The notes beneath the pieces were generated by a model that worked only from the letters and a program-made list of their open reading frames with translations, did not search any database and was not told where the DNA came from. Below, in pieces: positions 1-64,000 of a DNA stretch of 64,000 nt. The stretch covers positions 186,001 to 250,000 of the forward strand of contig JAIXOM010000054.1 in the NCBI GenBank assembly GCA_027486755.1, given 5' to 3'. The stretch comes from Comamonadaceae bacterium. GTDB lineage: Bacteria > Pseudomonadota > Gammaproteobacteria > Burkholderiales > Burkholderiaceae_C. The stretch's first letter is position 1; each line of letters opens with the position of its first letter. The position numbers and the translations under genes are program-made.

Positions 1-693
1 ACGTTTCCACATCTCCCAGGGCCTTTGCAAATGGGTGTCGTTCATGGCCGATGTGGCCTGGGCCTCGCCGTCGGTCAGGAAATTGATCTCACCGAGCCGC
101 ATGGCCTCCATTTGCAGGCGGGCGGTTTTTTCGGTGTAGATGGCGCGAAACACCGACTGCTTGATGCTCTGACCGGCCGTCACACTGCCGTGGCCTCGCA
201 TCAAGGCCACGCTGGCCGAGCCCAGCACCTGGGCCAAGGAGCGGCCCAGCGCCTGGCTGCTGATCAAAAGGTCGGTGCTTTCGCCGGCGCTGTGGCGGAT
301 CTCGTAGACCGGGGTCACTGCGCCCAGGAAGCCGCTCATATGGCAGATGGGGCGCAGGCGCGCGCCGGTCACGCCGAAGGGAATGATGGACGGCGAATGG
401 CTGTGCACCACCGAGTGCACATCCGGCCGGGCGGCATAGATGGCACTGTGGATGAAGCGCTCGACATAGGTGCGGCGGCCTTGTTCGTCGTGCACCACGC
501 CATCAAGGTCGACTTGCAGCAAATCAGCGGCCGTCACCAGGCCTGGGGCCATGCTGCGGGCAATGAAAAACCGATCGGGGTGCTGCGGATGCCGCACGCT
601 GATATGGCCAAAGCCATCGAGCACACCTTCGTTGACTAAGATGCGATTGGCAACGGCCAGGTCCTGCAGCAGATCGTTCAGAGCCTCGTCCAT
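1..693 (-). CDS. class II aldolase/adducin family protein, 3' end cut by window edge
   Basis: The ATG lies 2 bp after the stop of the upstream Bug gene, and the frame stays open to base 1, so 231 codons are visible without a stop. The His-rich metal site is seen as HSHS near residue 103 and a second GHG motif near residue 170. This is the zinc-dependent class II aldolase/adducin fold (fuculose-phosphate aldolase, ribulose-phosphate epimerase). The overall sequence (N-terminal NRILVNEG, DGFGHISVRHP, later RPWEMWK) resembles the decarboxylase branch acting on hydroxy-carboxy-muconic semialdehyde or dihydroxyphthalate. That assignment is from memory and not proven. It probably shares a transcript with the Bug gene and may act on a ring-derived acid. 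Confidence 0.85.
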   Translation of the reverse strand, partial: MDEALNDLLQDLAVANRILVNEGVLDGFGHISVRHPQHPDRFFIARSMAPGLVTAADLLQVDLDGVVHDEQGRRTYVERFIHSAIYAARPDVHSVVHSHSPSIIPFGVTGARLRPICHMSGFLGAVTPVYEIRHSAGESTDLLISSQALGRSLAQVLGSASVALMRGHGSVTAGQSIKQSVFRAIYTEKTARLQMEAMRLGEINFLTDGEAQATSAMNDTHLQRPWEMWKR

Positions 694-695
694 TT

Positions 696-1664
696 TTATT
701 CCGCCTTGATGTTGGCCTGGGTTGCGACCCGGCTCCAGCGCGCGATTTCCGCGCGCATGAACTCGTTGCCTTCTTCAGGCGATGTGAAAAAGGGCTCAAA
801 ACCCAGTTTGGCCAAGCGATCGGCCATATCAGGTGAGCGGCCGACCTGCACGAAGGCTTCGCTGAGTTTTTTGACCACCGCAGCCGGCGTTCCTGCTGGC
901 GCATACAGCGCAAACCAGTTGGTGAAATCCAGATCCTTGAAGCCGAGCTCAGCAAATGTGGGGGTTTGGGGCAGGGCCGGGGTTCTTTGCGGCAAGGCCA
1001 AGCCCAAAGCGCGGATGCGGCCATCCCTGATATAGGGCAGAGCATTTTGCAGAGGACTGAACATGTAATTGAGCTGCCCACTGACCAGGTCGGTCATGGC
1101 CTGCGACTGCCCCTTATAGGGAATGTGGTTACCGCTGATGCCGGTTCTTTGCCCAAACAACTCGCTTTGCAAATGCTGCGGGCTGCCGATGCCGGCCGAG
1201 CCGTAGTTGAGCGCGCCCGGCTTTTGCTTGAGCGCATCGATGAACTCAGCCACCGTCTTGACGTTAAAGCTCGGGTGAACCACCAGCACCACGCTGGTCT
1301 GCCCCACCAGGGTCACCGCCTGCAGGTCCTTGATCAGGTCATAGGGCAGCTTGCGAAACACCGCGACATTGGTAGCAATCGTTGCCGGTGAAAGCAGCAA
1401 GGTGTAGCCGTCAGGCGCCGCCTTGGCCACCGCCTGCACGCCGATATTGCCACCGGCGCCCAGGATGTTTTCGACCACCACCGCTTGGCCCAGCAGATCT
1501 CCCGCCTTTTGTCCGAGCGTGCGGGCCAGCAGATCGGTGCCGCCACCGGCAGCCACCGGCACCACGATCTTGATGGGCTTGATGGGGAAGGGCTGGGCGT
1601 GGGCGCTGATGGCACTGACGGCCGCAACAAGCGTCAGGGTTTGGAGGAGGATTCGTCGGATCAT
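696..1664 (-). CDS. Bug family tripartite tricarboxylate transporter substrate-binding protein
   Basis: A 322-residue periplasmic binding protein of the Bug/TctC family, greatly expanded in Burkholderiales, that captures organic acids. It has a Sec signal peptide (MIRRILLQTLTLVAAVSAIS, cleavage near AHA-QP). It shows the family marks PIKIVVPVAAGGGTDLLAR, the Gly-rich GAGGNIG near residue 70, and NYGSAGIGSPQH. The ATG at 1664 is chosen over a TTG two codons upstream because an AAAGAAAG element sits about 7 nt before it. No TctA/TctB membrane partners are nearby, as is usual for orphan Bug proteins. It is 96 bp downstream of the ferredoxin reductase and 2 bp upstream of the class II aldolase, so it may be the tail of the P450 operon. 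Confidence 0.92.
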   Translation of the reverse strand: MIRRILLQTLTLVAAVSAISAHAQPFPIKPIKIVVPVAAGGGTDLLARTLGQKAGDLLGQAVVVENILGAGGNIGVQAVAKAAPDGYTLLLSPATIATNVAVFRKLPYDLIKDLQAVTLVGQTSVVLVVHPSFNVKTVAEFIDALKQKPGALNYGSAGIGSPQHLQSELFGQRTGISGNHIPYKGQSQAMTDLVSGQLNYMFSPLQNALPYIRDGRIRALGLALPQRTPALPQTPTFAELGFKDLDFTNWFALYAPAGTPAAVVKKLSEAFVQVGRSPDMADRLAKLGFEPFFTSPEEGNEFMRAEIARWSRVATQANIKAE

Positions 1665-1760
1665 GATCAAACTTTCTTTTGAAGACAGGGTCCATCGCGA
1701 AGGCTTGAGCTGCGCGACCCCCGGATTGTGGCCTTATCCTGCGCGCTTTGGCGCCAAGCC

Positions 1761-2981
1761 CTAAGCCGATGGCTGCAGCGAGCGCAAGGATATGCCCGCG
1801 TCGACCACCTGAGCAGGGTCGGGTGAGAAGCCTGCCTCTAGCCACTTGCGCGCGACCATGAAGTCGGCAGGCGCATTGACGGACTCCACGCAGCGCAGCC
1901 GGCTTTGCTGGAAATGAAACAGGCTGAAAGCACCAGGCTGAGGCCCCTGGCGCCGCAGAGTCTGCATGGCCCCAGCATCAAGCAGGCCGACCATCTGTAA
2001 CCGCATGGCACCTTGTTCAGACCAAAACCAGGGTGTTGGCCGGTAAACGGCGGTGCCACCGAGCAGGGTCGCGGCTGCCACCCGGGCCTGATCCAGGGCG
2101 TTCTGGATGGACTCCAGCCGCCATCGACGCGCACCCATTGGAAACTGCGCGCAATCGCCTATCGCCAAAATATCCGGGTCACTGGTGCGCATGCCGTCAT
2201 TGACCTGCACACCATCATCACAGGCCAGGCCCGCCGCCTGCGCCAACTCAATATGGGGCACAGCGCCTATGGCCAGCAGCAGCAGCTCTACCTCGCGCGC
2301 TCCAGCGGGCATGCTCAGACGAAGCAGCCGGCCCTCATGCAGAACCGGCGGCCCCAGTTCGGCCTCCAATTCAATGGTGATGCCAGCGGCGCGGTGCTGC
2401 TCCAGCACGTGGGCCGATAGAGCTGCAGAGACTGCGCGCCCCATTAGCCGCTGGCCGACCTCCAGTACCGTGACCGTCTTGCCCAAAGCGGCACAGGTGG
2501 CGGCCACCTCCAGGCCGATGAAGCCGCCGCCAAGCACCGTGACCGCCTTACAGGCGCTCAAAGCTAGGCGCAGCTCACGCGCATCCTGCGCGCTGCGCAG
2601 CAGCCGCACATTGGCTGCGTTGCAGGGCCAGCCCGGCAGGGTGCGCGCTCGCGTGCCGGTGGCCAATACGAGCTGCCCATAAGCCAGCCTAGCTCCACTG
2701 TCCAGGACCACCGCCTTGGCCTGGCGGTCTATGGCCTGCACCGCCTGCCCCAAATTCAGTTGCACGCCGGCGTTTTCAAACCAGCTTGCCTCGCGCAGGA
2801 GCTGGGTGGGATCTTCTGCCTTTTTCAGAAACGTCTTGGACAGGGGCGGGCGCTGATAGGGCAGCTCCGGCTCCTGCCCCAGCAGATGAACCCGGCTCCC
2901 CTGGCCGGCATCGACCAGGCAGGCGCAAAGCTGCACCGCCGCATGTCCGGCGCCAACGATCACGATGGAGTCTTCAGTCAC
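1761..2981 (-). CDS. FAD-dependent NAD(P)H ferredoxin reductase of a class I P450 system
   Basis: A 406-residue flavoprotein that passes electrons from NAD(P)H to the [2Fe-2S] ferredoxin encoded two genes upstream. It has an N-terminal FAD site VIVGAGHAAVQ (residues 7-17), a central pyridine-nucleotide site VLGGGFIGLEVA near residue 150, and the second FAD motif ILAIGDCAQFP near residue 270. It then has the C-terminal dimerisation-like domain of the putidaredoxin/rubredoxin reductase group. The start is GTG, and its last bases form a 4-nt GTGA overlap with the MarR stop, which implies translational coupling. Together with the P450 and ferredoxin it makes a complete electron chain. NADH is more likely than NADPH by family analogy, but that is not visible here. 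Confidence 0.92.
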   Translation of the reverse strand: MTEDSIVIVGAGHAAVQLCACLVDAGQGSRVHLLGQEPELPYQRPPLSKTFLKKAEDPTQLLREASWFENAGVQLNLGQAVQAIDRQAKAVVLDSGARLAYGQLVLATGTRARTLPGWPCNAANVRLLRSAQDARELRLALSACKAVTVLGGGFIGLEVAATCAALGKTVTVLEVGQRLMGRAVSAALSAHVLEQHRAAGITIELEAELGPPVLHEGRLLRLSMPAGAREVELLLLAIGAVPHIELAQAAGLACDDGVQVNDGMRTSDPDILAIGDCAQFPMGARRWRLESIQNALDQARVAAATLLGGTAVYRPTPWFWSEQGAMRLQMVGLLDAGAMQTLRRQGPQPGAFSLFHFQQSRLRCVESVNAPADFMVARKWLEAGFSPDPAQVVDAGISLRSLQPSA

Positions 2982-3526
2982 GGCTGGTCCGCGGCTTGAG
3001 ACTCCCGGCTGGTGCGCTTGCGCATCGCATGAGGATGGCGTTGCTGCAAATAGCGGCGGGTTGCCTCCTCGACCGAGGGCAGGTTGTCATGCAGGCGATG
3101 CAACAAATCCACGAGCAGCTCGCGCTCGGCGGGCGACAAGGGGTTGAGCAGGGCGCGCTCCCTCTCCAGCGCCAGTTCGCGGATTTCATCGTGCAGGGCT
3201 TGCCCTTTGGCTGTGAGCGTGGCCAGCCTGAGGCGGCCGTCTTTGGCGTCCAGCGCCATGGTGATCAGGCCCTCGGCCTGCATGCGCTTGAAGGTGCGGC
3301 TGGCCGAGGCCTTGTCCATGCCGATCACGCGGCATGCATATTGGGCCGACATCGTGCGCTCGATGGCCAGCAGCACCAGCAGGCGCCAGGTCTCGATGCC
3401 GGTGCCAAAGGCTGTGAGGTAGGCTTGCGAAGCGCCGCCCGAGAGCTTGTTGGAAATCCAAGTCAGGTAGCCCGGAACATAGCGGTCCAGGTTGATCACG
3501 GCCACAGGCTCTTGCGAAGCCGTCAT
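2978..3526 (-). CDS. MarR family transcriptional regulator
   Basis: A 182-residue winged-helix regulator. Residues about 45-110 hold the MarR DNA-binding region (TMSAQYACRVIGMDKASASR followed by a wing with KDGRLRLATLT). Longer in-frame starts exist, but the ATG chosen forms a 4-nt ATGA overlap with the ferredoxin stop and removes a low-complexity extension that would lie inside the ferredoxin gene. MarR proteins of aromatic catabolic operons usually repress until an aromatic acid or its CoA ester binds. Here the gene sits inside the P450 operon between ferredoxin and reductase, so it is probably autoregulatory. A 13-bp palindrome upstream of the first transporter gene (9785-9797) is a candidate operator, which is inference. 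Confidence 0.88.
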   Translation of the reverse strand: MTASQEPVAVINLDRYVPGYLTWISNKLSGGASQAYLTAFGTGIETWRLLVLLAIERTMSAQYACRVIGMDKASASRTFKRMQAEGLITMALDAKDGRLRLATLTAKGQALHDEIRELALERERALLNPLSPAERELLVDLLHRLHDNLPSVEEATRRYLQQRHPHAMRKRTSRESQAADQP

Positions 3527-3846
3527 TGCTGGGTGGCGGGCAGCCTGACCACCAGCCCATCCAGCCCGGCATGCACTTTGATCTGGCAAGACAGCCGGCT
3601 TTCGGGGCGCCTCTCGCTGCTGGTGCATTCGAGCATTTCAAGCTCGTTGGGCAGCGCGGGCTGCACCTTGTCAGCCCAGGCCGGGTCCACGTACACATGG
3701 CAGGTGGCGCACATGGCCGAGCCGCCGCACTCGCCGACGATACCGCGCAGGCCGGCTGACACCGCCGCTTGCATGACACTGTGGCCCTCGGGCACTTCGA
3801 GGGGCATGGCTGTGCCGTCGTGGGCAATCAAATGAATCACTAGCAT
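3523..3846 (-). CDS. [2Fe-2S] ferredoxin, adrenodoxin/putidaredoxin type
   Basis: A 107-residue soluble ferredoxin that shuttles electrons from the reductase to the P450. The cluster ligands fit the adrenodoxin pattern: C40, C46, C49 (C-x5-C-x2-C) and C87. The CHVYVDPAW segment and acidic patch are typical of P450 partners such as putidaredoxin and palustrisredoxin. C74 is an extra cysteine outside the pattern. The gene begins 27 bp after the P450 stop and overlaps the MarR start by 4 nt. No strong Shine-Dalgarno precedes its ATG, so coupling to the P450 may matter. Confidence 0.95.
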   Translation of the reverse strand: MLVIHLIAHDGTAMPLEVPEGHSVMQAAVSAGLRGIVGECGGSAMCATCHVYVDPAWADKVQPALPNELEMLECTSSERRPESRLSCQIKVHAGLDGLVVRLPATQQ

Positions 3847-3873
3847 AGGTTTAAAAGGGAATGAAGGCCAAGC

Positions 3874-5100
3874 TCAGGCGGGCGTCAAACGCAAGGGCAG
3901 CGAGCTCAGGGCCCGCAAAGTGTTGTTCAGGCGGCGGGTGGGCTGGCCCGCAAGTTCCAAGCGCTTAAAGCGCTTGGCCAAGGCAGCAAGGATGAGCTCG
4001 CCTTCTAGCCGGGCCACCACTTGGCCGACGCAGCCGTGGATGCCCGAGCCAAAAGCCATGTGGCCGGTGGGCCGACGCTCAATGTCAAAGCGCTCGGGGT
4101 CAGGCCACTGGCGCTCGTCACGGTTGGCCGCTGCGAGCGATGCCAGTACTTTGGAGCCCGCAGGAATGGGCACGCCAGCGAGCAACACATCGCGCGAGGT
4201 GGTGCGAAAAAAGGTTTGCACGGCGGACTCGAAGCGCAGCGCTTCTTCAAATGCCGTGCGCGCCAAGCCCGGGTCGGCGTGCAACTTGGCATAAGCCTCG
4301 GGGTGGCTGGCCAGGCACCACAAGGCGTTGCCTATCCCGTTGACGGTGGTGTCCACCCCGGCCGACAAAAACGAGCGAACCAGCATGGGCGCCTCGTCTT
4401 GGCTAATTTCCCCCGCATCGGCAGCTTGGTAAATCAAGTCGCCAAAGCCGCCAGCTTGGAGCATGTGGCGCTGGCAATGGGCCATGATCCAGGCGGTGAC
4501 CGGCTGAACTTTTTCGGCCGATCGTGCCAGCAGCTCATTGCGGGGACCCACCGCATTGAAGACCATGTCGCCGTAAAGCAGCAAGTTCTCGCGGCCCTGG
4601 GACTCCAGGCCCACAGCATCGGGAAACACCTTGAGCGGGTAGGCCTCGGCCACCTGCCCAATGCCGTCCACCACTTGGCCGGCCTGAACTGCAGCCAGCA
4701 ACTCGTCCAGCAAGCGGTCGGCCTCTAGGACGAAGCTGGCGCGAATCAGCATCACTGACCGGGGAGACAAAATGCGCGAGAGCACGGTGCGGGCTCGCGT
4801 GTGGTCGGGCGGGTCGGCCTCCAAAATCAGGCTCTTGGGCCGAAAGGGCGGCTCTTTATTGAAGTTGGCCAAGCCCACGCCTGCCGAGGAAATGTAGGCC
4901 TCGTGGTCGTTGAGCACCTCGCGCACTTGCTCATGGCGCCCCGTGACGTAAATGCCGTGCTTGGGCATCCACACCACGGGACCGGCCTCGCGCAGGCGGG
5001 CATGGTAGGGGTAGGGGTCGTCCAGCAGCGCCATGGAAAATGGGTCCAGGTCCAGCACGGGCACGCCAGCGGGGGCTGCCACCAAGTCTTGTTCAGTCAT
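3874..5100 (-). CDS. cytochrome P450, CYP199A-like (candidate para-substituted benzoate O-demethylase)
   Basis: A 408-residue soluble P450. It has the I-helix SAGVDTT (residues 246-252, acid-alcohol pair D250/T251), ExxR at E286-R289, and the heme-binding loop FGSGIHGCVGQ with C357 as thiolate ligand. The sequence closely matches what I recall of Rhodopseudomonas CYP199A2/A4. It keeps the residues that hold the substrate carboxylate there: R87 and S90 in the FRPKS motif, R242-S243 and S246 in VRSFLSAG. CYP199A enzymes oxidise 4-substituted benzoates and demethylate 4-methoxybenzoate to 4-hydroxybenzoate plus formaldehyde. The adjacent ferredoxin, reductase, aromatic-acid-type importer and frmA all support this. 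The exact substrate remains inference. Confidence 0.93.
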   Translation of the reverse strand: MTEQDLVAAPAGVPVLDLDPFSMALLDDPYPYHARLREAGPVVWMPKHGIYVTGRHEQVREVLNDHEAYISSAGVGLANFNKEPPFRPKSLILEADPPDHTRARTVLSRILSPRSVMLIRASFVLEADRLLDELLAAVQAGQVVDGIGQVAEAYPLKVFPDAVGLESQGRENLLLYGDMVFNAVGPRNELLARSAEKVQPVTAWIMAHCQRHMLQAGGFGDLIYQAADAGEISQDEAPMLVRSFLSAGVDTTVNGIGNALWCLASHPEAYAKLHADPGLARTAFEEALRFESAVQTFFRTTSRDVLLAGVPIPAGSKVLASLAAANRDERQWPDPERFDIERRPTGHMAFGSGIHGCVGQVVARLEGELILAALAKRFKRLELAGQPTRRLNNTLRALSSLPLRLTPA

Positions 5101-5127
5101 GGAGGGGCTTTCATTTTTTAGTTAGAT

Positions 5128-5838
5128 TCAGTGCGCGCCAGACACGCCCACATAGCGCTCCAGCACATCGGGCCGCTGGCTCAGGCTGTGGCTGTCCTCG
5201 CGGTGCACCACCGCGCCGTGCTCCAGCACGATGGCGTGTTCAGCAAAACGCAGCGCCGCCTCAACTTTTTGCTCCACCAAGACCACCGCCACGCCCGTGC
5301 TTTCGGCCAGCCGGGTGAAGGCGCCCATGAGCTCTTGGCAAATGATGGGCGCCAGCCCCTCCAAAGGCTCGTCAAGCAGCAGCAAGCGAGGCTGGCCCAG
5401 CAGCGTTCGCGCCACGCTGAGCATTTGCTGCTCGCCGCCCGAGAGCTGATGGCCCGCATTACGGCTGCGCTCGGCCAAGCGCGGAAACAACTCGTAGGCC
5501 TCTTGCACACAGCGCACGGACCGCCCCTTGAGGCCCGCAATTAAATTTTCTTCCACCGACAGGGAGGGGAAAATGTCGCGGGTTTGCGGCACATAGCCCA
5601 AGCCCGCATGCGCACGCTGACCCGGCCCTGTACGGTCCAGGCTGCGGCCGTCAAAGCTCACGGTGCCACGGCTGACATCGGCCAGCCCCATCAAGGCCTT
5701 CAGCAAGGTGGTTTTACCCACCCCGTTGCGGCCTATGAGCGCCAAGCGCGCGCCCGGATCCACCGCCAACTCAATGCCGTGCAAGACCTGCACCGGGCCG
5801 TAGCCAGCGTGCAGGTCGGTGACGTGCAGCAATGCCAT
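5128..5838 (-). CDS. branched-chain-type ABC transporter ATP-binding protein LivF
   Basis: A 236-residue cytoplasmic ATPase of the HAAT family. It has Walker A GRNGVGKTT near residue 36, signature LSGGEQQ near residue 134, and Walker B LLLLDEPLEGLAP. The LDEPLEGLAP variant is the usual LivF form. It forms the nucleotide-binding pair with LivG. Its ATG is 3 bp downstream of the livG stop. Because the operon also encodes a P450 system and no amino-acid metabolism, the transporter more likely imports an aromatic acid than leucine. Other livFGHMK-type importers carry benzoate and p-coumarate. Confidence 0.95.
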   Translation of the reverse strand: MALLHVTDLHAGYGPVQVLHGIELAVDPGARLALIGRNGVGKTTLLKALMGLADVSRGTVSFDGRSLDRTGPGQRAHAGLGYVPQTRDIFPSLSVEENLIAGLKGRSVRCVQEAYELFPRLAERSRNAGHQLSGGEQQMLSVARTLLGQPRLLLLDEPLEGLAPIICQELMGAFTRLAESTGVAVVLVEQKVEAALRFAEHAIVLEHGAVVHREDSHSLSQRPDVLERYVGVSGAH

Positions 5839-5841
5839 GGC

Positions 5842-6591
5842 TCAAGCCTCCTCGCCCAGATAAGCGGTCCGCACTGCCGGGTGCTTGCGAATGTGCTCGG
5901 GCGAGCCCTCGGCGAGTACCGCGCCGTCGGCCAACACCATCATGCGCCTGGCAAAGTTAAACACCAGATCCATATCGTGCTCAATCATCAAAATGGCCAG
6001 GTCTGTGGGCAAGCTGGCAAGGGCACCCAGCACCACCTGCCGCTCGCCCGGGGGCACGCCGGCCATGGGCTCATCGAGCAGCAGCACGCGAGGACGCAAG
6101 GCCATGGCCAACGCAATTTCCACCAGCCGCTGCTCGCCATAGGCCAACGCCATCGGGGGGCGGGCGGCCAGACCCTGCAGTTGCAGGCAGCTCAAAATAG
6201 TCATGGCCTCAGCCTGTACCTCGGGGTAGGCGCGCAGGGGTTTCCAGAGCCGGCCTGAGCTGGCTTGGCGCTCGTGAATAGCCATTTCCACCTGCAAGTG
6301 CACAGGCAAGGTGGGCGCCAGCTGGGTGATTTGAAATGTCCGCACCAAGCCCCGCTTGACACGCTGGGCCTGGCTCAGGCCGCTGACGTCTTCACCGCCC
6401 AAGAGCACCGTGCCCGCGCTGGGCGCCAATACCCCTGTGATGAGGTTGATCAGCGTAGTCTTGCCCGCACCGTTGGGGCCAATCAGGCCCACCTTGTCGC
6501 CCGCCATCAAGCGCAGGTTCACCTCGCGGGTGACGTGCAGGCCGCCAAAGGATTTGCACAGCGCGCGGGTTTCAAGCATGGGGGTGTTCAT
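5842..6591 (-). CDS. branched-chain-type ABC transporter ATP-binding protein LivG
   Basis: A 249-residue ATPase. It has Walker A GPNGAGKTT near residue 40, a degenerate signature ALAYGEQRLVEIA where LivG proteins carry S-Y-G-x-Q, Walker B RVLLLDEPMAGV, and the terminal H-loop MIEHDMDLVF. The ATG at 6591 is chosen because it makes a 4-nt ATGA overlap with the livM stop. An extended reading into livM has no similarity to the family. It pairs with LivF to energise import through LivH/LivM. Confidence 0.95.
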   Translation of the reverse strand: MNTPMLETRALCKSFGGLHVTREVNLRLMAGDKVGLIGPNGAGKTTLINLITGVLAPSAGTVLLGGEDVSGLSQAQRVKRGLVRTFQITQLAPTLPVHLQVEMAIHERQASSGRLWKPLRAYPEVQAEAMTILSCLQLQGLAARPPMALAYGEQRLVEIALAMALRPRVLLLDEPMAGVPPGERQVVLGALASLPTDLAILMIEHDMDLVFNFARRMMVLADGAVLAEGSPEHIRKHPAVRTAYLGEEA

Positions 6592-7589
6592 GCTGCCCCT
6601 CTTGAACTCGCTGGGCTTAGCGTACGCCGCGCACGGGCCATGCCCTGCGACAGCGCTTGGCTCCAGCGCTGCCGGGGCAACAAGACCATGAGCACCAGCA
6701 ACCCGCCAATGATGAACAGCCAGTGGTAAGGGTTCAGGGTAGACGCCCAGTGGTGAATAGACGAAAAAATCACCGTACCCGCCAGCGCGCCCCATACCGT
6801 ACCGGTGCCACCCAACACCAGCATGACCAGGGCCTCGGCCGAGAGCTCGAAGCCCAGCGTGTCAAGACCGACGATCTGCGCCACCTGCGCGGCCAGGGCG
6901 CCAGACACACCGGCAAACGCACCCGCCAAGGTGTAAAGCTTGAGCAGCTGCCAGCGGATGGCCGTGCCCAGCGCTGCCATGCGTTGGCGGTTTTGGTGAA
7001 TGCCCTGGCAGGCCAGGCCAAAGGGCGAAGCCATCAAGCGGCGCATCAGCCACAGGCTGATGAACATCACCGTAAAGCAATAGACAAAGGCCACCCGGCC
7101 GTGCAGGTCAAAAGAGGCCAGGCCCAGGATTTTTTGGATGGCAAAGCCCGACAAGCCGTCGTCGCCGCCCGTCCAGTCCCGGAGCTTGCTGGCCAAGTTC
7201 TGCGCAATTTGGCCGATGGCAATGGTGAGCATCAAAAAGGTCAGGCCCTCGTAGCGCAGCAAGAATAGGCCGCTGAGCAACGCCAGCACCGCGCCTGCAC
7301 ACGCACCCACCAGCAAGCCTATCAGCGGGTTGCCCGTCACATGCATGGCCAGCAAGCCCGCCGCATACGCACCCACGCCATACATGGCCGAGTGGCCCAG
7401 TGTGGCCAGGCCCCCGTAGCCCACCACCAGGTCCAGCGACATCACAAAAATGGCCAGCGCTGCAATGCGCGCGGCCATGGGCAGCTGGTCTGGAAAGAAA
7501 AAGTAAATCACCAGCGCCAGCGCCAGCAGCGCGGCATAGGGCAAGACCAAACGCCATACAGGCGGAACAGACGGCGGCAAACTAGACAT
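6588..7589 (-). CDS. branched-chain-type ABC transporter permease LivM
   Basis: A 333-residue inner-membrane permease with about eight to ten hydrophobic segments. It has the LivM hallmark GYGGLATLGHSAMYGVGAYA near residue 60 and the coupling region LGGTGTVWGALAGT near residue 260. It lies 19 bp after livH and overlaps livG by 4 nt, which indicates a single cistronic unit. Confidence 0.94.
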   Translation of the reverse strand: MSSLPPSVPPVWRLVLPYAALLALALVIYFFFPDQLPMAARIAALAIFVMSLDLVVGYGGLATLGHSAMYGVGAYAAGLLAMHVTGNPLIGLLVGACAGAVLALLSGLFLLRYEGLTFLMLTIAIGQIAQNLASKLRDWTGGDDGLSGFAIQKILGLASFDLHGRVAFVYCFTVMFISLWLMRRLMASPFGLACQGIHQNRQRMAALGTAIRWQLLKLYTLAGAFAGVSGALAAQVAQIVGLDTLGFELSAEALVMLVLGGTGTVWGALAGTVIFSSIHHWASTLNPYHWLFIIGGLLVLMVLLPRQRWSQALSQGMARARRTLSPASSRGAA

Positions 7590-7608
7590 GGTCGGGCGGC
7601 GCCTGGGT

Positions 7609-8475
7609 TCAGCCCCGCCTGGCTACCAGCAGCCCGTGCGGGCGCCAAGCCAGGAAAAGGGCCATGGTTAGAAAAAAGAGCAGGCTGCCCCATTCCGAGG
7701 CCACGTATTTGGTGGCCGTTTCAATGGTGCCCAGCACCACCGCCGCCACAGCAGAGCCAGCAATGCTGCCCATACCGCCCACGGCCACCACCACCAACAC
7801 CAACACCAGGTACTTGACCGGGTAATAAGGCTCCAACGGCATGAGCTCGGCGCCCAAAATGCCGCCCAAGCCCGCCAGCGCCGCTCCCACCCCAAAGGTC
7901 AGCGCATACACCCACTTCACCGGAATGCCTAAAGCGGCCGCCGCGCCGGTGTTGTCCACCGTGGCGCGCAACCAAATGCCAAAGCGCGATCGGCCCAGCA
8001 CCAGCGCGCTGAGCGCCAGCACCGCCAGGCCAGCGGCAATCACAAACAAACGCTGAGCGGGTAGCGTGCGAAAGCCCAAATCCACTGGGCCTTTAAGCCA
8101 GGCGGGCAAGGCAATGAGCTGCACCTCGGGTCCCACCAGCCAATTGGCGGTGGCCACAAACAAAAACGTCAGGCCAATGGTGAACAGCACCTGCTCGAGT
8201 TCGCTGCGCCTGTAAAGCCGGTGCAGCACCAGGGCTTCGAGCACGGCGCCCAGCAAGCCGGTGAGAACCACCGCCGCCAGCAGCCCCCAGCCAAACGGCC
8301 AGCCCTGTGCGCCCACCAGCCAGGCGGCCAGGTAGCCGCCTGTCATGGCAAAGGCGCCGTGGGCCAGGTTCACAAAACGCATGAGGCCCAGAGTGATGGA
8401 CAAGCCCACCGAAATGATGAACAGCACCATACCGTAGGCCAGGCCGTCAATCAAGATATTGGCCAGCAAGGTCAT
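7609..8475 (-). CDS. branched-chain-type ABC transporter permease LivH
   Basis: A 288-residue inner-membrane permease with roughly eight transmembrane segments. It has the LivH signature GLMRFVNLAHGAFAM near residue 30 and the EAA-like loop GGMGSIAGSAVAAVVLG near residue 235. It is located 33 bp after the binding-protein gene and 19 bp before livM. It forms the translocation channel with LivM. Confidence 0.94.
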   Translation of the reverse strand: MTLLANILIDGLAYGMVLFIISVGLSITLGLMRFVNLAHGAFAMTGGYLAAWLVGAQGWPFGWGLLAAVVLTGLLGAVLEALVLHRLYRRSELEQVLFTIGLTFLFVATANWLVGPEVQLIALPAWLKGPVDLGFRTLPAQRLFVIAAGLAVLALSALVLGRSRFGIWLRATVDNTGAAAALGIPVKWVYALTFGVGAALAGLGGILGAELMPLEPYYPVKYLVLVLVVVAVGGMGSIAGSAVAAVVLGTIETATKYVASEWGSLLFFLTMALFLAWRPHGLLVARRG

Positions 8476-8508
8476 GGTCCGTCGCCCCCGGGCTGCATGC
8501 GTTCAGGT

Positions 8509-9678
8509 TTACTTGACCAAGCCGTGGTCAACCTGCGCGCCAAAGGTTTGCAGCTCCTTGTTAAACAGAACTCCACCAGGGCCTTTTTCTACTACACGCA
8601 AGTACACGTTTTGTGTGATGTGGCGGGTGTTGGGATCAATCGACACGGGCCCGCGAGGGCTCTCCCACTTGAGGGTTTTGGCAGCTGCCATGGCTTTGTC
8701 ACCATCGCGTTTGCCACCTGTAGCTTCAATCATTTTGTGAATCACGTACATACCGTCCCATGCACCAACAGCGGCAGAGTTAACGATCGCATCTTTGTTC
8801 TGTTTGTTCACGGCGGCTACAAACGCTTTGTTGGCGGCACTATCACGCCCGCCTGAATAGTGGAACAAAGTATTTAAGCCCAGTGCGCTGTCGCCAAATT
8901 TTTGCAGGTCAAACTCATCGGTCTCAGCGGTCCCCAAAAAATCAATCCCCGCTTGGCGCAGGCCGTTCTCCAGAAAAGCCTTTACAAAGCCCAGGTTGGG
9001 CGGGCCGCCTGGCAAAAACACGTACACGGCTTGGGCGCCGCTGGCCTTGATGCGCTGGGCAAAGGGCGCAAAGTCGGTGGTGCGCAAAGGCATGCGGATG
9101 GACTCGGGGACTTGGCCGCCCAACTTGGTGAACTCGGCCTTGAACGCGTTTTCGGCGTCAACGCCAGGGGCGTAATCCGACACCGCGGTGATCACGCGCT
9201 TGTAGCCTTTTTTAGCTGCGTACTGGGCCGCTGGCACCGTGACCTGCCACAGCGTGTAACTGGTGCGGATGTAGTAGTCGGATTTGGTGGTGATGTCGCT
9301 GGTGGCGGCGTTGAAAATCACCATCGGCGTTTTTGACTCTTGAATCACAGGGGCCACGGCCGAGGCATTGGGTGAAAACACAATGCCGCCGATGTAGTCC
9401 ACCTTGTCTTTGACCACCAGCTCCTGGGCCAGGGTGCGGGTGTTGGCCGGGTTAGGGCCACCCTCGTCGCGCCAGACGAATTCGATGTTTTGGCCCGCGA
9501 GCTTGCCGCCTTGGCTCGCCACGTAGGCCTCGGCGCCGGCCTTGAACAAGGTACCGTAGTGCGAAAACGGCCCGGAAAAGGGCGCGATGATGCCCACCTT
9601 GACAGTTTGGGCCTGCGCCGTCCCCGCCATGCCCACCACTGCCAAAGCGGCGGCCAACCAATTCATCTTTTTACCCAT
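8509..9678 (-). CDS. ABC transporter periplasmic substrate-binding protein, LivK-like
   Basis: A 389-residue type I periplasmic binding protein. The signal peptide is residues 1-23 (ends GTAQA-QT), followed by VKVGIIAPFSGPFSHYG, the standard start of the HAAT receptor domain. The ATG has a good CAGGAGA Shine-Dalgarno 6 nt upstream. It is the first gene of the transporter-P450 operon, so it sets import specificity. Similar receptors next to aromatic genes bind benzoate-type acids. The intergenic space upstream (9679-9860) carries a 13-bp palindrome. Confidence 0.95.
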   Translation of the reverse strand: MGKKMNWLAAALAVVGMAGTAQAQTVKVGIIAPFSGPFSHYGTLFKAGAEAYVASQGGKLAGQNIEFVWRDEGGPNPANTRTLAQELVVKDKVDYIGGIVFSPNASAVAPVIQESKTPMVIFNAATSDITTKSDYYIRTSYTLWQVTVPAAQYAAKKGYKRVITAVSDYAPGVDAENAFKAEFTKLGGQVPESIRMPLRTTDFAPFAQRIKASGAQAVYVFLPGGPPNLGFVKAFLENGLRQAGIDFLGTAETDEFDLQKFGDSALGLNTLFHYSGGRDSAANKAFVAAVNKQNKDAIVNSAAVGAWDGMYVIHKMIEATGGKRDGDKAMAAAKTLKWESPRGPVSIDPNTRHITQNVYLRVVEKGPGGVLFNKELQTFGAQVDHGLVK

Positions 9679-9784
9679 GCGTGTCTCCTGCTCGTTGAAA
9701 TTCGAAAGCGCCCAGACATCCCTGCTGAACGCGCCCCTACGACTGTCGCTGCTAGATGGTTGATAGGTCTACTAGTGGAAATAC

Positions 9785-9797
9785 CAAGGATTCCTTG
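9785..9797. promoter_or_regulatory. 13-bp palindrome, candidate operator of the transporter-P450 operon
   Basis: CAAGGA-T-TCCTTG is a perfect inverted repeat with one central base, about 107 bp upstream of the binding-protein ATG and outside any gene. Its position suits a repressor site for the operon, and the operon-encoded MarR protein is the obvious candidate. No convincing -35/-10 pair could be fixed around it. Confidence 0.4.
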
Positions 9798-9860
9798 AGG
9801 GCGCAATAAACCCCGGGGGGCTAGTGCCGCGCCTGGCCCAGGACGGGCGCGAAACCGCGC

Positions 9861-12444
<2,584 letters not shown>

Positions 12445-12491
12445 GGCTGCGGGCTCTTTGTGCAAACGCCGGCTTGGTTGCTGCGGCCGCT

Positions 12492-12526
12492 GCCCTCACC
12501 CCAACCCTCTCTCAAAGGGAGAGGGA
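12492..12526. repeat. intergenic palindromic repeat between mnmE and yidC
   Basis: A CCCTCACCCCAACCCTCTC segment is followed by seven bases and GAGAGGG, giving a 7-bp inverted repeat (12505-12511 with 12519-12525). This CCCTCTC/GAGAGGG intergenic motif is widespread in proteobacterial genomes. It lies between the yidC stop and the mnmE start and may act as an mRNA-stabilising or terminating hairpin. There is no T-tract. Confidence 0.5.
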
Positions 12527-12546
12527 GCCGGTCAGCGGCGTGCGCC

Positions 12547-14241
12547 TTACTTGAACTTGGGCAGGTTGAACTGCGGCGGCACGCCCATGCGGGTGTTGAT
12601 CATCCACTGCTGCGCGATCGACAGGATGTTGTTTGTTATCCAGTACAGCACCAGGCCGGCCGGGAAGAAGAAGAACATCACCGAGAAAATCAAAGGCATG
12701 AACCACATTAGCTTGGCCTGCAGGGGGTCTGGCGGCTGTGGGTTGAGCGCCGTTTGCAGCAGTGTAGTGAGCGTCATCACTAAAGGCAGTAGGAAATACG
12801 GGTCGGGCGCTGACAGGTCGCTGATCCAGCCTATCCAGGGCGCATTGCGCATCTCCACGCTCGACAGCAAGACCCAGTACAGGGCGATAAAGACCGGGAT
12901 CTGCACCATGATGGGAAAGCAGCCGCCCATAGGATTGACTTTCTCTTCTTTGTACATCTTCATCATGGCCATCTGCATTTCCTGTGGCTTGTCCTTCAGG
13001 CGCTCGCGCATTTCCATGATTTTTGGGTTGATCGCCTTCATCTTGGCCATGCTGGCGTAGGCCTTGGCGTTGAGCCAGTAAAAAGCGATCTTGAGCAGCA
13101 GCACCAGCGCCACAATGGCCCAGCCCCAGTTGTTGATCACCTTGTGCAGCTCATAGAGCAGCCAGTACAGAGGTTTGGCCAGGATGGTGAACCAGCCATA
13201 GTCCTTGACCAGTTCCAGGCCGGGCGATATTTCCTCCAACATTTTTTCTTCTTGCGGCCCAATGAACAAGCGCGACTCCACGGTTTTGCTGGCGCCGCCG
13301 GCAACGGTTTCAGCAGCGGCGATCATGCCGACGGCATAGAGGTTGTTGTCGACCTTGCGCAGAAAAATATCGCGCTGCACGCCCTGGGCCAGCAACCAGG
13401 CCGAGGCAAAGTAGTGCTGCACCATGGCCACATAGCCGTTGTTGGCCTGCTTTTCGGCCTCGAACTTGTTTTTCTCGATGTCGCTAAATTCAACCTTCTG
13501 GTACTTCTTGGCATCCGTGTAGACGGCCGGGCCTGTGAAGGTGTAATAGAAAGATGACTCACCCTCTGGCTTGTTGCCGTCACGCACCAGTTGAAGATAG
13601 AGCTGCGCCGCAACCGGCGCACTACCCGTGTTGACGATCTCGTGACGCACGCTCAAGTCGTAGGCAGAGCGCTTAATCAGATAGGTTTTTGCCAGTTTGA
13701 TGCCACCGACTTCCGGTGATTCGAAGCGCAACTCAAGGCTGTCTTGACCGGGCTTAAATTCCCGCTCGGTCGACACCAAAGTCATGGGCGTCTTGTGATT
13801 GGGAAGGCTGCTGCCGGGCACGCCAATCAGACCCGTCTGCGCCAGGTAGACCCGGTCCTTGCTTTCATCGAAGAGCACAAAGCCCTTGTCGGCAGCCTTG
13901 AGGTCAGCATACTTGGCAAATACCGAGCGCACCAGTGAGCCGCCTTCGGTATCAAAACTGAGCTGCAGCACATCCGTCTTGATGTCGATGCGCTGGCGTG
14001 GGCTGGCCGCTGTTGCACCTTGTGCGGTCGGTACCTGGGAAGGCGTGGCCGTCGCAAGGGCGGTGGGCGAAGGCACTGAGGCGGCTGCGCTGACGGAATT
14101 GTCAGGCGCCTTGGCCGCTGGCGGCGCTGGCTGAGGAAAAAAGGTGGGCTTTTGCCCGTTGTGGATCTGCCATTGATCCCACAACAGCACCATGGAAAAG
14201 CCAAAGATGACCCAAAGGATCGTGCGACGGATATCGTTCAT
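12547..14241 (-). CDS. yidC: membrane protein insertase YidC
   Basis: A 564-residue inner-membrane insertase acting with or without SecYEG. It has N-terminal anchor TM1 (residues 5-22), a large periplasmic beta-domain rich in Ala/Pro at its start (residues about 40-350), then the conserved five-helix core. The core includes the positively charged cytoplasmic hairpin (AKMKAINPKIMEMRERLKD) and GGCFPIMVQIPVFIALYWVL near residue 440. The C-terminus NLPKFK is typical. It overlaps yidD by 4 nt, within the rpmH-rnpA-yidD-yidC-mnmE block. Confidence 0.97.
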   Translation of the reverse strand: MNDIRRTILWVIFGFSMVLLWDQWQIHNGQKPTFFPQPAPPAAKAPDNSVSAAASVPSPTALATATPSQVPTAQGATAASPRQRIDIKTDVLQLSFDTEGGSLVRSVFAKYADLKAADKGFVLFDESKDRVYLAQTGLIGVPGSSLPNHKTPMTLVSTEREFKPGQDSLELRFESPEVGGIKLAKTYLIKRSAYDLSVRHEIVNTGSAPVAAQLYLQLVRDGNKPEGESSFYYTFTGPAVYTDAKKYQKVEFSDIEKNKFEAEKQANNGYVAMVQHYFASAWLLAQGVQRDIFLRKVDNNLYAVGMIAAAETVAGGASKTVESRLFIGPQEEKMLEEISPGLELVKDYGWFTILAKPLYWLLYELHKVINNWGWAIVALVLLLKIAFYWLNAKAYASMAKMKAINPKIMEMRERLKDKPQEMQMAMMKMYKEEKVNPMGGCFPIMVQIPVFIALYWVLLSSVEMRNAPWIGWISDLSAPDPYFLLPLVMTLTTLLQTALNPQPPDPLQAKLMWFMPLIFSVMFFFFPAGLVLYWITNNILSIAQQWMINTRMGVPPQFNLPKFK

Positions 14242-14531
14242 GGAAGCGGCTTGGTTGGGGAAGAGTGAGGCTGCGCGCCAGCGCCGCCAAAAACATGGTC
14301 AGGAACCGGGTCGTGACCACCGTCACACCAGGGATGGCAGCGGACAAGGCGGCGCAGGGTCAGATAACTACCGCCCGCAGCACCATGACGCTCTAAGGAT
14401 TGCAGCGCATAGGCCGAACAGGTAGGCTCAAAACGGCAAGCAGAGCCCAGACTTGGGCTGAGCAAAAGCCGGTAGGCGCGGACCAGGAGCAACAAAGCCT
14501 GGCGGGGCAAGTCCAAAAGGTGCTTGATCAT
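14238..14531 (-). CDS. yidD: membrane protein insertion efficiency factor YidD
   Basis: A 97-residue small membrane-associated protein. It has the family core YRLLLSPSLGSACRFEPTCS-YAL with conserved cysteines, then RRLVRCHPWCDGGHDPVP. The DPVP end motif is diagnostic. It assists YidC/Sec insertion. The ATG overlaps the rnpA stop by 1 nt (TGATG), and its stop overlaps the yidC start by 4 nt. Confidence 0.96.
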   Translation of the reverse strand: MIKHLLDLPRQALLLLVRAYRLLLSPSLGSACRFEPTCSAYALQSLERHGAAGGSYLTLRRLVRCHPWCDGGHDPVPDHVFGGAGAQPHSSPTKPLP

Positions 14532-14914
14532 CAGCGGGTCTCCCGGGCCTTGGCATACAAGCTCAGCAACTGCGTCTGAACGATTTGCTTTAGCGCTTGA
14601 GAGGCTGCGGCTGGATATTTCTGGGCCGGGAAATTTTGCCGCAGACGAACGACGAATGCCCGAGGCCTTGAAGCTTCCAGCAAGTGCGATGACAGAGCAT
14701 AGATCTGCCGCTTCAGCAGATTGCGCGTTACCGCTCGCTTGGCCCAGCGCTTTGGAACCATGGCGCCCAAGGCCAGCTGGTGGGGATCCAAGCTCTGTTC
14801 ACCCGTGGTGGTCAGCGGCATAGGTTGTGCGTGGATGGCAAAGTTGTCCGTCCTTGCCAATACCGGGCCCTTGAGCACAGCTTCAAACTGCGCGCGGGTT
14901 TGCAGCTTTTGCAA
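14531..14914 (-). CDS. rnpA: ribonuclease P protein component
   Basis: A 127-residue basic protein subunit of RNase P that matures tRNA 5' ends. The RNR signature is seen as KRAVTRNLLKRQIY (residues about 58-71), with the N-terminal TRAQFEAVL typical of the family. No ATG is available between the rpmH stop and the conserved region. The start is taken as TTG at 14914, preceded by GGGCAAGG, and it is uncertain by a few codons. It begins 26 bp after rpmH. Confidence 0.95.
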   Translation of the reverse strand: MQKLQTRAQFEAVLKGPVLARTDNFAIHAQPMPLTTTGEQSLDPHQLALGAMVPKRWAKRAVTRNLLKRQIYALSSHLLEASRPRAFVVRLRQNFPAQKYPAAASQALKQIVQTQLLSLYAKARETR

Positions 14915-14940
14915 AGCCTTGCCCGCTAAGCTAAGAAAGC

Positions 14941-15075
14941 TCAGACAGCCAGACGCTTACGGCCCTTGGCCCGGCGCGCGTTGATCACTGCGCGACCACC
15001 ACGGGTGCGCATGCGAGCCAGAAAACCGTGGGTGCGGGCGCGTTTGACTTTGGAAGGCTGATAAGTGCGTTTCAT
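14941..15075 (-). CDS. rpmH: 50S ribosomal protein L34
   Basis: A 44-codon gene read directly from the sequence: [18 protein letters not shown] at the start and [11 protein letters not shown] at the end. This is the near-invariant L34 sequence. An AAGGA Shine-Dalgarno precedes the ATG. It is the first gene of the minus-strand rpmH-rnpA-yidD-yidC-mnmE block. Confidence 0.98.
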
Positions 15076-15400
15076 GATGAATCCTTGATGCCCGCACTGG
15101 GCTGGGCTAAGCTATTAGTGTGTCCAGGCTGGCTGGCTAAGACGCCAGCAGGCCCATGCACTCTGCGCCCCTGCTCACCCTAAGGTAAGCCGCGAAAACC
15201 GCAAGACCGTGCAGACGGGGAACCCAACATTATGAATCAAAGCGTGGCTTGCAACAAGAATTCTGCCATTGACGGTACGGATTGAGCTGGGGACCCACGG
15301 GGGTCCTCCCCTTGTCGCTTGCAGCTAGCCCCGGGCAAGTAGCGAGGATCTATCACCCCTGCCCAAGCGGCCCAAGCCCAAATTTTGATCGCTGTCAAGC

Positions 15401-15430
15401 TTGTGGATAAGTCGCTTGAGGGGCTACACT
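15401..15430 (+). promoter_or_regulatory. candidate dnaA promoter with DnaA box over the -35
   Basis: TTGTGG (15401-15406) and TACACT (15425-15430) are separated by 18 bp and would start transcription near 15437, about 70 bp before the dnaA ATG. The consensus DnaA box at 15402-15410 overlaps the -35 hexamer. That arrangement is expected for autorepression of dnaA. Confidence 0.45.
15402..15410 (-). promoter_or_regulatory. DnaA box (consensus)
   Basis: TGTGGATAA on the plus strand, which is TTATCCACA on the minus strand: an exact match to the DnaA box consensus, 97 bp before the dnaA start. Confidence 0.75.
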
Positions 15431-15451
15431 GACGAGCCAAGAAGATAGATG

Positions 15452-15460
15452 CTATCCACA
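15452..15460 (+). promoter_or_regulatory. DnaA box (one mismatch)
   Basis: CTATCCACA differs from TTATCCACA only at the first base. It lies 41 bp downstream of, and in inverted orientation to, the consensus box at 15402. Confidence 0.55.
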
Positions 15461-15506
15461 AGCCGACCATGGGTTGGTTCTGAAAGTCAAACTTGAATTC
15501 CTGCTC

Positions 15507-16892
15507 ATGAACGAGGCCCTCGAAACGCCGCAGCGACCCGATCTTTGGCACGATTGTCTCGATCAACTGGCCCGGGATCTGCCTGAACCACAGTTCAACA
15601 CCTGGATACGTCCCCTGGTTGCACAGTTCAGTCCGGACCTGTCCAAGCTGACTCTGATGGTTGCCAATCGCTTCAAATTGGACTGGATACGGGCCCAATA
15701 TGGGCAGCAGATCCAGGGTCTGCTCGAACGTCTATCTGATCAGCCGATTCATTTGGAGTTAGTGATTACTCCTAAGGAAAGGCCTGTAAGGGTTGGGCCT
15801 ATCAATCAGGACCTCAGCCCACTGGCCGAGCCTTTGGGCCTTTTGCCGGCCGATGAACCCAGCCCTGGTTTTAAAAATCGACTCAACACCGCTCTGACTT
15901 TTGACACGCTGATCGAAGGCACTGCCAATCGCATGGGAAGGGCGGCTGCCATGCATGTGGCCAGCAGCCTGGGGCAGCTTTACAACCCCTTGTTCATTTA
16001 CGGTGGAGTTGGGCTTGGCAAGACACATTTGGTGCATGCGATCGGCAATAAATTGCTGGCAGACAATCCAGGCGCCAAAGTTCTCTACATCCATGCGGAG
16101 CAATTTGTATCCGATGTGGTTAAAGCCTATCAGCGCAAAACCTTTGACGAGTTCAAGGCGCACTATCACTCACTCGACCTGCTGCTGATTGACGATGTTC
16201 AGTTCTTCGCCAACAAGGACAGAACCCAGGAAGAATTCTTCAATGCCTTTGAAGCATTGCTGGCAAAAAAATCACACATTGTGATGACCAGCGACACCTA
16301 CCCCAAAGGGCTCACCGACATTCATGAGCGCTTGGTCTCGCGTTTCGATTCAGGCTTGACGGTGGCCATTGAGCCTCCCGAGCTTGAGATGCGCGTTGCC
16401 ATTCTTATCCGCAAGGCCGAAATCGAAGGCGCAGCCATGCCGGAAGAAGTGGCTTTTTTCGTCGCCAAGAACGTGCGCTCCAACGTGCGCGAACTCGAAG
16501 GCGCACTGCGCAAGATACTGGCCTACTCCCGTTTCAACCAGAAAGAGATCTCTATACAGTTGGCCAGGGAAGCTCTGCGCGACCTGCTGTCCATCCAGAA
16601 CCGGCAGATCTCGGTGGAAAACATTCAAAAAACCGTGGCCGATTTCTACAAGATCAAGGTCGCTGATATGTACTCCAAGAAGAGGCCCGCCAGCATCGCC
16701 AGGCCCCGGCAGATCGCCATGTACCTGGCCAAGGAGCTGACACAAAAGAGCTTGCCCGAAATCGGCGAATTGTTTGGCGGACGGGACCACACCACCGTCT
16801 TGCATGCGGTGCGAAAAATGAGCGCTGAACGTCAAAAATTGCTTGAATTGAACCAGCAGCTCCATGTGCTCGAACAGACACTCAAAGGATGA
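15507..16892 (+). CDS. dnaA: chromosomal replication initiator protein DnaA
   Basis: A 461-residue AAA+ initiator that binds DnaA boxes and opens oriC. Domain I ([25 protein letters not shown]) mediates oligomerisation and DnaB contact. Domain III has Walker [10 protein letters not shown] near residue 166, Walker [10 protein letters not shown] near residue 228, and sensor residues. Domain IV ends with the DNA-binding signature [15 protein letters not shown] near residue 430. The ATG at 15507 is preferred over an upstream TTG, which would add 11 atypical residues. It is divergent from rpmH. Confidence 0.97.
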
Positions 16893-16960
16893 CAGGGATA
16901 AAGGTCCAGACGAAAGACCCTGTGCCTAAGCTTGGGGACAAAATTTGGACAAGGACTGCC

Positions 16961-16969
16961 TTATCCACA
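16961..16969 (+). promoter_or_regulatory. DnaA box (consensus)
   Basis: TTATCCACA, an exact match to the consensus, in the dnaA-dnaN spacer 69 bp after the dnaA stop. Confidence 0.75.
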
Positions 16970-16991
16970 GAAGAATGAGCAAGGTCCAAGT

Positions 16992-17000
16992 TGTTCCACA
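16992..17000 (+). promoter_or_regulatory. DnaA box (one mismatch)
   Basis: TGTTCCACA differs from TTATCCACA at positions 2 and 3 but matches the looser TGTTCCACA-type boxes. It is in the same orientation and 31 bp from the consensus box at 16961, close to three helical turns. Confidence 0.4.
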
Positions 17001-17159
17001 ATGGTTCCTGAACATCAGCTGGCCCGTCAACAGCCTTACCGGGGCCAGAAGTGATTGATTAAAAAGGGGAAAATGGGGGTGTCCACAGCGCTGGCTGTCC
17101 TCTACTACTCCTACTATCTTTAAATTGAAGAAATAAAGAAGACAAGAAAGACACAGCCC

Positions 17160-18269
17160 ATGATCGTTCTCAAAGCAGCCCAAGAGCAAGTGTTGGCAGC
17201 ATTGCAATCCGTTGCAGGCATCGTTGAACGTCGCCACACCTTGCCGATACTGGCCAATGTGCTGATTCGAAAGGTGGGCACGGATATCGAGTTGACCAGC
17301 AGCGATCTGGAGATTCAGATCCGCACCCATGGCAGCTTCGGGGGTGATGAGGGCAACTTCACCTGTACCGTCGGCGCTCGCAAGCTGATCGACATCTTGC
17401 GGTCCATGCCCAGTGATCAGACGGTCAGTTTGGAGTCCAATCAGAACAAGTTGCTGCTCAAGGGCGGTAAGAGCCGCTTCATGCTGCAAACGCTCCCAGC
17501 AGAAGACTTTCCCTTGGTACAGGAAGCCAGCCAATATGGCCCGGCTTTTTCTGTTCCGCAAAAAACCCTCAAGGCCTTGCTGGCCCAGGTATCGTTTGCC
17601 ATGGCCGTGCATGACATCCGCTATTACCTCAACGGAATTTTGTTCGTTGCAGAGGGCAAGCAACTCAGTCTGGTTGCCACCGATGGACACAGGCTGGCGT
17701 TTTCATCGGCCGAACTGGATGTGGATGTGCAGCAAAGGCAGGAGGTCATCTTGCCGCGCAAGACGGTGCTGGAATTGCAACGTCTGCTCAGCGACCAAGA
17801 TGGTGCGATCGAGATGCGCTTTGCGGGTAACCAGGCCAAGTTCAGCTTTGACGGTATGGAATTCGTGACCAAGTTGGTGGAAGGAAAGTTTCCCGACTAC
17901 AACCGGGTGATTCCGAAGAACCATACCAATATTTTGGTGCTTGGACGGCAGACTCTGTTGGCCAGTTTGCAGCGTACTGCCATCCTGACCAGTGAGAAGT
18001 TTAAGGGCGTCAGGCTCAATCTAGACCCGGGCTGCTTGCGTGTTGCTTCCAACAATGCTGAACAAGAAGAGGCCAGTGATGAGATCGATGTGGATTACCA
18101 AGGCGACAGCATAGAGATAGGCTTTAACGTGACCTATCTGATTGATGTGCTGGGCAATATGAATCAGGACATGGTCAAGATCGAATTGGCCGACTCCAAC
18201 AGTTCCGCATTGTTCACCATTCCAGATGACAAGGGCTTCAAATATGTGGTGATGCCGATGCGCATCTAG
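17160..18269 (+). CDS. dnaN: DNA polymerase III subunit beta (sliding clamp)
   Basis: A 369-residue ring-forming processivity clamp made of three repeated clamp domains. It has the N-terminal MIVLKAAQEQVLAALQSVAGI and the C-terminal end YVVMPMRI, which is the usual VMPMRL-type end. It loads DNA polymerase III and many other partners. The length matches the family (366-369). It sits between dnaA and gyrB and is followed by a strong hairpin terminator. Confidence 0.98.
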   Translation: MIVLKAAQEQVLAALQSVAGIVERRHTLPILANVLIRKVGTDIELTSSDLEIQIRTHGSFGGDEGNFTCTVGARKLIDILRSMPSDQTVSLESNQNKLLLKGGKSRFMLQTLPAEDFPLVQEASQYGPAFSVPQKTLKALLAQVSFAMAVHDIRYYLNGILFVAEGKQLSLVATDGHRLAFSSAELDVDVQQRQEVILPRKTVLELQRLLSDQDGAIEMRFAGNQAKFSFDGMEFVTKLVEGKFPDYNRVIPKNHTNILVLGRQTLLASLQRTAILTSEKFKGVRLNLDPGCLRVASNNAEQEEASDEIDVDYQGDSIEIGFNVTYLIDVLGNMNQDMVKIELADSNSSALFTIPDDKGFKYVVMPMRI

Positions 18270-18279
18270 AGCCCCTTAG

Positions 18280-20901
<2,622 letters not shown>

Positions 20902-21007
20902 GCCCCAGCCCCCGAACTGTCCTTGTCCGGGGCGTGCAGTTCCTGTTTTCTGACGCAGCTGTAGCTCTCTTCTTCTGACAATTGAGAATCTCCAAGGAGG
21001 GATGATC

Positions 21008-21241
21008 ATGTCAGGCGATAAAAGCACCCAGCGCAAGGCGCTGACTCCGGGGTCCGGCGGCAAGACGGCCAATAACCGCAACAAGCTTGGCGCGCAGCCG
21101 CCCACACAGAAGAACCAGGGTAAGCGCACGCCCTTGAGCCGGGACGACAGACAGGCGCATCTGGGAGCAGACAACCAGTCTCGTCAACGCCGACGGCAAC
21201 AGGGCGGGCCGGGCGCGGGACCCATGCCGGGTGCTGTTTGA
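21008..21241 (+). CDS. small basic low-complexity protein, unknown function
   Basis: A 77-residue protein, highly charged and predicted disordered: rich in Lys, Arg, Gln, Asn, Gly and Pro, with SRDDRQAHLG in the middle and a Gly/Pro end. A near-perfect Shine-Dalgarno AAGGAGG (20994-21000) sits 7 nt before this ATG. A second ATG at 21002 would leave only 1 nt, so the downstream ATG is taken. I do not recognise a family. It follows gyrB by 106 bp with no clear T-rich terminator between, so it could be co-transcribed or have its own promoter. The strong ribosome site argues that it is real. Confidence 0.65.
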   Translation: MSGDKSTQRKALTPGSGGKTANNRNKLGAQPPTQKNQGKRTPLSRDDRQAHLGADNQSRQRRRQQGGPGAGPMPGAV

Positions 21242-21254
21242 ACCCAGGGGGTGT

Positions 21255-22199
21255 TTAAGCTGGAATGGGCGTAGGTAGCGGGCGACCGCCGAAGTGTGCG
21301 GCCAGGTTCTGTGCCAAAAGCCGGGCCATGGCTTCCTGTGCCTCGGGCGAGCGTCCAGCTAGGTGTGGGGTCAGCAGCACATTGTCCAGAAGCAGCAATT
21401 CGGCGTTCACCCGGGGCTCGTCTTCGAAGACATCGAGCGCAGCACCCGCAATCCGATGTTCGCTCAGAGCCATCGTCAAGGCCTGGGTGTCGACCAGGGC
21501 CCCACGGCCAATATTGACCAGGTAGCCTGCGGGGCCCAGGGCCTTGAGCACCGTGCTACCGACGATGTGATGGGTCTGAGCGTCACCTGGCAGGGCAAGG
21601 ACCAGGAAGTCACACCAGGCCGCCAGCTCGCCGAGCTCGCCCATGTACGTCCATGCCAACTCCTGCCGCCGGCGGCGTGAAAAATAAGCCACCTCCATGC
21701 CGAAACCCGCCTCGCAGCGTTGGCCTATGCCCTGGCCAATCCGGCCCACGCCGGCAAGGCCCAAGCGCTTGCCGCTCAGGGCGGGAGGATCATCGCTGGG
21801 GTGCTTCCAGCCGCCCAGGCGCATCCGGCGGTCCAGCGCCCCGAGCTTACGCACGACGCCCAGCAGCAATGCCACCGCGTGATCTGCAGTGGTCGAGGCG
21901 TTGGTATCTGGGCCATAACTCAGGGCAATGCCGCGCGCGCGGGCGGCGGCCAGGTCCACATTGTCGAAGCCCGCGCCGATACAGGCGACGATGGACAGCC
22001 GCGGCATCAGCTTCATCTCAGCGGCGCTCAGGCCATGCACACCATGGGTTACCAGCGCCTGGATTCTGGGAGCGAAGGCGGCAATCGCCGCCTCACGCCC
22101 GCCATGCTCGTGGGCGTGCACGATGTCGCAAATGCTCTGGCTGGGCAGCAGGGCCTGCGGCGACTCATGTACTAAATTGAGCAGCAAAGGCTTGGTCAT
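21255..22199 (-). CDS. D-isomer-specific 2-hydroxyacid dehydrogenase
   Basis: A 314-residue NAD(P)-dependent oxidoreductase that interconverts 2-oxoacids and D-2-hydroxyacids (glyoxylate/hydroxypyruvate reductase group). It has the substrate-side motif GAGFDNVDL near residue 77, nucleotide-binding GLAGVGRIGQ near residue 148, catalytic Arg in NIGRGALVD, Glu in DVFEDEP and His in LLTPHLAG. It converges on the small gene downstream of gyrB and is divergent from the TauD operon. The shared upstream region suggests a link to the catabolic island, but no direct role is evident. Confidence 0.93.
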   Translation of the reverse strand: MTKPLLLNLVHESPQALLPSQSICDIVHAHEHGGREAAIAAFAPRIQALVTHGVHGLSAAEMKLMPRLSIVACIGAGFDNVDLAAARARGIALSYGPDTNASTTADHAVALLLGVVRKLGALDRRMRLGGWKHPSDDPPALSGKRLGLAGVGRIGQGIGQRCEAGFGMEVAYFSRRRRQELAWTYMGELGELAAWCDFLVLALPGDAQTHHIVGSTVLKALGPAGYLVNIGRGALVDTQALTMALSEHRIAGAALDVFEDEPRVNAELLLLDNVLLTPHLAGRSPEAQEAMARLLAQNLAAHFGGRPLPTPIPA

Positions 22200-22589
22200 G
22201 CTAGGGCCTACAGTCCATCATATGGTGCAGGAATTGATGGGGGCTGGCATGCGCTCTGCTAGCCTTGCCGAGGACGCAGCTTCGCCTATGGGTCGGGGTA
22301 CTCTGCTTGACAGGCATGGCGCTCTGGGAGAGGATATTGCCCTGGGAGAAATAAAGTTTCTCAATAGGAAACTTTCGAACCATTATATGTTGCCACGCTT
22401 GGCCCAGACACGCCCTCACCTGGAGCCTTTTTTCAATGACAAAGACCCACGAGCTGCCATGCTGGGCCCGGTGAAGATCACCGCACCGCCGTTGAAAACT
22501 CATTGGGTGAGTGAACTTTGTTTTGGCATTCCATCTGGGACGGCCCATGGGCTGACTTGCAGACCCCTGAATAGAGGAGACCTAAAGCC
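22200..22589. other. divergent intergenic region with inverted and direct repeats
   Basis: This 390-bp non-coding region lies between the hydroxyacid dehydrogenase (minus) and the TauD operon (plus). It holds a perfect 8-bp inverted repeat (22353-22375) and two CTGGGAGA direct repeats (22324-22331 and 22342-22349). No protein-like reading frame is convincing on either strand. It should carry promoters for both directions, but none could be assigned with confidence. Confidence 0.6.
22353..22375. promoter_or_regulatory. 8-bp inverted repeat, candidate operator
   Basis: AAAGTTTC and GAAACTTT are exact reverse complements separated by TCAATAG. The site is 215 bp upstream of the TauD ATG. The IclR regulator of the island (28260-29081) is one candidate binder. 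This is inferred from position only. Confidence 0.4.
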
Positions 22590-23456
22590 ATGAGCATCTC
22601 CGTTACCCGGCTGTCCTACGCACTGGGCGCCGCCGTCACCAATGTGGACCTCTCCCAGGAGCTCGATGCGGCCACGGTGGCGGCCATTCGTCAGGCTTGG
22701 CTGGATCATCTGATCTTGGTTTTTCCGGGGCAGGATATCTCCCCGGCCGAGCAGATCCGCTTTAGCCGCTACCTGGGACCGGTCGAGGAATACCCGCTGC
22801 ACCACTATCGCCTGCCTGGCCATCCGGAAATTTTTCATCTGAGCAATGTGGGTGATGACGGTCAGCTTGGCAGCGCGCAGATGGCCAACCTCGGGCGCCA
22901 TTGGCACTCGGACCTGTCTTTCACCGCCCATCCGGCTATGGGCTCCATGCTGCGCTGCAAGCAGATTCCTGACTACGGCGGCACCACCTGCTTTGCCAAC
23001 CAGTACATGGCCTATGAGCGGCTGTCGCCGACCTTTCGCGCGCTGCTCGATCCGCTCCAAGCGGTGCATGAATTGTTCTCCAAGACGCCCAACCTCAAGG
23101 ACCTGGACCAAGGCCAGGTCAAGGACCTCAAAAAGGGCAATCCCCGCATAGCCCAGCCCGTGGTGCGCACGCACCCGGAGACCGGGCGCAAGGCGCTGTA
23201 CGTGTCCGAGGCCCTGTGCAGCGATGTTGTAGGCATGAGCAGGGCCGAAAGTACGGCGCTGCTTGAGTTGTTGTTTCAGCACCAAACGCGGGTGGAGTTC
23301 ACCTACCGCCACACTTGGAAGCCCAATGACATCGTGCTGTGGGACAACCGCTGCGCGCTGCATATGGCCGTGCCTGACAACGATCATTTACAGCCGCGCG
23401 TGATGTACCGCACCACCATCAGCGGAACTCCTTGCGGCACTCTCCTCGACGCCTGA
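22590..23456 (+). CDS. TauD/TfdA family 2-oxoglutarate-dependent dioxygenase
   Basis: A 288-residue Fe(II)/2-oxoglutarate dioxygenase. The facial triad is visible as HxD in HWHSDLSF near residue 106 and a distal His in DNRCALHMAV near residue 255, followed by the Arg that holds 2-oxoglutarate (PRVMYR). Family members cleave taurine, 2,4-D and other sulfonates or ethers by hydroxylation. It has an AGAGGAGA Shine-Dalgarno before the ATG. It is the first gene of a five-gene plus-strand operon with a CoA ligase and hydratase, so it probably opens the pathway by removing a side group. The substrate is unknown. Confidence 0.92.
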   Translation: MSISVTRLSYALGAAVTNVDLSQELDAATVAAIRQAWLDHLILVFPGQDISPAEQIRFSRYLGPVEEYPLHHYRLPGHPEIFHLSNVGDDGQLGSAQMANLGRHWHSDLSFTAHPAMGSMLRCKQIPDYGGTTCFANQYMAYERLSPTFRALLDPLQAVHELFSKTPNLKDLDQGQVKDLKKGNPRIAQPVVRTHPETGRKALYVSEALCSDVVGMSRAESTALLELLFQHQTRVEFTYRHTWKPNDIVLWDNRCALHMAVPDNDHLQPRVMYRTTISGTPCGTLLDA

Positions 23457-23482
23457 ATTCAAATCCTGAACACGAAAGCACC

Positions 23483-24661
23483 ATGAGCACCCAAACCAAG
23501 CAAGCCGCACAGAACGATGAACAAGGTCTGGTCGCCCGCAGCATGGGCGGCGACGAGGCCCTGGCAGAAGCCCGCTCCCTGGTGGGCATGCCGATCCGCG
23601 TGGAGCAATGGAACTATGAGGCCGGTCGCGATGTGATCCGGCATTACGCTTGGGGCATAGGCGACGACAACCCTTTGTGGAGCGACCCCGAATATGCCAA
23701 AGGAACACGCTTCGGCGGCATCATCGCCCCGCCCACTTTTTTCTTCGGCGTCTTCGACGCCGTGGTCGCGCCCGGCCTGGAAGACATTCAGTGGTATTAC
23801 TCGGGCATCGAAGCTCAATTTTTGCTGCCTATCCGCCGCAATGATGAGATCGTGGCCACCGCTGAATATATCGACGCCAGGCCGCTGCAGGGCAAGCGTG
23901 TCAAGAATATGCTCGTGCAGACCGGTGAGGTGCTCTACACCAACCAAAACGGCGAGCTGGCCACTCGGGTCTTGTCGCACACCTTTCGGGTTCCGCGATC
24001 GGGCGCAGAGGGTGGCCTGGACTATGAGCCTCGCCCCAAGCAGGAATACACGCAGGCGCAGCTCGACGAGATCATGAACGCCCAACTCAATGAGTTTGTG
24101 CGTGGTGCCAAGACGCTCTATTGGGACGATGTCCAGGTCGGCGAGAGTCTGCCGGGCACGGTGCGCGGACCCATCAACCAGATGGACATGACCACCTACT
24201 ACGCCGGCGCCCCCGGCACCTCGGGCTACAAATCGACCAAGCTCAAGTGGAAGTACACCCACTGGGCCCGCACTTCGCCCGAGAAGCTGCCCAACAACTA
24301 CGACAAGTGCTATTACGGCGCCAAGGTGCTGCCCAGTATTGGCCATCAGGACGCGGCGGTGGCCGTCAAGCAGCTGGGCATGCCTGGCCCGTATGACAAC
24401 GGGCCGCAGCGCTGCGGCATGCTGGCCACCTGTGTGACCAACTGGATGGGTGACGATGCTTGGCTGCGCACCTACAGCACACGCATCAAGCTGCCGGTGA
24501 TCTTCGGCGACACCACCTATTGCAAAGGCCGCGTCAAGGACAAGCGCCTGGAGGACGGGCGGGGCATTGTTGAGCTCGAGCTGTGGACCGAGAACCAGCT
24601 CGGAGAGGTAACCATGAGCGGGCAGGGCACGGTGGAGCTGCCGCGTCGCCAGGCCGCCTGA
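23483..24661 (+). CDS. MaoC-like double-hotdog hydratase/dehydratase
   Basis: A 392-residue protein with an N-terminal FAS1-type dehydratase hotdog (residues about 50-190; HYAWGIGDDNPLWSDPEYA, GIIAPPTFFFGVFDA) and a C-terminal MaoC-like domain (residues about 220-390). Such proteins hydrate or dehydrate enoyl-CoA or acyl-ACP substrates. The D-x-N-P element in the first domain fits the catalytic region. The ATG at 23483 is chosen, as an upstream in-frame start would extend into the dioxygenase gene. It lies 26 bp after the dioxygenase and 15 bp before the CoA ligase, so it likely works on the CoA ester made next door. Confidence 0.88.
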   Translation: MSTQTKQAAQNDEQGLVARSMGGDEALAEARSLVGMPIRVEQWNYEAGRDVIRHYAWGIGDDNPLWSDPEYAKGTRFGGIIAPPTFFFGVFDAVVAPGLEDIQWYYSGIEAQFLLPIRRNDEIVATAEYIDARPLQGKRVKNMLVQTGEVLYTNQNGELATRVLSHTFRVPRSGAEGGLDYEPRPKQEYTQAQLDEIMNAQLNEFVRGAKTLYWDDVQVGESLPGTVRGPINQMDMTTYYAGAPGTSGYKSTKLKWKYTHWARTSPEKLPNNYDKCYYGAKVLPSIGHQDAAVAVKQLGMPGPYDNGPQRCGMLATCVTNWMGDDAWLRTYSTRIKLPVIFGDTTYCKGRVKDKRLEDGRGIVELELWTENQLGEVTMSGQGTVELPRRQAA

Positions 24662-24676
24662 ACACGCCCTGAGCCC

Positions 24677-26185
24677 ATGAACTTCGCCCTTTTCCTGGAC
24701 ATGAAGGCCCGGGGCGACCCGCAAGGGCTGGCCGTGGCCGATCACCGCTGGCGCCTGAACTGGCGCGAGCTCGAATACCGCGCCTCGCAGTTGGCCAATC
24801 TGCTGAAGGCCCGCGGCCTGCGACGCGGCGACCGCATGGCCATCTACCTGCCCAACCGGGTCGAAGCGGTGATTGCCCTGCTCGGCTGCATGAAAAGCGG
24901 CGTGATCGCTGCCCCCTTGAACTGGCGCCTGGCGGGTCAGGAGCTGCACAAGGTGCTCGGCCATTGCGCACCGGCTTGCATCCTCACCACACAAGAGAAA
25001 GCAGAGCTGCTCCAGCTGCCAGCAGGGGCAGGCGTGCTCACGGTGGACGAAAAGGCCGGCAGTGGCAGCTTTTGGCTGGCTCTACAGGACAGCCCCGGCG
25101 TCTTTGCCACCGTGGGCTGCCAAGCCGGTGATGTGGCCAGCTTGCTCTACACCTCGGGCACCACCTCCAGCCCTAAGGCCGCCATTCATACCCACGGCAT
25201 GCGCGTCGCCGTAGCTGGCGCGATGGCCGACTGCTTTGAGTTGTCCAGCCGCGACGTGGCACTGTGTCTGTCGCCGCTCTTTCATACCAGCGGCACCAGT
25301 GTGTTCGCCAATGCCTTGTTTGCGGGCTGCCCACTGATCTTGCAAGAGAAGTGGAACCTGCAGGACTTCGTGCGCCTGGTGGCCGAAGAAGGCATCACCT
25401 TCATGCACTTGATAGGCACCTTGCTGGTGGACATAGCCGCCGCGCCGGAGTCGGTGTTTGAGCCCCTGCGGGGCCGCTCGCGCATGCGCTTTACCTGGGG
25501 TGGCGGCCATGCGATTGCGGCTGAGAAATTCGAGGTCTTCGAGCGTCGCGTCGGCGGCATCTTCCTGCTGGGCTACAGCCGTACCGAAGGCGGACTGACC
25601 TACAACCCGCTGGACCGTGCGGCCCGCAATTTCAGCGACAACGGCCTGCCCAACCGCAACAGCTCGGACATCGCTATCCTCGACCCGGTGACCCAGCAGG
25701 CCTGTGCGAAAGGCGTGACGGGCGAGGTTTGCTTTCGCGGCGACGGCGTCTCGCCAGGCTACTGGGACGGCCCCTATCTGCGCGTGACCCCGCCTTATGA
25801 AGGCGGCTGGATGCCCACCGGCGACAGCGGCTTCATGGACGAGCACGGGCGTCTGCATTTCCTCGGGCGTGGTGACCACATGATCAAGACCGGCGGAGAA
25901 AACGTCTTCCCCGAGGAGGTGAGCGCGGTGCTGCTCAAGCTGCCGGGTGTGGCCGACGCGGTGGTGGTGGGCGTGCCCGACGAACGCATGGGCCAGCGCG
26001 TGGGCGCCCTCATTGTGCGCAGCGACCCCGCGCTGGCACCAGCGGGCATAGAGCAGGCCTGCCGCAGCGCCCTGGCCGGCTACAAGATCCCGCGCGTCAT
26101 TGCCTTTACCGATGAACTGCCCAAGCTGGGCAGCGGCAAGGCCGATATGAACGCCTGCCGCAGTTTGTTGCTGGAGCTGGCATGA
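24677..26185 (+). CDS. AMP-dependent acyl-CoA synthetase/ligase
   Basis: A 502-residue ANL-superfamily ligase that activates a carboxylic acid with ATP and CoA. It has the phosphate loop LLYTSGTTSSPKAAIHTH near residue 157, the A5 motif GYSRTEGG (instead of YGxTE) near residue 296, the A7 TGDSGF and A8 region FLGRGDHMIKTGGENV near residue 395, and the catalytic lysine in PKLGSGKADMN near residue 483. Its neighbours suggest a non-fatty, possibly cyclic or sulfonated acid. It overlaps the SDR gene by 4 nt (ATGA). Confidence 0.93.
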   Translation: MNFALFLDMKARGDPQGLAVADHRWRLNWRELEYRASQLANLLKARGLRRGDRMAIYLPNRVEAVIALLGCMKSGVIAAPLNWRLAGQELHKVLGHCAPACILTTQEKAELLQLPAGAGVLTVDEKAGSGSFWLALQDSPGVFATVGCQAGDVASLLYTSGTTSSPKAAIHTHGMRVAVAGAMADCFELSSRDVALCLSPLFHTSGTSVFANALFAGCPLILQEKWNLQDFVRLVAEEGITFMHLIGTLLVDIAAAPESVFEPLRGRSRMRFTWGGGHAIAAEKFEVFERRVGGIFLLGYSRTEGGLTYNPLDRAARNFSDNGLPNRNSSDIAILDPVTQQACAKGVTGEVCFRGDGVSPGYWDGPYLRVTPPYEGGWMPTGDSGFMDEHGRLHFLGRGDHMIKTGGENVFPEEVSAVLLKLPGVADAVVVGVPDERMGQRVGALIVRSDPALAPAGIEQACRSALAGYKIPRVIAFTDELPKLGSGKADMNACRSLLLELA

Positions 26186-27042
26186 AGCCGCAGACTGAAG
26201 ACGTCTGGTTCATCACAGGCGCCACCTCCGGTCTGGGCGCGGCCTTGGCCGAGTGGGTGTTGCAGCAGGGTCACCGAGCCGTCGTGACCGCGCGTGATGT
26301 GCGCACGCTCGGCCCCTGGGTCGAGGCGCATGGTGGGCGCTGTCTGGCCTTGCCGCTCGATTTGCTGCAGGGCGCAGACATTGTCCCTGCGCTGCAACAG
26401 GCGCTAACGCGCTTCGGACGCCTGGACGTGCTGGTCAACAACGCCGGGCGTGGCTATATGACGGCCATTGAACACGCGCGGGATGAAGACATCCGCAGCA
26501 TCTTTGAGCTCAATTTCTTTGCGATGGACAGGCTCACCCGCGCTGCGCTGCCTGGGCTGCGCGCGCAGCGGCGCGGTCATATCGTTAACATCTCCTCCAC
26601 CGGGGGCTTGGTGGGGCGTGCCGGCTCCGGCTTTTACGCTGCCACCAAGTTCGCCATGGAGGGCTATTCCGAGGCCCTGGCGCAGGAGCTCGCCCCGCAC
26701 GGCGTGGGCGTGACCGTGGTCGAGCCAGGGTCTTTTCGCACCCGCTTTGCTGATGCGCTGCTGCAAGGCAGTGTCCGTGATTACGAAGAGACCGCAGGCG
26801 CGCGCCTGCAGGCTGTGCTCCGTAACACCGGGCGTCAGCCCGGCGATCCCGAGCAGGGGGCCCGCTTGATCTACGAGGCTGTCACCTGCCCCTCACCACC
26901 GCTGCACCTGCCTTTGGGGGCTGGCACGGTGGGCGTGTTTCGTGACAAGGCCAAGGCCCTGATGCGCGACTTTGAAACCTGGGAAGCAGGCGCTGCGGCG
27001 ACCGAGCATCCCGCCCATGAACCGCAAGGAAACAAGCCATGA
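26182..27042 (+). CDS. short-chain dehydrogenase/reductase
   Basis: A 286-residue classical SDR. It has the NAD(P) motif TGATSGLG near residue 12, NNAGRG near residue 93, catalytic Ser in NISSTGG, and the Tyr/Lys pair in FYAATKFAMEG. The extended C-terminus and the sequence IVNISSTGGLVGRAGSGFY resemble the oxidoreductase subgroup that acts on hydroxyacyl or bulky alcohols. It is translationally coupled on both sides by ATGA overlaps, which makes it a core step of the five-gene operon. Confidence 0.92.
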   Translation: MKPQTEDVWFITGATSGLGAALAEWVLQQGHRAVVTARDVRTLGPWVEAHGGRCLALPLDLLQGADIVPALQQALTRFGRLDVLVNNAGRGYMTAIEHARDEDIRSIFELNFFAMDRLTRAALPGLRAQRRGHIVNISSTGGLVGRAGSGFYAATKFAMEGYSEALAQELAPHGVGVTVVEPGSFRTRFADALLQGSVRDYEETAGARLQAVLRNTGRQPGDPEQGARLIYEAVTCPSPPLHLPLGAGTVGVFRDKAKALMRDFETWEAGAAATEHPAHEPQGNKP

Positions 27043-27815
27043 ATGCCGATATGCCCCCGCCCAGACCTGCTGCGCCGGCGGGTATGTCGCCCGACGAATG
27101 GGAGCAGCGGCTGGATCTGGCCGCTTGCTACAGGCTGTTCCACCATTTCCGCTTCACCGACCTGATCTACAACCACATCTCGGCCCGGGTGGGTGGCGAG
27201 CAAGAGCATTTCCTCATCAATCCCTACGGCCTGATGTACAACGAGGTGACGGCCAGCAGCCTGGTCAAGGTGGATGTGGACGGCCGGGTCATCGAGGACC
27301 CCTTGGGCCTGGGCATCAACCCCGGCGGCTTTACCATCCACAGCGCGGTGCACCGCGCGCGCCCAGACGTGCTGTGTGTGATGCACACCCACACCGCAGC
27401 TAGCGTGGCAGTGGCGACCCTGGAGTGCGGCCTGCTGCCGCTGACCCAGCATGCGATGCGCTTTGCCGGGCGCATCGCCTATCACGACTATGAGGGCATT
27501 TACTTCACCGACGATGAGCGCCAGCGCTTGCAGGCCAATCTGGGCCAGCGCATGGTCATGCTGCTGCGCAACCACGGCACCCTGGTCTGTGGGCGCAGCA
27601 TTGCCGACGCCTTTGACACCATGTACTACCTCGAGCGCGCCTGTCAGTTGCAAATGACGCTGCTGGCCAGCGGCCGCAAGCTGGTCGAGCCTGCGCCGGA
27701 GGTGGCCGAACAGGTGGCCTCGGTCTTCGAGTCGCCTACGCGCAAGGGCGCTCAAAAGACTTGGCCGGCCATGCTCAGGCTGCTCGCGCACGAGCAGCCG
27801 GACTACCAGCAGTAG
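27039..27815 (+). CDS. class II aldolase/adducin family protein
   Basis: A 258-residue zinc-binding protein. It has the metal ligands MHTHT near residue 114 and RNHGTLVCG near residue 184, and the N-terminal FHHFRFTDLIYNHISARV. This length and layout match the adducin-like aldolase subgroup common in Burkholderiales catabolic clusters. It could cleave or decarboxylate the product of the pathway. It is the last gene of the plus operon, 2 bp from the convergent CMD gene. Confidence 0.9.
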   Translation: MNADMPPPRPAAPAGMSPDEWEQRLDLAACYRLFHHFRFTDLIYNHISARVGGEQEHFLINPYGLMYNEVTASSLVKVDVDGRVIEDPLGLGINPGGFTIHSAVHRARPDVLCVMHTHTAASVAVATLECGLLPLTQHAMRFAGRIAYHDYEGIYFTDDERQRLQANLGQRMVMLLRNHGTLVCGRSIADAFDTMYYLERACQLQMTLLASGRKLVEPAPEVAEQVASVFESPTRKGAQKTWPAMLRLLAHEQPDYQQ

Positions 27816-27817
27816 GC

Positions 27818-28234
27818 TCAGCCCTTTTGCGCCTTCTCCAGGCTGGCAATGTAGTCGACCACCTTGTAGCCGGTCATGCCCCAAGTGGTGACGCCGCAGA
27901 CATGCATGACCTGCATACAGGCCTCGGCCAGCTCACCGGAAGTCATGCCGGCCTTGAAGCCCGCATGGCCGTGGTTCTTGGCGCCATCGAGGTTGCCGGT
28001 CACCACGTCAAGTACCGTGTAGAGCAGCTCCTTGGTCTTGATGTCCAGGTGGGCGCCCTCGCTGGTTGAGCGGTACACCCCCTCGCGAAAGCGCAGATAG
28101 CCGACGAATTGGTCGGGTGCATATTCCATCATGGCCCGGATAGGTTCGGGCAGATTGCCCAGGGTTTCCATGAAGTGGGCCTTGCCCTTTTCCACGGCTT
28201 GCTGCATTTCTTGTTGGCGTTCGTTCTCGCTCAT
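27818..28234 (-). CDS. carboxymuconolactone decarboxylase family protein
   Basis: A 138-residue AhpD-like fold protein. The conserved segment KTKELLYTVLDVVTGNLDGAKNHGHAG carries the family His residues, but the CxxC redox pair of AhpD is absent, so it is closer to the PcaC-like side. It has a strong AAAGGAG Shine-Dalgarno before the ATG. A longer in-frame start overlapping the IclR gene is rejected. It is the last gene of the large minus operon. A role in ring-derived lactone or acid decarboxylation is possible but unproven. Confidence 0.88.
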   Translation of the reverse strand: MSENERQQEMQQAVEKGKAHFMETLGNLPEPIRAMMEYAPDQFVGYLRFREGVYRSTSEGAHLDIKTKELLYTVLDVVTGNLDGAKNHGHAGFKAGMTSGELAEACMQVMHVCGVTTWGMTGYKVVDYIASLEKAQKG

Positions 28235-28259
28235 CGCGGCTCCTTTTAAAAAAATCGGA

Positions 28260-29081
28260 TCAGTGGGCCACGGCCGCATGGCCGTGGGGATAAACGGTGC
28301 AACCTACGCGCTGCGACAGCACGCGGCAGGCCCCGTGCAGGGCGTCGATCAGCTGCGCCTCCTGGTTCGCGGGGACCACATGGCTGGGAAAGGCCAGACC
28401 CAGCGTGCCCAGGGGCTGCCCGCCGCTGCCGTAGACGGGTGCTGAAATCACACCGAGGCCGGGCGCGGTCTCCCCGCGCTGCACCGAATAGCCCTCCTGG
28501 CGGGCCAGCTCGACCCGTTTTTCGATCTCTTCGAAGTCGGTGATGGTGCGGTCGGTGAATACCGGAATTTGTTGCTGGCGCAGCCGGCGCGCCCGCTCAG
28601 GGTCCATGGTGGCCAGCAGCACCCGGCCTGAGGAGGTGGCGTGCACGGGCAGCCAGGTGCCGGCACGCCAGCCGGTGTCCATGAACAGAGGGCCTTCGAT
28701 GCCCAGCAGATAGAGCACCCGGTCGCCGTCGAGCACCGACAGGCGGGCGCTGTGGCCGGTGGACTCCACCAGGTCGCGCATCACCGGCATGGCCCCGCGG
28801 CACAGGTTGTTGAAGTTGAGGTAGCGCGACCCTAGCGCGTACAGGCGCGAGCCCACCTGGTAGCGGCGCGATTCATTGTTTTGCGTGAGCAGTCCGAACT
28901 CAGCGAAGGTCGCAAGGACCTTGGAGACCTGGCTTTTGGACAACTTGCAGCGCTCGGCCAGCTCGCCCACGCCAAAGTCCTGCTGCTCTTCGCAAAAAGC
29001 CATCATGACCCGCAGCGCCGAGCGCAGCGACTTCATGCCTTCGGCGTCGGCCGTCCCTTCCTTGAGCAGCTCTTCGTTCAC
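28260..29081 (-). CDS. IclR family transcriptional regulator
   Basis: A 273-residue regulator. It has an N-terminal winged helix (LRSALRVMMAFCEEQQDFGVGELAERCKLSKSQVSKVL) and a C-terminal effector-binding domain (WLPVHATSSGRVLLA; EGYSVQRGETAPGLGVISAPV; GTLGLAFP). IclR proteins control aromatic and glyoxylate pathways as activators or repressors. The start is GTG, forming a 4-nt GTGA overlap with the iron-ADH stop. It probably controls both the minus operon that contains it and the convergent plus operon. Confidence 0.93.
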   Translation of the reverse strand: MNEELLKEGTADAEGMKSLRSALRVMMAFCEEQQDFGVGELAERCKLSKSQVSKVLATFAEFGLLTQNNESRRYQVGSRLYALGSRYLNFNNLCRGAMPVMRDLVESTGHSARLSVLDGDRVLYLLGIEGPLFMDTGWRAGTWLPVHATSSGRVLLATMDPERARRLRQQQIPVFTDRTITDFEEIEKRVELARQEGYSVQRGETAPGLGVISAPVYGSGGQPLGTLGLAFPSHVVPANQEAQLIDALHGACRVLSQRVGCTVYPHGHAAVAH

Positions 29082-30307
29082 CACGCGGCCTCCAGCAGGG
29101 CCATCACCGCATCGGCAGAGTCGGTGCGGCGGGGATTGAAATAAAGGCCCCGGTCGGACATGGTGTCCTGCGCGATGGCTGCCAGCAGGCTGCGGTCCAG
29201 CCCGGTGTCGCGCAGGCGGGTGGGCACCTGGGCCAGTCGCTGCAACTCGCGCACCTGCGCAATAGCGGCCAGCGCCATCTCGGGTTCGGTGCCGGGCGTC
29301 ACACCCAGTGCGGGCGCCATGGTGGCCAATTCGCGCTCGCAGACCGGCAGGTTGTAGGCCATGGCGTGGGGCAACATGACCGAATTGGCCACGCCGTGCG
29401 ACAGGCCGCCGCGCGCGCCCAGGCAGTGGCAGACGGCGTGGTGGATACCGACCCGCGCATTGGAGATCACCATGCCCGAGAGGTGGGCGGCGGTGAGAAC
29501 CCCGGCGCGCGCGTCCACGTCGGCAGGATCTTGCGCCATGCGTGGCAAGGACTGGCGAAACAGCCGAATGCTGTGCAGTGCCAGCGCATCAGAGATCGGG
29601 TTGCGCAGCCGCGAATACAGGCCTTCGACCGAATGCGCCAGCCCGTTCATGGCGGTGGTGGCCATCACCCGCACCGGCACTTCGACGTTGGCCTCGGGGT
29701 CCAGCACGATCAGGCGCATGGCCAGGGTGTTGTCCCAGAACAGCAGCTTGCGGCCCTGCGCGTCGCGCACGCCCAGGCCGGGCGTGACCTCGGCCGCGGA
29801 GGCTGTGGTAACAACCGCAGCCAGCGGCAGCTTGGGCGCCGGCAGTGGTTTGGGAAAGAACTGGTCGGGCGGAATGAAGCGGCTGGCGTGCTCCTCTAGA
29901 CGGCCGCCCTCGCCCAGCAAGATGGCGATGGCCTTGGCGGTGTCGGAGGCGCTGCCACCGCCGACAGCGAGCAGACCATCGACGCGCAACTCACGCGCCA
30001 GCTCGGCGCCGCGGGTGACCATGTCTACCGAGGAATGCTCGACCACCTGGTCGTACACCGTGATGGCGCGCGGGCCCAGTGCTGCCATCACGCGCTCGAA
30101 CAAGCGGCTTTTGCGCGTGTTGCCGCCGCAGACCACCATCACGCGCTCGCAGCCGAGGGTGGCCATCTCGGTGCCCAGGGTATCGACCACGCCCGGGCGC
30201 AGCAAGACCCGGGTGCCGGTGTTGCGGTAGTCCAGCCAGCCCGCGGGCAGCATGTCGGGGGCGCGCTGAGCGCCAGTGTCGGAGGTGGAGTCGGTCATGG
30301 TGCTCAT
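29078..30307 (-). CDS. iron-containing alcohol dehydrogenase, maleylacetate-reductase-like
   Basis: A 409-residue group III dehydrogenase. It has the NAD-binding GGGSASDTAKAIAI near residue 110 and the metal-binding His cluster HSVEGLYS ... GIHHAVCHCLGA ... SHGVANSVMLPHAM (residues about 225-295). The sequence pattern lies nearer to maleylacetate reductases than to butanol dehydrogenases. The ATG at 30307 overlaps the permease stop by 4 nt. Reduction of an oxo-acid derived from ring cleavage would suit the operon, but the substrate is unproven. Confidence 0.9.
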   Translation of the reverse strand: MSTMTDSTSDTGAQRAPDMLPAGWLDYRNTGTRVLLRPGVVDTLGTEMATLGCERVMVVCGGNTRKSRLFERVMAALGPRAITVYDQVVEHSSVDMVTRGAELARELRVDGLLAVGGGSASDTAKAIAILLGEGGRLEEHASRFIPPDQFFPKPLPAPKLPLAAVVTTASAAEVTPGLGVRDAQGRKLLFWDNTLAMRLIVLDPEANVEVPVRVMATTAMNGLAHSVEGLYSRLRNPISDALALHSIRLFRQSLPRMAQDPADVDARAGVLTAAHLSGMVISNARVGIHHAVCHCLGARGGLSHGVANSVMLPHAMAYNLPVCERELATMAPALGVTPGTEPEMALAAIAQVRELQRLAQVPTRLRDTGLDRSLLAAIAQDTMSDRGLYFNPRRTDSADAVMALLEAAW

Positions 30308-31095
30308 TGCTTGGGGGTCCATGGCTCATGGGCGGCGGCGTCCCAGAACACCGTCTTGCGGTGCGCCCAATCGGCGAGCAGGTACAGGCTCACGCCGACG
30401 ACGCTGAGCACCACCAGGATGGCAAACACGCCCGGCGTGTCCAGCTTGAACATCAGCTGGCTCATGAGATAACCCAGCCCGGCCTCGGCGCCCACGAATT
30501 CGGCGGCGATGGCGCCCAGCAGTGCCAGCACCACCGAGGTTTTCATGCCGGCAAAAATGTAGGGCGCGGCGCTGGGCAGGCGCACCCAGATCAGCTCGTC
30601 CCAGGCGCCGCCCTTGAGCGATCGCATCAGGGCGATGCGGTCGCTCTCCACGGCGCGCAGCCCGACAATCACATTGACCAGCACCGGGAAGATGGCCACG
30701 ATCATGGTGATGAGGATCTTCGACTCGATGCCAAAACCCACCCAGATCATCATCAGCGGTGCCAGTGCGATCTTGGGCATGGTCTGCAGGGCCAGCAGAT
30801 AGGGATAGACCATCACCTCGAAGGTGCGCGACAGCGCGATCGGCGTGCCCAGCGCGATGCCAAAGCTCACGCCCAGTGCGTAGCCTATGACCACCTCCTG
30901 CGCGGTCACCGCCAGGTGCTTGCTGTAGACGCCGCTCTTGAAGCCTTGAATGATGGCGTTGAGCACCTCGCTGGGCTTAGGCAGGATCAGCTGTTGGATC
31001 TTGAAGACGTTCACCGCCGCCTCCCAGGTGCCAATGAGAACGACAAAAAGGAGCAGCGGCGCGAGGATGCGGAAGGCCTTGCTGTTGGGGTTCAT
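30304..31095 (-). CDS. ABC transporter permease, NitT/TauT (SsuC) type
   Basis: A 263-residue inner-membrane permease with about six transmembrane segments. It has the EAA coupling loop VESDRIALMRSLKGGAWDELIWVRLPSAAPY near residue 160. It belongs with the ATPase directly upstream and the Tat-exported binding protein at the start of the operon. Starts upstream of 31095 would run through the ATPase gene and are rejected. The ATGA overlap with the ATPase stop fixes this one. Confidence 0.94.
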   Translation of the reverse strand: MNPNSKAFRILAPLLLFVVLIGTWEAAVNVFKIQQLILPKPSEVLNAIIQGFKSGVYSKHLAVTAQEVVIGYALGVSFGIALGTPIALSRTFEVMVYPYLLALQTMPKIALAPLMMIWVGFGIESKILITMIVAIFPVLVNVIVGLRAVESDRIALMRSLKGGAWDELIWVRLPSAAPYIFAGMKTSVVLALLGAIAAEFVGAEAGLGYLMSQLMFKLDTPGVFAILVVLSVVGVSLYLLADWAHRKTVFWDAAAHEPWTPKQ

Positions 31096-31895
31096 GTCGC
31101 TTCCTTTGCGTAGAGATGGGCACGCACTTGGCGGCTGTATTCTGTGAAACGGTCTGAGTCTATGCCCACCATGTCCCGTGGGCGCGGCAAATCTACCTGG
31201 ATGTCGGCCAACACGCGTCCAGGGCGGGCGCTCATCACGATGATGCGGTCGGCTAGAAACACCGCTTCGCTGATGGAGTGGGTGACGAACACCACCGCCT
31301 TTTGCTTGAGCAGCCAGATACGCTGCAGCTCGGCATTCATGGTCTCGCGGGTCAGTGCGTCCAGCGCGCCAAAGGGCTCGTCCATCAGCAGCAGCTGCGG
31401 GTCGTGTACCAGCGCGCGCGCCATGCCCACGCGCTGCTGCATGCCACCGGAGAGCTCGGCCGGGTAACGGTCGGCGAAATCGCCCAACCCGACCACCTGC
31501 AGCAGCTCCCGGGCGCGCGCTTCCCACTGTGCCTTGTCGGGGCGGCGCTGCACGCGCAGCGGCAGCAGTACATTGCCCAGGATGGTCAGCCAGGGCAGCA
31601 AGGTGGCGTTCTGGAATACAAAGCCGATGTCGTCGCGGGTGACGCCCATGGGCTGGCTGCCGATGCGGCCTTCGCCGGCGGTGTGCGGGACCAGGCCGGC
31701 CAGCACCTTGAGCAGCGTGGACTTGCCGCAGCCGCTGGGGCCCACGATGACGCAGAACTCACCCTGACGCAGCTGGAAGTCCATGTCGGCAATGGCCAGC
31801 AGGCGTTCGCCGCTGCGGGTGCGGTAGTTAACTTGCAGGCCGCGCACGTCCACAAAGGGCTGGGCGCTCGCGTCGGTCGTAGTGGTGGTGTTCAT
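31092..31895 (-). CDS. ABC transporter ATP-binding protein, NitT/TauT (SsuB) type
   Basis: A 267-residue ATPase. It has Walker A GPSGCGKST near residue 53, signature LSGGMQQR near residue 149, Walker B LLLMDEPFGALD near residue 170, and an H-loop in FVTHSISEA. It energises uptake with the adjacent permease. Family substrates include nitrate, taurine, alkanesulfonates and aromatic acids. It lies 19 bp downstream of the third enolase-superfamily gene. Confidence 0.95.
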   Translation of the reverse strand: MNTTTTTDASAQPFVDVRGLQVNYRTRSGERLLAIADMDFQLRQGEFCVIVGPSGCGKSTLLKVLAGLVPHTAGEGRIGSQPMGVTRDDIGFVFQNATLLPWLTILGNVLLPLRVQRRPDKAQWEARARELLQVVGLGDFADRYPAELSGGMQQRVGMARALVHDPQLLLMDEPFGALDALTRETMNAELQRIWLLKQKAVVFVTHSISEAVFLADRIIVMSARPGRVLADIQVDLPRPRDMVGIDSDRFTEYSRQVRAHLYAKEAT

Positions 31896-31914
31896 GGGGG
31901 TGGGGAAAAAGAGG

Positions 31915-33018
31915 TCAGTGGTCCACGCGATAACGCGCGAGCTTGTCGGGGTCCAGCTGCAGGCCCAGACCGGGCGCGGTCGGCGCCTGCATGCGCCCTG
32001 CGACGATGGTGGGCAGGCAGCCGTCTTGCAGCAGGTCGGCCTGGGTGTTGAGATGAAAAGCGAGCTCGGCAGGTTGCGACGCGGTGTTGGCATGCGCCAC
32101 GGTAAAGTGCAGCGCCGCCATCACGCCTACGGTGCTGTCGCCCTGGCTGGCGATCACATTGCGCACGCGCAGTGCGGCGCACTGGGCCAGGATGTCGCGC
32201 GAGACGCGAAAGCCGGTGCGTGCGGTCTTGATGCCCACCAGCTGCACAAAGCCGTCGGCCAGCTCGCGCGCAGTTTCTTCGGGGTTGCGGCAGCTTTCGT
32301 CGCCCATGATGGGCACGCGCGTGTGGCGCTGCACCATGGCCCGGCCGGGGCGGTCGTCGCGGTGTACTGGTTCCTCGGCCCAGGCCAAGCCGATTTCGCT
32401 GGCCGCACCCAGCACGCGCAGCGCGTCGCGGCCATTGAGGCCCGAGTTACCGTCCACGTAGAGCAGTTCCTCGGGCAGCGCTGCGCGCAGGGTATGCAGC
32501 ATGCGCACGTCTTGCGCTGCATCGATTCCCACCTTGAGCTTGAAGCTGGTGATGCCCCAGCGCTCGCGCACGGCCAGCGCCTCCTCGGCCATGGCCTGCG
32601 GCTCACCGTAGCCGCAGATGTAGGTCACCCGGGCGCTGTCGCTCCATCCGCCCAAAAGCCTGTGGCAAGGCTGGCCCAGGGCCTGGCCCACGATGTCGTG
32701 CAGGGCGATGTCCAGCGCGCCCTTGATGGTGTCGTTGTGCTCGACCTCGCGGAAAGCGGCCCAGGCGTGTTCAATGTCCAGTGCGCTGCGGCCCATGAGC
32801 GCCGGCGCGAACCATTTGCGCACAGCCTCGATCATGCTGGCCTGCGATTCACCGTAAAAGAAGGGGCGCGACGGTGCCTCGGCCGTACCGACCAGGCCGT
32901 CTTCGGTATGGACCTGCACCAGCACATGCTCGCTCACGGCCAGGCGGCCGCCGGCAAAACGCACGGGGTTCTTCAGGGGCAGGTTAAAAGGAATGCAATC
33001 GATGCGGATGATCTTCAT
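31915..33018 (-). CDS. enolase superfamily enzyme, muconate-lactonizing-enzyme subgroup (enzyme 1)
   Basis: A 367-residue MR/MLE-family protein with an N-terminal capping domain and a C-terminal barrel. Catalytic base motif SFKLKVG (KxK) is near residue 161. The metal ligands are D in YVDGNSG near residue 190, E in AEEPV near residue 217 and D-E in MGDES near residue 242. The opposing Lys is in GIKTAR near residue 267. This set fits the MLE subgroup (cycloisomerases, o-succinylbenzoate synthase, dipeptide epimerases). It is the third of three tandem superfamily genes in transcript order, 9 bp after the second, and is clearly diverged from the other two. Confidence 0.9.
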   Translation of the reverse strand: MKIIRIDCIPFNLPLKNPVRFAGGRLAVSEHVLVQVHTEDGLVGTAEAPSRPFFYGESQASMIEAVRKWFAPALMGRSALDIEHAWAAFREVEHNDTIKGALDIALHDIVGQALGQPCHRLLGGWSDSARVTYICGYGEPQAMAEEALAVRERWGITSFKLKVGIDAAQDVRMLHTLRAALPEELLYVDGNSGLNGRDALRVLGAASEIGLAWAEEPVHRDDRPGRAMVQRHTRVPIMGDESCRNPEETARELADGFVQLVGIKTARTGFRVSRDILAQCAALRVRNVIASQGDSTVGVMAALHFTVAHANTASQPAELAFHLNTQADLLQDGCLPTIVAGRMQAPTAPGLGLQLDPDKLARYRVDH

Positions 33019-33026
33019 GGCCGCTC

Positions 33027-34127
33027 CTAGGCGATGCGCCAGGCGTCCAGCGCCTGCCAGTCAAACTGCAGGCCGAGACCGGGGCCGGGTGGTGGTCGCA
33101 TGCCCCCTTCTCTGAGCTCGAGCGGCTGGGTGAACAGCCGCTCCCACCAGGGCACGTATTCCAGCCAGAAACCATTGGGCACGGCGCACATCAGTTGCAC
33201 CGACAGTTCGTGAAAGGCGTGCGGTGTCACGCGCAGGCCGTGCGCGTCGGCCAGCGCGGCCACCCGCATCCATTCGGTGATGCCGCCCACGCGCTGCAGG
33301 TCCGGCATGGCGATGCGGATGCCGGCCTGGGCGATCAGGCGGGCAAAGCCCAGCCGCGAATAATCATTCTCGCCCGCGCACAAGGGCATGGGTACCGCCT
33401 GCGCTACGCGGGCCAGGCCGGGATGGTCGTCAAAAGCGACCGGATCTTCGATCCAGGTGATGTCAAATTCGGCCAGCGCTTGGCAGGCGCGGATGGCATC
33501 GTCCGGCGTCCAGGCCTGCACCGCGTCGATCATCAGCTTGATGTCCGGCCCGATGGCCTGGCGCACCGCGTCGAAGCGGGCGATGTCGTCGGCCAGGCGC
33601 GGCATGCCAGCGCGCATCTTCATGGCGGTGAAGCCCTGGCGCACATAGCCACGCGCTTCTTCCACAATGGCCTCCAACGGGTCGCTCAGGAACAGTCCGC
33701 CGGCATAGGTGGGGACGGCGCGCTCGGCACCGCCCAGCAGCTGCCATACGGGCTGGTTCACAGCGCGGGCCTTGATGTCCCAGCAGGCGATGTCCAGTGC
33801 TGAATGGGCCAGCATGGCCACGCCCGCCCGGCCAAAGAAATTGTTTTCGCGCCAGAGCCGGTCCCACAGCGCAGAGGTCTGCTGCGCGTCCGCCCCCAGA
33901 ACATGCTCGGCCAGTGCTTGCACCATGGCCACCAGCACCCGTGCGCGACGCTCGCCAAAACACCAGAGATAAGCGATGCCCTCGATGCCGGCCTCGGTAC
34001 GCACGGTCACCAGCACGTTGTCCACGGTGGTGATGTGGTGCACCGGCGTTATGACGGGGCGCGGCAGCGGCAGGCTGATGATGGCCGTCTCCACCGCGGT
34101 GATGCGACAGGCCGCTTTCTCGCTCAT
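33027..34127 (-). CDS. enolase superfamily enzyme, mandelate-racemase subgroup (enzyme 2)
   Basis: A 366-residue MR/MLE-family protein. It has a KxR base motif in AMKMRAG near residue 174, metal ligands D in LMIDAVQAW near residue 200, E in WIEDPV near residue 226 and E in CAGEN near residue 251. The Asp-His dyad is typical of the mandelate racemase subgroup (D in AMPDLQRVGG near residue 275, H in VTPHAFHE near residue 303). Members dehydrate or racemise hydroxyacids. The ATG overlaps the preceding stop by 4 nt. The tandem arrangement with two relatives suggests successive or alternative steps on related hydroxyacids. Confidence 0.9.
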   Translation of the reverse strand: MSEKAACRITAVETAIISLPLPRPVITPVHHITTVDNVLVTVRTEAGIEGIAYLWCFGERRARVLVAMVQALAEHVLGADAQQTSALWDRLWRENNFFGRAGVAMLAHSALDIACWDIKARAVNQPVWQLLGGAERAVPTYAGGLFLSDPLEAIVEEARGYVRQGFTAMKMRAGMPRLADDIARFDAVRQAIGPDIKLMIDAVQAWTPDDAIRACQALAEFDITWIEDPVAFDDHPGLARVAQAVPMPLCAGENDYSRLGFARLIAQAGIRIAMPDLQRVGGITEWMRVAALADAHGLRVTPHAFHELSVQLMCAVPNGFWLEYVPWWERLFTQPLELREGGMRPPPGPGLGLQFDWQALDAWRIA

Positions 34128-35224
34128 GCCTGGCTCCGGTGGGCTTGCACGCGTTCTTCGTCCAGCGTGAAGCCATGGCCCGGCCGCTCGCTGGGGCGCG
34201 CGGTGCCATCCTTGACCTCGATGCCCTCTTGCCAGAGCCAGGGCCAGCCCGACCAGAGCTCCAGCACGGGCTCGCGGCCTTGGACAGCGCCGCTGGCGCA
34301 CAGCAGATGAAGCTGGAACTCCGGATGGACATGGCCGGCCATGCGCACGCCCGCCAGCTCGGCAGCGGCGGCGATCTTGCGCCAGCCGGTGATGCCGGCC
34401 ACGCGTTGCAAATTGGGCATCAGGATGTCGCAGGCCCCGGCGCGCAGCGCGCGGTGTGCTTCGCCGACGCCAAAGAGGGTTTCGCCGGTGGCCAGGTCCA
34501 TGGTGATGGCTTGCCGCACTTGTGCGTGTGCGCTCAGGTCGGCCGCTGGCACCGGCTCTTCCAGCCAGGCCAGCTGCACGTCTTCCATGGCGCGCGCCCA
34601 GGCGATGGCCGTCTTGGCGCTCCACTGCTGGTTGCCGTCGGCGGCGATGTGCAGGCCTTCGCCGCCCGCCTCGCGCAGTGCACACAGACGCTGCTTGTCG
34701 ATCTTTTCGCCGGCACCGGCCTTGACCTTGACGGCGCTGTGGCCCTGGGCCACGAAGTCGAGGGTTTCTTGCACCAGTGCGTCTGTGGACAGGGTCAGGG
34801 ATCCGCCGCTGGCGTAGACGCCGACTTGTTCACGTGCGCCTCCCAAAAAGCGCCACAGGGGCACGCCGCTGCTGCGGCTGGCCAGGTCCCACAGCGCCAT
34901 ATCGATGGCCGACAGCGCAGCCAGGCTCGCGCCACCGACGCCGGCCAGGGCCAGCAAGGCATGCATCTCCTGCCAGTGGCGCTCGATGGCCAGCGCAGGC
35001 TGACCCACGCGCGTGGCGCCCAGCGATTGCACCAGCCCCACGATGGGTCGCGCATCGGCCGCGCCAAAACCAAAGGCGCAAGCCGTGCCCTCGCATCCTT
35101 GCTCGTCACGCACGCGCACCAGCACCGGGTCGACACTGTCGATCAGGCGGACCGCCGCTCTAAAGGGCGGCTCCAGCGGAAATCGCAAGGGCGTGGCAGT
35201 GACGCAGGCGATACGGCCCGGCAC
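34124..35224 (-). CDS. enolase superfamily enzyme with altered dyad (enzyme 3)
   Basis: A 366-residue MR/MLE-family protein. It has KxK in SAVKVKAG near residue 163, metal ligands D in ADGNQQW near residue 193, E in LEEPV near residue 219 and E in TGETLF near residue 244. The residue aligning with the dyad aspartate is Asn (LMPNLQRVAG), while a His remains in GHVHPEF. The His-Asp dyad of mandelate racemase may therefore be non-standard. GTG at 35224, 9 nt after AGGA, is chosen as start, since a TTG at 35290 would overlap the binding-protein gene by 50 bp. The chosen start equalises the length with enzyme 2. Confidence 0.87.
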   Translation of the reverse strand: MPGRIACVTATPLRFPLEPPFRAAVRLIDSVDPVLVRVRDEQGCEGTACAFGFGAADARPIVGLVQSLGATRVGQPALAIERHWQEMHALLALAGVGGASLAALSAIDMALWDLASRSSGVPLWRFLGGAREQVGVYASGGSLTLSTDALVQETLDFVAQGHSAVKVKAGAGEKIDKQRLCALREAGGEGLHIAADGNQQWSAKTAIAWARAMEDVQLAWLEEPVPAADLSAHAQVRQAITMDLATGETLFGVGEAHRALRAGACDILMPNLQRVAGITGWRKIAAAAELAGVRMAGHVHPEFQLHLLCASGAVQGREPVLELWSGWPWLWQEGIEVKDGTARPSERPGHGFTLDEERVQAHRSQA

Positions 35225-35240
35225 AGCAGCAGGTCCTGGC

Positions 35241-36350
35241 TCAGGCGAGCTTGAAGGCACGCGCGCGGCGGCGCAGGACCTCAACGTCAAACTTGTTGAT
35301 ATCGTCGATCAGCTCGTTGGTGTAGATGGTTTTCGCGTCCAGGGACTTGTCCACGTCGCCTATCTTCTTGAGCATATCCACGTAGGTGCTGACTTCGCTC
35401 TCATGCATGAAGCCCCATTTGTCGCGCTTGACCACCATGTTGTCGATGCGCATATTGTTCAGCCGCGCCAACAGGTTCTTGCGGCCCAGTGCGATGGCCG
35501 TGGCTTCGTCGACATTGGCAGGCCGCTGCTCTGGATAGCGCTTGTAGTGAATGCGCACCGCCGCCTCTGGGTTCTCCAGCGCAAAGACGGTGGCCTTGGC
35601 ATGGGCGCGGCCCAAGCGAATCAGGGCGTCGCGCTTGTTCTGGATGGTCTCGGGCTTGGCGATCATGGCGGTCTGAAAGCCGATGCGGTCGGACAGGGGC
35701 GAGGTCAGTAGCCGCAGCTTGTAGCGCTCGGGGTTGACGTTCTCGATGGCGGCGTAGAGGCTGTCGTACATGGCCAGCCCATCGACTTGGCGGGTGCCCC
35801 ACAAGGCGGTGGCGGCCTGGGCGCCGTAGCCCACATCGATGAAGTTGACGCTATTGGGATCGACGCCGGCTGCCTCTAGCACCGCTTTGACGATGGGTAC
35901 CGTGGCCGTGGCCTGGCCAATCACACCCAGCTTTTTGCCCTTGAGGTCGGCCAGGGACTTGATCGGGCTGTCCGCGGGCACGGCCGGCATCTGGAAGTTC
36001 TGCGTGATCATGTTGTAGAAGGCCTTGAGCGGCGAGCCCTTGGTCACCGGCACCATCAGCCCGACCGAGGTACCCGCATGCACCACATCGGCCTGGCCGG
36101 TCATGACCAGCTGCGCGCCCAGTGCCGAGCCGCGCACCGACCTAAGTTCAACCTCTAGGCCTTCCTCCTCGAAGAAGCCAGCCGTAAAGGGAATCGAGGT
36201 CTGCGTCGCGGTCCCCACCTCGAAGGTGGCCGAAGACACGACCCAGGTCAACTTCTGTTTAGCCTGGGCCAAGCCCAGAGAAGGCAGGCCAGAGGCCAGC
36301 AGGGCGGCAGAGCCCCCCATGAAGTGACGGCGAGGCAAGCGATAGGACAT
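35241..36350 (-). CDS. ABC transporter substrate-binding protein, NitT/TauT (SsuA-like), Tat signal
   Basis: A 369-residue type II periplasmic binding protein. A Tat signal is visible (LPRRHFMGG, residues 5-13, then a hydrophobic stretch ending near LGLAQA). The mature part has the NMT1/SsuA fold (GFFEEEGLEVEL, TGQADVVHAGTS, LKGKKLGVIG). An AAAGGGGG Shine-Dalgarno precedes the ATG. It is the first gene of the large minus operon, so it defines the imported substrate. A Tat-folded receptor could mean the protein folds in the cytoplasm before export. Confidence 0.92.
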   Translation of the reverse strand: MSYRLPRRHFMGGSAALLASGLPSLGLAQAKQKLTWVVSSATFEVGTATQTSIPFTAGFFEEEGLEVELRSVRGSALGAQLVMTGQADVVHAGTSVGLMVPVTKGSPLKAFYNMITQNFQMPAVPADSPIKSLADLKGKKLGVIGQATATVPIVKAVLEAAGVDPNSVNFIDVGYGAQAATALWGTRQVDGLAMYDSLYAAIENVNPERYKLRLLTSPLSDRIGFQTAMIAKPETIQNKRDALIRLGRAHAKATVFALENPEAAVRIHYKRYPEQRPANVDEATAIALGRKNLLARLNNMRIDNMVVKRDKWGFMHESEVSTYVDMLKKIGDVDKSLDAKTIYTNELIDDINKFDVEVLRRRARAFKLA

Positions 36351-36385
36351 AGTCAACCCCCTTTAAGAACAGTGTTGCTCTATCA

Positions 36386-36441
36386 TAAACAGCGTTTACA
36401 AAAATTTCCCGCCCATTGACGCATTGCGGATCAGTGTTTAC
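36386..36441. promoter_or_regulatory. repeated GTTTA half-sites in the divergent promoter region
   Basis: TAAAC-AGC-GTTTA (36386-36398) is a perfect 5-bp inverted repeat. A further CAGTGTTTAC (36432-36441) repeats the right arm CAGCGTTTAC as a direct repeat, 43 bp away. The cluster lies in the 134 bp between the divergent binding-protein and cyclase genes. It is a candidate site for a regulator of the island, possibly its IclR protein. Confidence 0.4.
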
Positions 36442-36484
36442 CCCGGACCGCCTGCGTCCCAGGGCCCAAGCCTGAAGGAGCACC

Positions 36485-37480
36485 ATGAATTTCCCAGACT
36501 ACGCGGGTCTGCTGGCCCGCACCGACGCGCCCTCTGGTTCCAGCTGGGGTGTCTTTGGCGCGGATGATGAGGTCGGCACGCTGAACTTCATTACGCCAGA
36601 AATCACCCGCCAAGCGGCAGCGTTGGTGCAGCGTGGTCGGGTGTTTAACCTGGACCACAGGCTCGATGCCTTCCAGCCGCCGGTCACCCGGCACCGCCAC
36701 CAGCCCACCCACACGATCTTCAGCAACAGCCCGCATCACCGCGATGATTACCTCGATGGCCTCTATCTGCAGGGCAGCTCACAGGTGGACAGCCTGCGGC
36801 ATTTCCGCCATCCGGACCATGGTTTTTACAACCGCACACCCGATGAGGCGGTGACGACCGACTCACCCACCATCGGGGTGAACCGCTACGCCGAGCGCGG
36901 CATCGCCGGCCGGGGCGTACTGCTCGATATCGACAGGCACCTGCTGCGGCAGGGCCGGCGGCTGGACTTCGCCGGGGGAGAGCCCTTCACGGTGGACCTG
37001 CTGGAAGAGGTAGCGCAGGCGCAAAAGGTGAGCTTGCGCCAGGGCGACATCCTTCTGATGCGTACCGGTTGGCTGGACCATTATTTCCAGCGGATGTCGG
37101 CCGCCGAACGCGAGGCCTTTCCTCATCGCATGGTCTGCCCAGGGCTGCTGCAGTCGCGCCAGACGGTGGCCTGGCTGTGGGACCAGCGGGTGGCCATTGC
37201 GGCATCGGACAACATCGGCGTGGAGGCCATTCCGTCGGTGCCTGACTCGCCCTTTGTTTCCAATTACGACCGGCAGGCTGGCACCGACCCCATCCATGCC
37301 GGCCTGATGCACCCGACGCTGATTGCCTTGCTGGGCCTATGCCTGGGCGAGTTGTGGGATTTGGAGGCGCTGGCTGAGGACTGCGCAGCCACCGGTGTCT
37401 ACGAGTGTTTTTTGAGCTGCAAGCCCTTGAACCTGACCGGCGGCGTAGGCTCGCCGGCCAATGCCATGGCCATTGTTTGA
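36485..37480 (+). CDS. cyclase family protein (kynurenine formamidase-like fold)
   Basis: A 331-residue metal-dependent hydrolase. The sequence GTLNFITPEI near residue 31 and the HxxxH-type elements (HRHQPTHTIF; QVDSLRHFRHPDHGFYN) resemble the Cyclase_2 family, which includes kynurenine formamidase and isatin hydrolase. It is longer than KynB (about 210 residues), as the Burkholderiales cyclase group is. An AAGGAG Shine-Dalgarno precedes the ATG. It is divergent from the transporter operon, probably co-regulated with it, and could open a cyclic amide or ester. Confidence 0.88.
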   Translation: MNFPDYAGLLARTDAPSGSSWGVFGADDEVGTLNFITPEITRQAAALVQRGRVFNLDHRLDAFQPPVTRHRHQPTHTIFSNSPHHRDDYLDGLYLQGSSQVDSLRHFRHPDHGFYNRTPDEAVTTDSPTIGVNRYAERGIAGRGVLLDIDRHLLRQGRRLDFAGGEPFTVDLLEEVAQAQKVSLRQGDILLMRTGWLDHYFQRMSAAEREAFPHRMVCPGLLQSRQTVAWLWDQRVAIAASDNIGVEAIPSVPDSPFVSNYDRQAGTDPIHAGLMHPTLIALLGLCLGELWDLEALAEDCAATGVYECFLSCKPLNLTGGVGSPANAMAIV

Positions 37481-37605
37481 CGCGCAGGCGCATCTGGCCC
37501 TAGACCACTGAGCCCAAGACGGCTGGGAAGCGTTGGGCGGTGTTTGGATGCACCGGGCCAAGCCCCAGCGGGGGCCTCGACCCCACCGGCTTCGCGCCAG
37601 CTTGC

Positions 37606-37869
37606 TCAGGCTTTTTCGGGCAGCTCGATCTTGACCTCGAGCACATCCAGATCGTCTTGGCGCTCGAGGTTGACCTTGATGTCCTCGGGTGCAATGGCGA
37701 TGTACTTGGAAATGACGGCGATCAAGTCGCGCTGCAAAGCGGGCAGGTAGTCCGGCTGGTGCTTGCGCGAGCTGCCCCGCTCATGAGCGAGGATGATCTG
37801 CAAACGCTCCTTGGCGACGCTGGCCGTTTTTTTCTTTTCGCCCAGCAGAAAAGACAGGAAGGAGCCCAT
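37606..37869 (-). CDS. minE: cell division topological specificity factor MinE
   Basis: An 87-residue activator of MinD ATPase that drives pole-to-pole oscillation. It has the N-terminal membrane-targeting [21 protein letters not shown] and the anti-MinCD segment [10 protein letters not shown], then the dimerising beta domain. Its ATG directly abuts the minD stop. Confidence 0.97.
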
Positions 37870-38685
37870 TTAGCGGCCTCCAAACAGGCGGGCAAAAAAA
37901 CCCTGTTTTTGCGCCTCGATGAAGCGCAGCGGTTTGTCCGCGCCTAGGAAGCGGTCGATCACGTCCTTGTAGGCCTCTGACACATCGGAGCCTTGCATGT
38001 GGATGGTGGGCAGGCCTTGGTTGGAGGCTTGCAGCACGCTTTCCGACTCGGGGATGACGCCAATGAGCTTGATGCGCAGGATGTCCTGGATGTCTTCGAG
38101 AGAAAGCATCTGGCCCTGGTCGACCCGGTTGGGGTTGTAGCGGGTGATCAGCAGGTGTTCCTTGATGGGATCGGCGCCTTCGATGGCCCGCTTGGTTTTG
38201 CTCGAGAGCATGCCCAGGATGCGGTCGGAGTCGCGCACCGAGGAGACCTCGGGGTTGGTCACCACCAGTGCTTCGTCGGCAAAGTGCATGGCCATCAGCG
38301 CGCCGGTTTCGATGCCGGCGGGCGAGTCGCAGACGATGTACTCGAAACCCATCTCGCCGAGCTCTTTGAGCACCCGTTCAACGCCTTCCATGGTCAGCGC
38401 TTCCTTGTCACGGGTCTGCGAAGCGGCGAGCACGAACAGGTTGTCACACTGTTTGTCCTTGATCAGGGCCTGGTGCAGATTGGCCTCGCCATGGATCACG
38501 TTAATCAGGTCGTAGACCACCCGCCGCTCGCAACCCATGATGAGGTCGAGGTTGCGCAGGCCGACGTCAAAGTCGATCACGGCCGTTTTGTGGCCACGCA
38601 GGGCCAGGCCGGAGGCGAAGCTGGCGCTGGTGGTGGTCTTGCCCACGCCGCCTTTGCCCGAGGTCACCACAATGATTCTTGCCAT
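37870..38685 (-). CDS. minD: septum site-determining protein MinD
   Basis: A 271-residue deviant-Walker ATPase with KGGVGKTT at residues 10-17. The C-terminal amphipathic membrane helix is visible (GFFARLFGGR). It recruits MinC to the membrane to block Z-ring assembly away from midcell and is displaced by MinE. It is in the order minC-minD-minE, as usual. Confidence 0.98.
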   Translation of the reverse strand: MARIIVVTSGKGGVGKTTTSASFASGLALRGHKTAVIDFDVGLRNLDLIMGCERRVVYDLINVIHGEANLHQALIKDKQCDNLFVLAASQTRDKEALTMEGVERVLKELGEMGFEYIVCDSPAGIETGALMAMHFADEALVVTNPEVSSVRDSDRILGMLSSKTKRAIEGADPIKEHLLITRYNPNRVDQGQMLSLEDIQDILRIKLIGVIPESESVLQASNQGLPTIHMQGSDVSEAYKDVIDRFLGADKPLRFIEAQKQGFFARLFGGR

Positions 38686-38735
38686 GAGGGACTGTCCTTT
38701 TAGTTTGTGCTGAATGAAAACGAAGGGTGCTGGGC

Positions 38736-39548
38736 TCAGCCCAGCGGCTCCATGATGAGTTTGTCGCCCGAGGCATCGGTCAGCAGGCGTACCAGGGCCG
38801 GCTTGCCGCGCACTTTGTCGGGCAGGGGAACTTCGCTGGTGCGGTAGATGCCGGCAATCGACACCAATTCGGCCTCCAGGCTGTGGGCATAGATGCGGGC
38901 CTGGCTGTTGCCCCGGGCGCCGGCGATGGCCTTGCCGCGCAAGGGCGCGTAGACATGGATGCTGCCGTCGGCGATGACCTCGGCGCCGGCATTGACCATA
39001 GCCATCACCACCAGATCGCGGCCGCGGGCATAGACCTGCTGGCCTGAGCGCAGTGGCTTGTCCACCAGCATCGCGCCCAACGGTGGCGGCTCGCTGATTT
39101 CAGCCGGTGCGGCTGCCGGTGCGGGGCTTGCCGCCGGCGCCTGCTGGCTGCTGGGCGCAGCCGGTGTGGGCGGGCTGCTGGCCACCACCCGTGCGTCCGG
39201 GGCCGGCAACAAGCCGGCGGCCTGCGCGGCCTGCATATGGGCTTCGGTGCCGCCGCGCACCGCGATCGGCCGAACCTTGTAGCGGCTGAGCAGTTGCAGC
39301 AGCGCGGCAAAGTCCACCACTGGCTCGTCCTCGCCGCTTCGGCGGGCATTGGCCACCGCGCCGGTCAAATCGATCAGCAGCGGATCTTCATCAAAAAAAT
39401 CGGGTACATCACCGAAGCGGCGGGCCAACTCCTGCTCAATCGCGCCCAGGTCGGTGGATTTGAGCATCAGGGCCACCATGGGCAGGTTGGCACTTTTGAT
39501 GTCCAGACTCGCTGGCGTGTTGGAGGAGACCCGTGGGGCGTCGTTCAT
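38736..39548 (-). CDS. minC: septum site-determining protein MinC
   Basis: A 270-residue FtsZ inhibitor. It has an N-terminal FtsZ-binding domain (residues about 15-110), a Pro/Ala-rich linker (residues about 125-165) and a C-terminal beta-helical dimerisation/MinD-binding domain (LRSGQQVYARGRDLVVMAMVNAGAEV; DGSIHVYAPLRGKAIAGARG). The linker is long compared with E. coli. The ATG at 39548 is chosen. An upstream TTG would add 17 residues without family support. Confidence 0.96.
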   Translation of the reverse strand: MNDAPRVSSNTPASLDIKSANLPMVALMLKSTDLGAIEQELARRFGDVPDFFDEDPLLIDLTGAVANARRSGEDEPVVDFAALLQLLSRYKVRPIAVRGGTEAHMQAAQAAGLLPAPDARVVASSPPTPAAPSSQQAPAASPAPAAAPAEISEPPPLGAMLVDKPLRSGQQVYARGRDLVVMAMVNAGAEVIADGSIHVYAPLRGKAIAGARGNSQARIYAHSLEAELVSIAGIYRTSEVPLPDKVRGKPALVRLLTDASGDKLIMEPLG

Positions 39549-39654
39549 GAGCTCTGTCGTGGGGGCCTGGTGACTCGAAGGCGGATTCCAGCTTGGCAAA
39601 GACTCGCTGGGCCGTGCGAAAGTTTAACAGTCGAGCCGGAGAAAAACCTCGGCC

Positions 39655-40473
39655 TTACCAACTGATTTCAGCGGCCAGTGGTGCGTGGTCGGACAGATGC
39701 GACCAGGGTCTGCGCGGCAGGCTCAAGGGGCGATGGCTGCGCGCGTTGGCGACATAAATCCGGTCGAGCCGCAGCAGGGGCAAATGGGCGGGGAAGGTAC
39801 GCGCCGCCTTGCCGTGGGCCTGGACAAAGACCTCCTGCAATCCAGCGCCATGCTTGAGCACATCGTGCGCCCGGCGGCGCCAGTCGTTGAAGTCTCCGGC
39901 AACGACGACACGGGCCTGGGCCGGCATGTCCTGCCGCACCAGTTCGCACAGCATCTGCATCTGCCGGCGCCGGTGGGCTTCGAGCAGGCTCAGATGCACA
40001 CAGACCGCATGAATCTGCCCTTCGGGGGCTTCCAGCACGCAGTGCAGCAGGCCGCGGCGCTCGGGTCCGGAGATCGAGACGTCGCGGTTTTCAACATGGG
40101 AAATCGGGAATTTGGACAGGACTGCATTGCCGTGGTGGCCGTCGGCATAGACCGCATTGCGCCCGTAGGCGTGTTGCGGCCAAATCCGATCCGCCAAAAA
40201 CTCATGGTGGGGATCGGCTGGGTAATCGGTGTAGCGGCTGGCATGGCGGCTGTGGCTGCCGGCCACTTCCTGCAGAAAGACCACGTCGGCGCCCACGGCC
40301 CTTACCGCTTCGCGCAACTCGTGCAGCATGAAGTGGCGATTGAGCGCGGTGAAGCCTTTATGGATGTTGACCGTCAATACCTTGATGAGCTTGGCCGCCG
40401 GTGCGGCCAAGGCCTGCGCCCGCCTATCGGCCAAGGCTGGCTCTGCTTCAGGTTTCCTATACTGCGCTGTCAC
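39655..40473 (-). CDS. endonuclease/exonuclease/phosphatase family protein
   Basis: A DNase I-like metallo-hydrolase, about 272 residues with the GTG start used. Motifs: [15 protein letters not shown] (catalytic Glu), AGDFNDW (Asp/Asn), LRLDRIYV and the terminal [11 protein letters not shown] (Asp/His). The start is uncertain: GTG at 40473 or TTG at 40434, with the conserved domain beginning about residue 28. The longer start leaves only 13 bp to the divergent NnrU gene, so the shorter one may be right. It could act on nucleic acid or a phospholipid. It is not assigned. Confidence 0.88.
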
Positions 40474-40486
40474 CGGGGAAGTGCAA

Positions 40487-41068
40487 ATGTTAGAACTGCT
40501 GCTGGGTTTGTTCGTGTTTCTGGGCGTGCATTCGATGCGCATCTTCGCCGATGGCTGGCGCAGCGCCATGATCGAGCGCATGGGTGCCCTGGCTTGGAAG
40601 GGGCTTTATGCGCTGCTGTCGCTGCTGGGCTTTTGGCTGCTGATTCGCGGCTGGGCTCAGCTTCGTCTGGAGCCGCAGGTCTTGTGGACCACGCCGGTGG
40701 CCCTGCGCCATGTGGCTGCGGTTTTGATGTTGCCGTCTTTTGTGTTGTGGGTGGCTGCTTATGTGCCCGGCAATCTGATTCGGGCCCGGCTGCACCATCC
40801 CATGGTGTTGGGCACCAAGACCTGGGCCTTGGCTCATTTGCTGGCCAACAACACGGTGGCCGATCTTCTGCTCTTCGGCTCCTTCCTGGTGTGGTCGGTG
40901 GTCTTGTTTGTGGCTTCGCGCCGCCGCGACCGCCGTGAGCAGCGGCCGGCGGCGACCGGCCGCCTGGCGCCCACGGTGCTGACGGTTTTGCTGGGTCTGG
41001 GAGTTTGGGCCGCATTTGCGTTCTGGCTGCACGCAGCGCTCATCGGCGTGCGGCCCATGGGCGGCTGA
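40487..41068 (+). CDS. NnrU family membrane protein
   Basis: A 193-residue integral membrane protein with about five hydrophobic segments, starting [20 protein letters not shown]. It has NnrU-type motifs [16 protein letters not shown] and [32 protein letters not shown]. NnrU proteins are named from nitric-oxide-regulated loci but their function is undetermined. A PnuC-like or isomerase-like role has been suggested. The ATG has a GGGGAAG element upstream. Its stop codon lies inside an 18-bp palindrome shared with the convergent gene. Confidence 0.85.
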
Positions 41069-41077
41069 TCAGCCGCC
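41060..41077. repeat. 18-bp perfect palindrome spanning two convergent stop codons
   Basis: GGCGGCTGATCAGCCGCC is self-complementary over all 18 bases. TGATCA in its centre provides the stop of the NnrU gene (41066-41068) and of the convergent Spy-like gene (41069-41071). It may act as a compact bidirectional hairpin. There is no T-tract either side. Confidence 0.7.
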
Positions 41078-41620
41078 GTGGTGCCCTGGGTGCCCATGTG
41101 GCCCCATGCGGCCATGCTCGCCTTTACGCGCCATCTGCGCCATGTGCTGACGCGTCTCGTCGTCAAAGATTTTTTTCTGCTCGGGCGACAGCGCGGCATA
41201 GAAGGTCTTAGCTGCCTCGCCCCGGCGATCCATCAGCGCATTCATTTCGCTCTGGCGCTGCTGGCGCAGCGCTTTCATGCGGTCGATGCGCTCGGGCGTG
41301 TTCAGGCGCATCGCCTCGGCCCAGTCGGGGCGGGAAGTGGCCCGGGCCGGCGGCGCCATGGCGCCAGCAAAAGCCGTCCAGGTCTCTTCCTGTTCGGGCT
41401 TGAGCTGCAGTTTCGTCTTCAATTGCGTCAGGTGCTGTTCGTGGCGGGCTTTCATGCGCTCCATCATGGCGCCATGCATGGGGCGATCGCCGCCATGCGC
41501 CATCGGTGAGGCTGCGCCTTGCGGGGCTGATTGCGCCCAGGCGGCGGTGCCGCCGGCCATCAGTGCGGCGGTGAGGGTGGCCAGCAGCCAGGGGACTGAA
41601 CGGTGGGTGGGGGTGTTCAT
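41069..41620 (-). CDS. Spy/CpxP (LTXXQ) family periplasmic protein
   Basis: A 183-residue exported protein. The signal peptide is residues 1-29 (ends AAWAQS). The mature chain is alpha-helical, Met/His/Arg-rich, with LTxxQ-like motifs LKPEQEETW and LSPEQKKIF, and ends in a His/Gly-rich tail (GPHGHPGHHGG). Spy/CpxP proteins are stress-induced chaperones or signal modulators, often responsive to copper or zinc. The tail could bind metal. An AAAGGAA Shine-Dalgarno precedes the ATG. The gene starts 225 bp from, and divergent to, the copper ATPase, which supports a metal-stress link. Confidence 0.9.
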   Translation of the reverse strand: MNTPTHRSVPWLLATLTAALMAGGTAAWAQSAPQGAASPMAHGGDRPMHGAMMERMKARHEQHLTQLKTKLQLKPEQEETWTAFAGAMAPPARATSRPDWAEAMRLNTPERIDRMKALRQQRQSEMNALMDRRGEAAKTFYAALSPEQKKIFDDETRQHMAQMARKGEHGRMGPHGHPGHHGG

Positions 41621-41795
41621 GGGTGTTCCTTTCACTTTCAAGAAGGCCGCAGGGTTTGTCGGGCGGCTAGGTGCAGTGTCGCTGTCACATGTATCTGCCA
41701 GATGCAGCCGACGTGAGCTTTTGTAAACGCGAGGAAAAGACGGGCAGGCGCCCGTACTTCTGTGCCTATTGATCGGCATCAACAAACCGTGCGGT

Positions 41796-41836
41796 GACTT
41801 GATTTTTACAGCCTTTGGGCTGCGGGCCGGTATAAG
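41796..41836 (+). promoter_or_regulatory. candidate metal-responsive promoter of copA
   Basis: TTTACA (about 41805-41810) and TATAAG (41831-41836) are separated by 20 bp, a spacing typical of MerR/CueR-controlled promoters. CAGCC-TTTG-GGCTG forms a dyad within the spacer. The -10 hexamer is only 9 bp from the copA ATG, so transcription would start at or next to the start codon. No CueR gene is in the window. Confidence 0.3.
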
Positions 41837-41845
41837 CTGCAAGCC

Positions 41846-44107
41846 ATGAACGATGCCGCCCATCTGGAGCCTGAGTTTTCCTTGAAGTCTGCACCCGAGC
41901 AGGCCGGTGTGCCAGCCAGCCTGGATCTGGGCATTGAAGGCATGACCTGCGCCTCTTGTTCGCTGCGGGTGGAGCGGGCACTCCAGAAGGTGCCGGGCGT
42001 GCGCCAGGCCAGCGTCAATCTGGCCACCGAGTCAGCCCGGGTGCAGCTTGATGCCGAGCAGCCGGGTGAGCTGCCGGCCTTGCTGCGACGGGCGGTGCGC
42101 GAGGCCGGCTACGGTGTGAGAGAGAGCAAGGCCGGGGACGCAGCGCAAAAGCCAAACCCTTGGGCTGGCTTTGCGCCGGTGGCCTGGGCCTTGGCGCTGT
42201 CCCTGCCCCTGGCCCTGCCCATGGTCTCGGCTCTGTGGGGGGAGCACCGGATGTGGCCGGCCTGGCTGCAGTTTGCACTGGCCACCCCGGTGCAATTCAT
42301 TTTGGGCGCCCATTTTTACCGTGCCGCCTGGCACGCGCTGCGCGCGCTTACCGGCAATATGGATGTGTTGGTCGCGGTGGGCACTTCGGCGGCCTGGGGC
42401 TTGTCCATGTGGCTCTGGCTGAGCGCTGAGCCCGGTGCGATGCCGGAGCTGTACTTTGAGGCCTCGGCGGTGGTCATCAGCCTGGTGATGCTGGGCAAAT
42501 GGCTGGAACTGCGGGTCAAGCGCCAGACCACCTCGGCGATCGCCGATTTGCATGCGCTGCGGCCAGCGCTGGCCCATGTGCAGATGCGCTCGGGGGAGAC
42601 GGTCGATCTGCCGGTGGCCGAGATCCTGCGGGGCGATACGGTGCTCATCCTGCCTGGCGAGCGGGTGCCCGTCGATGGCCAGATCGTGCAGGGCCGCAGC
42701 CAGCTCGATGAGTCCATGCTGACCGGTGAGCCCTTGCCGGTGAGCAAGGACGAGGGGGCGCAGCTGACCGGCGGCAGCATCAACGGCGAAGCTCGCTTGC
42801 TGATGCGGGTCACGGCAGTGGGCGCGCAGACGGTGCTGGCCCGCATCATTGCCCTGGTGGAAGACGCGCAGGCGGCCAAGGCGCCGATACAGCGCCTGGT
42901 CGACAAGGTGGCGGCGGTGTTTGTGCCGGCCGTCATGGCGCTGGCGCTGCTGACGTTGGCGGCTTACCTGCTCAGTGGTGCTTCGCTGGAACTGGCGGTG
43001 GTGCGTGCGGTGGCGGTGCTGGTCATTGCCTGCCCTTGCGCACTGGGGCTGGCCACGCCCACCGCCATCATGGCGGGGACGGGCGTGGCCGCCAAGCACG
43101 GCATTTTGATCAAGGATGCGCAGGCGCTGGAGCTCGCCCACCAGGTGCGGGTGGTGGCTTTTGACAAGACCGGCACTTTGACGGTGGGGCAGCCGCGTCT
43201 GATTTCTTTTGAGGTGGTCGAAAGTCAGGACCGGGCGACTTTGCTGGCGGCGGCGGCCAGCCTGCAAAGCGGCAGCGAGCATCCGCTGGCGCGCGCGGTG
43301 CTGGCGCAAGCGCGCGCCGAGGGCTTGACCTGGACCGCGCCCGAGTCCTTGGTGGCGGTCGCCGGGCGCGGAGTAGAGGGCAGCACCGGCGGTCGGCGTT
43401 ACCGCATCGCCAGCGGGCGTTGGCTGGCCGAGTTGGCCGTGCCCCTGGGCCCGCTGGCCGAGGCGGCCGAGCGCCTGCAGCAGGCGCAGGGCGCAACCTT
43501 GTCGGCCTTGCTGCATGAGGATGGGTCGCAGTGGCAGGTGTTGGCCCTGCTGGCCTTCGCTGACCAGCCCAAGCCGGGAGCGCAGCAAGCTTTGGCGGCG
43601 CTGCGCGCGCGCGGCTTGCGGGTGGTGATGATCTCCGGCGACAACCGGGCGGCGGCGCTGGCTATGGGCGCGCGCCTGGGTCTGGCCGACGAGGAGGTGC
43701 TGGCCGATGTGTTGCCGGCCGACAAGGCGGCGGCGGTGCGTAGCTTGAGGCAATATGGCCCGGTCGCCATGGTGGGCGATGGCGTCAATGATGCGCCCGC
43801 ACTGGCTGCGGCCGATGTGGGCATGGCCATGGGCACCGGCACGGATGTGGCCATGAATGCGGCGGGCATCACCCTGATGCGCGGCGATTTGTCTCTGGTG
43901 GCCGCTGCGCTGGATATTTCGCACCGCACCGTGGTCAAGATCCGGCAGAACCTGTTCTGGGCCTTCGCCTACAACGTGGCTGGAATTCCGTTGGCGGCGC
44001 TGGGCTATCTCAGTCCCATGCTGGCTGGCGCGGCCATGGCGCTGTCGAGTATCAGCGTCATGGGCAACGCGATTTGGCTGCAGCGTTGGCGCGCGGGTCG
44101 GGCTTGA
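41846..44107 (+). CDS. copA: copper-exporting P1B-type ATPase
   Basis: A 753-residue heavy-metal pump. It has one N-terminal metal-binding domain (GMTCASC, residues about 32-38), eight predicted membrane helices, the transport motif ACPCALG near residue 395 (CPC, Cu+ type), phosphorylation site DKTGTLT near residue 440, actuator TGEPLP near residue 293, and [10 protein letters not shown] near residue 645. A single HMA domain and CPC point to Cu+ efflux to the periplasm. It is divergent from the Spy-like gene. No other copper genes are adjacent. Confidence 0.95.
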
Positions 44108-44676
44108 GGCCGCGCCACCATCAGGCGGCGCAGTCCTTGGGCCGCACGGTGCGGGCCCGATGGGCGCAGTCCTACAGTGCGGCGGCGCTCCCGCCGGGGT
44201 GACCTGATGGGCGCGCCCCTTAGCATCCTGGCTTCGATGGGCACGGGTGCTACCCCACAGAGGAGCGCAGGACGGTATCGGCGCTATGCCGCTTCCGGTC
44301 ATGGCCGTGTTCGGTTCTTGATGCAGGGAGACAAATCATGACGGTGATACAAGCGGCTGCGCAGACGCGGCCGGGGGGTGGCTCTTGCTCCGAGGTGCAG
44401 GAGCGCCCAGGGGTGGTCTTCGGCCGTCCGCGCACGGGTCCCGCTTGGGCTGAGGGGGGTTCGCGCAGCTTGCGGGCCCGCTCTGGTGTGGCCGAGTTGC
44501 TGCTGCTGCACCGGTTGCGTGCGGGCGCGCCGGCCGGCATGCCTGAGCAGGCTGCGCGGGTGATCGGTCGGACCGCCCAGGCCTGGCTGGTCGGGGGCTC
44601 TGCCGGAAAACCCTAATAAGCCTAAGCGTCCGAACAGGTGATGATTCGGGTTCCTACAAGAAATGGAGCGTAGACC
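44108..44676. other. copA-iorA intergenic region, one doubtful small ORF
   Basis: This 569-bp stretch has no recognisable gene. It contains a near-perfect hairpin after copA (arms GGGCCGCA at 44139-44146 and TGC-GGGCCC at 44150-44158, one bulge) without a T-tract. It also holds one short frame with a ribosome site at 44338-44616. A promoter for the operon beginning at 44677 should lie in its last part, but I could not fix one. Confidence 0.5.
44338..44616 (+). CDS. hypothetical small protein (doubtful)
   Basis: A 92-codon frame preceded by CAGGGAGA 6-8 nt before the ATG. The composition is Gly/Arg/Ala-rich (RPGGGSCSEVQERPG, RARSGVAELLLLHRL), with no signal peptide, no membrane segment and no family I recognise. 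It ends 60 bp before the molybdenum hydroxylase operon. In this GC-rich DNA such a frame can arise by chance, so it is listed only because of the ribosome site and position. Confidence 0.3.
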   Translation: MTVIQAAAQTRPGGGSCSEVQERPGVVFGRPRTGPAWAEGGSRSLRARSGVAELLLLHRLRAGAPAGMPEQAARVIGRTAQAWLVGGSAGKP

Positions 44677-45135
44677 ATGAAACTCGAAGTCAATGGAAAG
44701 GTGCGCGAGCTCGATGTTGAGCCCGACATGCCCCTGCTGTGGGCCTTGCGCGATGAGCTGGATGAAAAAGGTCCCAAATTCGGCTGTGGCATTGCCCAGT
44801 GCGGCTCCTGTACCGTTTTGCTCAATGGCGAGCCGGTGCGTTCGTGCTCCTACCCGGTTTCGGCCGCCAGCGGCCAGAAGGTGATCACCATAGAGGGGCT
44901 GGCCAACAAGAACAAGCTGCATCCGGTGCAGCAGGCTTGGATTGACCATCAGGTGCCCCAGTGTGGCTACTGCCAGGGCGGGCAGATCCTCGCTGCGGTG
45001 GCTTTGCTCAAGAAAAAGCCCAAGCCCAGCGATCAGGACATCGACGCGGCCATGACCAACATCTGTCGTTGCGGCAGCTATGCCCGCATTCGCAAAGCCA
45101 TCCACGCCGTCGCAGGCAAAGGGGTGCGCGCATGA
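44677..45135 (+). CDS. [2Fe-2S] subunit of a molybdenum hydroxylase, IorA-like
   Basis: A 152-residue iron-sulfur subunit of xanthine-oxidase-family enzymes. The plant-type cluster is bound by [11 protein letters not shown] and a further Cys near residue 58. The second cluster is bound by QCGYCQGGQ near residue 99 and NICRCGSY near residue 132. The size and single-subunit layout match isoquinoline 1-oxidoreductase alpha, nicotinate dehydrogenase small and aldehyde dehydrogenase small subunits. Electrons from the Mo subunit leave through it, in this class usually to a c-type cytochrome. Its stop overlaps the large-subunit start by 4 nt. It has no own signal peptide and would be co-exported with the Tat-tagged partner. 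Confidence 0.93.
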
Positions 45136-47297
45136 ACACCGAAAAGCAAGCTGTGCAGCGCCCGGACCGGCGCTTTTTCCTCAAGTCTTCGGCCACCGCC
45201 GCCGCTGGCCTGAGCCTGGGTTTTTACCTTCCTGGCCGCAGCGACGCGTCCGGCGCGCCCAAGCTGAACGCGTGGGTCGAGGTGCGGCCCGACGAGACGG
45301 TGGTGATCCGTTACGCCCGCACCGAAATGGGCCAGGGCAGCCGGACCTCGGCACCGATGCTGGTGGCTGAGGAGCTCGATGCCGATTGGAGTCGGGTGCG
45401 TATTGAATATGTTCCGGCCCATGAGAACTTGGCCTCCAAGCGCGCCTATGGCGACATGGCCACCGTGGGCAGCCGCACCATCCGCCAGTCACAGGAATAC
45501 CTGCGCAAGGCCGGCGCCACCGCCCGGCACATGCTGGTGGCAACGGCGGCCCAACAATGGGGTGTGCCGGCCAGCGAGTGCACCACGACCAAGGGCCGGG
45601 TGACCCACGCGGCCAGCAAGCGCTCCGTCACTTACGGCAAGCTGGCCCTGGCCGCTGCCAAGATGGAGCCGCCCAAGGAGGTCCAGCTCAAGGACCCCAA
45701 GAACTGGACCATCGTCGGCAAGCCGATTCCACGGGTCGACATTCCCGACATCGTCACCGGCCGCATCCGTTATGGCATTGATGCACAGGTGCCCGGCATG
45801 TTGCACGCCGCTGTGGCGGCCTGCCCGGTCTTTAATGGCAAGGTGCGCACCATGGACGCGTCCAAGGTGCAAAACCGCCGCGGCGTTGTCAAGGTGCTCA
45901 ATCTCGGTGAGTTCGTGGCGGTGGTGGCCGACAACTACTGGCGCGCCAAAGAGGCGCTGCGTGAGGTGGCGGTGGACTGGGACGTGGGCCCGCATGGTCA
46001 ACTCAGCACGGCCAGCATCATGGAGCACTTCAAGGGTGGCTTCGATCAGCCCGAGCTGGCGGTGGCCCGCAGCGACGGCAATACGGTTGAGGCCTTGGGC
46101 AAGGCGGGCAAGGTCGTCGAGGCGGAGTACTACACGCCCTATCTGGCTCACGCCACCATGGAGCCCATGGTCTGCACCGCCTGGCTGCAGGCCGATAAGC
46201 TCGAGATCTGGACCTCCACCCAAAACCCCGAGGCCACCTTGGCCACGGCAGCCCGCACGGCCGGCATTGATCAGTCCAAGGTGTTGGTGCACCCGATGCA
46301 GCTCGGCGGCGGCTTGGGTCGCAAGAGCCCGCAGGACTTCACCCGCCAGGCGGTGATGATCGCCAAGGAGATGCCGGGCAAGGCGGTCAAGATGGTCTGG
46401 AGCCGCGAAGAGGACATGCAGCATGACCTGTACCGTCCAGCCAGCTTGGTGCGCTTTAAGGGCGCGCTCAATGCGCAGGGCACCGTGGATGCGCTGCACA
46501 TTCGGGTATCGGCGCCCTCTATTTTGGCCACCTTGTTGCGCCTGCCCTTGCCCAGGGGCGTCGACGGCCAGGCGGTGGCCAGCTTCAATGACCATCCCTA
46601 CGACATCCCCAACAGCTTGGTGGACTATGCACAGCGCAACACCAATGTGCCGGTGGGTTTCTGGCGTACCGTCGGCCACTCGCAAAATCCTTATATGCGC
46701 GAGTGCTTCATCGACGAGATGGCCGCAGCGGCAGGCAAAGACCCGCTCGCTTTCCGGCTAAGCATGCTGGGGGGCAAGCATCCTCGTGACCGGTCCATCC
46801 TCGAAGCTGTGGCCAAGGCCGCAGATTGGGGCAAGCCGCTGCCCGCCGGGGTGTTTCGCGGCATTGCCGAAACCGAGGGCTATGGCAGCTACACCGCCTG
46901 CGTTTGCGAGGTGTCGGTCAATGCGCGCAGCGAGGTCAAGATCCACCGCGTGGTGATGGGTATCGATTGCGGCTATGCGGTCAACCCGGACAACATCGAG
47001 GCGCAGATTGAGGGCAGCGTGGTTCACGGTTTGAGCGCGATCTTCTGGGGCGAGATGACGGTCAAGGAGGGCCGCATCGAGCAGTCCAACTTCCACGACT
47101 ACCGGATGATGAAGCTCAACGAGATGCCCAAGGTGCAGTCGGTCATTGCCTGTACAGGTGGCTTCTGGGGCGGTGTGGGCGAGCCCGCGCAGGCGCCGCT
47201 GGCCCCTGCCCTGGTCAACGCGATTTCGGCCGCCACCGGTAAGCGCTTTCGCTCTCTGCCCCTGAAAAACCACGGGCTGAGTCTGGCCAGGGCATGA
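45132..47297 (+). CDS. Tat-exported molybdopterin subunit of a molybdenum hydroxylase, IorB-like
   Basis: A 721-residue xanthine-oxidase-family large subunit. A Tat signal is seen: RRFFLKSS with R13-R14, then a hydrophobic stretch. The Mo-pterin binding region includes [12 protein letters not shown] near residue 68, [13 protein letters not shown] near residue 395, and the catalytic Glu in [13 protein letters not shown] (about E684). IorB-type enzymes hydroxylate N-heterocycles or oxidise aldehydes in the periplasm and pass electrons to cytochrome c. The next gene is soxX, overlapping by 4 nt, so the natural acceptor may be SoxXA. The substrate is unknown. No MobA/CoxF-type maturation gene is adjacent. 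Confidence 0.93.
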
Positions 47298-47704
47298 GCC
47301 GCTGGGCCGCGCCCCTCGGGGCGTTGGCCTGCGCCCTGCTGGGCACGGCGGCCGCGCAGTCCCTGCCGCCGGCCTCGGCTGCTGGCATTGGCAGTGTGGA
47401 GCGCGGCCGGCAGCTGCTGGCCAACCGCAGCGAGTCGGGCTGCGTGCTCTGCCATGTGGTGCCAGGCCTGCCAGCCGGCGGTGAGCTCGGCCCGTCCTTG
47501 GTCGGCATTGGTCAGCGCAGCACCGCCGAGCAACTGCGCCGGCGCATTGCCGATGCCCGCCTGTTTAACCCCGCCACCATCATGCCGGTGTATTTCAGTA
47601 CCGAGGGCCTGCAAGGGGTGGCCTCGGCCTACAAGGGGCAGACGGTGCTTAGTGCGCAAGGCCTGGACGATATCGTGGCTTATCTCCTGAGCGTGGCGCG
47701 TTGA
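47294..47704 (+). CDS. soxX: c-type cytochrome, SoxX-like
   Basis: A 136-residue exported monoheme cytochrome. The signal peptide is residues 1-21 (ends TAAAQS). Heme site C50-VLC53-H54 is in a SoxX-like context (GRQLLANRSESGCVLCHVVPGLP), with likely distal ligand M97 in NPATIMPVYFS. The sequence GPSLVGIGQRSTAEQLRRRI and GLDDIVAYLLSV is characteristic of SoxX. SoxX forms the SoxXA complex that oxidatively conjugates thiosulfate to SoxYZ. Here it directly follows the Mo enzyme (4-nt overlap) and could also take its electrons. Its stop overlaps the SoxY start by 1 nt. Confidence 0.87.
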   Translation: MSRWAAPLGALACALLGTAAAQSLPPASAAGIGSVERGRQLLANRSESGCVLCHVVPGLPAGGELGPSLVGIGQRSTAEQLRRRIADARLFNPATIMPVYFSTEGLQGVASAYKGQTVLSAQGLDDIVAYLLSVAR

Positions 47705-48246
47705 TGGCGGCTGCGCTAATCTCTGGATCTATGTCTGAAACTCTTACCAGCGTTTGGTCTGCACAGCCGGCTGCGGCTGCGTCCGTATTGCCGCGGCGGC
47801 TGGTCTGTGGCGCCTTGCTGGCCGGTGCAGCGGGCTTGGCCGGCACTGCGCGTGCGCAAAAGATGTTTTCGGGCACCTTGCTCAGCTTGTCTGAGATGAT
47901 GGACCCGATTGTGCGGGGCCGCAGCCTGCGCGAGGGCGCGATCACGATGGAGATGCCGGTGCTGGCCGACAACGGCTTGTTGGTGCCGCTCAGGGTGATC
48001 GTCGACAGCCCGATGAGCGAGCAAGACCATGTGACGCATTTGTATTTGCTGTCGCAGCGCAATCCGGTGACCCGTATGGCGGTGTTTCACTTGGGGCCCT
48101 GGTCGGGGCGGGCCGAGGTCAGTACCCGGCTGCGCCTGGCGGGCTCACAAAAAGTGGTGGCACTGGCGCGCTTGTCCGACGGCAGTTTTCGCTGGCGCCA
48201 GGTTGATGCCATCGTCACCGAGTCGGCCTGTGTGGACGGGAGCTGA
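47704..48246 (+). CDS. soxY: SoxY-like sulfur carrier protein with atypical C-terminus
   Basis: A 180-residue exported protein. A Tat-like signal (VLPRRLVCGALLAGAAG, residues 28-44) ends near TARAQ. The mature body matches SoxY (GAITMEMPVLADNGLLVPLRVIVDSPM). Classical SoxY ends in a flexible GGCGG arm whose Cys carries the sulfur substrate. Here the end reads VTESACVDGS, so a Cys (C176) sits in the expected place after VT but all flanking glycines are gone and the tail is two residues longer. The start is uncertain: ATG at 47704 overlaps the soxX stop, with another ATG at 47731. It partners SoxZ encoded 3 bp downstream. Confidence 0.87.
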   Translation: MAAALISGSMSETLTSVWSAQPAAAASVLPRRLVCGALLAGAAGLAGTARAQKMFSGTLLSLSEMMDPIVRGRSLREGAITMEMPVLADNGLLVPLRVIVDSPMSEQDHVTHLYLLSQRNPVTRMAVFHLGPWSGRAEVSTRLRLAGSQKVVALARLSDGSFRWRQVDAIVTESACVDGS

Positions 48247-48249
48247 AGC

Positions 48250-48594
48250 ATGAGCCAAGCACGTTTGCAGTTGCCAGCGCAGGTGGCCCATGGCCAGGTG
48301 GTTCGGGCCCGTTTGCTGATTGAGCATCCGATGGACACGGGCTACTTGCAGGACCTCGCTGGCAAGCCGGTGCCTCGCAATGTGATTGCCGACCTGACTT
48401 GCGAGTACGGCGGCCGTCAGGTGTTTAGGGTCGAGCCCTCGTCGGGTATTTCTGGCAATCCCTTTTTCGAGTTTTTCTTCCGCGCTGGGGAGACCGGCGA
48501 GCTGCGGGTCAGCTGGGTTGACGAGCGCGGCGCCAAGGGCGAGTTGCGGCAGTTGCTGCGGGTACAGCCGCCATCTTCGCGCCCGCCGGCCTGA
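48250..48594 (+). CDS. soxZ: SoxZ-like sulfur carrier partner
   Basis: A 114-residue Ig-like protein without a signal peptide, exported as a complex with the Tat-tagged SoxY in classical systems. The SoxZ body is clear: VVRARLLIEHPMDTGYLQDLAGKPVPRNVI, then SGISGNPFFEFFFRAGETGELRVSWVDERG. The C-terminus is a short Pro/Ser tail. It lies between soxY (3 bp) and soxA (5 bp). Confidence 0.9.
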   Translation: MSQARLQLPAQVAHGQVVRARLLIEHPMDTGYLQDLAGKPVPRNVIADLTCEYGGRQVFRVEPSSGISGNPFFEFFFRAGETGELRVSWVDERGAKGELRQLLRVQPPSSRPPA

Positions 48595-48599
48595 AGGCG

Positions 48600-49397
48600 A
48601 TGCGGCTCATGCGCAGGCTGCTGGCCGGGGCGCTGCTCCTGGCCCTCGGTTTGGGCTGGGGTCTGGCCGCAGCGCAGCAGCGACACATCCCCCTGGAGCA
48701 ACTGCGCTCAGGTCTGAGCTATGCCGGCGGCGACGTGCGGGCCTTGCAGGCCGACGAATTTGCCAATCCGGCGCAGCTGTGGCTGCAGCGCGGTGAGCAG
48801 CGCTGGAGCGAGCCTGTGGGCCGGGCGGGTAAGAGCTGCATGGACTGCCATGGCGCGGCCAAAGACAGCATGCGCGGGGTGGCAGCGCGCATGCCCGCGC
48901 TAGACCGCCAGAGTGGGCAGCTGTTCATCCTGGAAGACCGCATACGGCAGTGCCGGCAGCGGCATCAGCAGGGTCCGGAGCTGGCTTTCGAATCGGACGA
49001 CTTGCTGTCCTTGAGCTTATATGTGAGCCAGGCCTCGGTGGGTTTGCCGCTGCAGCCTGCGGCCGATGGCCCGGCGCTGCCGCATGTACTCGCAGGCGAG
49101 CGCCTGTTCATGCAGCGTCGGGGTCAGCTCAACCTGGCCTGTAATCAATGCCATGATCAGAATTTCGGTCGGCGCTTTTATACCGACCCGCTCAGCCAAG
49201 GGCAGCCCAATGGTTATCCCGTCTATCGCCTGGAGTGGCAAAAGGTGGGCTCGCTCGAGCGCAGACTGCGCAGCTGTTTTGTAGGTGTGCGCGCTGAGCC
49301 CCTGCCCTGGGGTTCGACGGAGATGCGCCAGCTCGCGCTCTACCTGGGCTGGCGCGGCCAGGGGCTGCCGGTGGAGGTGCCGGCGGTGCGCAAGTGA
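48600..49397 (+). CDS. soxA: diheme cytochrome SoxA-like
   Basis: A 265-residue exported cytochrome. The signal peptide is residues 1-25. Two heme sites are visible, SCMDCH (C80, C83, H84) and CNQCH (C181, C184, H185). Cysteines for axial ligation lie in RQCRQRHQ (C118) and RSCFVGVRAEP (C226). C226 is the position of the cysteine persulfide that is the SoxXA active site, so the catalytic heme appears intact. In thiosulfate oxidisers SoxXA attaches thiosulfate to SoxY. No soxB follows: the next gene is a convergent hemerythrin 1 bp away. Confidence 0.9.
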   Translation: MRLMRRLLAGALLLALGLGWGLAAAQQRHIPLEQLRSGLSYAGGDVRALQADEFANPAQLWLQRGEQRWSEPVGRAGKSCMDCHGAAKDSMRGVAARMPALDRQSGQLFILEDRIRQCRQRHQQGPELAFESDDLLSLSLYVSQASVGLPLQPAADGPALPHVLAGERLFMQRRGQLNLACNQCHDQNFGRRFYTDPLSQGQPNGYPVYRLEWQKVGSLERRLRSCFVGVRAEPLPWGSTEMRQLALYLGWRGQGLPVEVPAVRK

Positions 49398-49398
49398 A

Positions 49399-49899
49399 TC
49401 AGGCCGCGGCGCCGCCGCAGCTGCTGGCTTGGGCAGCCTCCTGGGCTGGGGGAAGTGTGAATTCGCCGGTGTCCGGGTTGAAGCCGATCTGACCTAAATG
49501 CCAGGTCAGCATGGCGTCCATGGTCTGGGCATGCTGTGAAAACCAACGGCCCAGATCGGGCAGGATGCTGCGCACCAGATTCAGGTCGCCGTCTTCGCGG
49601 CCGCAGCGCAGCAGCTCTTGCAGGGTTCTGAGCACCAGCTGGTGCTGCCCGCTGTGGCAATGCTGCGGGCCGAACTGAGTGCTTTCCATCCACCGGTCTT
49701 CCATGCCGAAATGCGCCACCGTGTGGGTCTGCAGGGCTTCGATGCACTCGAGCAGCTGCTCATCGTCGGCCATTTCAGCCGCAGCCAGCAGTTCCACGAA
49801 TTCCTCATGGGTCTGGTCGATGACAGGCATGCCCAGATGCAGGGCATCGGACCAGACCAGGCTGGGGCTTGCGGGAGGGGTGGCGAGTTCGGTACTCAT
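49399..49899 (-). CDS. bacteriohemerythrin
   Basis: A 166-residue di-iron oxygen-binding protein. The ligand pattern is present: H in DQTHEEF near residue 31, HFGMED (His/Glu), H residues in the CHSGQHQ segment, HAQTMD near residue 121 and the final WHLGQ region. There is no membrane segment, so it is a soluble oxygen store or sensor. The C-terminal Ala/Ser/Gly tail is low complexity. The ATG at 49899 is used rather than a TTG upstream. It converges on soxA with a 1-bp gap. Any link to the Sox-like operon is only positional. Confidence 0.9.
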   Translation of the reverse strand: MSTELATPPASPSLVWSDALHLGMPVIDQTHEEFVELLAAAEMADDEQLLECIEALQTHTVAHFGMEDRWMESTQFGPQHCHSGQHQLVLRTLQELLRCGREDGDLNLVRSILPDLGRWFSQHAQTMDAMLTWHLGQIGFNPDTGEFTLPPAQEAAQASSCGGAAA

Positions 49900-50000
49900 G
49901 GGCGTGGGCAATCAGGTGCGGTTGCGGCGGAGGGATGGGCATTGTGCCAGCGCAGCCCTGGCCTGCGCTGGCGAGGGCTACCCCCCCCACCCTGCCGCCC

Positions 50001-51185
50001 TTACATGCGCTCGAAGATCGCCGCGATGCCCTGACCGCCGCCTATGCACATGGTCACCAGGGCGTAGCGGCCCTGGATGCGCTGCAGCTCGTGCAGGGCC
50101 TTGACGGTGATCAAGGCGCCGGTGGCGCCGATCGGGTGGCCCAGGGAAATGCCCGAGCCGTTGGGGTTGACCTTGGCCGGGTCCAGTCCGAGCTCCTGGG
50201 TCACCGCGCAGGCCTGAGCGGCAAAGGCCTCATTGGCCTCGATCACATCGAGCGCGCTGGCGGCGATGCCGGTTTTCTTGAGCACCAGCTGGGTGGCCGA
50301 GATCGGGCCCACGCCCATGTACTTCGGATCCAGGCCGGTGTGGGCATAGCCGACCAGACGGGCCATGGGTTTGGCGCCGCGTGCTTTGGCGGTGCCCGCT
50401 TCCATCAGCAAGACGGCGGCGGCAGCGTCGTTGATGCCCGAGGCATTGCCGGCGGTGACGGTGCCGTTTTCCTTGAGGAAGACCGGCTTGAGCTTGGCAA
50501 AGTCCTCGGCGGTGGCGCCGCTGCGGAAATGCTCATCGGTGGTGTAGGCCACCTCGCCCTTTTTGCTCTTGAGCATCACCGGCACGATCTGGTCTTTGAA
50601 GTAGCCGGCCAGGGTGGCTTTTTCGGCCCGGTTGTGGCTGGCCAGGGCCAGAGCGTCCTGCATCTCGCGGGTGATGCCGTACTTGGCGGCCACGTTCTCA
50701 GCGGTCACGCCCATGTGTATGCCGTGGAAGGGGTCGTGCAATGCGCCCATCATCATGTCGATCATTTTGGTGTCGCCCATGCGAGCACCCCAGCGTGCGC
50801 TCAGGCTGGCAAAGGGCGCGCGACTCATGTTTTCGGCGCCACCGCCTATGGCCAGGTCGCAATCGCCGAGCAGGATGGCCTGGCTGGCCGAGACGATGGC
50901 TTGCAGGCCGGAACCGCAGAGGCGGTTGACGTTCATGGCCGGAGTGGCCTCGGCGCAGCCGCCCTGGATGGCCGCCACCCGCGACAGGTACATGTCCTTG
51001 GGCTCGGTGTTGACCACATGACCGAAGACCACATGACCCACGTCCTTGCCCTCGACCTGGGCCCGCGCCAGTGCCTCGCGCACCACGGTGGTGGCCAGCT
51101 CGGTGGGGGCAATGTCCTTCAGGCTGCCGCCAAAGGTTCCAATGGCGGTGCGCACACCGCTGACAACGACGACTTCACGGCTCAT
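50001..51185 (-). CDS. acetyl-CoA C-acetyltransferase (thiolase)
   Basis: A 394-residue thiolase. It has the nucleophile Cys in [10 protein letters not shown] (C90), the active-site His in [10 protein letters not shown] near residue 350, and the second Cys in CIGGGQG near residue 380. The length and motifs match biosynthetic/degradative acetoacetyl-CoA thiolases (AtoB/PhaA/BktB). The ATG at 51185 is preferred: AGAGGA lies 6 nt upstream, while the ATG two codons before has no spacer. It is probably monocistronic and divergent from mnmG. Confidence 0.94.
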
Positions 51186-51300
51186 ATTCATTCCTCTTCG
51201 TTTTCGGATATCTTCAAAACAGCAGTGTTCGCTCTCGGGGATGCGCCAGCCTGACAGCCTTGACCGCCTGGGCGAACGTACAATTTGATCTTGCGGGCTT

Positions 51301-51341
51301 GAGTCGACTCGGCCGCCCGAGGCTTGCAGGCCTTCGGGCCT
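51301..51341 (+). promoter_or_regulatory. structured leader upstream of mnmG
   Basis: GAGTCGACTC (51301-51310) is a 10-bp palindrome. AGGCC-TTCG-GGCCT (51328-51341) is a UUCG-loop hairpin, about 110 bp before the mnmG ATG. They could influence mRNA stability or translation. No regulatory class is recognised, and a TACAAT hexamer at 51284-51289 has no correctly spaced -35. Confidence 0.3.
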
Positions 51342-51448
51342 CAACCCAAACAGGGTCTATCCTAAGTCAGGCCCGCGCAGGCGCCGGCTTTGGACTGTCA
51401 AGCCCGGGACGCCCCCGCCCTTTTTGGCTGAGCCCCAAGGACTTCCAT

Positions 51449-53416
51449 ATGCTGGCCTATACCCATCCCCAGGAATTTGATGTGATCGTCGTCGGTGGCG
51501 GCCATGCCGGTACCGAGGCGGCGCTGGCCGCTGCGCGCATGGGTTGCACCACCTTGCTGCTGACCCACAACATCGAGACCCTTGGGCAGATGAGCTGCAA
51601 CCCCTCGATCGGCGGTATCGGCAAGGGGCATTTGGTCAAAGAGGTCGATGCGCTCGGCGGCGCCATGGCCCTGGCCACCGACGAGGCGGGCATACAGTTT
51701 CGTATTCTCAATTCCAGCAAAGGCCCGGCGGTGCGCGCTACCCGGGCTCAGGCTGATCGGGTGCTTTACAAGGCGGCGATTCGCAGGCGCCTGGAAAACC
51801 AGCCTGGCCTCTGGCTTTTTCAGCAGGCGGTCGACGACCTCATGGTCGAGGGTGACCGTGTGGTGGGGGCTGTAACGCAAGTGGGCATTCGCTTCAGATC
51901 GCGGACAGTGGTGCTGACCGCAGGTACCTTCCTTGACGGCAAGATCCATGTGGGCCTGAACCACTATGCCGCCGGACGGGCCGGCGATCCGCCAGCGCTG
52001 TCTTTGAGCGCGCGTCTGAAGGAGCTCAAGCTGCCCCAGGGCCGGCTCAAGACCGGCACGCCGCCACGCCTGGATGGGCGCAGCATCGACTTTTCAAAAT
52101 GCCAGCGCCAGCCCGGTGACGGCATGGCCGGCGGTGAGGGCAGCTCGGTGCCGGTGTTCAGCTTCATGGGCCAGGGCATTGCCCATCCCGAGCAGGTGCC
52201 CTGCTGGGTGACCCATACCAATGAGCGCACCCACGCGATCATCCGCTCCGGTTTTGACCGCAGCCCGATGTTCACCGGCAAGATTGACGGCATCGGCCCA
52301 CGCTACTGCCCCAGTGTGGAAGACAAGATCAACCGCTTTGCTGGCAAGGACAGCCACCAGATTTTTCTGGAGCCTGAAGGGCTCAGCACCCACGAGTATT
52401 ACCCCAACGGCATTTCGACCAGCCTGCCCTTCGATATTCAGTACGAGTTGGTGCGCTCCATGGTTGGCTTGGAGAACGCCCATATTCTCAGACCGGGCTA
52501 CGCGATCGAGTACGACTACTTTGACCCGCGCAGCCTGAAAGCCAGCTTTGAAACCCGGGACTTGCAAGGCCTGTTCTTTGCCGGCCAGATCAACGGCACC
52601 ACCGGCTACGAGGAGGCGGCGGCCCAGGGTTTGTTTGCCGGCATCAACGCCGCTTTGCAATGCCAGGGCCGCGAGGCTTGGTTGCCGCGTCGCGACCAGG
52701 CTTACCTGGGCGTGCTGGTCGATGACCTGATCACCAAGGGCGTCACCGAGCCCTACCGCATGTTCACCAGCCGGGCTGAATACCGCCTCATGCTGCGCGA
52801 GGACAACGCCGACATGCGCCTGACCGAGATGGGCCGCAAGCTCGGCCTGGTCGATGACGCCCGTTGGGAAGCCTTCAACAGAAAGCGTGACGCTGTTTCA
52901 TGTGAAACCGAGCGCTTGCGCCAACTCTGGGTGCACCCTGCCAAGCTGCCAGCGGCCGAGGCTGAGCGGGTGCTCGGGCAGGGCATAGAGCGGGAGTACC
53001 GCATGCTCGATCTGCTCAGACGCCCGGGCATAGGTTATGAGGCGCTGATGTCGCTGGACGCAGGCGCCTATGCAGCCGCAGACTGGCTGCAGGGCGAGGC
53101 CGACGCGCCGCTGCGCGCCGAGGTGATCGAGCAGATCGAAATCGCTGCCAAGTACGCCGGCTACATTGATATGCAAAAGACCGAGGTCGAGCGTGCCGCC
53201 CATTACGAGAACCTCAAACTCCCCCCCGAATTGGACTATTTGCAGGTCGGCGCCCTGAGCATGGAGGTGCGCCAAAAGCTGGCGCGCCACCGGCCCGAGA
53301 CCCTGGGCCAGGCCTCGCGGATTTCGGGCGTTACCCCGGCAGCCATCTCGCTGCTCCTGGTCCACCTCAAGAAGAACCTCTGGAAACACCGCGATCCGGA
53401 GAAGGCCGCCGTCTGA
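51449..53416 (+). CDS. mnmG: tRNA uridine-5-carboxymethylaminomethyl modification enzyme MnmG
   Basis: A 655-residue FAD enzyme, partner of MnmE (encoded at 11041-12444). It has the FAD motif [14 protein letters not shown] near residue 13, signature [12 protein letters not shown] near residue 285, [14 protein letters not shown] near residue 380, and the C-terminal helical MnmE/tRNA-binding domain. A long in-frame extension upstream of 51449 is unlike the family and is rejected. A parS-like site lies inside the gene (52894-52909). The stop overlaps the rsmG start by 1 nt. Confidence 0.97.
52894..52909. promoter_or_regulatory. parS-like centromere site inside mnmG
   Basis: TGTTTCATGTGAAACC differs from the parS consensus TGTTTCACGTGAAACA at base 8 and the final base. 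It is within the mnmG coding sequence, 3.3 kb from parB. Confidence 0.65.
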
Positions 53417-54090
53417 TGGTGCTTGCGGCTGACACCTTGCGGCCTGCGCTGGACGCGGGCCTGCAGGCCTTGGGCCTGCCGCTGAGCCAGGCGCAGCGGG
53501 TGCTCTTGCTGGCTCACCTGGACCTGATCGCCAAGTGGAACCGTGTCTACAACCTGACGGCCGTCCGTGATCCGGTGCAGATGCTGACCCAACACCTGTT
53601 TGACTGCCTGGCCGCGGTCGGCCCATTGAGCCGCGAGCTGGCCCGCTTCGGCGCCGGCGCCCGGCTGCTCGATGTAGGCTCAGGCGCTGGCCTGCCCGGC
53701 GTGGTGTTTGCCATCGTCTGCCCCCAGTTGCAGGTCACTTGCGTGGACACGGTTGGCAAGAAGGCTGCCTTTATCGGCCAGGTCGCGGCGGCGCTGGGCT
53801 TGATTAACCTTCGGGGCGTGCATGCCCGGGTGGAGACCTTGAGCGGCCCCTTTGAGCTGATTTCCTCCCGGGCTTTTGCCACGCTGGCCGACTTCACCGC
53901 GGGCTCTCGGCAGGCCCTGGCCCCTGGCGGGCTGTGGCTGGCGATGAAGGGCAAGGCGCCTGATGCGGAGCTGGCTGAGCTCACGCCCAGCCTGGACGTG
54001 TTTCACGTGGAACCCTTGGTGGTTCCGGGCTTGGAGGCCCAGCGCTGCATCGTCTGGATGCGCGAGCGCGTAGCAAGCCCGACGGCCTGA
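53416..54090 (+). CDS. rsmG: 16S rRNA (guanine-N7) methyltransferase RsmG
   Basis: A 224-residue SAM methyltransferase modifying G527 of 16S rRNA. It has the core WNRVYNLTAVRDP near residue 41, SAM motif LLDVGSGAGLPG near residue 83, and SSRAFATLADF near residue 150. It is translationally coupled to mnmG (TGATG). A parS-like site lies near its 3' end (53999-54014). Confidence 0.96.
   Translation: MVLAADTLRPALDAGLQALGLPLSQAQRVLLLAHLDLIAKWNRVYNLTAVRDPVQMLTQHLFDCLAAVGPLSRELARFGAGARLLDVGSGAGLPGVVFAIVCPQLQVTCVDTVGKKAAFIGQVAAALGLINLRGVHARVETLSGPFELISSRAFATLADFTAGSRQALAPGGLWLAMKGKAPDAELAELTPSLDVFHVEPLVVPGLEAQRCIVWMRERVASPTA
53999..54014. promoter_or_regulatory. parS-like centromere site inside rsmG
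   Basis: TGTTTCACGTGGAACC differs from TGTTTCACGTGAAACA at base 12 and the last base. It is inside rsmG, 129 bp upstream of the near-consensus site at 54143. Confidence 0.55.
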
Positions 54091-54119
54091 GGGCGGCGCA
54101 TAGCCTCGAGCTTGCAGGC

Positions 54120-54136
54120 CCCACAGGCCCTGTGGG
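54120..54136. terminator. hairpin after rsmG
   Basis: CCCACAG-GCC-CTGTGGG is a perfect 7-bp stem with a 3-base loop, 30 bp after the rsmG stop and 6 bp before the parS core. It lacks a T-tract, so termination is uncertain. Confidence 0.35.
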
Positions 54137-54142
54137 CAGGTC

Positions 54143-54158
54143 GGTTTCACGTGAAACA
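54143..54158. promoter_or_regulatory. parS centromere site
   Basis: GGTTTCACGTGAAACA contains the perfect 14-bp palindrome GTTTCACGTGAAAC and differs from consensus only at the first base. It is the binding and CTP-dependent loading site for ParB, in the rsmG-LysE spacer 2 kb before parB. Confidence 0.88.
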
Positions 54159-54226
54159 GCGGATCCCCGATGGTCTGGCGGGCGCACCTGCCATTACACT
54201 GGCCGACCTTTGATTTCGGGTTCACC

Positions 54227-54853
54227 ATGTTCGGCTCTTTTGCGGGCGTCGCCGATTTCGGCGCTTTTGTGCTGGCCATCCTGGTCTTCTTGGCCATTCC
54301 CGGCCCGGGTAATCTGGCTCTGGTCACCTCAACCGCCAAGGGCAAAATCCCCGGTGGCTTGGCAGCGACCCTGGGGGTGATTGCCGGCGATCAGGTGCTG
54401 CTTTGGGCCGCGGTGGCCGGCTTGTCGGCGGTACTCCAGGCTTCGGCCACCGCCTTTGGCCTGATTCAGTGGGCGGGTGCGGCCTACCTGGCTTGGCTGG
54501 GCTTTCGCATGATCACCGCCAAGCCTGGCGATGCGCCCATCCTCAACATTCGAGCCGGCCAGTACTTCAGGCAGGCGATGCTGATCACCTTGCTCAATCC
54601 CAAGGCCATCGTGTTCTACATGGCCTTTTTCCCGCTGTTTGTCGATCCGGCGCAGCACCGCGGCCTGCTCACTTTTGGAGTCATGGCCCTCACCATTGCC
54701 GCTTTGACTTTTCTCTACGGGCTGGCAGCCACCTTGCTGACCTTTTTTCTGGCTGAGCGCTTGGGCGCCAGGCCCTGGATCCGCTCGGTGCTGGAAAAAT
54801 TGGCCGGCACCTTGCTGATCGGTTTTGGCCTCAAGCTGGCCTTGTCCCGCTGA
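54227..54853 (+). CDS. LysE/RhtB family exporter
   Basis: A 208-residue inner-membrane protein with six hydrophobic segments. It has LysE-family motifs IPGPGNLALVTSTAKG near residue 26 and LLNPKAIVFYMAFFPLFVD near residue 123. Members export amino acids or related metabolites. The start MFGSFAGVADFGAF is chosen, because upstream in-frame codons overlap the parS region and are not family-like. It sits between rsmG and parA by position only and probably has no role in partition. Confidence 0.92.
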   Translation: MFGSFAGVADFGAFVLAILVFLAIPGPGNLALVTSTAKGKIPGGLAATLGVIAGDQVLLWAAVAGLSAVLQASATAFGLIQWAGAAYLAWLGFRMITAKPGDAPILNIRAGQYFRQAMLITLLNPKAIVFYMAFFPLFVDPAQHRGLLTFGVMALTIAALTFLYGLAATLLTFFLAERLGARPWIRSVLEKLAGTLLIGFGLKLALSR

Positions 54854-54877
54854 TTCATCACTTCACCAATTCCTCTC

Positions 54878-55666
54878 ATGGCCAAGATCTTTTGCGTAGC
54901 CAATCAAAAAGGCGGGGTGGGCAAGACCACCACCACGGTGAACCTGGCCGCCGGCCTGGCGCAAATCGGTCAGCGGGTGTTGATGATCGACCTGGATCCG
55001 CAGGGCAATGCCACCATGGGTTCGGGCATCGACAAGCGCGAAATCGAGCTCACTGTCTATGACGTGCTGCTGGAGTCGGCCAGCATCGAGGAGGCGCGGG
55101 TCAGCAGCCAAAAGCTCATTGACGCCGGCTGCAGCTTCGATGTGCTGGGTGCCAACCGTGATCTGGCGGGCGCCGAGGTGGAGTTGGTTGATCTCGAGCG
55201 CCGCGAACTGCGCCTGCGTACCGCCATCGCCGAGGTCGGTGCCCAGTACGATTTTGTGCTGATCGACTGCCCGCCCTCACTGTCGCTGCTGACCCTCAAC
55301 GGCCTGTGCGCCGCCCATGGGGTGGTGGTGCCCATGCAGTGCGAATACTTCGCCCTGGAGGGCTTGACCGACCTGGTCAACACCATACGCCAGGTGCACG
55401 GCAATCTGAACCCGCAGCTCAAGATCATTGGCTTGCTGCGTGTGATGTTCGACCCCCGCATTACTTTGCAGCAGCAGGTCAGCGAACAGCTCAAGGAGCA
55501 TTTTGGCGAGAAGGTGTTTGACACCGTGATTCCGCGCAATGTGCGCTTGGCCGAGGCACCCAGTTATGGCCTGCCTGGCCTGGCTTTTGATCCCTCCTCC
55601 AAGGGGGCGCAGGCTTTTCTGAGCTTCGCGCGGGAGATGGTCGCTCGTCTCGGCACCCAGCCCTGA
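54878..55666 (+). CDS. parA: chromosome partitioning ATPase ParA (Soj)
   Basis: A 262-residue deviant-Walker ATPase with KGGVGKTTT at residues 11-19, LIDLDPQGNATMGSG near residue 38, and DCPPSLSLLTLNGL near residue 130. It moves ParB-parS complexes during chromosome segregation. In most bacteria parB follows immediately; here a degenerate hydrolase gene intervenes. Confidence 0.97.
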   Translation: MAKIFCVANQKGGVGKTTTTVNLAAGLAQIGQRVLMIDLDPQGNATMGSGIDKREIELTVYDVLLESASIEEARVSSQKLIDAGCSFDVLGANRDLAGAEVELVDLERRELRLRTAIAEVGAQYDFVLIDCPPSLSLLTLNGLCAAHGVVVPMQCEYFALEGLTDLVNTIRQVHGNLNPQLKIIGLLRVMFDPRITLQQQVSEQLKEHFGEKVFDTVIPRNVRLAEAPSYGLPGLAFDPSSKGAQAFLSFAREMVARLGTQP

Positions 55667-55705
55667 GGCTGGATGTGTCGCCACAACGATTTTGAATCGA
55701 TAACG

Positions 55706-56221
55706 ATGTCGGCCGTGCCCTTTGCTGCATCCCAGGTTCTGATCCTGCCCGGCTGGGGCGGACCGCAAAGCGGACACTGGACGGTGCAGTGGCCGCAACT
55801 GCATGGGCACACGCTGGTGGATCAACACGATTGGCACAGCCCCTTGCGCGGCGACTGGCTGATGGGGCTGGAAGAAGCGGTGCTGGCGCGCAGTGGTCCT
55901 CTGGTGCTGGCGGCCGATGGCCTGGCTTGTCTGATGGTGGCCGCCTGGGCGTCGATCAGCCGCCAGGCGCAGCGGGTTGTCGGTGCCTTGCTGGTCCAGC
56001 CCATGGCTATCGACGGCGAGCATTGGCAGGCGCGCCTGCCGAGCTGGTCGCCGGTGGTGCTGCAGCGCCTGCCTTTTCCCAGCACGTTGGTGGCTGCCGC
56101 CGATTCATCAGCTGCAAGGCTTTGGGCGCCGGCCTGGGGCTCGCGGTGTCTGGCTCAAGCCATCGGCGAGCCGGCCTGGCCGCAGGGCCAGGCTTTGCTG
56201 CGAGAATTCATCAAGGATTGA
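55706..56221 (+). CDS. RBBP9/YdeN-like alpha/beta hydrolase, catalytic residues lost
   Basis: A 171-residue protein with the family start QVLILPGWGGPQSGHW and the family end PAWPQGQALLREF. The nucleophile region, normally HSLGC, reads ADGLAC, so the Ser is replaced by Gly. The segment that normally holds the catalytic His (GHIN) is missing by a short deletion before PAWPQG. It therefore looks like a pseudo-enzyme with a kept fold. An alternative ATG at 55673 would add 11 residues. It lies 39 bp after parA and 5 bp before parB, so it is likely co-transcribed and might serve partition as a binding protein, which is inference. Confidence 0.82.
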   Translation: MSAVPFAASQVLILPGWGGPQSGHWTVQWPQLHGHTLVDQHDWHSPLRGDWLMGLEEAVLARSGPLVLAADGLACLMVAAWASISRQAQRVVGALLVQPMAIDGEHWQARLPSWSPVVLQRLPFPSTLVAAADSSAARLWAPAWGSRCLAQAIGEPAWPQGQALLREFIKD

Positions 56222-56226
56222 AATAA

Positions 56227-57153
56227 ATGGTCACCAAAAAACCAAAAGGTCTGGGTCGAGGGCTGAGTGCATTGCTCGGACCGGCGGTCAGTGAAGCCGC
56301 GGCCGCGGCCGAGGCCGCGCCAGCCGGCGCGCCCTCGACGCTGCGCCTGGACGAGCTGGTCGCGGGGCAGTACCAGCCGCGCATCCACATGGACGAGGGC
56401 GCACTCTACGAATTGGCCGAGTCCATCAAGGCCCAGGGCATCATGTCGCCGATTCTGGTGCGCCAACTCAAGCAGGGCCAGGCGGCTGGCAAATACGAGA
56501 TCATCGCTGGCGAGCGGCGCTTTCGGGCCGCCAAGCTGGCCGGCCTGGACAGTGTGCCGGTGCTGGTGCGCGACGTGCCCGACGAGGCCGCCGCTGCCAT
56601 GGCGCTGATCGAGAACATGCAGCGTGAAGACCTCAATCCGCTGGAAGAGGCGCAAGGCCTGCAGCGCCTGATTCGCGAATTCGGCATGACGCACGAGACC
56701 GCCGCCCAGGCGGTGGGCCGCTCGCGCAGCGCCGCCAGCAATTTGCTGCGCCTGCTCAATCTGGCCGAGCCGGTGCAGACCATGCTCATGGCCGGTGACA
56801 TCGACATGGGCCATGCGCGCGCGCTGTTGGCCTTGGACCGGGCCACGCAGATCACGGCGGCCAATCAGATCAGCGCCAAGAAGATGTCGGTGCGCGAGGC
56901 CGAGTCGCTGGTCAAGAAACTGGCGGCCGAGTTCTCCTTGCAGCCGCCCAAGGTCACCAAGGAAAAATCGCGCGATGTCCGCCGTGTCGAGGAGGAGCTC
57001 TCGGACCTGCTGACCGCCGAGGTCGAGGTGCGCATCAAAAAGCAGGTCAAGCGCAATGGTCGGCGCGAGGACGTGGGCGAACTGGCCATCGCCTTTGGCT
57101 CGCTCGATGAACTCAACAAGCTGATCGAGCGCTTGCGCGGCAGCCCGAACTAA
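56227..57153 (+). CDS. parB: chromosome partitioning protein ParB (Spo0J)
   Basis: A 308-residue centromere-binding CTPase. It has the N-terminal ParA-activating KPKGLGRGLSALLG (residues 5-18), Ala-rich linker, CTP-binding motifs including GERRFRAAKLAG near residue 96 and ENMQREDLNPLEEA near residue 130, and helix-turn-helix MTHETAAQAVGRSRSAASNLLRLL. The C-terminal dimerisation domain follows. Three parS-like sites are 2-3.3 kb upstream. Confidence 0.97.
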   Translation: MVTKKPKGLGRGLSALLGPAVSEAAAAAEAAPAGAPSTLRLDELVAGQYQPRIHMDEGALYELAESIKAQGIMSPILVRQLKQGQAAGKYEIIAGERRFRAAKLAGLDSVPVLVRDVPDEAAAAMALIENMQREDLNPLEEAQGLQRLIREFGMTHETAAQAVGRSRSAASNLLRLLNLAEPVQTMLMAGDIDMGHARALLALDRATQITAANQISAKKMSVREAESLVKKLAAEFSLQPPKVTKEKSRDVRRVEEELSDLLTAEVEVRIKKQVKRNGRREDVGELAIAFGSLDELNKLIERLRGSPN

Positions 57154-57200
57154 AGCCCAGGGGAGAGCAGCCCGCTGGCCTGCTTCCACAAGCCATCTCA

Positions 57201-57221
57201 GGGCGCGCCGGCGGCGCGCCC
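57201..57221. terminator. GC-rich perfect hairpin between convergent parB and Bug gene
   Basis: GGGCGCGCC-GGC-GGCGCGCCC is a 9-bp perfect stem with a 3-base loop, 47 bp after parB and 59 bp after the end of the convergent Bug gene. There is no T-tract on either strand, so it may be a bidirectional, non-canonical terminator. Confidence 0.45.
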
Positions 57222-57280
57222 ATCCGCGGGCAGGGCTCAGCCTAGATGCGGCTTTGCCCGCTGCTTGCTGGTGCCAGGAA

Positions 57281-58246
57281 TCAGCTGATCTGGATATTGC
57301 CGGCCTTGATCACCGGCGCCCACAGCTTGAGCTCGTTCTGGATGAACTCCAGGAACCTCTCGGAGCCCAGCGGCATCAAGGTCATGCCGTAAGCGGGGTC
57401 CGACAGGCGGGCGCGCATGCTGGGCTCGTTCAGCAGGCTCAGGATTTCCCGCTCCAGGCGCTGCGTAATGGCCGCTGGCGTGCTGGCGGGCACCGACATA
57501 CCGACCCAGGAGACGGCCTGCACGCCGGGCGCAACTTCCGCCAGAGTGGGTACATCGGGATAGACGGACACCCGTTTTTCGCTGGTCGCTGCCAGGATGC
57601 GCACCTTGCCGGCAGCCACCAGCGAGGCGGCGCTGGAAGTCATGACCATGTCCAGCCGACCGCCGAGCATGTCGGTCATGGCGGGGGCCGGCCCTTTGTA
57701 GGGCACGTGCACCATGTCGAGCTTGAGCGACTGCTTGAGCAATTCGGCCGCCAGAAAGCCCGAGGTACCGACGCCGGCCGAGGAGTAATTAACCGTGCCT
57801 GGCTTGGCGCGCACCATGGCGATGAAGTCCTGCACCGTTTTGGCCGGATGGTCGGTGCGCACCACCATGAACTGAGGAAACACGCCAATCAAGGCAATGT
57901 GCTTGAAGTCCCGGATCGGGTCGTAGCCCAGCTTGGGGTAGAGCAGCGAGCCCGGTGCAATCGACGAGTTGTAGGTGGCGATGATGGTGTGGCCATCGCC
58001 CGGGGCGCGAGCGCCTTGCTCTGTGCCCAGGGTGGAGCCTGCGCCCGCCCGGTTTTCCAGCACGATGGGCTGCTTAAGGTTCTCGCTGAGCTTGTCGAGC
58101 AGGATGCGCAGGGCCGCCTCGGAGGCGGTGCCCGGTGCAAAAGGCATGATCAGCTTGATGGGCTGGCTGGGATAGCTCTGGGCCCAGCTGGGCAGGCTGA
58201 TCAGGGCACCTGCGCTGAGCAGGACCTTACGGCGTTGAAGTGTCAT
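57281..58246 (-). CDS. Bug family tripartite tricarboxylate transporter substrate-binding protein
   Basis: A 321-residue periplasmic receptor. The signal peptide has a twin-arginine (LQRRKVLLSAGALI, residues 3-16) and cleaves near SWAQS. Family motifs: QPIKLIMPFAPGTASEAALR, NRAGAGSTLGTE, YSSAGVGTSGF. The ATG is 47 bp downstream of the amidase stop. It probably feeds the substrate of the amidase/SDR/Rieske module encoded upstream. The ligand is unknown. Confidence 0.92.
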   Translation of the reverse strand: MTLQRRKVLLSAGALISLPSWAQSYPSQPIKLIMPFAPGTASEAALRILLDKLSENLKQPIVLENRAGAGSTLGTEQGARAPGDGHTIIATYNSSIAPGSLLYPKLGYDPIRDFKHIALIGVFPQFMVVRTDHPAKTVQDFIAMVRAKPGTVNYSSAGVGTSGFLAAELLKQSLKLDMVHVPYKGPAPAMTDMLGGRLDMVMTSSAASLVAAGKVRILAATSEKRVSVYPDVPTLAEVAPGVQAVSWVGMSVPASTPAAITQRLEREILSLLNEPSMRARLSDPAYGMTLMPLGSERFLEFIQNELKLWAPVIKAGNIQIS

Positions 58247-58293
58247 GGTCTACCTTTCTGAGGAGTTCGAAAATCAAAGCAAGGCCTGGGCCA

Positions 58294-59640
58294 TCAGCCG
58301 CCTTGGGCCGCCAGCGCCGCCTGCAGCCGGCTGTGTACCCAATGCGCGGCCAGCAGAGTGCGGGCATCATCGTCGATGCGTCCGACCACCTGCATGGCCA
58401 GGGGCAATCCGTGCGGCCCGTAGCCGCCGGTCACCGAAATCGCAGGTCCGTGCATCAGGGTCCAGACCTGGTTCATCGAGGTGTCGCCCGAGTATTCTTG
58501 CCCACGGGGCGCCTCGCCGGTGGCTGCCGGCACGAAGAGCACATCGCATTCGCCCAGCACGTCGCCCAACATCTGCCGGCATTGCCGGGCCAGGGTCTGC
58601 GCTTGCTGGTAGATCTCGCCGGTGACCTGCAGGCCCTTGAGCGTGCGTTCGAGCAGCGCGGGGCGAATCAGATCGGCCTGGCGCTCGAGCACGTCGGCAA
58701 AGCCGCGACTCATCTCAAAGTGAACGACGTTGGTGTGGGCCTGCAACATGCCCTTGAAGGGCTCGGGCAGCACGATCTCACGTACCCGTGCCCCGGCGGC
58801 CCGCAGCATCCGGGCGCAGTCGTCAAAAGCGCGGCGCAGGTGCTCGTCGGTGCGCTCCCATTCATGGGTGCGGCACAAACCGATGGTGGGCGCCTGGTCC
58901 AGAGCGATCGCGTCCTCGGGTAGGCGCAGGGCCGGGAAGCGCGCCATTTCGGCGGCCAAAAACGCCACATCGCGCACATCGCGCGCCACCAGACCGACGG
59001 TGTCGCAGGAGTCGGCATTGGCCCAGACGCCACGCCGGGGCATCAGGTTGTAACTGGGTTTGTAGCCGGTCACGCCGCAGTAGCCGCAGGGCCGCACTGT
59101 CGAGCCCATGGTTTGGGTGCCGGTGGCAAAGCTGACCATCTGCGCGGCCACCGCTGCCGCCGAGCCGGACGAGGAGCCGCCCGGCGTGTGTTCCAGGTTC
59201 AGCGGATTGCGGGTGCCGTTGGTGGGGAAGGTGGCCAGCTCGGTGGTCACCGTCTTGCCCAGCATCACCGCGCCGGCGCGGCGCAAGGTGGCCAGCACGG
59301 CAGCATCTTGGATTGGCTGGTGGCCGGCAAAGGCGCGGCTGCCGCCTTGCGTGGGCATGTCGTAGGTGTCGAACACATCCTTGACGCCCACCGTCAGGCC
59401 GTGCATGCCGCCTTGTATCGCCAGGTCGTCCAGTGCCTTGGCGCGCGCCATGGCGCCCTCGCGGTGGATATAGGCAAAGGCCTGCACCTCGGCCTCGCGT
59501 GCTTCGATCTGCTCCAGGCATTGGGCCAGATAGGTCTGCGCCGACAGGCTGCGATTTTGTAAGGCAACAGCCGCTTCAAAGGCGGTTTTCTGGGGCCAGG
59601 TGGCTTCGTGGTTCAGACCATTCCTCTCTTTTCTCAGCAT
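58294..59640 (-). CDS. amidase (amidase signature family)
   Basis: A 448-residue serine hydrolase. The Ser-cisSer-Lys triad is visible: Lys in TVGVKDVFDT near residue 85, the glycine/serine loop TPGGSSSGSAAAVAA near residue 155 with cis-Ser and nucleophile. It cleaves amides such as aryl or fatty amides. The ATG at 59640 is used; it lacks a strong Shine-Dalgarno, so the true start could be a few codons later. It lies between the Bug gene and a 284-bp spacer after the SDR gene. Confidence 0.92.
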   Translation of the reverse strand: MLRKERNGLNHEATWPQKTAFEAAVALQNRSLSAQTYLAQCLEQIEAREAEVQAFAYIHREGAMARAKALDDLAIQGGMHGLTVGVKDVFDTYDMPTQGGSRAFAGHQPIQDAAVLATLRRAGAVMLGKTVTTELATFPTNGTRNPLNLEHTPGGSSSGSAAAVAAQMVSFATGTQTMGSTVRPCGYCGVTGYKPSYNLMPRRGVWANADSCDTVGLVARDVRDVAFLAAEMARFPALRLPEDAIALDQAPTIGLCRTHEWERTDEHLRRAFDDCARMLRAAGARVREIVLPEPFKGMLQAHTNVVHFEMSRGFADVLERQADLIRPALLERTLKGLQVTGEIYQQAQTLARQCRQMLGDVLGECDVLFVPAATGEAPRGQEYSGDTSMNQVWTLMHGPAISVTGGYGPHGLPLAMQVVGRIDDDARTLLAAHWVHSRLQAALAAQGG

Positions 59641-59807
59641 GAGTCTGCGCCGCAAGCGGCGCTTAACCCGGGCCGCAGTCTCGCTGACTGGGCGCAGGGG
59701 TCAAGGGGGTCAAACCCCTAGGTACTGCCGGCCGCGTGGCCAATAGCCCCAGGGCGCAAGTACGCGATGCGGTCTTTGATCGGAATTAGCGCTTGATCAG
59801 CCGCCCT

Positions 59808-59832
59808 ATCGCGCCGAGGGCGGCGCTCCCAC
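59808..59832 (-). repeat. REP-like palindromic element (copy 1)
   Basis: On the minus strand GTGGGAGC is followed by the stem GCGCCG-CCCT-CGGCGC. This matches the GTGGGAGC...GCGA type of repetitive extragenic palindrome known in Pseudomonas and betaproteobacteria. It is paired head-to-head with copy 2. Confidence 0.6.
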
Positions 59833-59896
59833 AAAATTCAGCTGAGGTCGGCGGGTAGTCCCTTACACAGACTGGCCCGCGCTCAGAAAGGGGGGT

Positions 59897-59920
59897 GGGA
59901 GCCGCGCCCTCGCGGCGATG
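59897..59920 (+). repeat. REP-like palindromic element (copy 2)
   Basis: GTGGGAGC on the plus strand is followed by CCGCG-CCCT-CGCGG and CGAT. It is the same architecture as copy 1 in opposite orientation, 64 bp away, in the amidase-SDR spacer. No REP-associated transposase (RAYT) is in the window. Confidence 0.6.
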
Positions 59921-59924
59921 GGGC

Positions 59925-60707
59925 TCACAGAAAGTGGGAGCCGCCGTCGACCATCAGCGTCTGGCCGGTGATGAAGTTGGCCCCGTCCGAGAGCAAGAAG
60001 GCCACCGCCCCGGCCACATCGGCCGGCTGCTGGTCGCGCGCAAAAGAGCGGGCTGAGCGGGAGACCTCGCGCAGGCGCTGCATCTGGACCTCGTTGTCCA
60101 GTACGCCCTCGCTGAGGGTGAAGCCCGGCGCGACGCCATTGACATGGATGTTTGCCGAACCCAGCTCGCGCGCCAAGGCGCGCGTCATGGCCAGCACCGC
60201 GCCCTTGCTGGCCACATAGTGCAGCATGTAGGGAATGCCTTTGTAGGGCACGCCCGAAATGATGTTGACGATGCGCCCACCGCCTTGCTGGCGGTAGTGG
60301 GGCAGCACGGCGCGGCAGCAGGTCATCAGCCCGAAGACGTTGACGTCAAACAGCGACTTCCAGTCGGCCAGGTCAATCTCCTCGAAGGGCCTGGGCACGA
60401 TCGAGGAATAAATGCCGGCGTTGTTGACCAGCCCATCGAGCCCGCCTAGGGCGGCGATGGCGCCGCTGACCATCTCCTCGACGGCTTGCGGCTGCGAGAC
60501 GTCGGCGCGCAGGCCAAAGGCCACGCCCCCGGCCGCGCGCACCTCTTCAATCACCCCGGTGGGCGCTTGCAGGTCGGCCACGGCCACGGCCGCGCCCTGG
60601 CGCGCCAGCTCGATCACGATGGCCCGGCCTATGCCACTGGCCCCGCCGGTGACCAGCACCCGGCGACCGGTCAGCGGCAGCCGCGGGTCAGGGCGTGCTT
60701 CAGTCAT
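59925..60707 (-). CDS. short-chain dehydrogenase/reductase
   Basis: A 260-residue classical SDR with TGGASGIG near residue 20, NNAGIY near residue 97, and the catalytic Tyr/Lys in YVASKGA near residue 166, ending in GQTLMVDGGSHFL. It is similar to 3-oxoacyl reductase and dihydrodiol dehydrogenase types. Its ATG overlaps the Rieske oxygenase stop by 8 nt, so the two are co-translated. It may oxidise an alcohol or diol made by the oxygenase. Confidence 0.93.
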   Translation of the reverse strand: MTEARPDPRLPLTGRRVLVTGGASGIGRAIVIELARQGAAVAVADLQAPTGVIEEVRAAGGVAFGLRADVSQPQAVEEMVSGAIAALGGLDGLVNNAGIYSSIVPRPFEEIDLADWKSLFDVNVFGLMTCCRAVLPHYRQQGGGRIVNIISGVPYKGIPYMLHYVASKGAVLAMTRALARELGSANIHVNGVAPGFTLSEGVLDNEVQMQRLREVSRSARSFARDQQPADVAGAVAFLLSDGANFITGQTLMVDGGSHFL

Positions 60708-61743
60708 GCTTCGCTCCTGTTGAAGCGCTCGCCGCCGTGGCCAGCGCCTCTTGCTCGATCAGGCGCTGTACCACCCGGCGCGCCGACACCGAACCCAGGT
60801 CGGCGCGAACGCTGATTTCTGGCCGGCCCCTCTGGTCGGTCTCGATCAGTTTTTGCTGGGCCTGCAGCACCTCCACATCTTCCATGAAGGTGGCCAGGAT
60901 CTGGTCGTGAATGAGCTGGCCCAGCGCCTGATCGTCCTGGTCGAAGCAACGGGTGATGGTCCAGTAGTAGCGGCAGCTGCGCTCGTCGATGGGCGTGATC
61001 GCGTTGATGGAAAACCAGCGCAAGCCCTGGCTGATGTCGTCGCTGCCGGCCGGATAGCCCCGCGCATCGATGGAGACGCTCGAGGGCGGCTGAAACCGGA
61101 TCAGCTGCCAGCGGTCTATGGTGTGCAGCCCGCGCACTTTCTTGAACAGCGGCGGCGCGGGCGTGGCCTGCATGATGCGCCGCACATGCACCTCATTGCC
61201 GATCACCTCGGAGCTCATCGGCGTCTCGGCCACGGCCGCGTTTCCTATGGTGCGGGCATGGACAAAAGTCTCGTGCGTCAGGTCCAGCAGGTTGTCCACC
61301 ACCAGCTGATAGTGGGCCTGCACATGCAGGCTGCCACCGACCACGGCCCAGCCGGGCGTGTCGTTGTAGGACAGGTCCGGAATCAGTGCTTCGTCGGCCA
61401 GCGCCGGATCGCCCATCCAGATCCAGACCCAGCGCCACTTCTGCACCACCGGATAGGCCCGGGCGCACAGGGCCGCAGGAACCGTGTCCTGTCCGGGGAT
61501 GTGAACGCAGCGCCCTTGGGTATCAAAGCGCAGGCCGTGGTAGCCGCATTGCACCGTGTCGCCGACCAAGCTGCCTTTGGACAGCGCCGCGCGCCGGTGT
61601 GGGCATCGGTCTTCCAGCGCCCTCGGTTGGCCATCTTCGGTGCGGTAGAGCACCACCGGCTCGCCAGTGATCCAGCGCTGCGTCAACTGACGCGTCACTT
61701 CATCGGGCTGGGCTGCGACGTACCAGCAATTTTTCAAAAACAT
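60700..61743 (-). CDS. Rieske non-heme iron oxygenase, VanA-like
   Basis: A 347-residue terminal oxygenase. It has the Rieske cluster CPHRRAAL near residue 47 and CGYHGLRFD near residue 66, and mononuclear iron ligands D...H...H in NLLDLTHETFVHA near residue 151. The N-terminus FLKNCWYVAAQPDEV and size match vanillate O-demethylase oxygenases and related demethylases. VanA normally needs a VanB-type reductase, and none is adjacent. With SDR and amidase it forms a small aromatic or heteroaromatic module. Confidence 0.92.
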   Translation of the reverse strand: MFLKNCWYVAAQPDEVTRQLTQRWITGEPVVLYRTEDGQPRALEDRCPHRRAALSKGSLVGDTVQCGYHGLRFDTQGRCVHIPGQDTVPAALCARAYPVVQKWRWVWIWMGDPALADEALIPDLSYNDTPGWAVVGGSLHVQAHYQLVVDNLLDLTHETFVHARTIGNAAVAETPMSSEVIGNEVHVRRIMQATPAPPLFKKVRGLHTIDRWQLIRFQPPSSVSIDARGYPAGSDDISQGLRWFSINAITPIDERSCRYYWTITRCFDQDDQALGQLIHDQILATFMEDVEVLQAQQKLIETDQRGRPEISVRADLGSVSARRVVQRLIEQEALATAASASTGAKHD

Positions 61744-61802
61744 CTTCAGCTCCGTGTTCGACGGTATTCGTTCATGAGGAGGGGCCCGGGCGGGCGAGTC
61801 GC

Positions 61803-63188
61803 TCAGCCGCGCATCAGCGCTTCGATCTCGTCAGCGTCTACCGGCACCTCGCGGGTGAGCAGCTCGCAGCCCTTGGCGTTGACCAGCGCGTCGTCTTCGA
61901 TGCGGATGCCGATGTTCCAGAACTCGCGCGGCACGCCCTTGGCCGGCCGCACATACAGACCGGGCTCGACCGTCAGCACCATGCCCGGGCGCAGGATACG
62001 ACTAGGCCGGCGGGTGATTTTTTGGCCGGTGGCGTCGGTTTCCTCGCGCGGCCGGCTGCCCGGCTCGGTGTAGTCGCCGCAGTCGTGAACGTCCATGCCC
62101 ATCCAGTGGCCGGTGCGGTGCATGTAGAACTGGCGATAGGCGCCCGAGGCGATCACGTCCTCAACCCGGCCGTGTTTCTTGCGATCGAGCAGGCCCACAT
62201 CGAGCATGCCCTGGGCCAGCACTTGGACCGCCGCATCGTGCGGCGCCATGAAGCGCCGGCCCGGCCGGGTGGCGGCAATCGCCGCCACTTGCGCAGCCAG
62301 CACGATGTCATAGAGCTGGCGCTGGGCTGGGCTGAAGCGCCCGCCTGCCGGGAAGGTGCGGGTGATATCGCTGGCGTAGCCGTCGAGCTCGCAGCCGGCG
62401 TCGATCAGGCACAGCTCATCGGCCCTCAGGCGTGCATCGGCGGCGCGGTAGTGCAGCACGCAGGCATTGGCACCAGCGGCCACGATGCTGGTGTAGGCTG
62501 GGAACTGCGAGCCATGGCGGCGGAACTCATGCAGCAGCTCGGCCTCCAGGTGGTACTCACGTGCATCGCGCCCGGCGCGCAGCATGGCGGCCGAGGTTTG
62601 CATGGCCCGCACATGGGCGCTCGCAGAAATTTGGCCGGCCCGCCGCAGGATGGCCTGCTCATGCTTGTCTTTGAACAGGCGCATCTCGTCGAGCAGCAGG
62701 CACAGATCGTGTTGGCTGCGCGGGCATTCGGTGCCCATGCGCACCTTGGCCCGCACAGCGCCTAGCCAGCCGTCGATTTGCACCTGCAGCCCTTTGTGGG
62801 TGGCAAAGGGAAACCACAGCGCCGGCTGATTGCCGAGCAAGCGTGGCATCAGCTCGTTCAGTTTGTCGACGCTCAAAGCCTCGTCCACACCGAGGGCCGC
62901 AGGCGCCGCCTTGGGCCCCAGGCGTATGCCGTCCCAGATCTCGCGCTCGAGATCCTTGGGTTGGCACAGCAAGGTGGTCTTGCCGCTGGCCTCGATCAGC
63001 AGCCAGGCATTGGGTTCCTCAAAGCCCGTCAGGTAGTAAAAGTAGCTGTCGTGCCGGTAGGGGAAGTGGCTGTCCCGGTTGCGCGCGACTTCTGGCGCTG
63101 TCGGCAGCAAGGCGATACCGCCACCGGCGGCGCGCAGGGCGCGGGCCACGGCCGCGCGGCGGCGTGCGTGTACGGAAGTTTGGATCAA
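61803..63188 (-). CDS. pepP: Xaa-Pro aminopeptidase (aminopeptidase P)
   Basis: A 461-residue dinuclear Mn peptidase releasing N-terminal residues before proline. It has the N-terminal domain (VARNRDSHFPYRHDSYFYYLTGF) and the pita-bread catalytic domain with ligands D in LIDAGCEL and DITRTFP, H in HRTGHWMGMDVHD, E in LTVEPGLY and E in GIRIEDD. The start is TTG: AGAGGAG sits 7 nt upstream and no ATG fits. It is probably a single gene, divergent from the small membrane protein. Confidence 0.95.
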   Translation of the reverse strand: MIQTSVHARRRAAVARALRAAGGGIALLPTAPEVARNRDSHFPYRHDSYFYYLTGFEEPNAWLLIEASGKTTLLCQPKDLEREIWDGIRLGPKAAPAALGVDEALSVDKLNELMPRLLGNQPALWFPFATHKGLQVQIDGWLGAVRAKVRMGTECPRSQHDLCLLLDEMRLFKDKHEQAILRRAGQISASAHVRAMQTSAAMLRAGRDAREYHLEAELLHEFRRHGSQFPAYTSIVAAGANACVLHYRAADARLRADELCLIDAGCELDGYASDITRTFPAGGRFSPAQRQLYDIVLAAQVAAIAATRPGRRFMAPHDAAVQVLAQGMLDVGLLDRKKHGRVEDVIASGAYRQFYMHRTGHWMGMDVHDCGDYTEPGSRPREETDATGQKITRRPSRILRPGMVLTVEPGLYVRPAKGVPREFWNIGIRIEDDALVNAKGCELLTREVPVDADEIEALMRG

Positions 63189-63255
63189 GGGGCCGCTCCT
63201 CTGTTATTACCGGAGATTCTAGGAGGCCCATGGAACACCGCCTAAGATATGGGCC

Positions 63256-63633
63256 ATGTCTTCCATTCTCGGTACCGTTCTCGCCAACATCCCCTGGGGC
63301 CAGGTGGTCGAATCGGCCCCCAAGATCGCCCAGGGGGCCGGCCGTCTCTGGGAAACCGTGCGCAAGCGGGGCGATCCCGCGCAGGCGCCAGCGCAAGACG
63401 AGCCCGAAGGGCCGTCGGAGCTGCAGTTGCTGCAGGCGCAGGTGCAGTCCCAGGCCGCGCAATTGCAGTCGCTGGAGGGCGAAATGCGCGCCACGGCTCA
63501 GCTGGTCAAAGACCTGGCTGAACAAAATGCCATGTTGGTTGAGCGCATGCAGACCCTGCAGCGTCATTCGCGCTGGGCCTTGGGCGCCGCGGCACTGCTG
63601 GCCTTGGCTCTTGCAGCGCTCGTGCTGAGTTAG
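63256..63633 (+). CDS. small coiled-coil protein with C-terminal membrane anchor, unknown function
   Basis: A 125-residue protein. N-terminal part: SSILGTVLANIPWGQVVESAPKI and an acidic Pro-rich segment. Residues about 53-100 are a Gln/Leu-rich heptad region (ELQLLQAQVQSQAAQLQSLE) likely forming a coiled coil. Residues 106-124 are a single hydrophobic tail, with the last residues facing out or in. I recognise no family. Its tail-anchored design suggests an adaptor. It is divergent from pepP by 67 bp, with CTAAGATAT upstream as a weak -10. Confidence 0.72.
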   Translation: MSSILGTVLANIPWGQVVESAPKIAQGAGRLWETVRKRGDPAQAPAQDEPEGPSELQLLQAQVQSQAAQLQSLEGEMRATAQLVKDLAEQNAMLVERMQTLQRHSRWALGAAALLALALAALVLS

Positions 63634-63737
63634 CGCGGCCCGCAGCCGCACACTCGGGCGGCTAGCGCTCGGGCCCAAGTGGTGAGCCTCAGAAAGGCGA
63701 GGAAGACACCTGAAACAAAGACTTGGCACCAACAGCA

Positions 63738-63773
63738 AGCGGTCAAAGCCGCTTCTGGGCTAAACCGTTTAGC
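63738..63773. terminator. pair of inverted repeats between convergent genes
   Basis: AGCGG-TCAAAG-CCGCT (63738-63753) and GCTAAAC-C-GTTTAGC (63759-63773) lie between the small membrane gene and the convergent murU-like gene. Neither has a T-tract, so a bidirectional terminator is only suggested. Confidence 0.35.
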
Positions 63774-63781
63774 TACTGAGC

Positions 63782-64000
63782 TTAGCCATTGAGCTCGGCC
63801 AGCCTTTCGGGGGTGCCCACATCGGTCCAGGGGCCGGTGTAGACCTCGGCGCTGACCTGCGCACTGTCCATCGCTTGGCGCAGCATCGGGGCCAGTGCGG
63901 CCTTGAGTCCTTGCGGGTTGCCTTGGGGCAGTGCATTAAAGAAGCGGCGTTTGTAGAGGGCGACGGTGCTGAAGGTGTAGCGGGGCAGATGGGTGTCGGT
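63782..64000 (-). CDS. murU: N-acetylmuramate-1-phosphate uridylyltransferase-like protein, 5' end cut by window edge
   Basis: Seventy-two C-terminal codons are visible, read from the right edge to a TAA at 63784-63782. The sequence RYTFSTVALYKRRFF and the end TGPWTDVGTPERLAELNG match the end of MurU-type nucleotidyltransferases. These use UTP and MurNAc-1-phosphate in cell-wall recycling, or related sugar-1-phosphates. The N-terminal GxGxRxxPLT motif lies outside the window, so the exact member cannot be confirmed. Confidence 0.75.
   Translation of the reverse strand, partial: TDTHLPRYTFSTVALYKRRFFNALPQGNPQGLKAALAPMLRQAMDSAQVSAEVYTGPWTDVGTPERLAELNG

Follow-up and report, generated by a model that had tools for sequence, protein, structure and literature searches.

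What do soxXYZA genes do next to the genes of a molybdenum hydroxylase, where soxB and soxCD are missing? In the canonical pathway, sulfur intermediates are carried by SoxYZ and offered to SoxB and SoxCD, and Sox genes are commonly used as markers of thiosulfate oxidation. In the window, a 64,000-nucleotide stretch of DNA from a Comamonadaceae bacterium, the run IorA-IorB-SoxX-SoxY-SoxZ-SoxA comprised six ORFs on the plus strand (44677-49397, Table 1). IorA/IorB, IorB/SoxX, and SoxX/SoxY overlapped by 4, 4, and 1 bp, and SoxY/SoxZ and SoxZ/SoxA were spaced by 3 and 5 bp; ORF coordinates and family matches thus bore out the six consecutive genes with overlaps or gaps of at most 5 bp described in the initial annotation. 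For SoxY, the start was placed at ATG 47704, with TTG 47701 as an alternative. A scan of positions 44100-50000 gave no promoter-like sites and seven terminator-like sites versus a mean of 3.4 in shuffled sequences. The absence of SoxB and SoxCD, likewise noted initially, was true of the operon but not of the genome, in which a canonical soxCDYZAXB set was found on a separate contig.

Table 1. Features of the IorAB-SoxXYZA operon (positions in the window)
Feature	Position	Strand	Family matches and remarks
IorA-type small subunit	44677..45135	+	Fer2 + Fer2_2; 152 aa; two 2Fe-2S domains
IorB-type large subunit, xanthine-oxidase-family molybdenum hydroxylase	45132..47297	+	MoCoBD_1, MoCoBD_2; 721 aa
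SoxX, monoheme cytochrome c (CVLCH)	47294..47704	+	TIGR04485, above cut-off
SoxY-like carrier, arm ESACVDGS, twin-Arg leader	47704..48246	+	PF13501; TIGR04487, below cut-off
SoxZ, carrier partner	48250..48594	+	PF08770; TIGR04490, above cut-off
SoxA, two heme motifs (C80, C181), C226	48600..49397	+	TIGR04484, above cut-off

The first two gene products had the features of an IorAB-type enzyme, i.e. a 2Fe-2S small subunit, a MoCo-binding large subunit with the GGVGEP glutamate, and no FAD subunit in the operon. All NCBIfam matches of IorA remained below the cut-off. The twin-arginine start of IorB (18 residues) agreed with the Tat export assigned to it initially; no signal peptide was apparent on IorA, which would presumably be exported together with IorB. 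IorB carries the motif GGVGEPA with E684, which we take to be the catalytic glutamate of xanthine-oxidase-family enzymes, and its closest solved chain by sequence was 8gy3_C, the large subunit of an aldehyde dehydrogenase. Five residues before E684, W679 represents a signature of the IorB group to which the window protein belongs: it was present in 157/157 aligned SoxY-linked rows, and the corresponding residue was proline in 12/12 lower-scoring IorBs. SoxX (67.8 bits, cut-off 61), SoxZ (82.5 bits, cut-off 76), and SoxA (209.9 bits, cut-off 110) matched TIGR04485, TIGR04490, and TIGR04484, respectively. Residues 32-264 of SoxA aligned with the diheme cytochrome c 1h31_A, with C226 at the position of the cysteine near the C-terminal heme in the solved SoxA. 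The motifs CMDCH (from C80), CNQCH (from C181), and RLRSC (containing C226) were all found, as expected from the earlier description of C226 and both heme sites as intact.

The arm of the window SoxY reads ESACVDGS and is thus not that of a canonical SoxY, a feature missed by the initial annotation. The solved SoxY proteins 2ox5 and 2oxg aligned with it as far as the arm cysteine. Its best NCBIfam match was TIGR04487 ('SoxY-related AACIE arm protein', SoxY_para_1; 130.5 bits versus a cut-off of 172), ahead of the true SoxY family TIGR04488 (75.5 bits versus 125); neither cut-off was reached. In most IorB-linked SoxY proteins, the arm combined AAC or SAC with an acidic residue, and Glu or Asp followed two positions after the arm cysteine in 154/159; a GGC arm was found in 0/158 readable sequences, whereas 18/18 soxB-linked SoxY proteins had the GGCGG arm. 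The arm cysteine itself was present in 158 of the 159, the remaining sequence being cut by a contig end. In a SoxY tree built on 113 columns, in which the deep forks were weak, the window protein was placed outside the canonical GGC group (support 100/99). The TIGR04487 family is named in NCBIfam, and our literature searches gave no account of its function. A published SoxY survey removed sequences lacking the GGC motif ahead of tree construction (PMC11237559), a filter by which AACIE-type proteins would be left out. Of the two soxY genes of Bradyrhizobium diazoefficiens, soxY1 alone is reported to be essential for thiosulfate oxidation (PMC5748708); soxY2 may be of the same type as the window SoxY.

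The linkage between the two modules was followed in 186 distinct IorB loci, 159 of which had SoxY within 3.5 kb. Among IorB-selected loci of the window IorB group whose downstream flank reached 2 kb or more, the fraction was 107/109, with L196 and L224 as exceptions. Controls comprised 12 lower-scoring IorBs of the genus, fetched from 70 such places listed: none had SoxY within 3.5 kb (one with 1.1 kb downstream), and no SoxY was found near the 11 with at least 5 kb downstream. In a quick, midpoint-rooted IorB tree (137/183 rows; 60 loci drawn at random from the 96 that have SoxX but lack FCSD sulfide dehydrogenase, plus rows of interest), the IorBs adjoining SoxY formed one group (SH-aLRT 100) that also included L196, without SoxY, and L285, at a contig end. 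Conversely, the AACIE-type locus L078 had no IorB within about 5 kb upstream. One SoxY group of five loci sat with the window SoxY, and its IorBs fell into the other half of the IorB tree, indicating that IorB-SoxY pairs can exchange. The linkage was seen in members of five sampled families as well as on alphaproteobacterial plasmids, with varying flanking genes, and in an alternative layout with SoxXYZA convergent to IorBA the parts were still together. Thus, the gene order proposed for checking in the initial annotation proved to be conserved, and this conservation, the single IorB group, and the alternative layouts support a genuine association between the molybdenum enzyme and the Sox carrier. 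That annotation had named a second complete sox set combined with an unconserved linkage as evidence against its reading; the former was found, but the latter was not. Literature searches returned no title or start of abstract dealing with IorAB and SoxYZ as a pair.

In 31 linked loci whose downstream flank spanned 3.5 kb or more, neither SoxX nor SoxA was present and SoxY was kept. On the IorB tree, the label 'no SoxXA' applied to 39 rows (8 of them with <3.5 kb downstream) and required at least seven changes. Genome G584 (one contig, 99% complete) gave no soxA or soxB match and retained IorAB-SoxYZ; loading of the carrier would have to work there without SoxA. Judging by gene content, SoxX and SoxA are therefore dispensable to the system, the core of which would consist of the molybdenum hydroxylase and SoxYZ. 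Neither soxB nor soxC was found within 5 kb in any of the 159 linked loci. In the 54 genomes with this SoxY type, 13 had no SoxB match, and IorAB was seen in 51, including all 13 of these. The complete set elsewhere in the window genome, the different arm, and these 13 genomes led us to reject the idea that an incomplete Sox set oxidises thiosulfate here; the IorAB-SoxXYZA operon looks like a separate system. The window genome has SoxB elsewhere, which might be used in trans there.

FCSD was encoded in 22/159 clusters (137/159 without), either between IorB and SoxX (14), after SoxA (7), or divergently upstream (1), with three changes on the IorB tree, at least two of them forced. Family members with the system and without SoxB had FCSD in 9/9 genomes versus 8/20 genomes without a TIGR04487 match at 1e-10. 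It was also present in 20/20 genomes with only weaker SoxY matches and accordingly marks sulfur oxidation in general. Four loci ran on into Moco genes, identified on representatives as those for an XdhC-MobA fusion, MoaA, MoaE, a MoaB/Mog-like protein, MoaC, and MoeA. Methanethiol oxidase (PF05694) was rejected as a partner, with no clear association in 4/35 bearers (including G468, G477, and G549, with SoxY but not IorB seen), 2/20 genomes with only weaker SoxY matches, and 0/20 without a match.

Of the two options in the initial annotation, oxidation of a SoxY-bound species by the molybdenum enzyme now seems the better one: gene order, the IorB group, and the alternative layouts uphold the linkage behind it, and the tethered oxidation itself is inferred. 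We favor, at somewhat less than even confidence, a conserved periplasmic system with a core of IorAB and a dedicated SoxYZ with modified arm, in which the carrier would present a substrate bound to the arm cysteine to the molybdenum site. Visible in the sequences themselves are the conserved gene order, the IorB group, the changed arm, the absence of SoxXA from some lines, the several FCSD positions, and the independence from SoxB. The compound that IorAB would oxidise while it is tethered to the cysteine of SoxY is probably an organic thiol. SoxYZ would bring the substrate on its single arm cysteine to IorAB as canonical SoxYZ does to SoxB and SoxCD; SoxXA, where present, would form the mixed disulfide of the incoming thiol with SoxY, and IorAB would hydroxylate the carbon adjacent to the sulfur. 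From the product, sulfur at the sulfane or sulfide level would remain for oxidation by FCSD, encoded within the cluster or at another genomic site, and electrons would presumably pass to a soluble cytochrome c. More tentatively, a molybdenum hydroxylase acting on a carrier-bound substrate might represent a swinging-arm version of xanthine-oxidase chemistry for organic sulfur, widespread in Pseudomonadota.

Alternatively, IorAB could replace SoxCD and oxidise inorganic rather than organic sulfur on SoxY, namely sulfane or sulfide, with sulfide or polysulfide handled without SoxB. The FCSD genes in 22 clusters and in three named records, the retained C226 of SoxA, and the fact that SoxB is unnecessary would fit. 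However, the established chemistry of the xanthine oxidase family is hydroxylation at carbon or oxidation of CO, and SoxC, a member of the sulfite oxidase family, is already present in the window genome; together with the aldehyde dehydrogenase as closest solved relative of IorB, this makes such a role unlikely.

A still less probable option is that SoxYZ serves the enzyme rather than the substrate, donating sulfane sulfur by which the Mo=S ligand of a xanthine-oxidase-family enzyme in the periplasm is maintained or regenerated. Sulfuration of these enzymes presumably occurs in the cytoplasm before Tat export, the loci with Moco genes have an XdhC-type maturation factor, and the 12 control IorBs had no SoxY within 3.5 kb. 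On the other hand, IorAB and SoxYZ occur without SoxXA, FCSD could provide the sulfane sulfur, and quinoprotein dehydrogenases, too, have been linked to a carrier of the SoxYZ-like kind (PMC12997753).

The absence of an FAD subunit and of cytochrome genes other than those for the c-type cytochromes SoxX and SoxA from the operon could mean that SoxXA accepts electrons from IorAB oxidising a free aldehyde or heterocycle, with SoxYZ along by descent. This second proposal of the initial annotation was weakened by the 31 loci that keep SoxY without SoxXA, which comprise several lines, by the missing SoxA match in G584, and by the arm cysteine, kept in all SoxY proteins but the one cut by a contig end; we regard it as improbable. 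That the genes are functionally separate neighbors held together by common descent is very improbable: many linked loci do come from related freshwater Comamonadaceae, but the linkage extends over five families and Alphaproteobacteria plasmids with changing flanks and survives in the convergent layout.

The recurrent pairing of IorAB with an altered SoxY in many proteobacteria points to a branch of bacterial sulfur metabolism that would be undescribed. As soxXYZA fits another role here, some sox genes of freshwater and soil bacteria may carry a misleading annotation. If a SoxY-bound thiol is indeed the substrate, a carrier-bound mode would be added to a large enzyme family, and an organic sulfur route to freshwater groups such as Limnohabitans.

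With canonical Sox the system shares SoxX, SoxZ, the diheme SoxA, and the fold of SoxY, whose C-terminal part has one cysteine, and in the window SoxXA scored over the cut-offs and SoxA had its cysteine at the C-terminal heme; it differs by the presence of the xanthine-oxidase-family enzyme in the window operon and the absence of SoxB and SoxCD from it, by the optional SoxXA, and by the SAC or AAC arm with acidic residue instead of GGCGG. IorAB-type enzymes and the aldehyde dehydrogenase 8gy3 likewise consist of a 2Fe-2S and a Mo-cofactor subunit, but the window IorB group has its own W679 signature, and we know of no carrier protein for 8gy3. The quinoprotein dehydrogenase-associated SoxYZ-like carrier (TIGR04557; PP_2677 of the ped cluster, Pseudomonas putida) also adjoins a periplasmic dehydrogenase (PMC12997753); in that case, however, a single fused protein comprises Y and Z, the dehydrogenase depends on PQQ, and the genes are accompanied by one for a SoxH-like zinc hydrolase. 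In the window, the TIGR04557 model reached 51.5 bits (SoxY) and 55.7 bits (SoxZ) versus a cut-off of 140, and the genes are separate and adjoin a molybdenum enzyme. Compared with plasmid records annotated as TIGR04487, the window SoxY does not reach the cut-off of that family, its end reads ESACVDGS, and its operon lacks FCSD; the order IorA, IorB, (FCSD), SoxX, SoxY, SoxZ, SoxA is the same in Methylobacterium sp. NMS14P and in Neorhizobium galegae, where IorB has no entry among the annotated genes and is split over two overlapping frames.

Six close-set genes in the order IorA, IorB, SoxX, SoxY-like carrier, SoxZ and diheme SoxA form the operon, with overlaps of 4, 4, and 1 bp and gaps of 3 and 5 bp. 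This run, described in the initial annotation, was borne out by open reading frames and family matches, and the C226 named there for SoxA is present. Together, IorA and IorB make up an IorAB-type molybdenum hydroxylase: IorA is the small 2Fe-2S subunit, and IorB, the large one, carries a twin-arginine leader.

Coordinates of the operon and its neighbors in the window
Feature	Position	Strand	Remark
IorAB-SoxXYZA operon	44677-49397	+	six genes
Hemerythrin-domain ORF	49399-49911	-	convergent with the operon; 1 base between its stop and the soxA end
Heavy-metal P-type ATPase, putative	41846-44107	+	upstream of the region; named from sequence

The claimed lack of SoxB and SoxCD holds for the operon but not for the genome (G000, 64 contigs, 100% complete), in which contig C29 carries a canonical sox set. 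SoxC, SoxB, and SoxX scored above cut-offs, SoxZ and SoxA are also encoded there, and the SoxY has a GGCGG arm and exceeds the cut-off of TIGR04488 (canonical SoxY). The place of SoxD is occupied by a cytochrome c, and the SoxD label is based on position and weak cytochrome matches. Since the genome encodes this complete set, a thiosulfate pathway with lost parts was ruled out as an interpretation of the window operon. The sulfide dehydrogenase (FCSD) of the genome is located on a contig other than that of the window.

The linkage was analyzed using IorB as query without selection for SoxY in 87 genus genomes and in named contigs (80 of 485 loci kept), with identical IorB ends counted once. 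All genus IorB places with at least 600 bits were read, one via its named contig, and 12 of the 70 listed below 600 bits were fetched. Pooling all routes gave 186 distinct IorB loci, 159 of them with SoxY within 3.5 kb (linked loci). The 27 others comprised 13 below 600 bits and 14 at or above, 12 of which end <2 kb downstream, while L196 and L224 extend further. All 12 genus loci fetched from below 600 bits lacked SoxY within 3.5 kb (L245 having only 1.1 kb downstream). In one of these, L242 (genome G656), an IorAB pair outside the SoxY-linked group ends ~2.6 kb before a canonical soxC, thus within 5 kb; in G490, ~10 kb separates the corresponding pair (L236/L237) from the canonical sox set. 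In a tree of 137 IorBs (midpoint root, quick method), the SoxY-linked IorBs formed one group (SH-aLRT 100) that also takes in L196 and L285. W679, five residues ahead of E684, was found in 157/157 aligned linked IorB rows, and the position is Pro in 12/12 lower-scoring IorBs, a comparison drawn from the loci read. L222 and L230 contain an insert of ~2.5 kb between IorB and SoxY, encoding a monomeric isocitrate dehydrogenase in L222; the ORF in L230 clusters with it.

In the other direction, searches of 398 phylum and 200 family genomes with the TIGR04487 profile (SoxY_para_1, SoxY-related AACIE arm protein) gave scores above cut-off in 14 and 25 genomes, respectively. Among 80 SoxY loci read (40 per sample; list tops and some weaker matches), IorB was near SoxY in 50 and absent nearby in 30. 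The AACIE-type arm occurs in only three of the latter, two of which (L094, L096) stop at a contig end; the third, L078, has no IorB in ~5 kb upstream. The remaining 27 are weaker matches (L099-L104, L124-L144), those of L124-L144 having GGCGG or near-GGCGG arms, often with soxB adjoining.

The arms were readable in 158 of 159 linked SoxY and contained AAC (76), SAC (73), TAC (4), AGC (2), VAC (2), or SSC (1), and never GGC. Glu/Asp follows two residues past the Cys in 154/159; the five exceptions are four loci of family f57 and one cut sequence. Where soxB adjoins SoxY, the arm was GGCGG in all 17 loci fetched, as it is in the canonical SoxY of G000. In canonical SoxYZ, the arm carries intermediates to partner enzymes; its alteration with the Cys kept therefore suggests an altered partner.

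Counting G000, 14 of 87 genus genomes carry the window type, with 81-97% IorB identity and, in the arms read, TESACVD or TDSACVD; eight of the 14 have a second IorB of the same group (47-51% identity). In L296 (Limnohabitans sp. Jir61, G572), L282, L284, and L286, with SoxY arm TATAC[SF]DET, SoxXYZA and IorB-IorA converge on opposite strands; the linkage persists even where a single transcript is impossible. Five SoxY with arm TESAC[LM]DA (L253, L273, L281, L283, L293) group with that of the window, their IorBs belong to the half of the IorB tree that excludes the window's IorB, and no SoxXA was seen at these loci, which looks like partner exchange. SoxX and SoxA were both found within 5 kb in 114 of 159 linked loci, neither in 39 (31 with at least 3.5 kb downstream), and one only in six, all with <1.7 kb downstream. 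The label "no SoxXA" requires at least seven changes on the IorB tree. Of 29 genomes queried for SoxA, 28 encode it, including G572 and G654 (window-type operon without SoxXA), and it may act in trans in some SoxXA-less loci. G584 (one contig, 99% complete) keeps IorA-IorB-SoxY-SoxZ with no SoxA or SoxB match. Thus, IorAB and SoxYZ are the common core, and SoxXA is a dispensable, optional component.

The FCSD flavoprotein, assigned by PF21706 and PF09242 (three representatives tested), lies within 5 kb in 22/159 linked loci. Fourteen of these (10 of family f48, 4 of f57) have it between IorB and SoxX, seven genus loci have it downstream of SoxA, and in L067 it is divergent upstream. The operon is on plasmids of Methylobacterium, Neorhizobium, and Roseomonas (L298, L299, L300). 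FCSD is in the IorB-SoxX interval in Methylobacterium sp. NMS14P and Neorhizobium galegae, and after SoxA with a cytochrome c in Roseomonas marmotae; annotated in these records only as NAD(P)/FAD-dependent oxidoreductase, the protein scored 390-460 bits against the FCSD query. The Neorhizobium IorB reads in two overlapping frames. In family f1, FCSD occurs in 33/35 genomes bearing this SoxY type (the two others are 85 and 90% complete), in 9/9 bearers without SoxB, in 20/20 genomes with weaker SoxY matches only, and in 8/20 with no TIGR04487 match at 1e-10, these groups being phylogenetically non-independent. The four f57 loci, all from genomes with no SoxB, run on into genes for Moco synthesis and maturation, as identified on representatives taken from two of the loci.

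In the simplest account, the substrate would be bound to SoxY, which would offer it to IorAB at the Mo site. Enzymes of the xanthine oxidase family hydroxylate carbon, an aldehyde dehydrogenase is the solved protein closest to IorB by sequence, and SoxXA and FCSD handle thiols and sulfide; an organic thiol, which would be held on SoxY as mixed disulfide, is therefore favored as probable substrate. IorAB would hydroxylate the carbon, sulfide-level sulfur would be released, and SoxB would be dispensable because no sulfonate would be formed. According to a study on Bradyrhizobium diazoefficiens (PMC5748708), only soxY1 of two soxY genes is essential for thiosulfate oxidation. Judged from the f48 genomes, which are putatively Bradyrhizobium, soxY2 may be of the present type, and this result would then count against thiosulfate as substrate.

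The NCBIfam name of the carrier family and single-gene annotations in public records were already known. A Polynucleobacter genome paper (PMC3308952) reports sox genes that are common to this organism and Bradyrhizobium but not to Cupriavidus or Ralstonia. Our literature search found no account of the Mo enzyme together with a SoxY-type carrier. The quinoprotein-associated carrier (PMC12997753) is likewise a repurposed Sox carrier, and its enzyme differs from the Mo enzyme; we rate the window system as a repurposed Sox carrier with a different enzyme.
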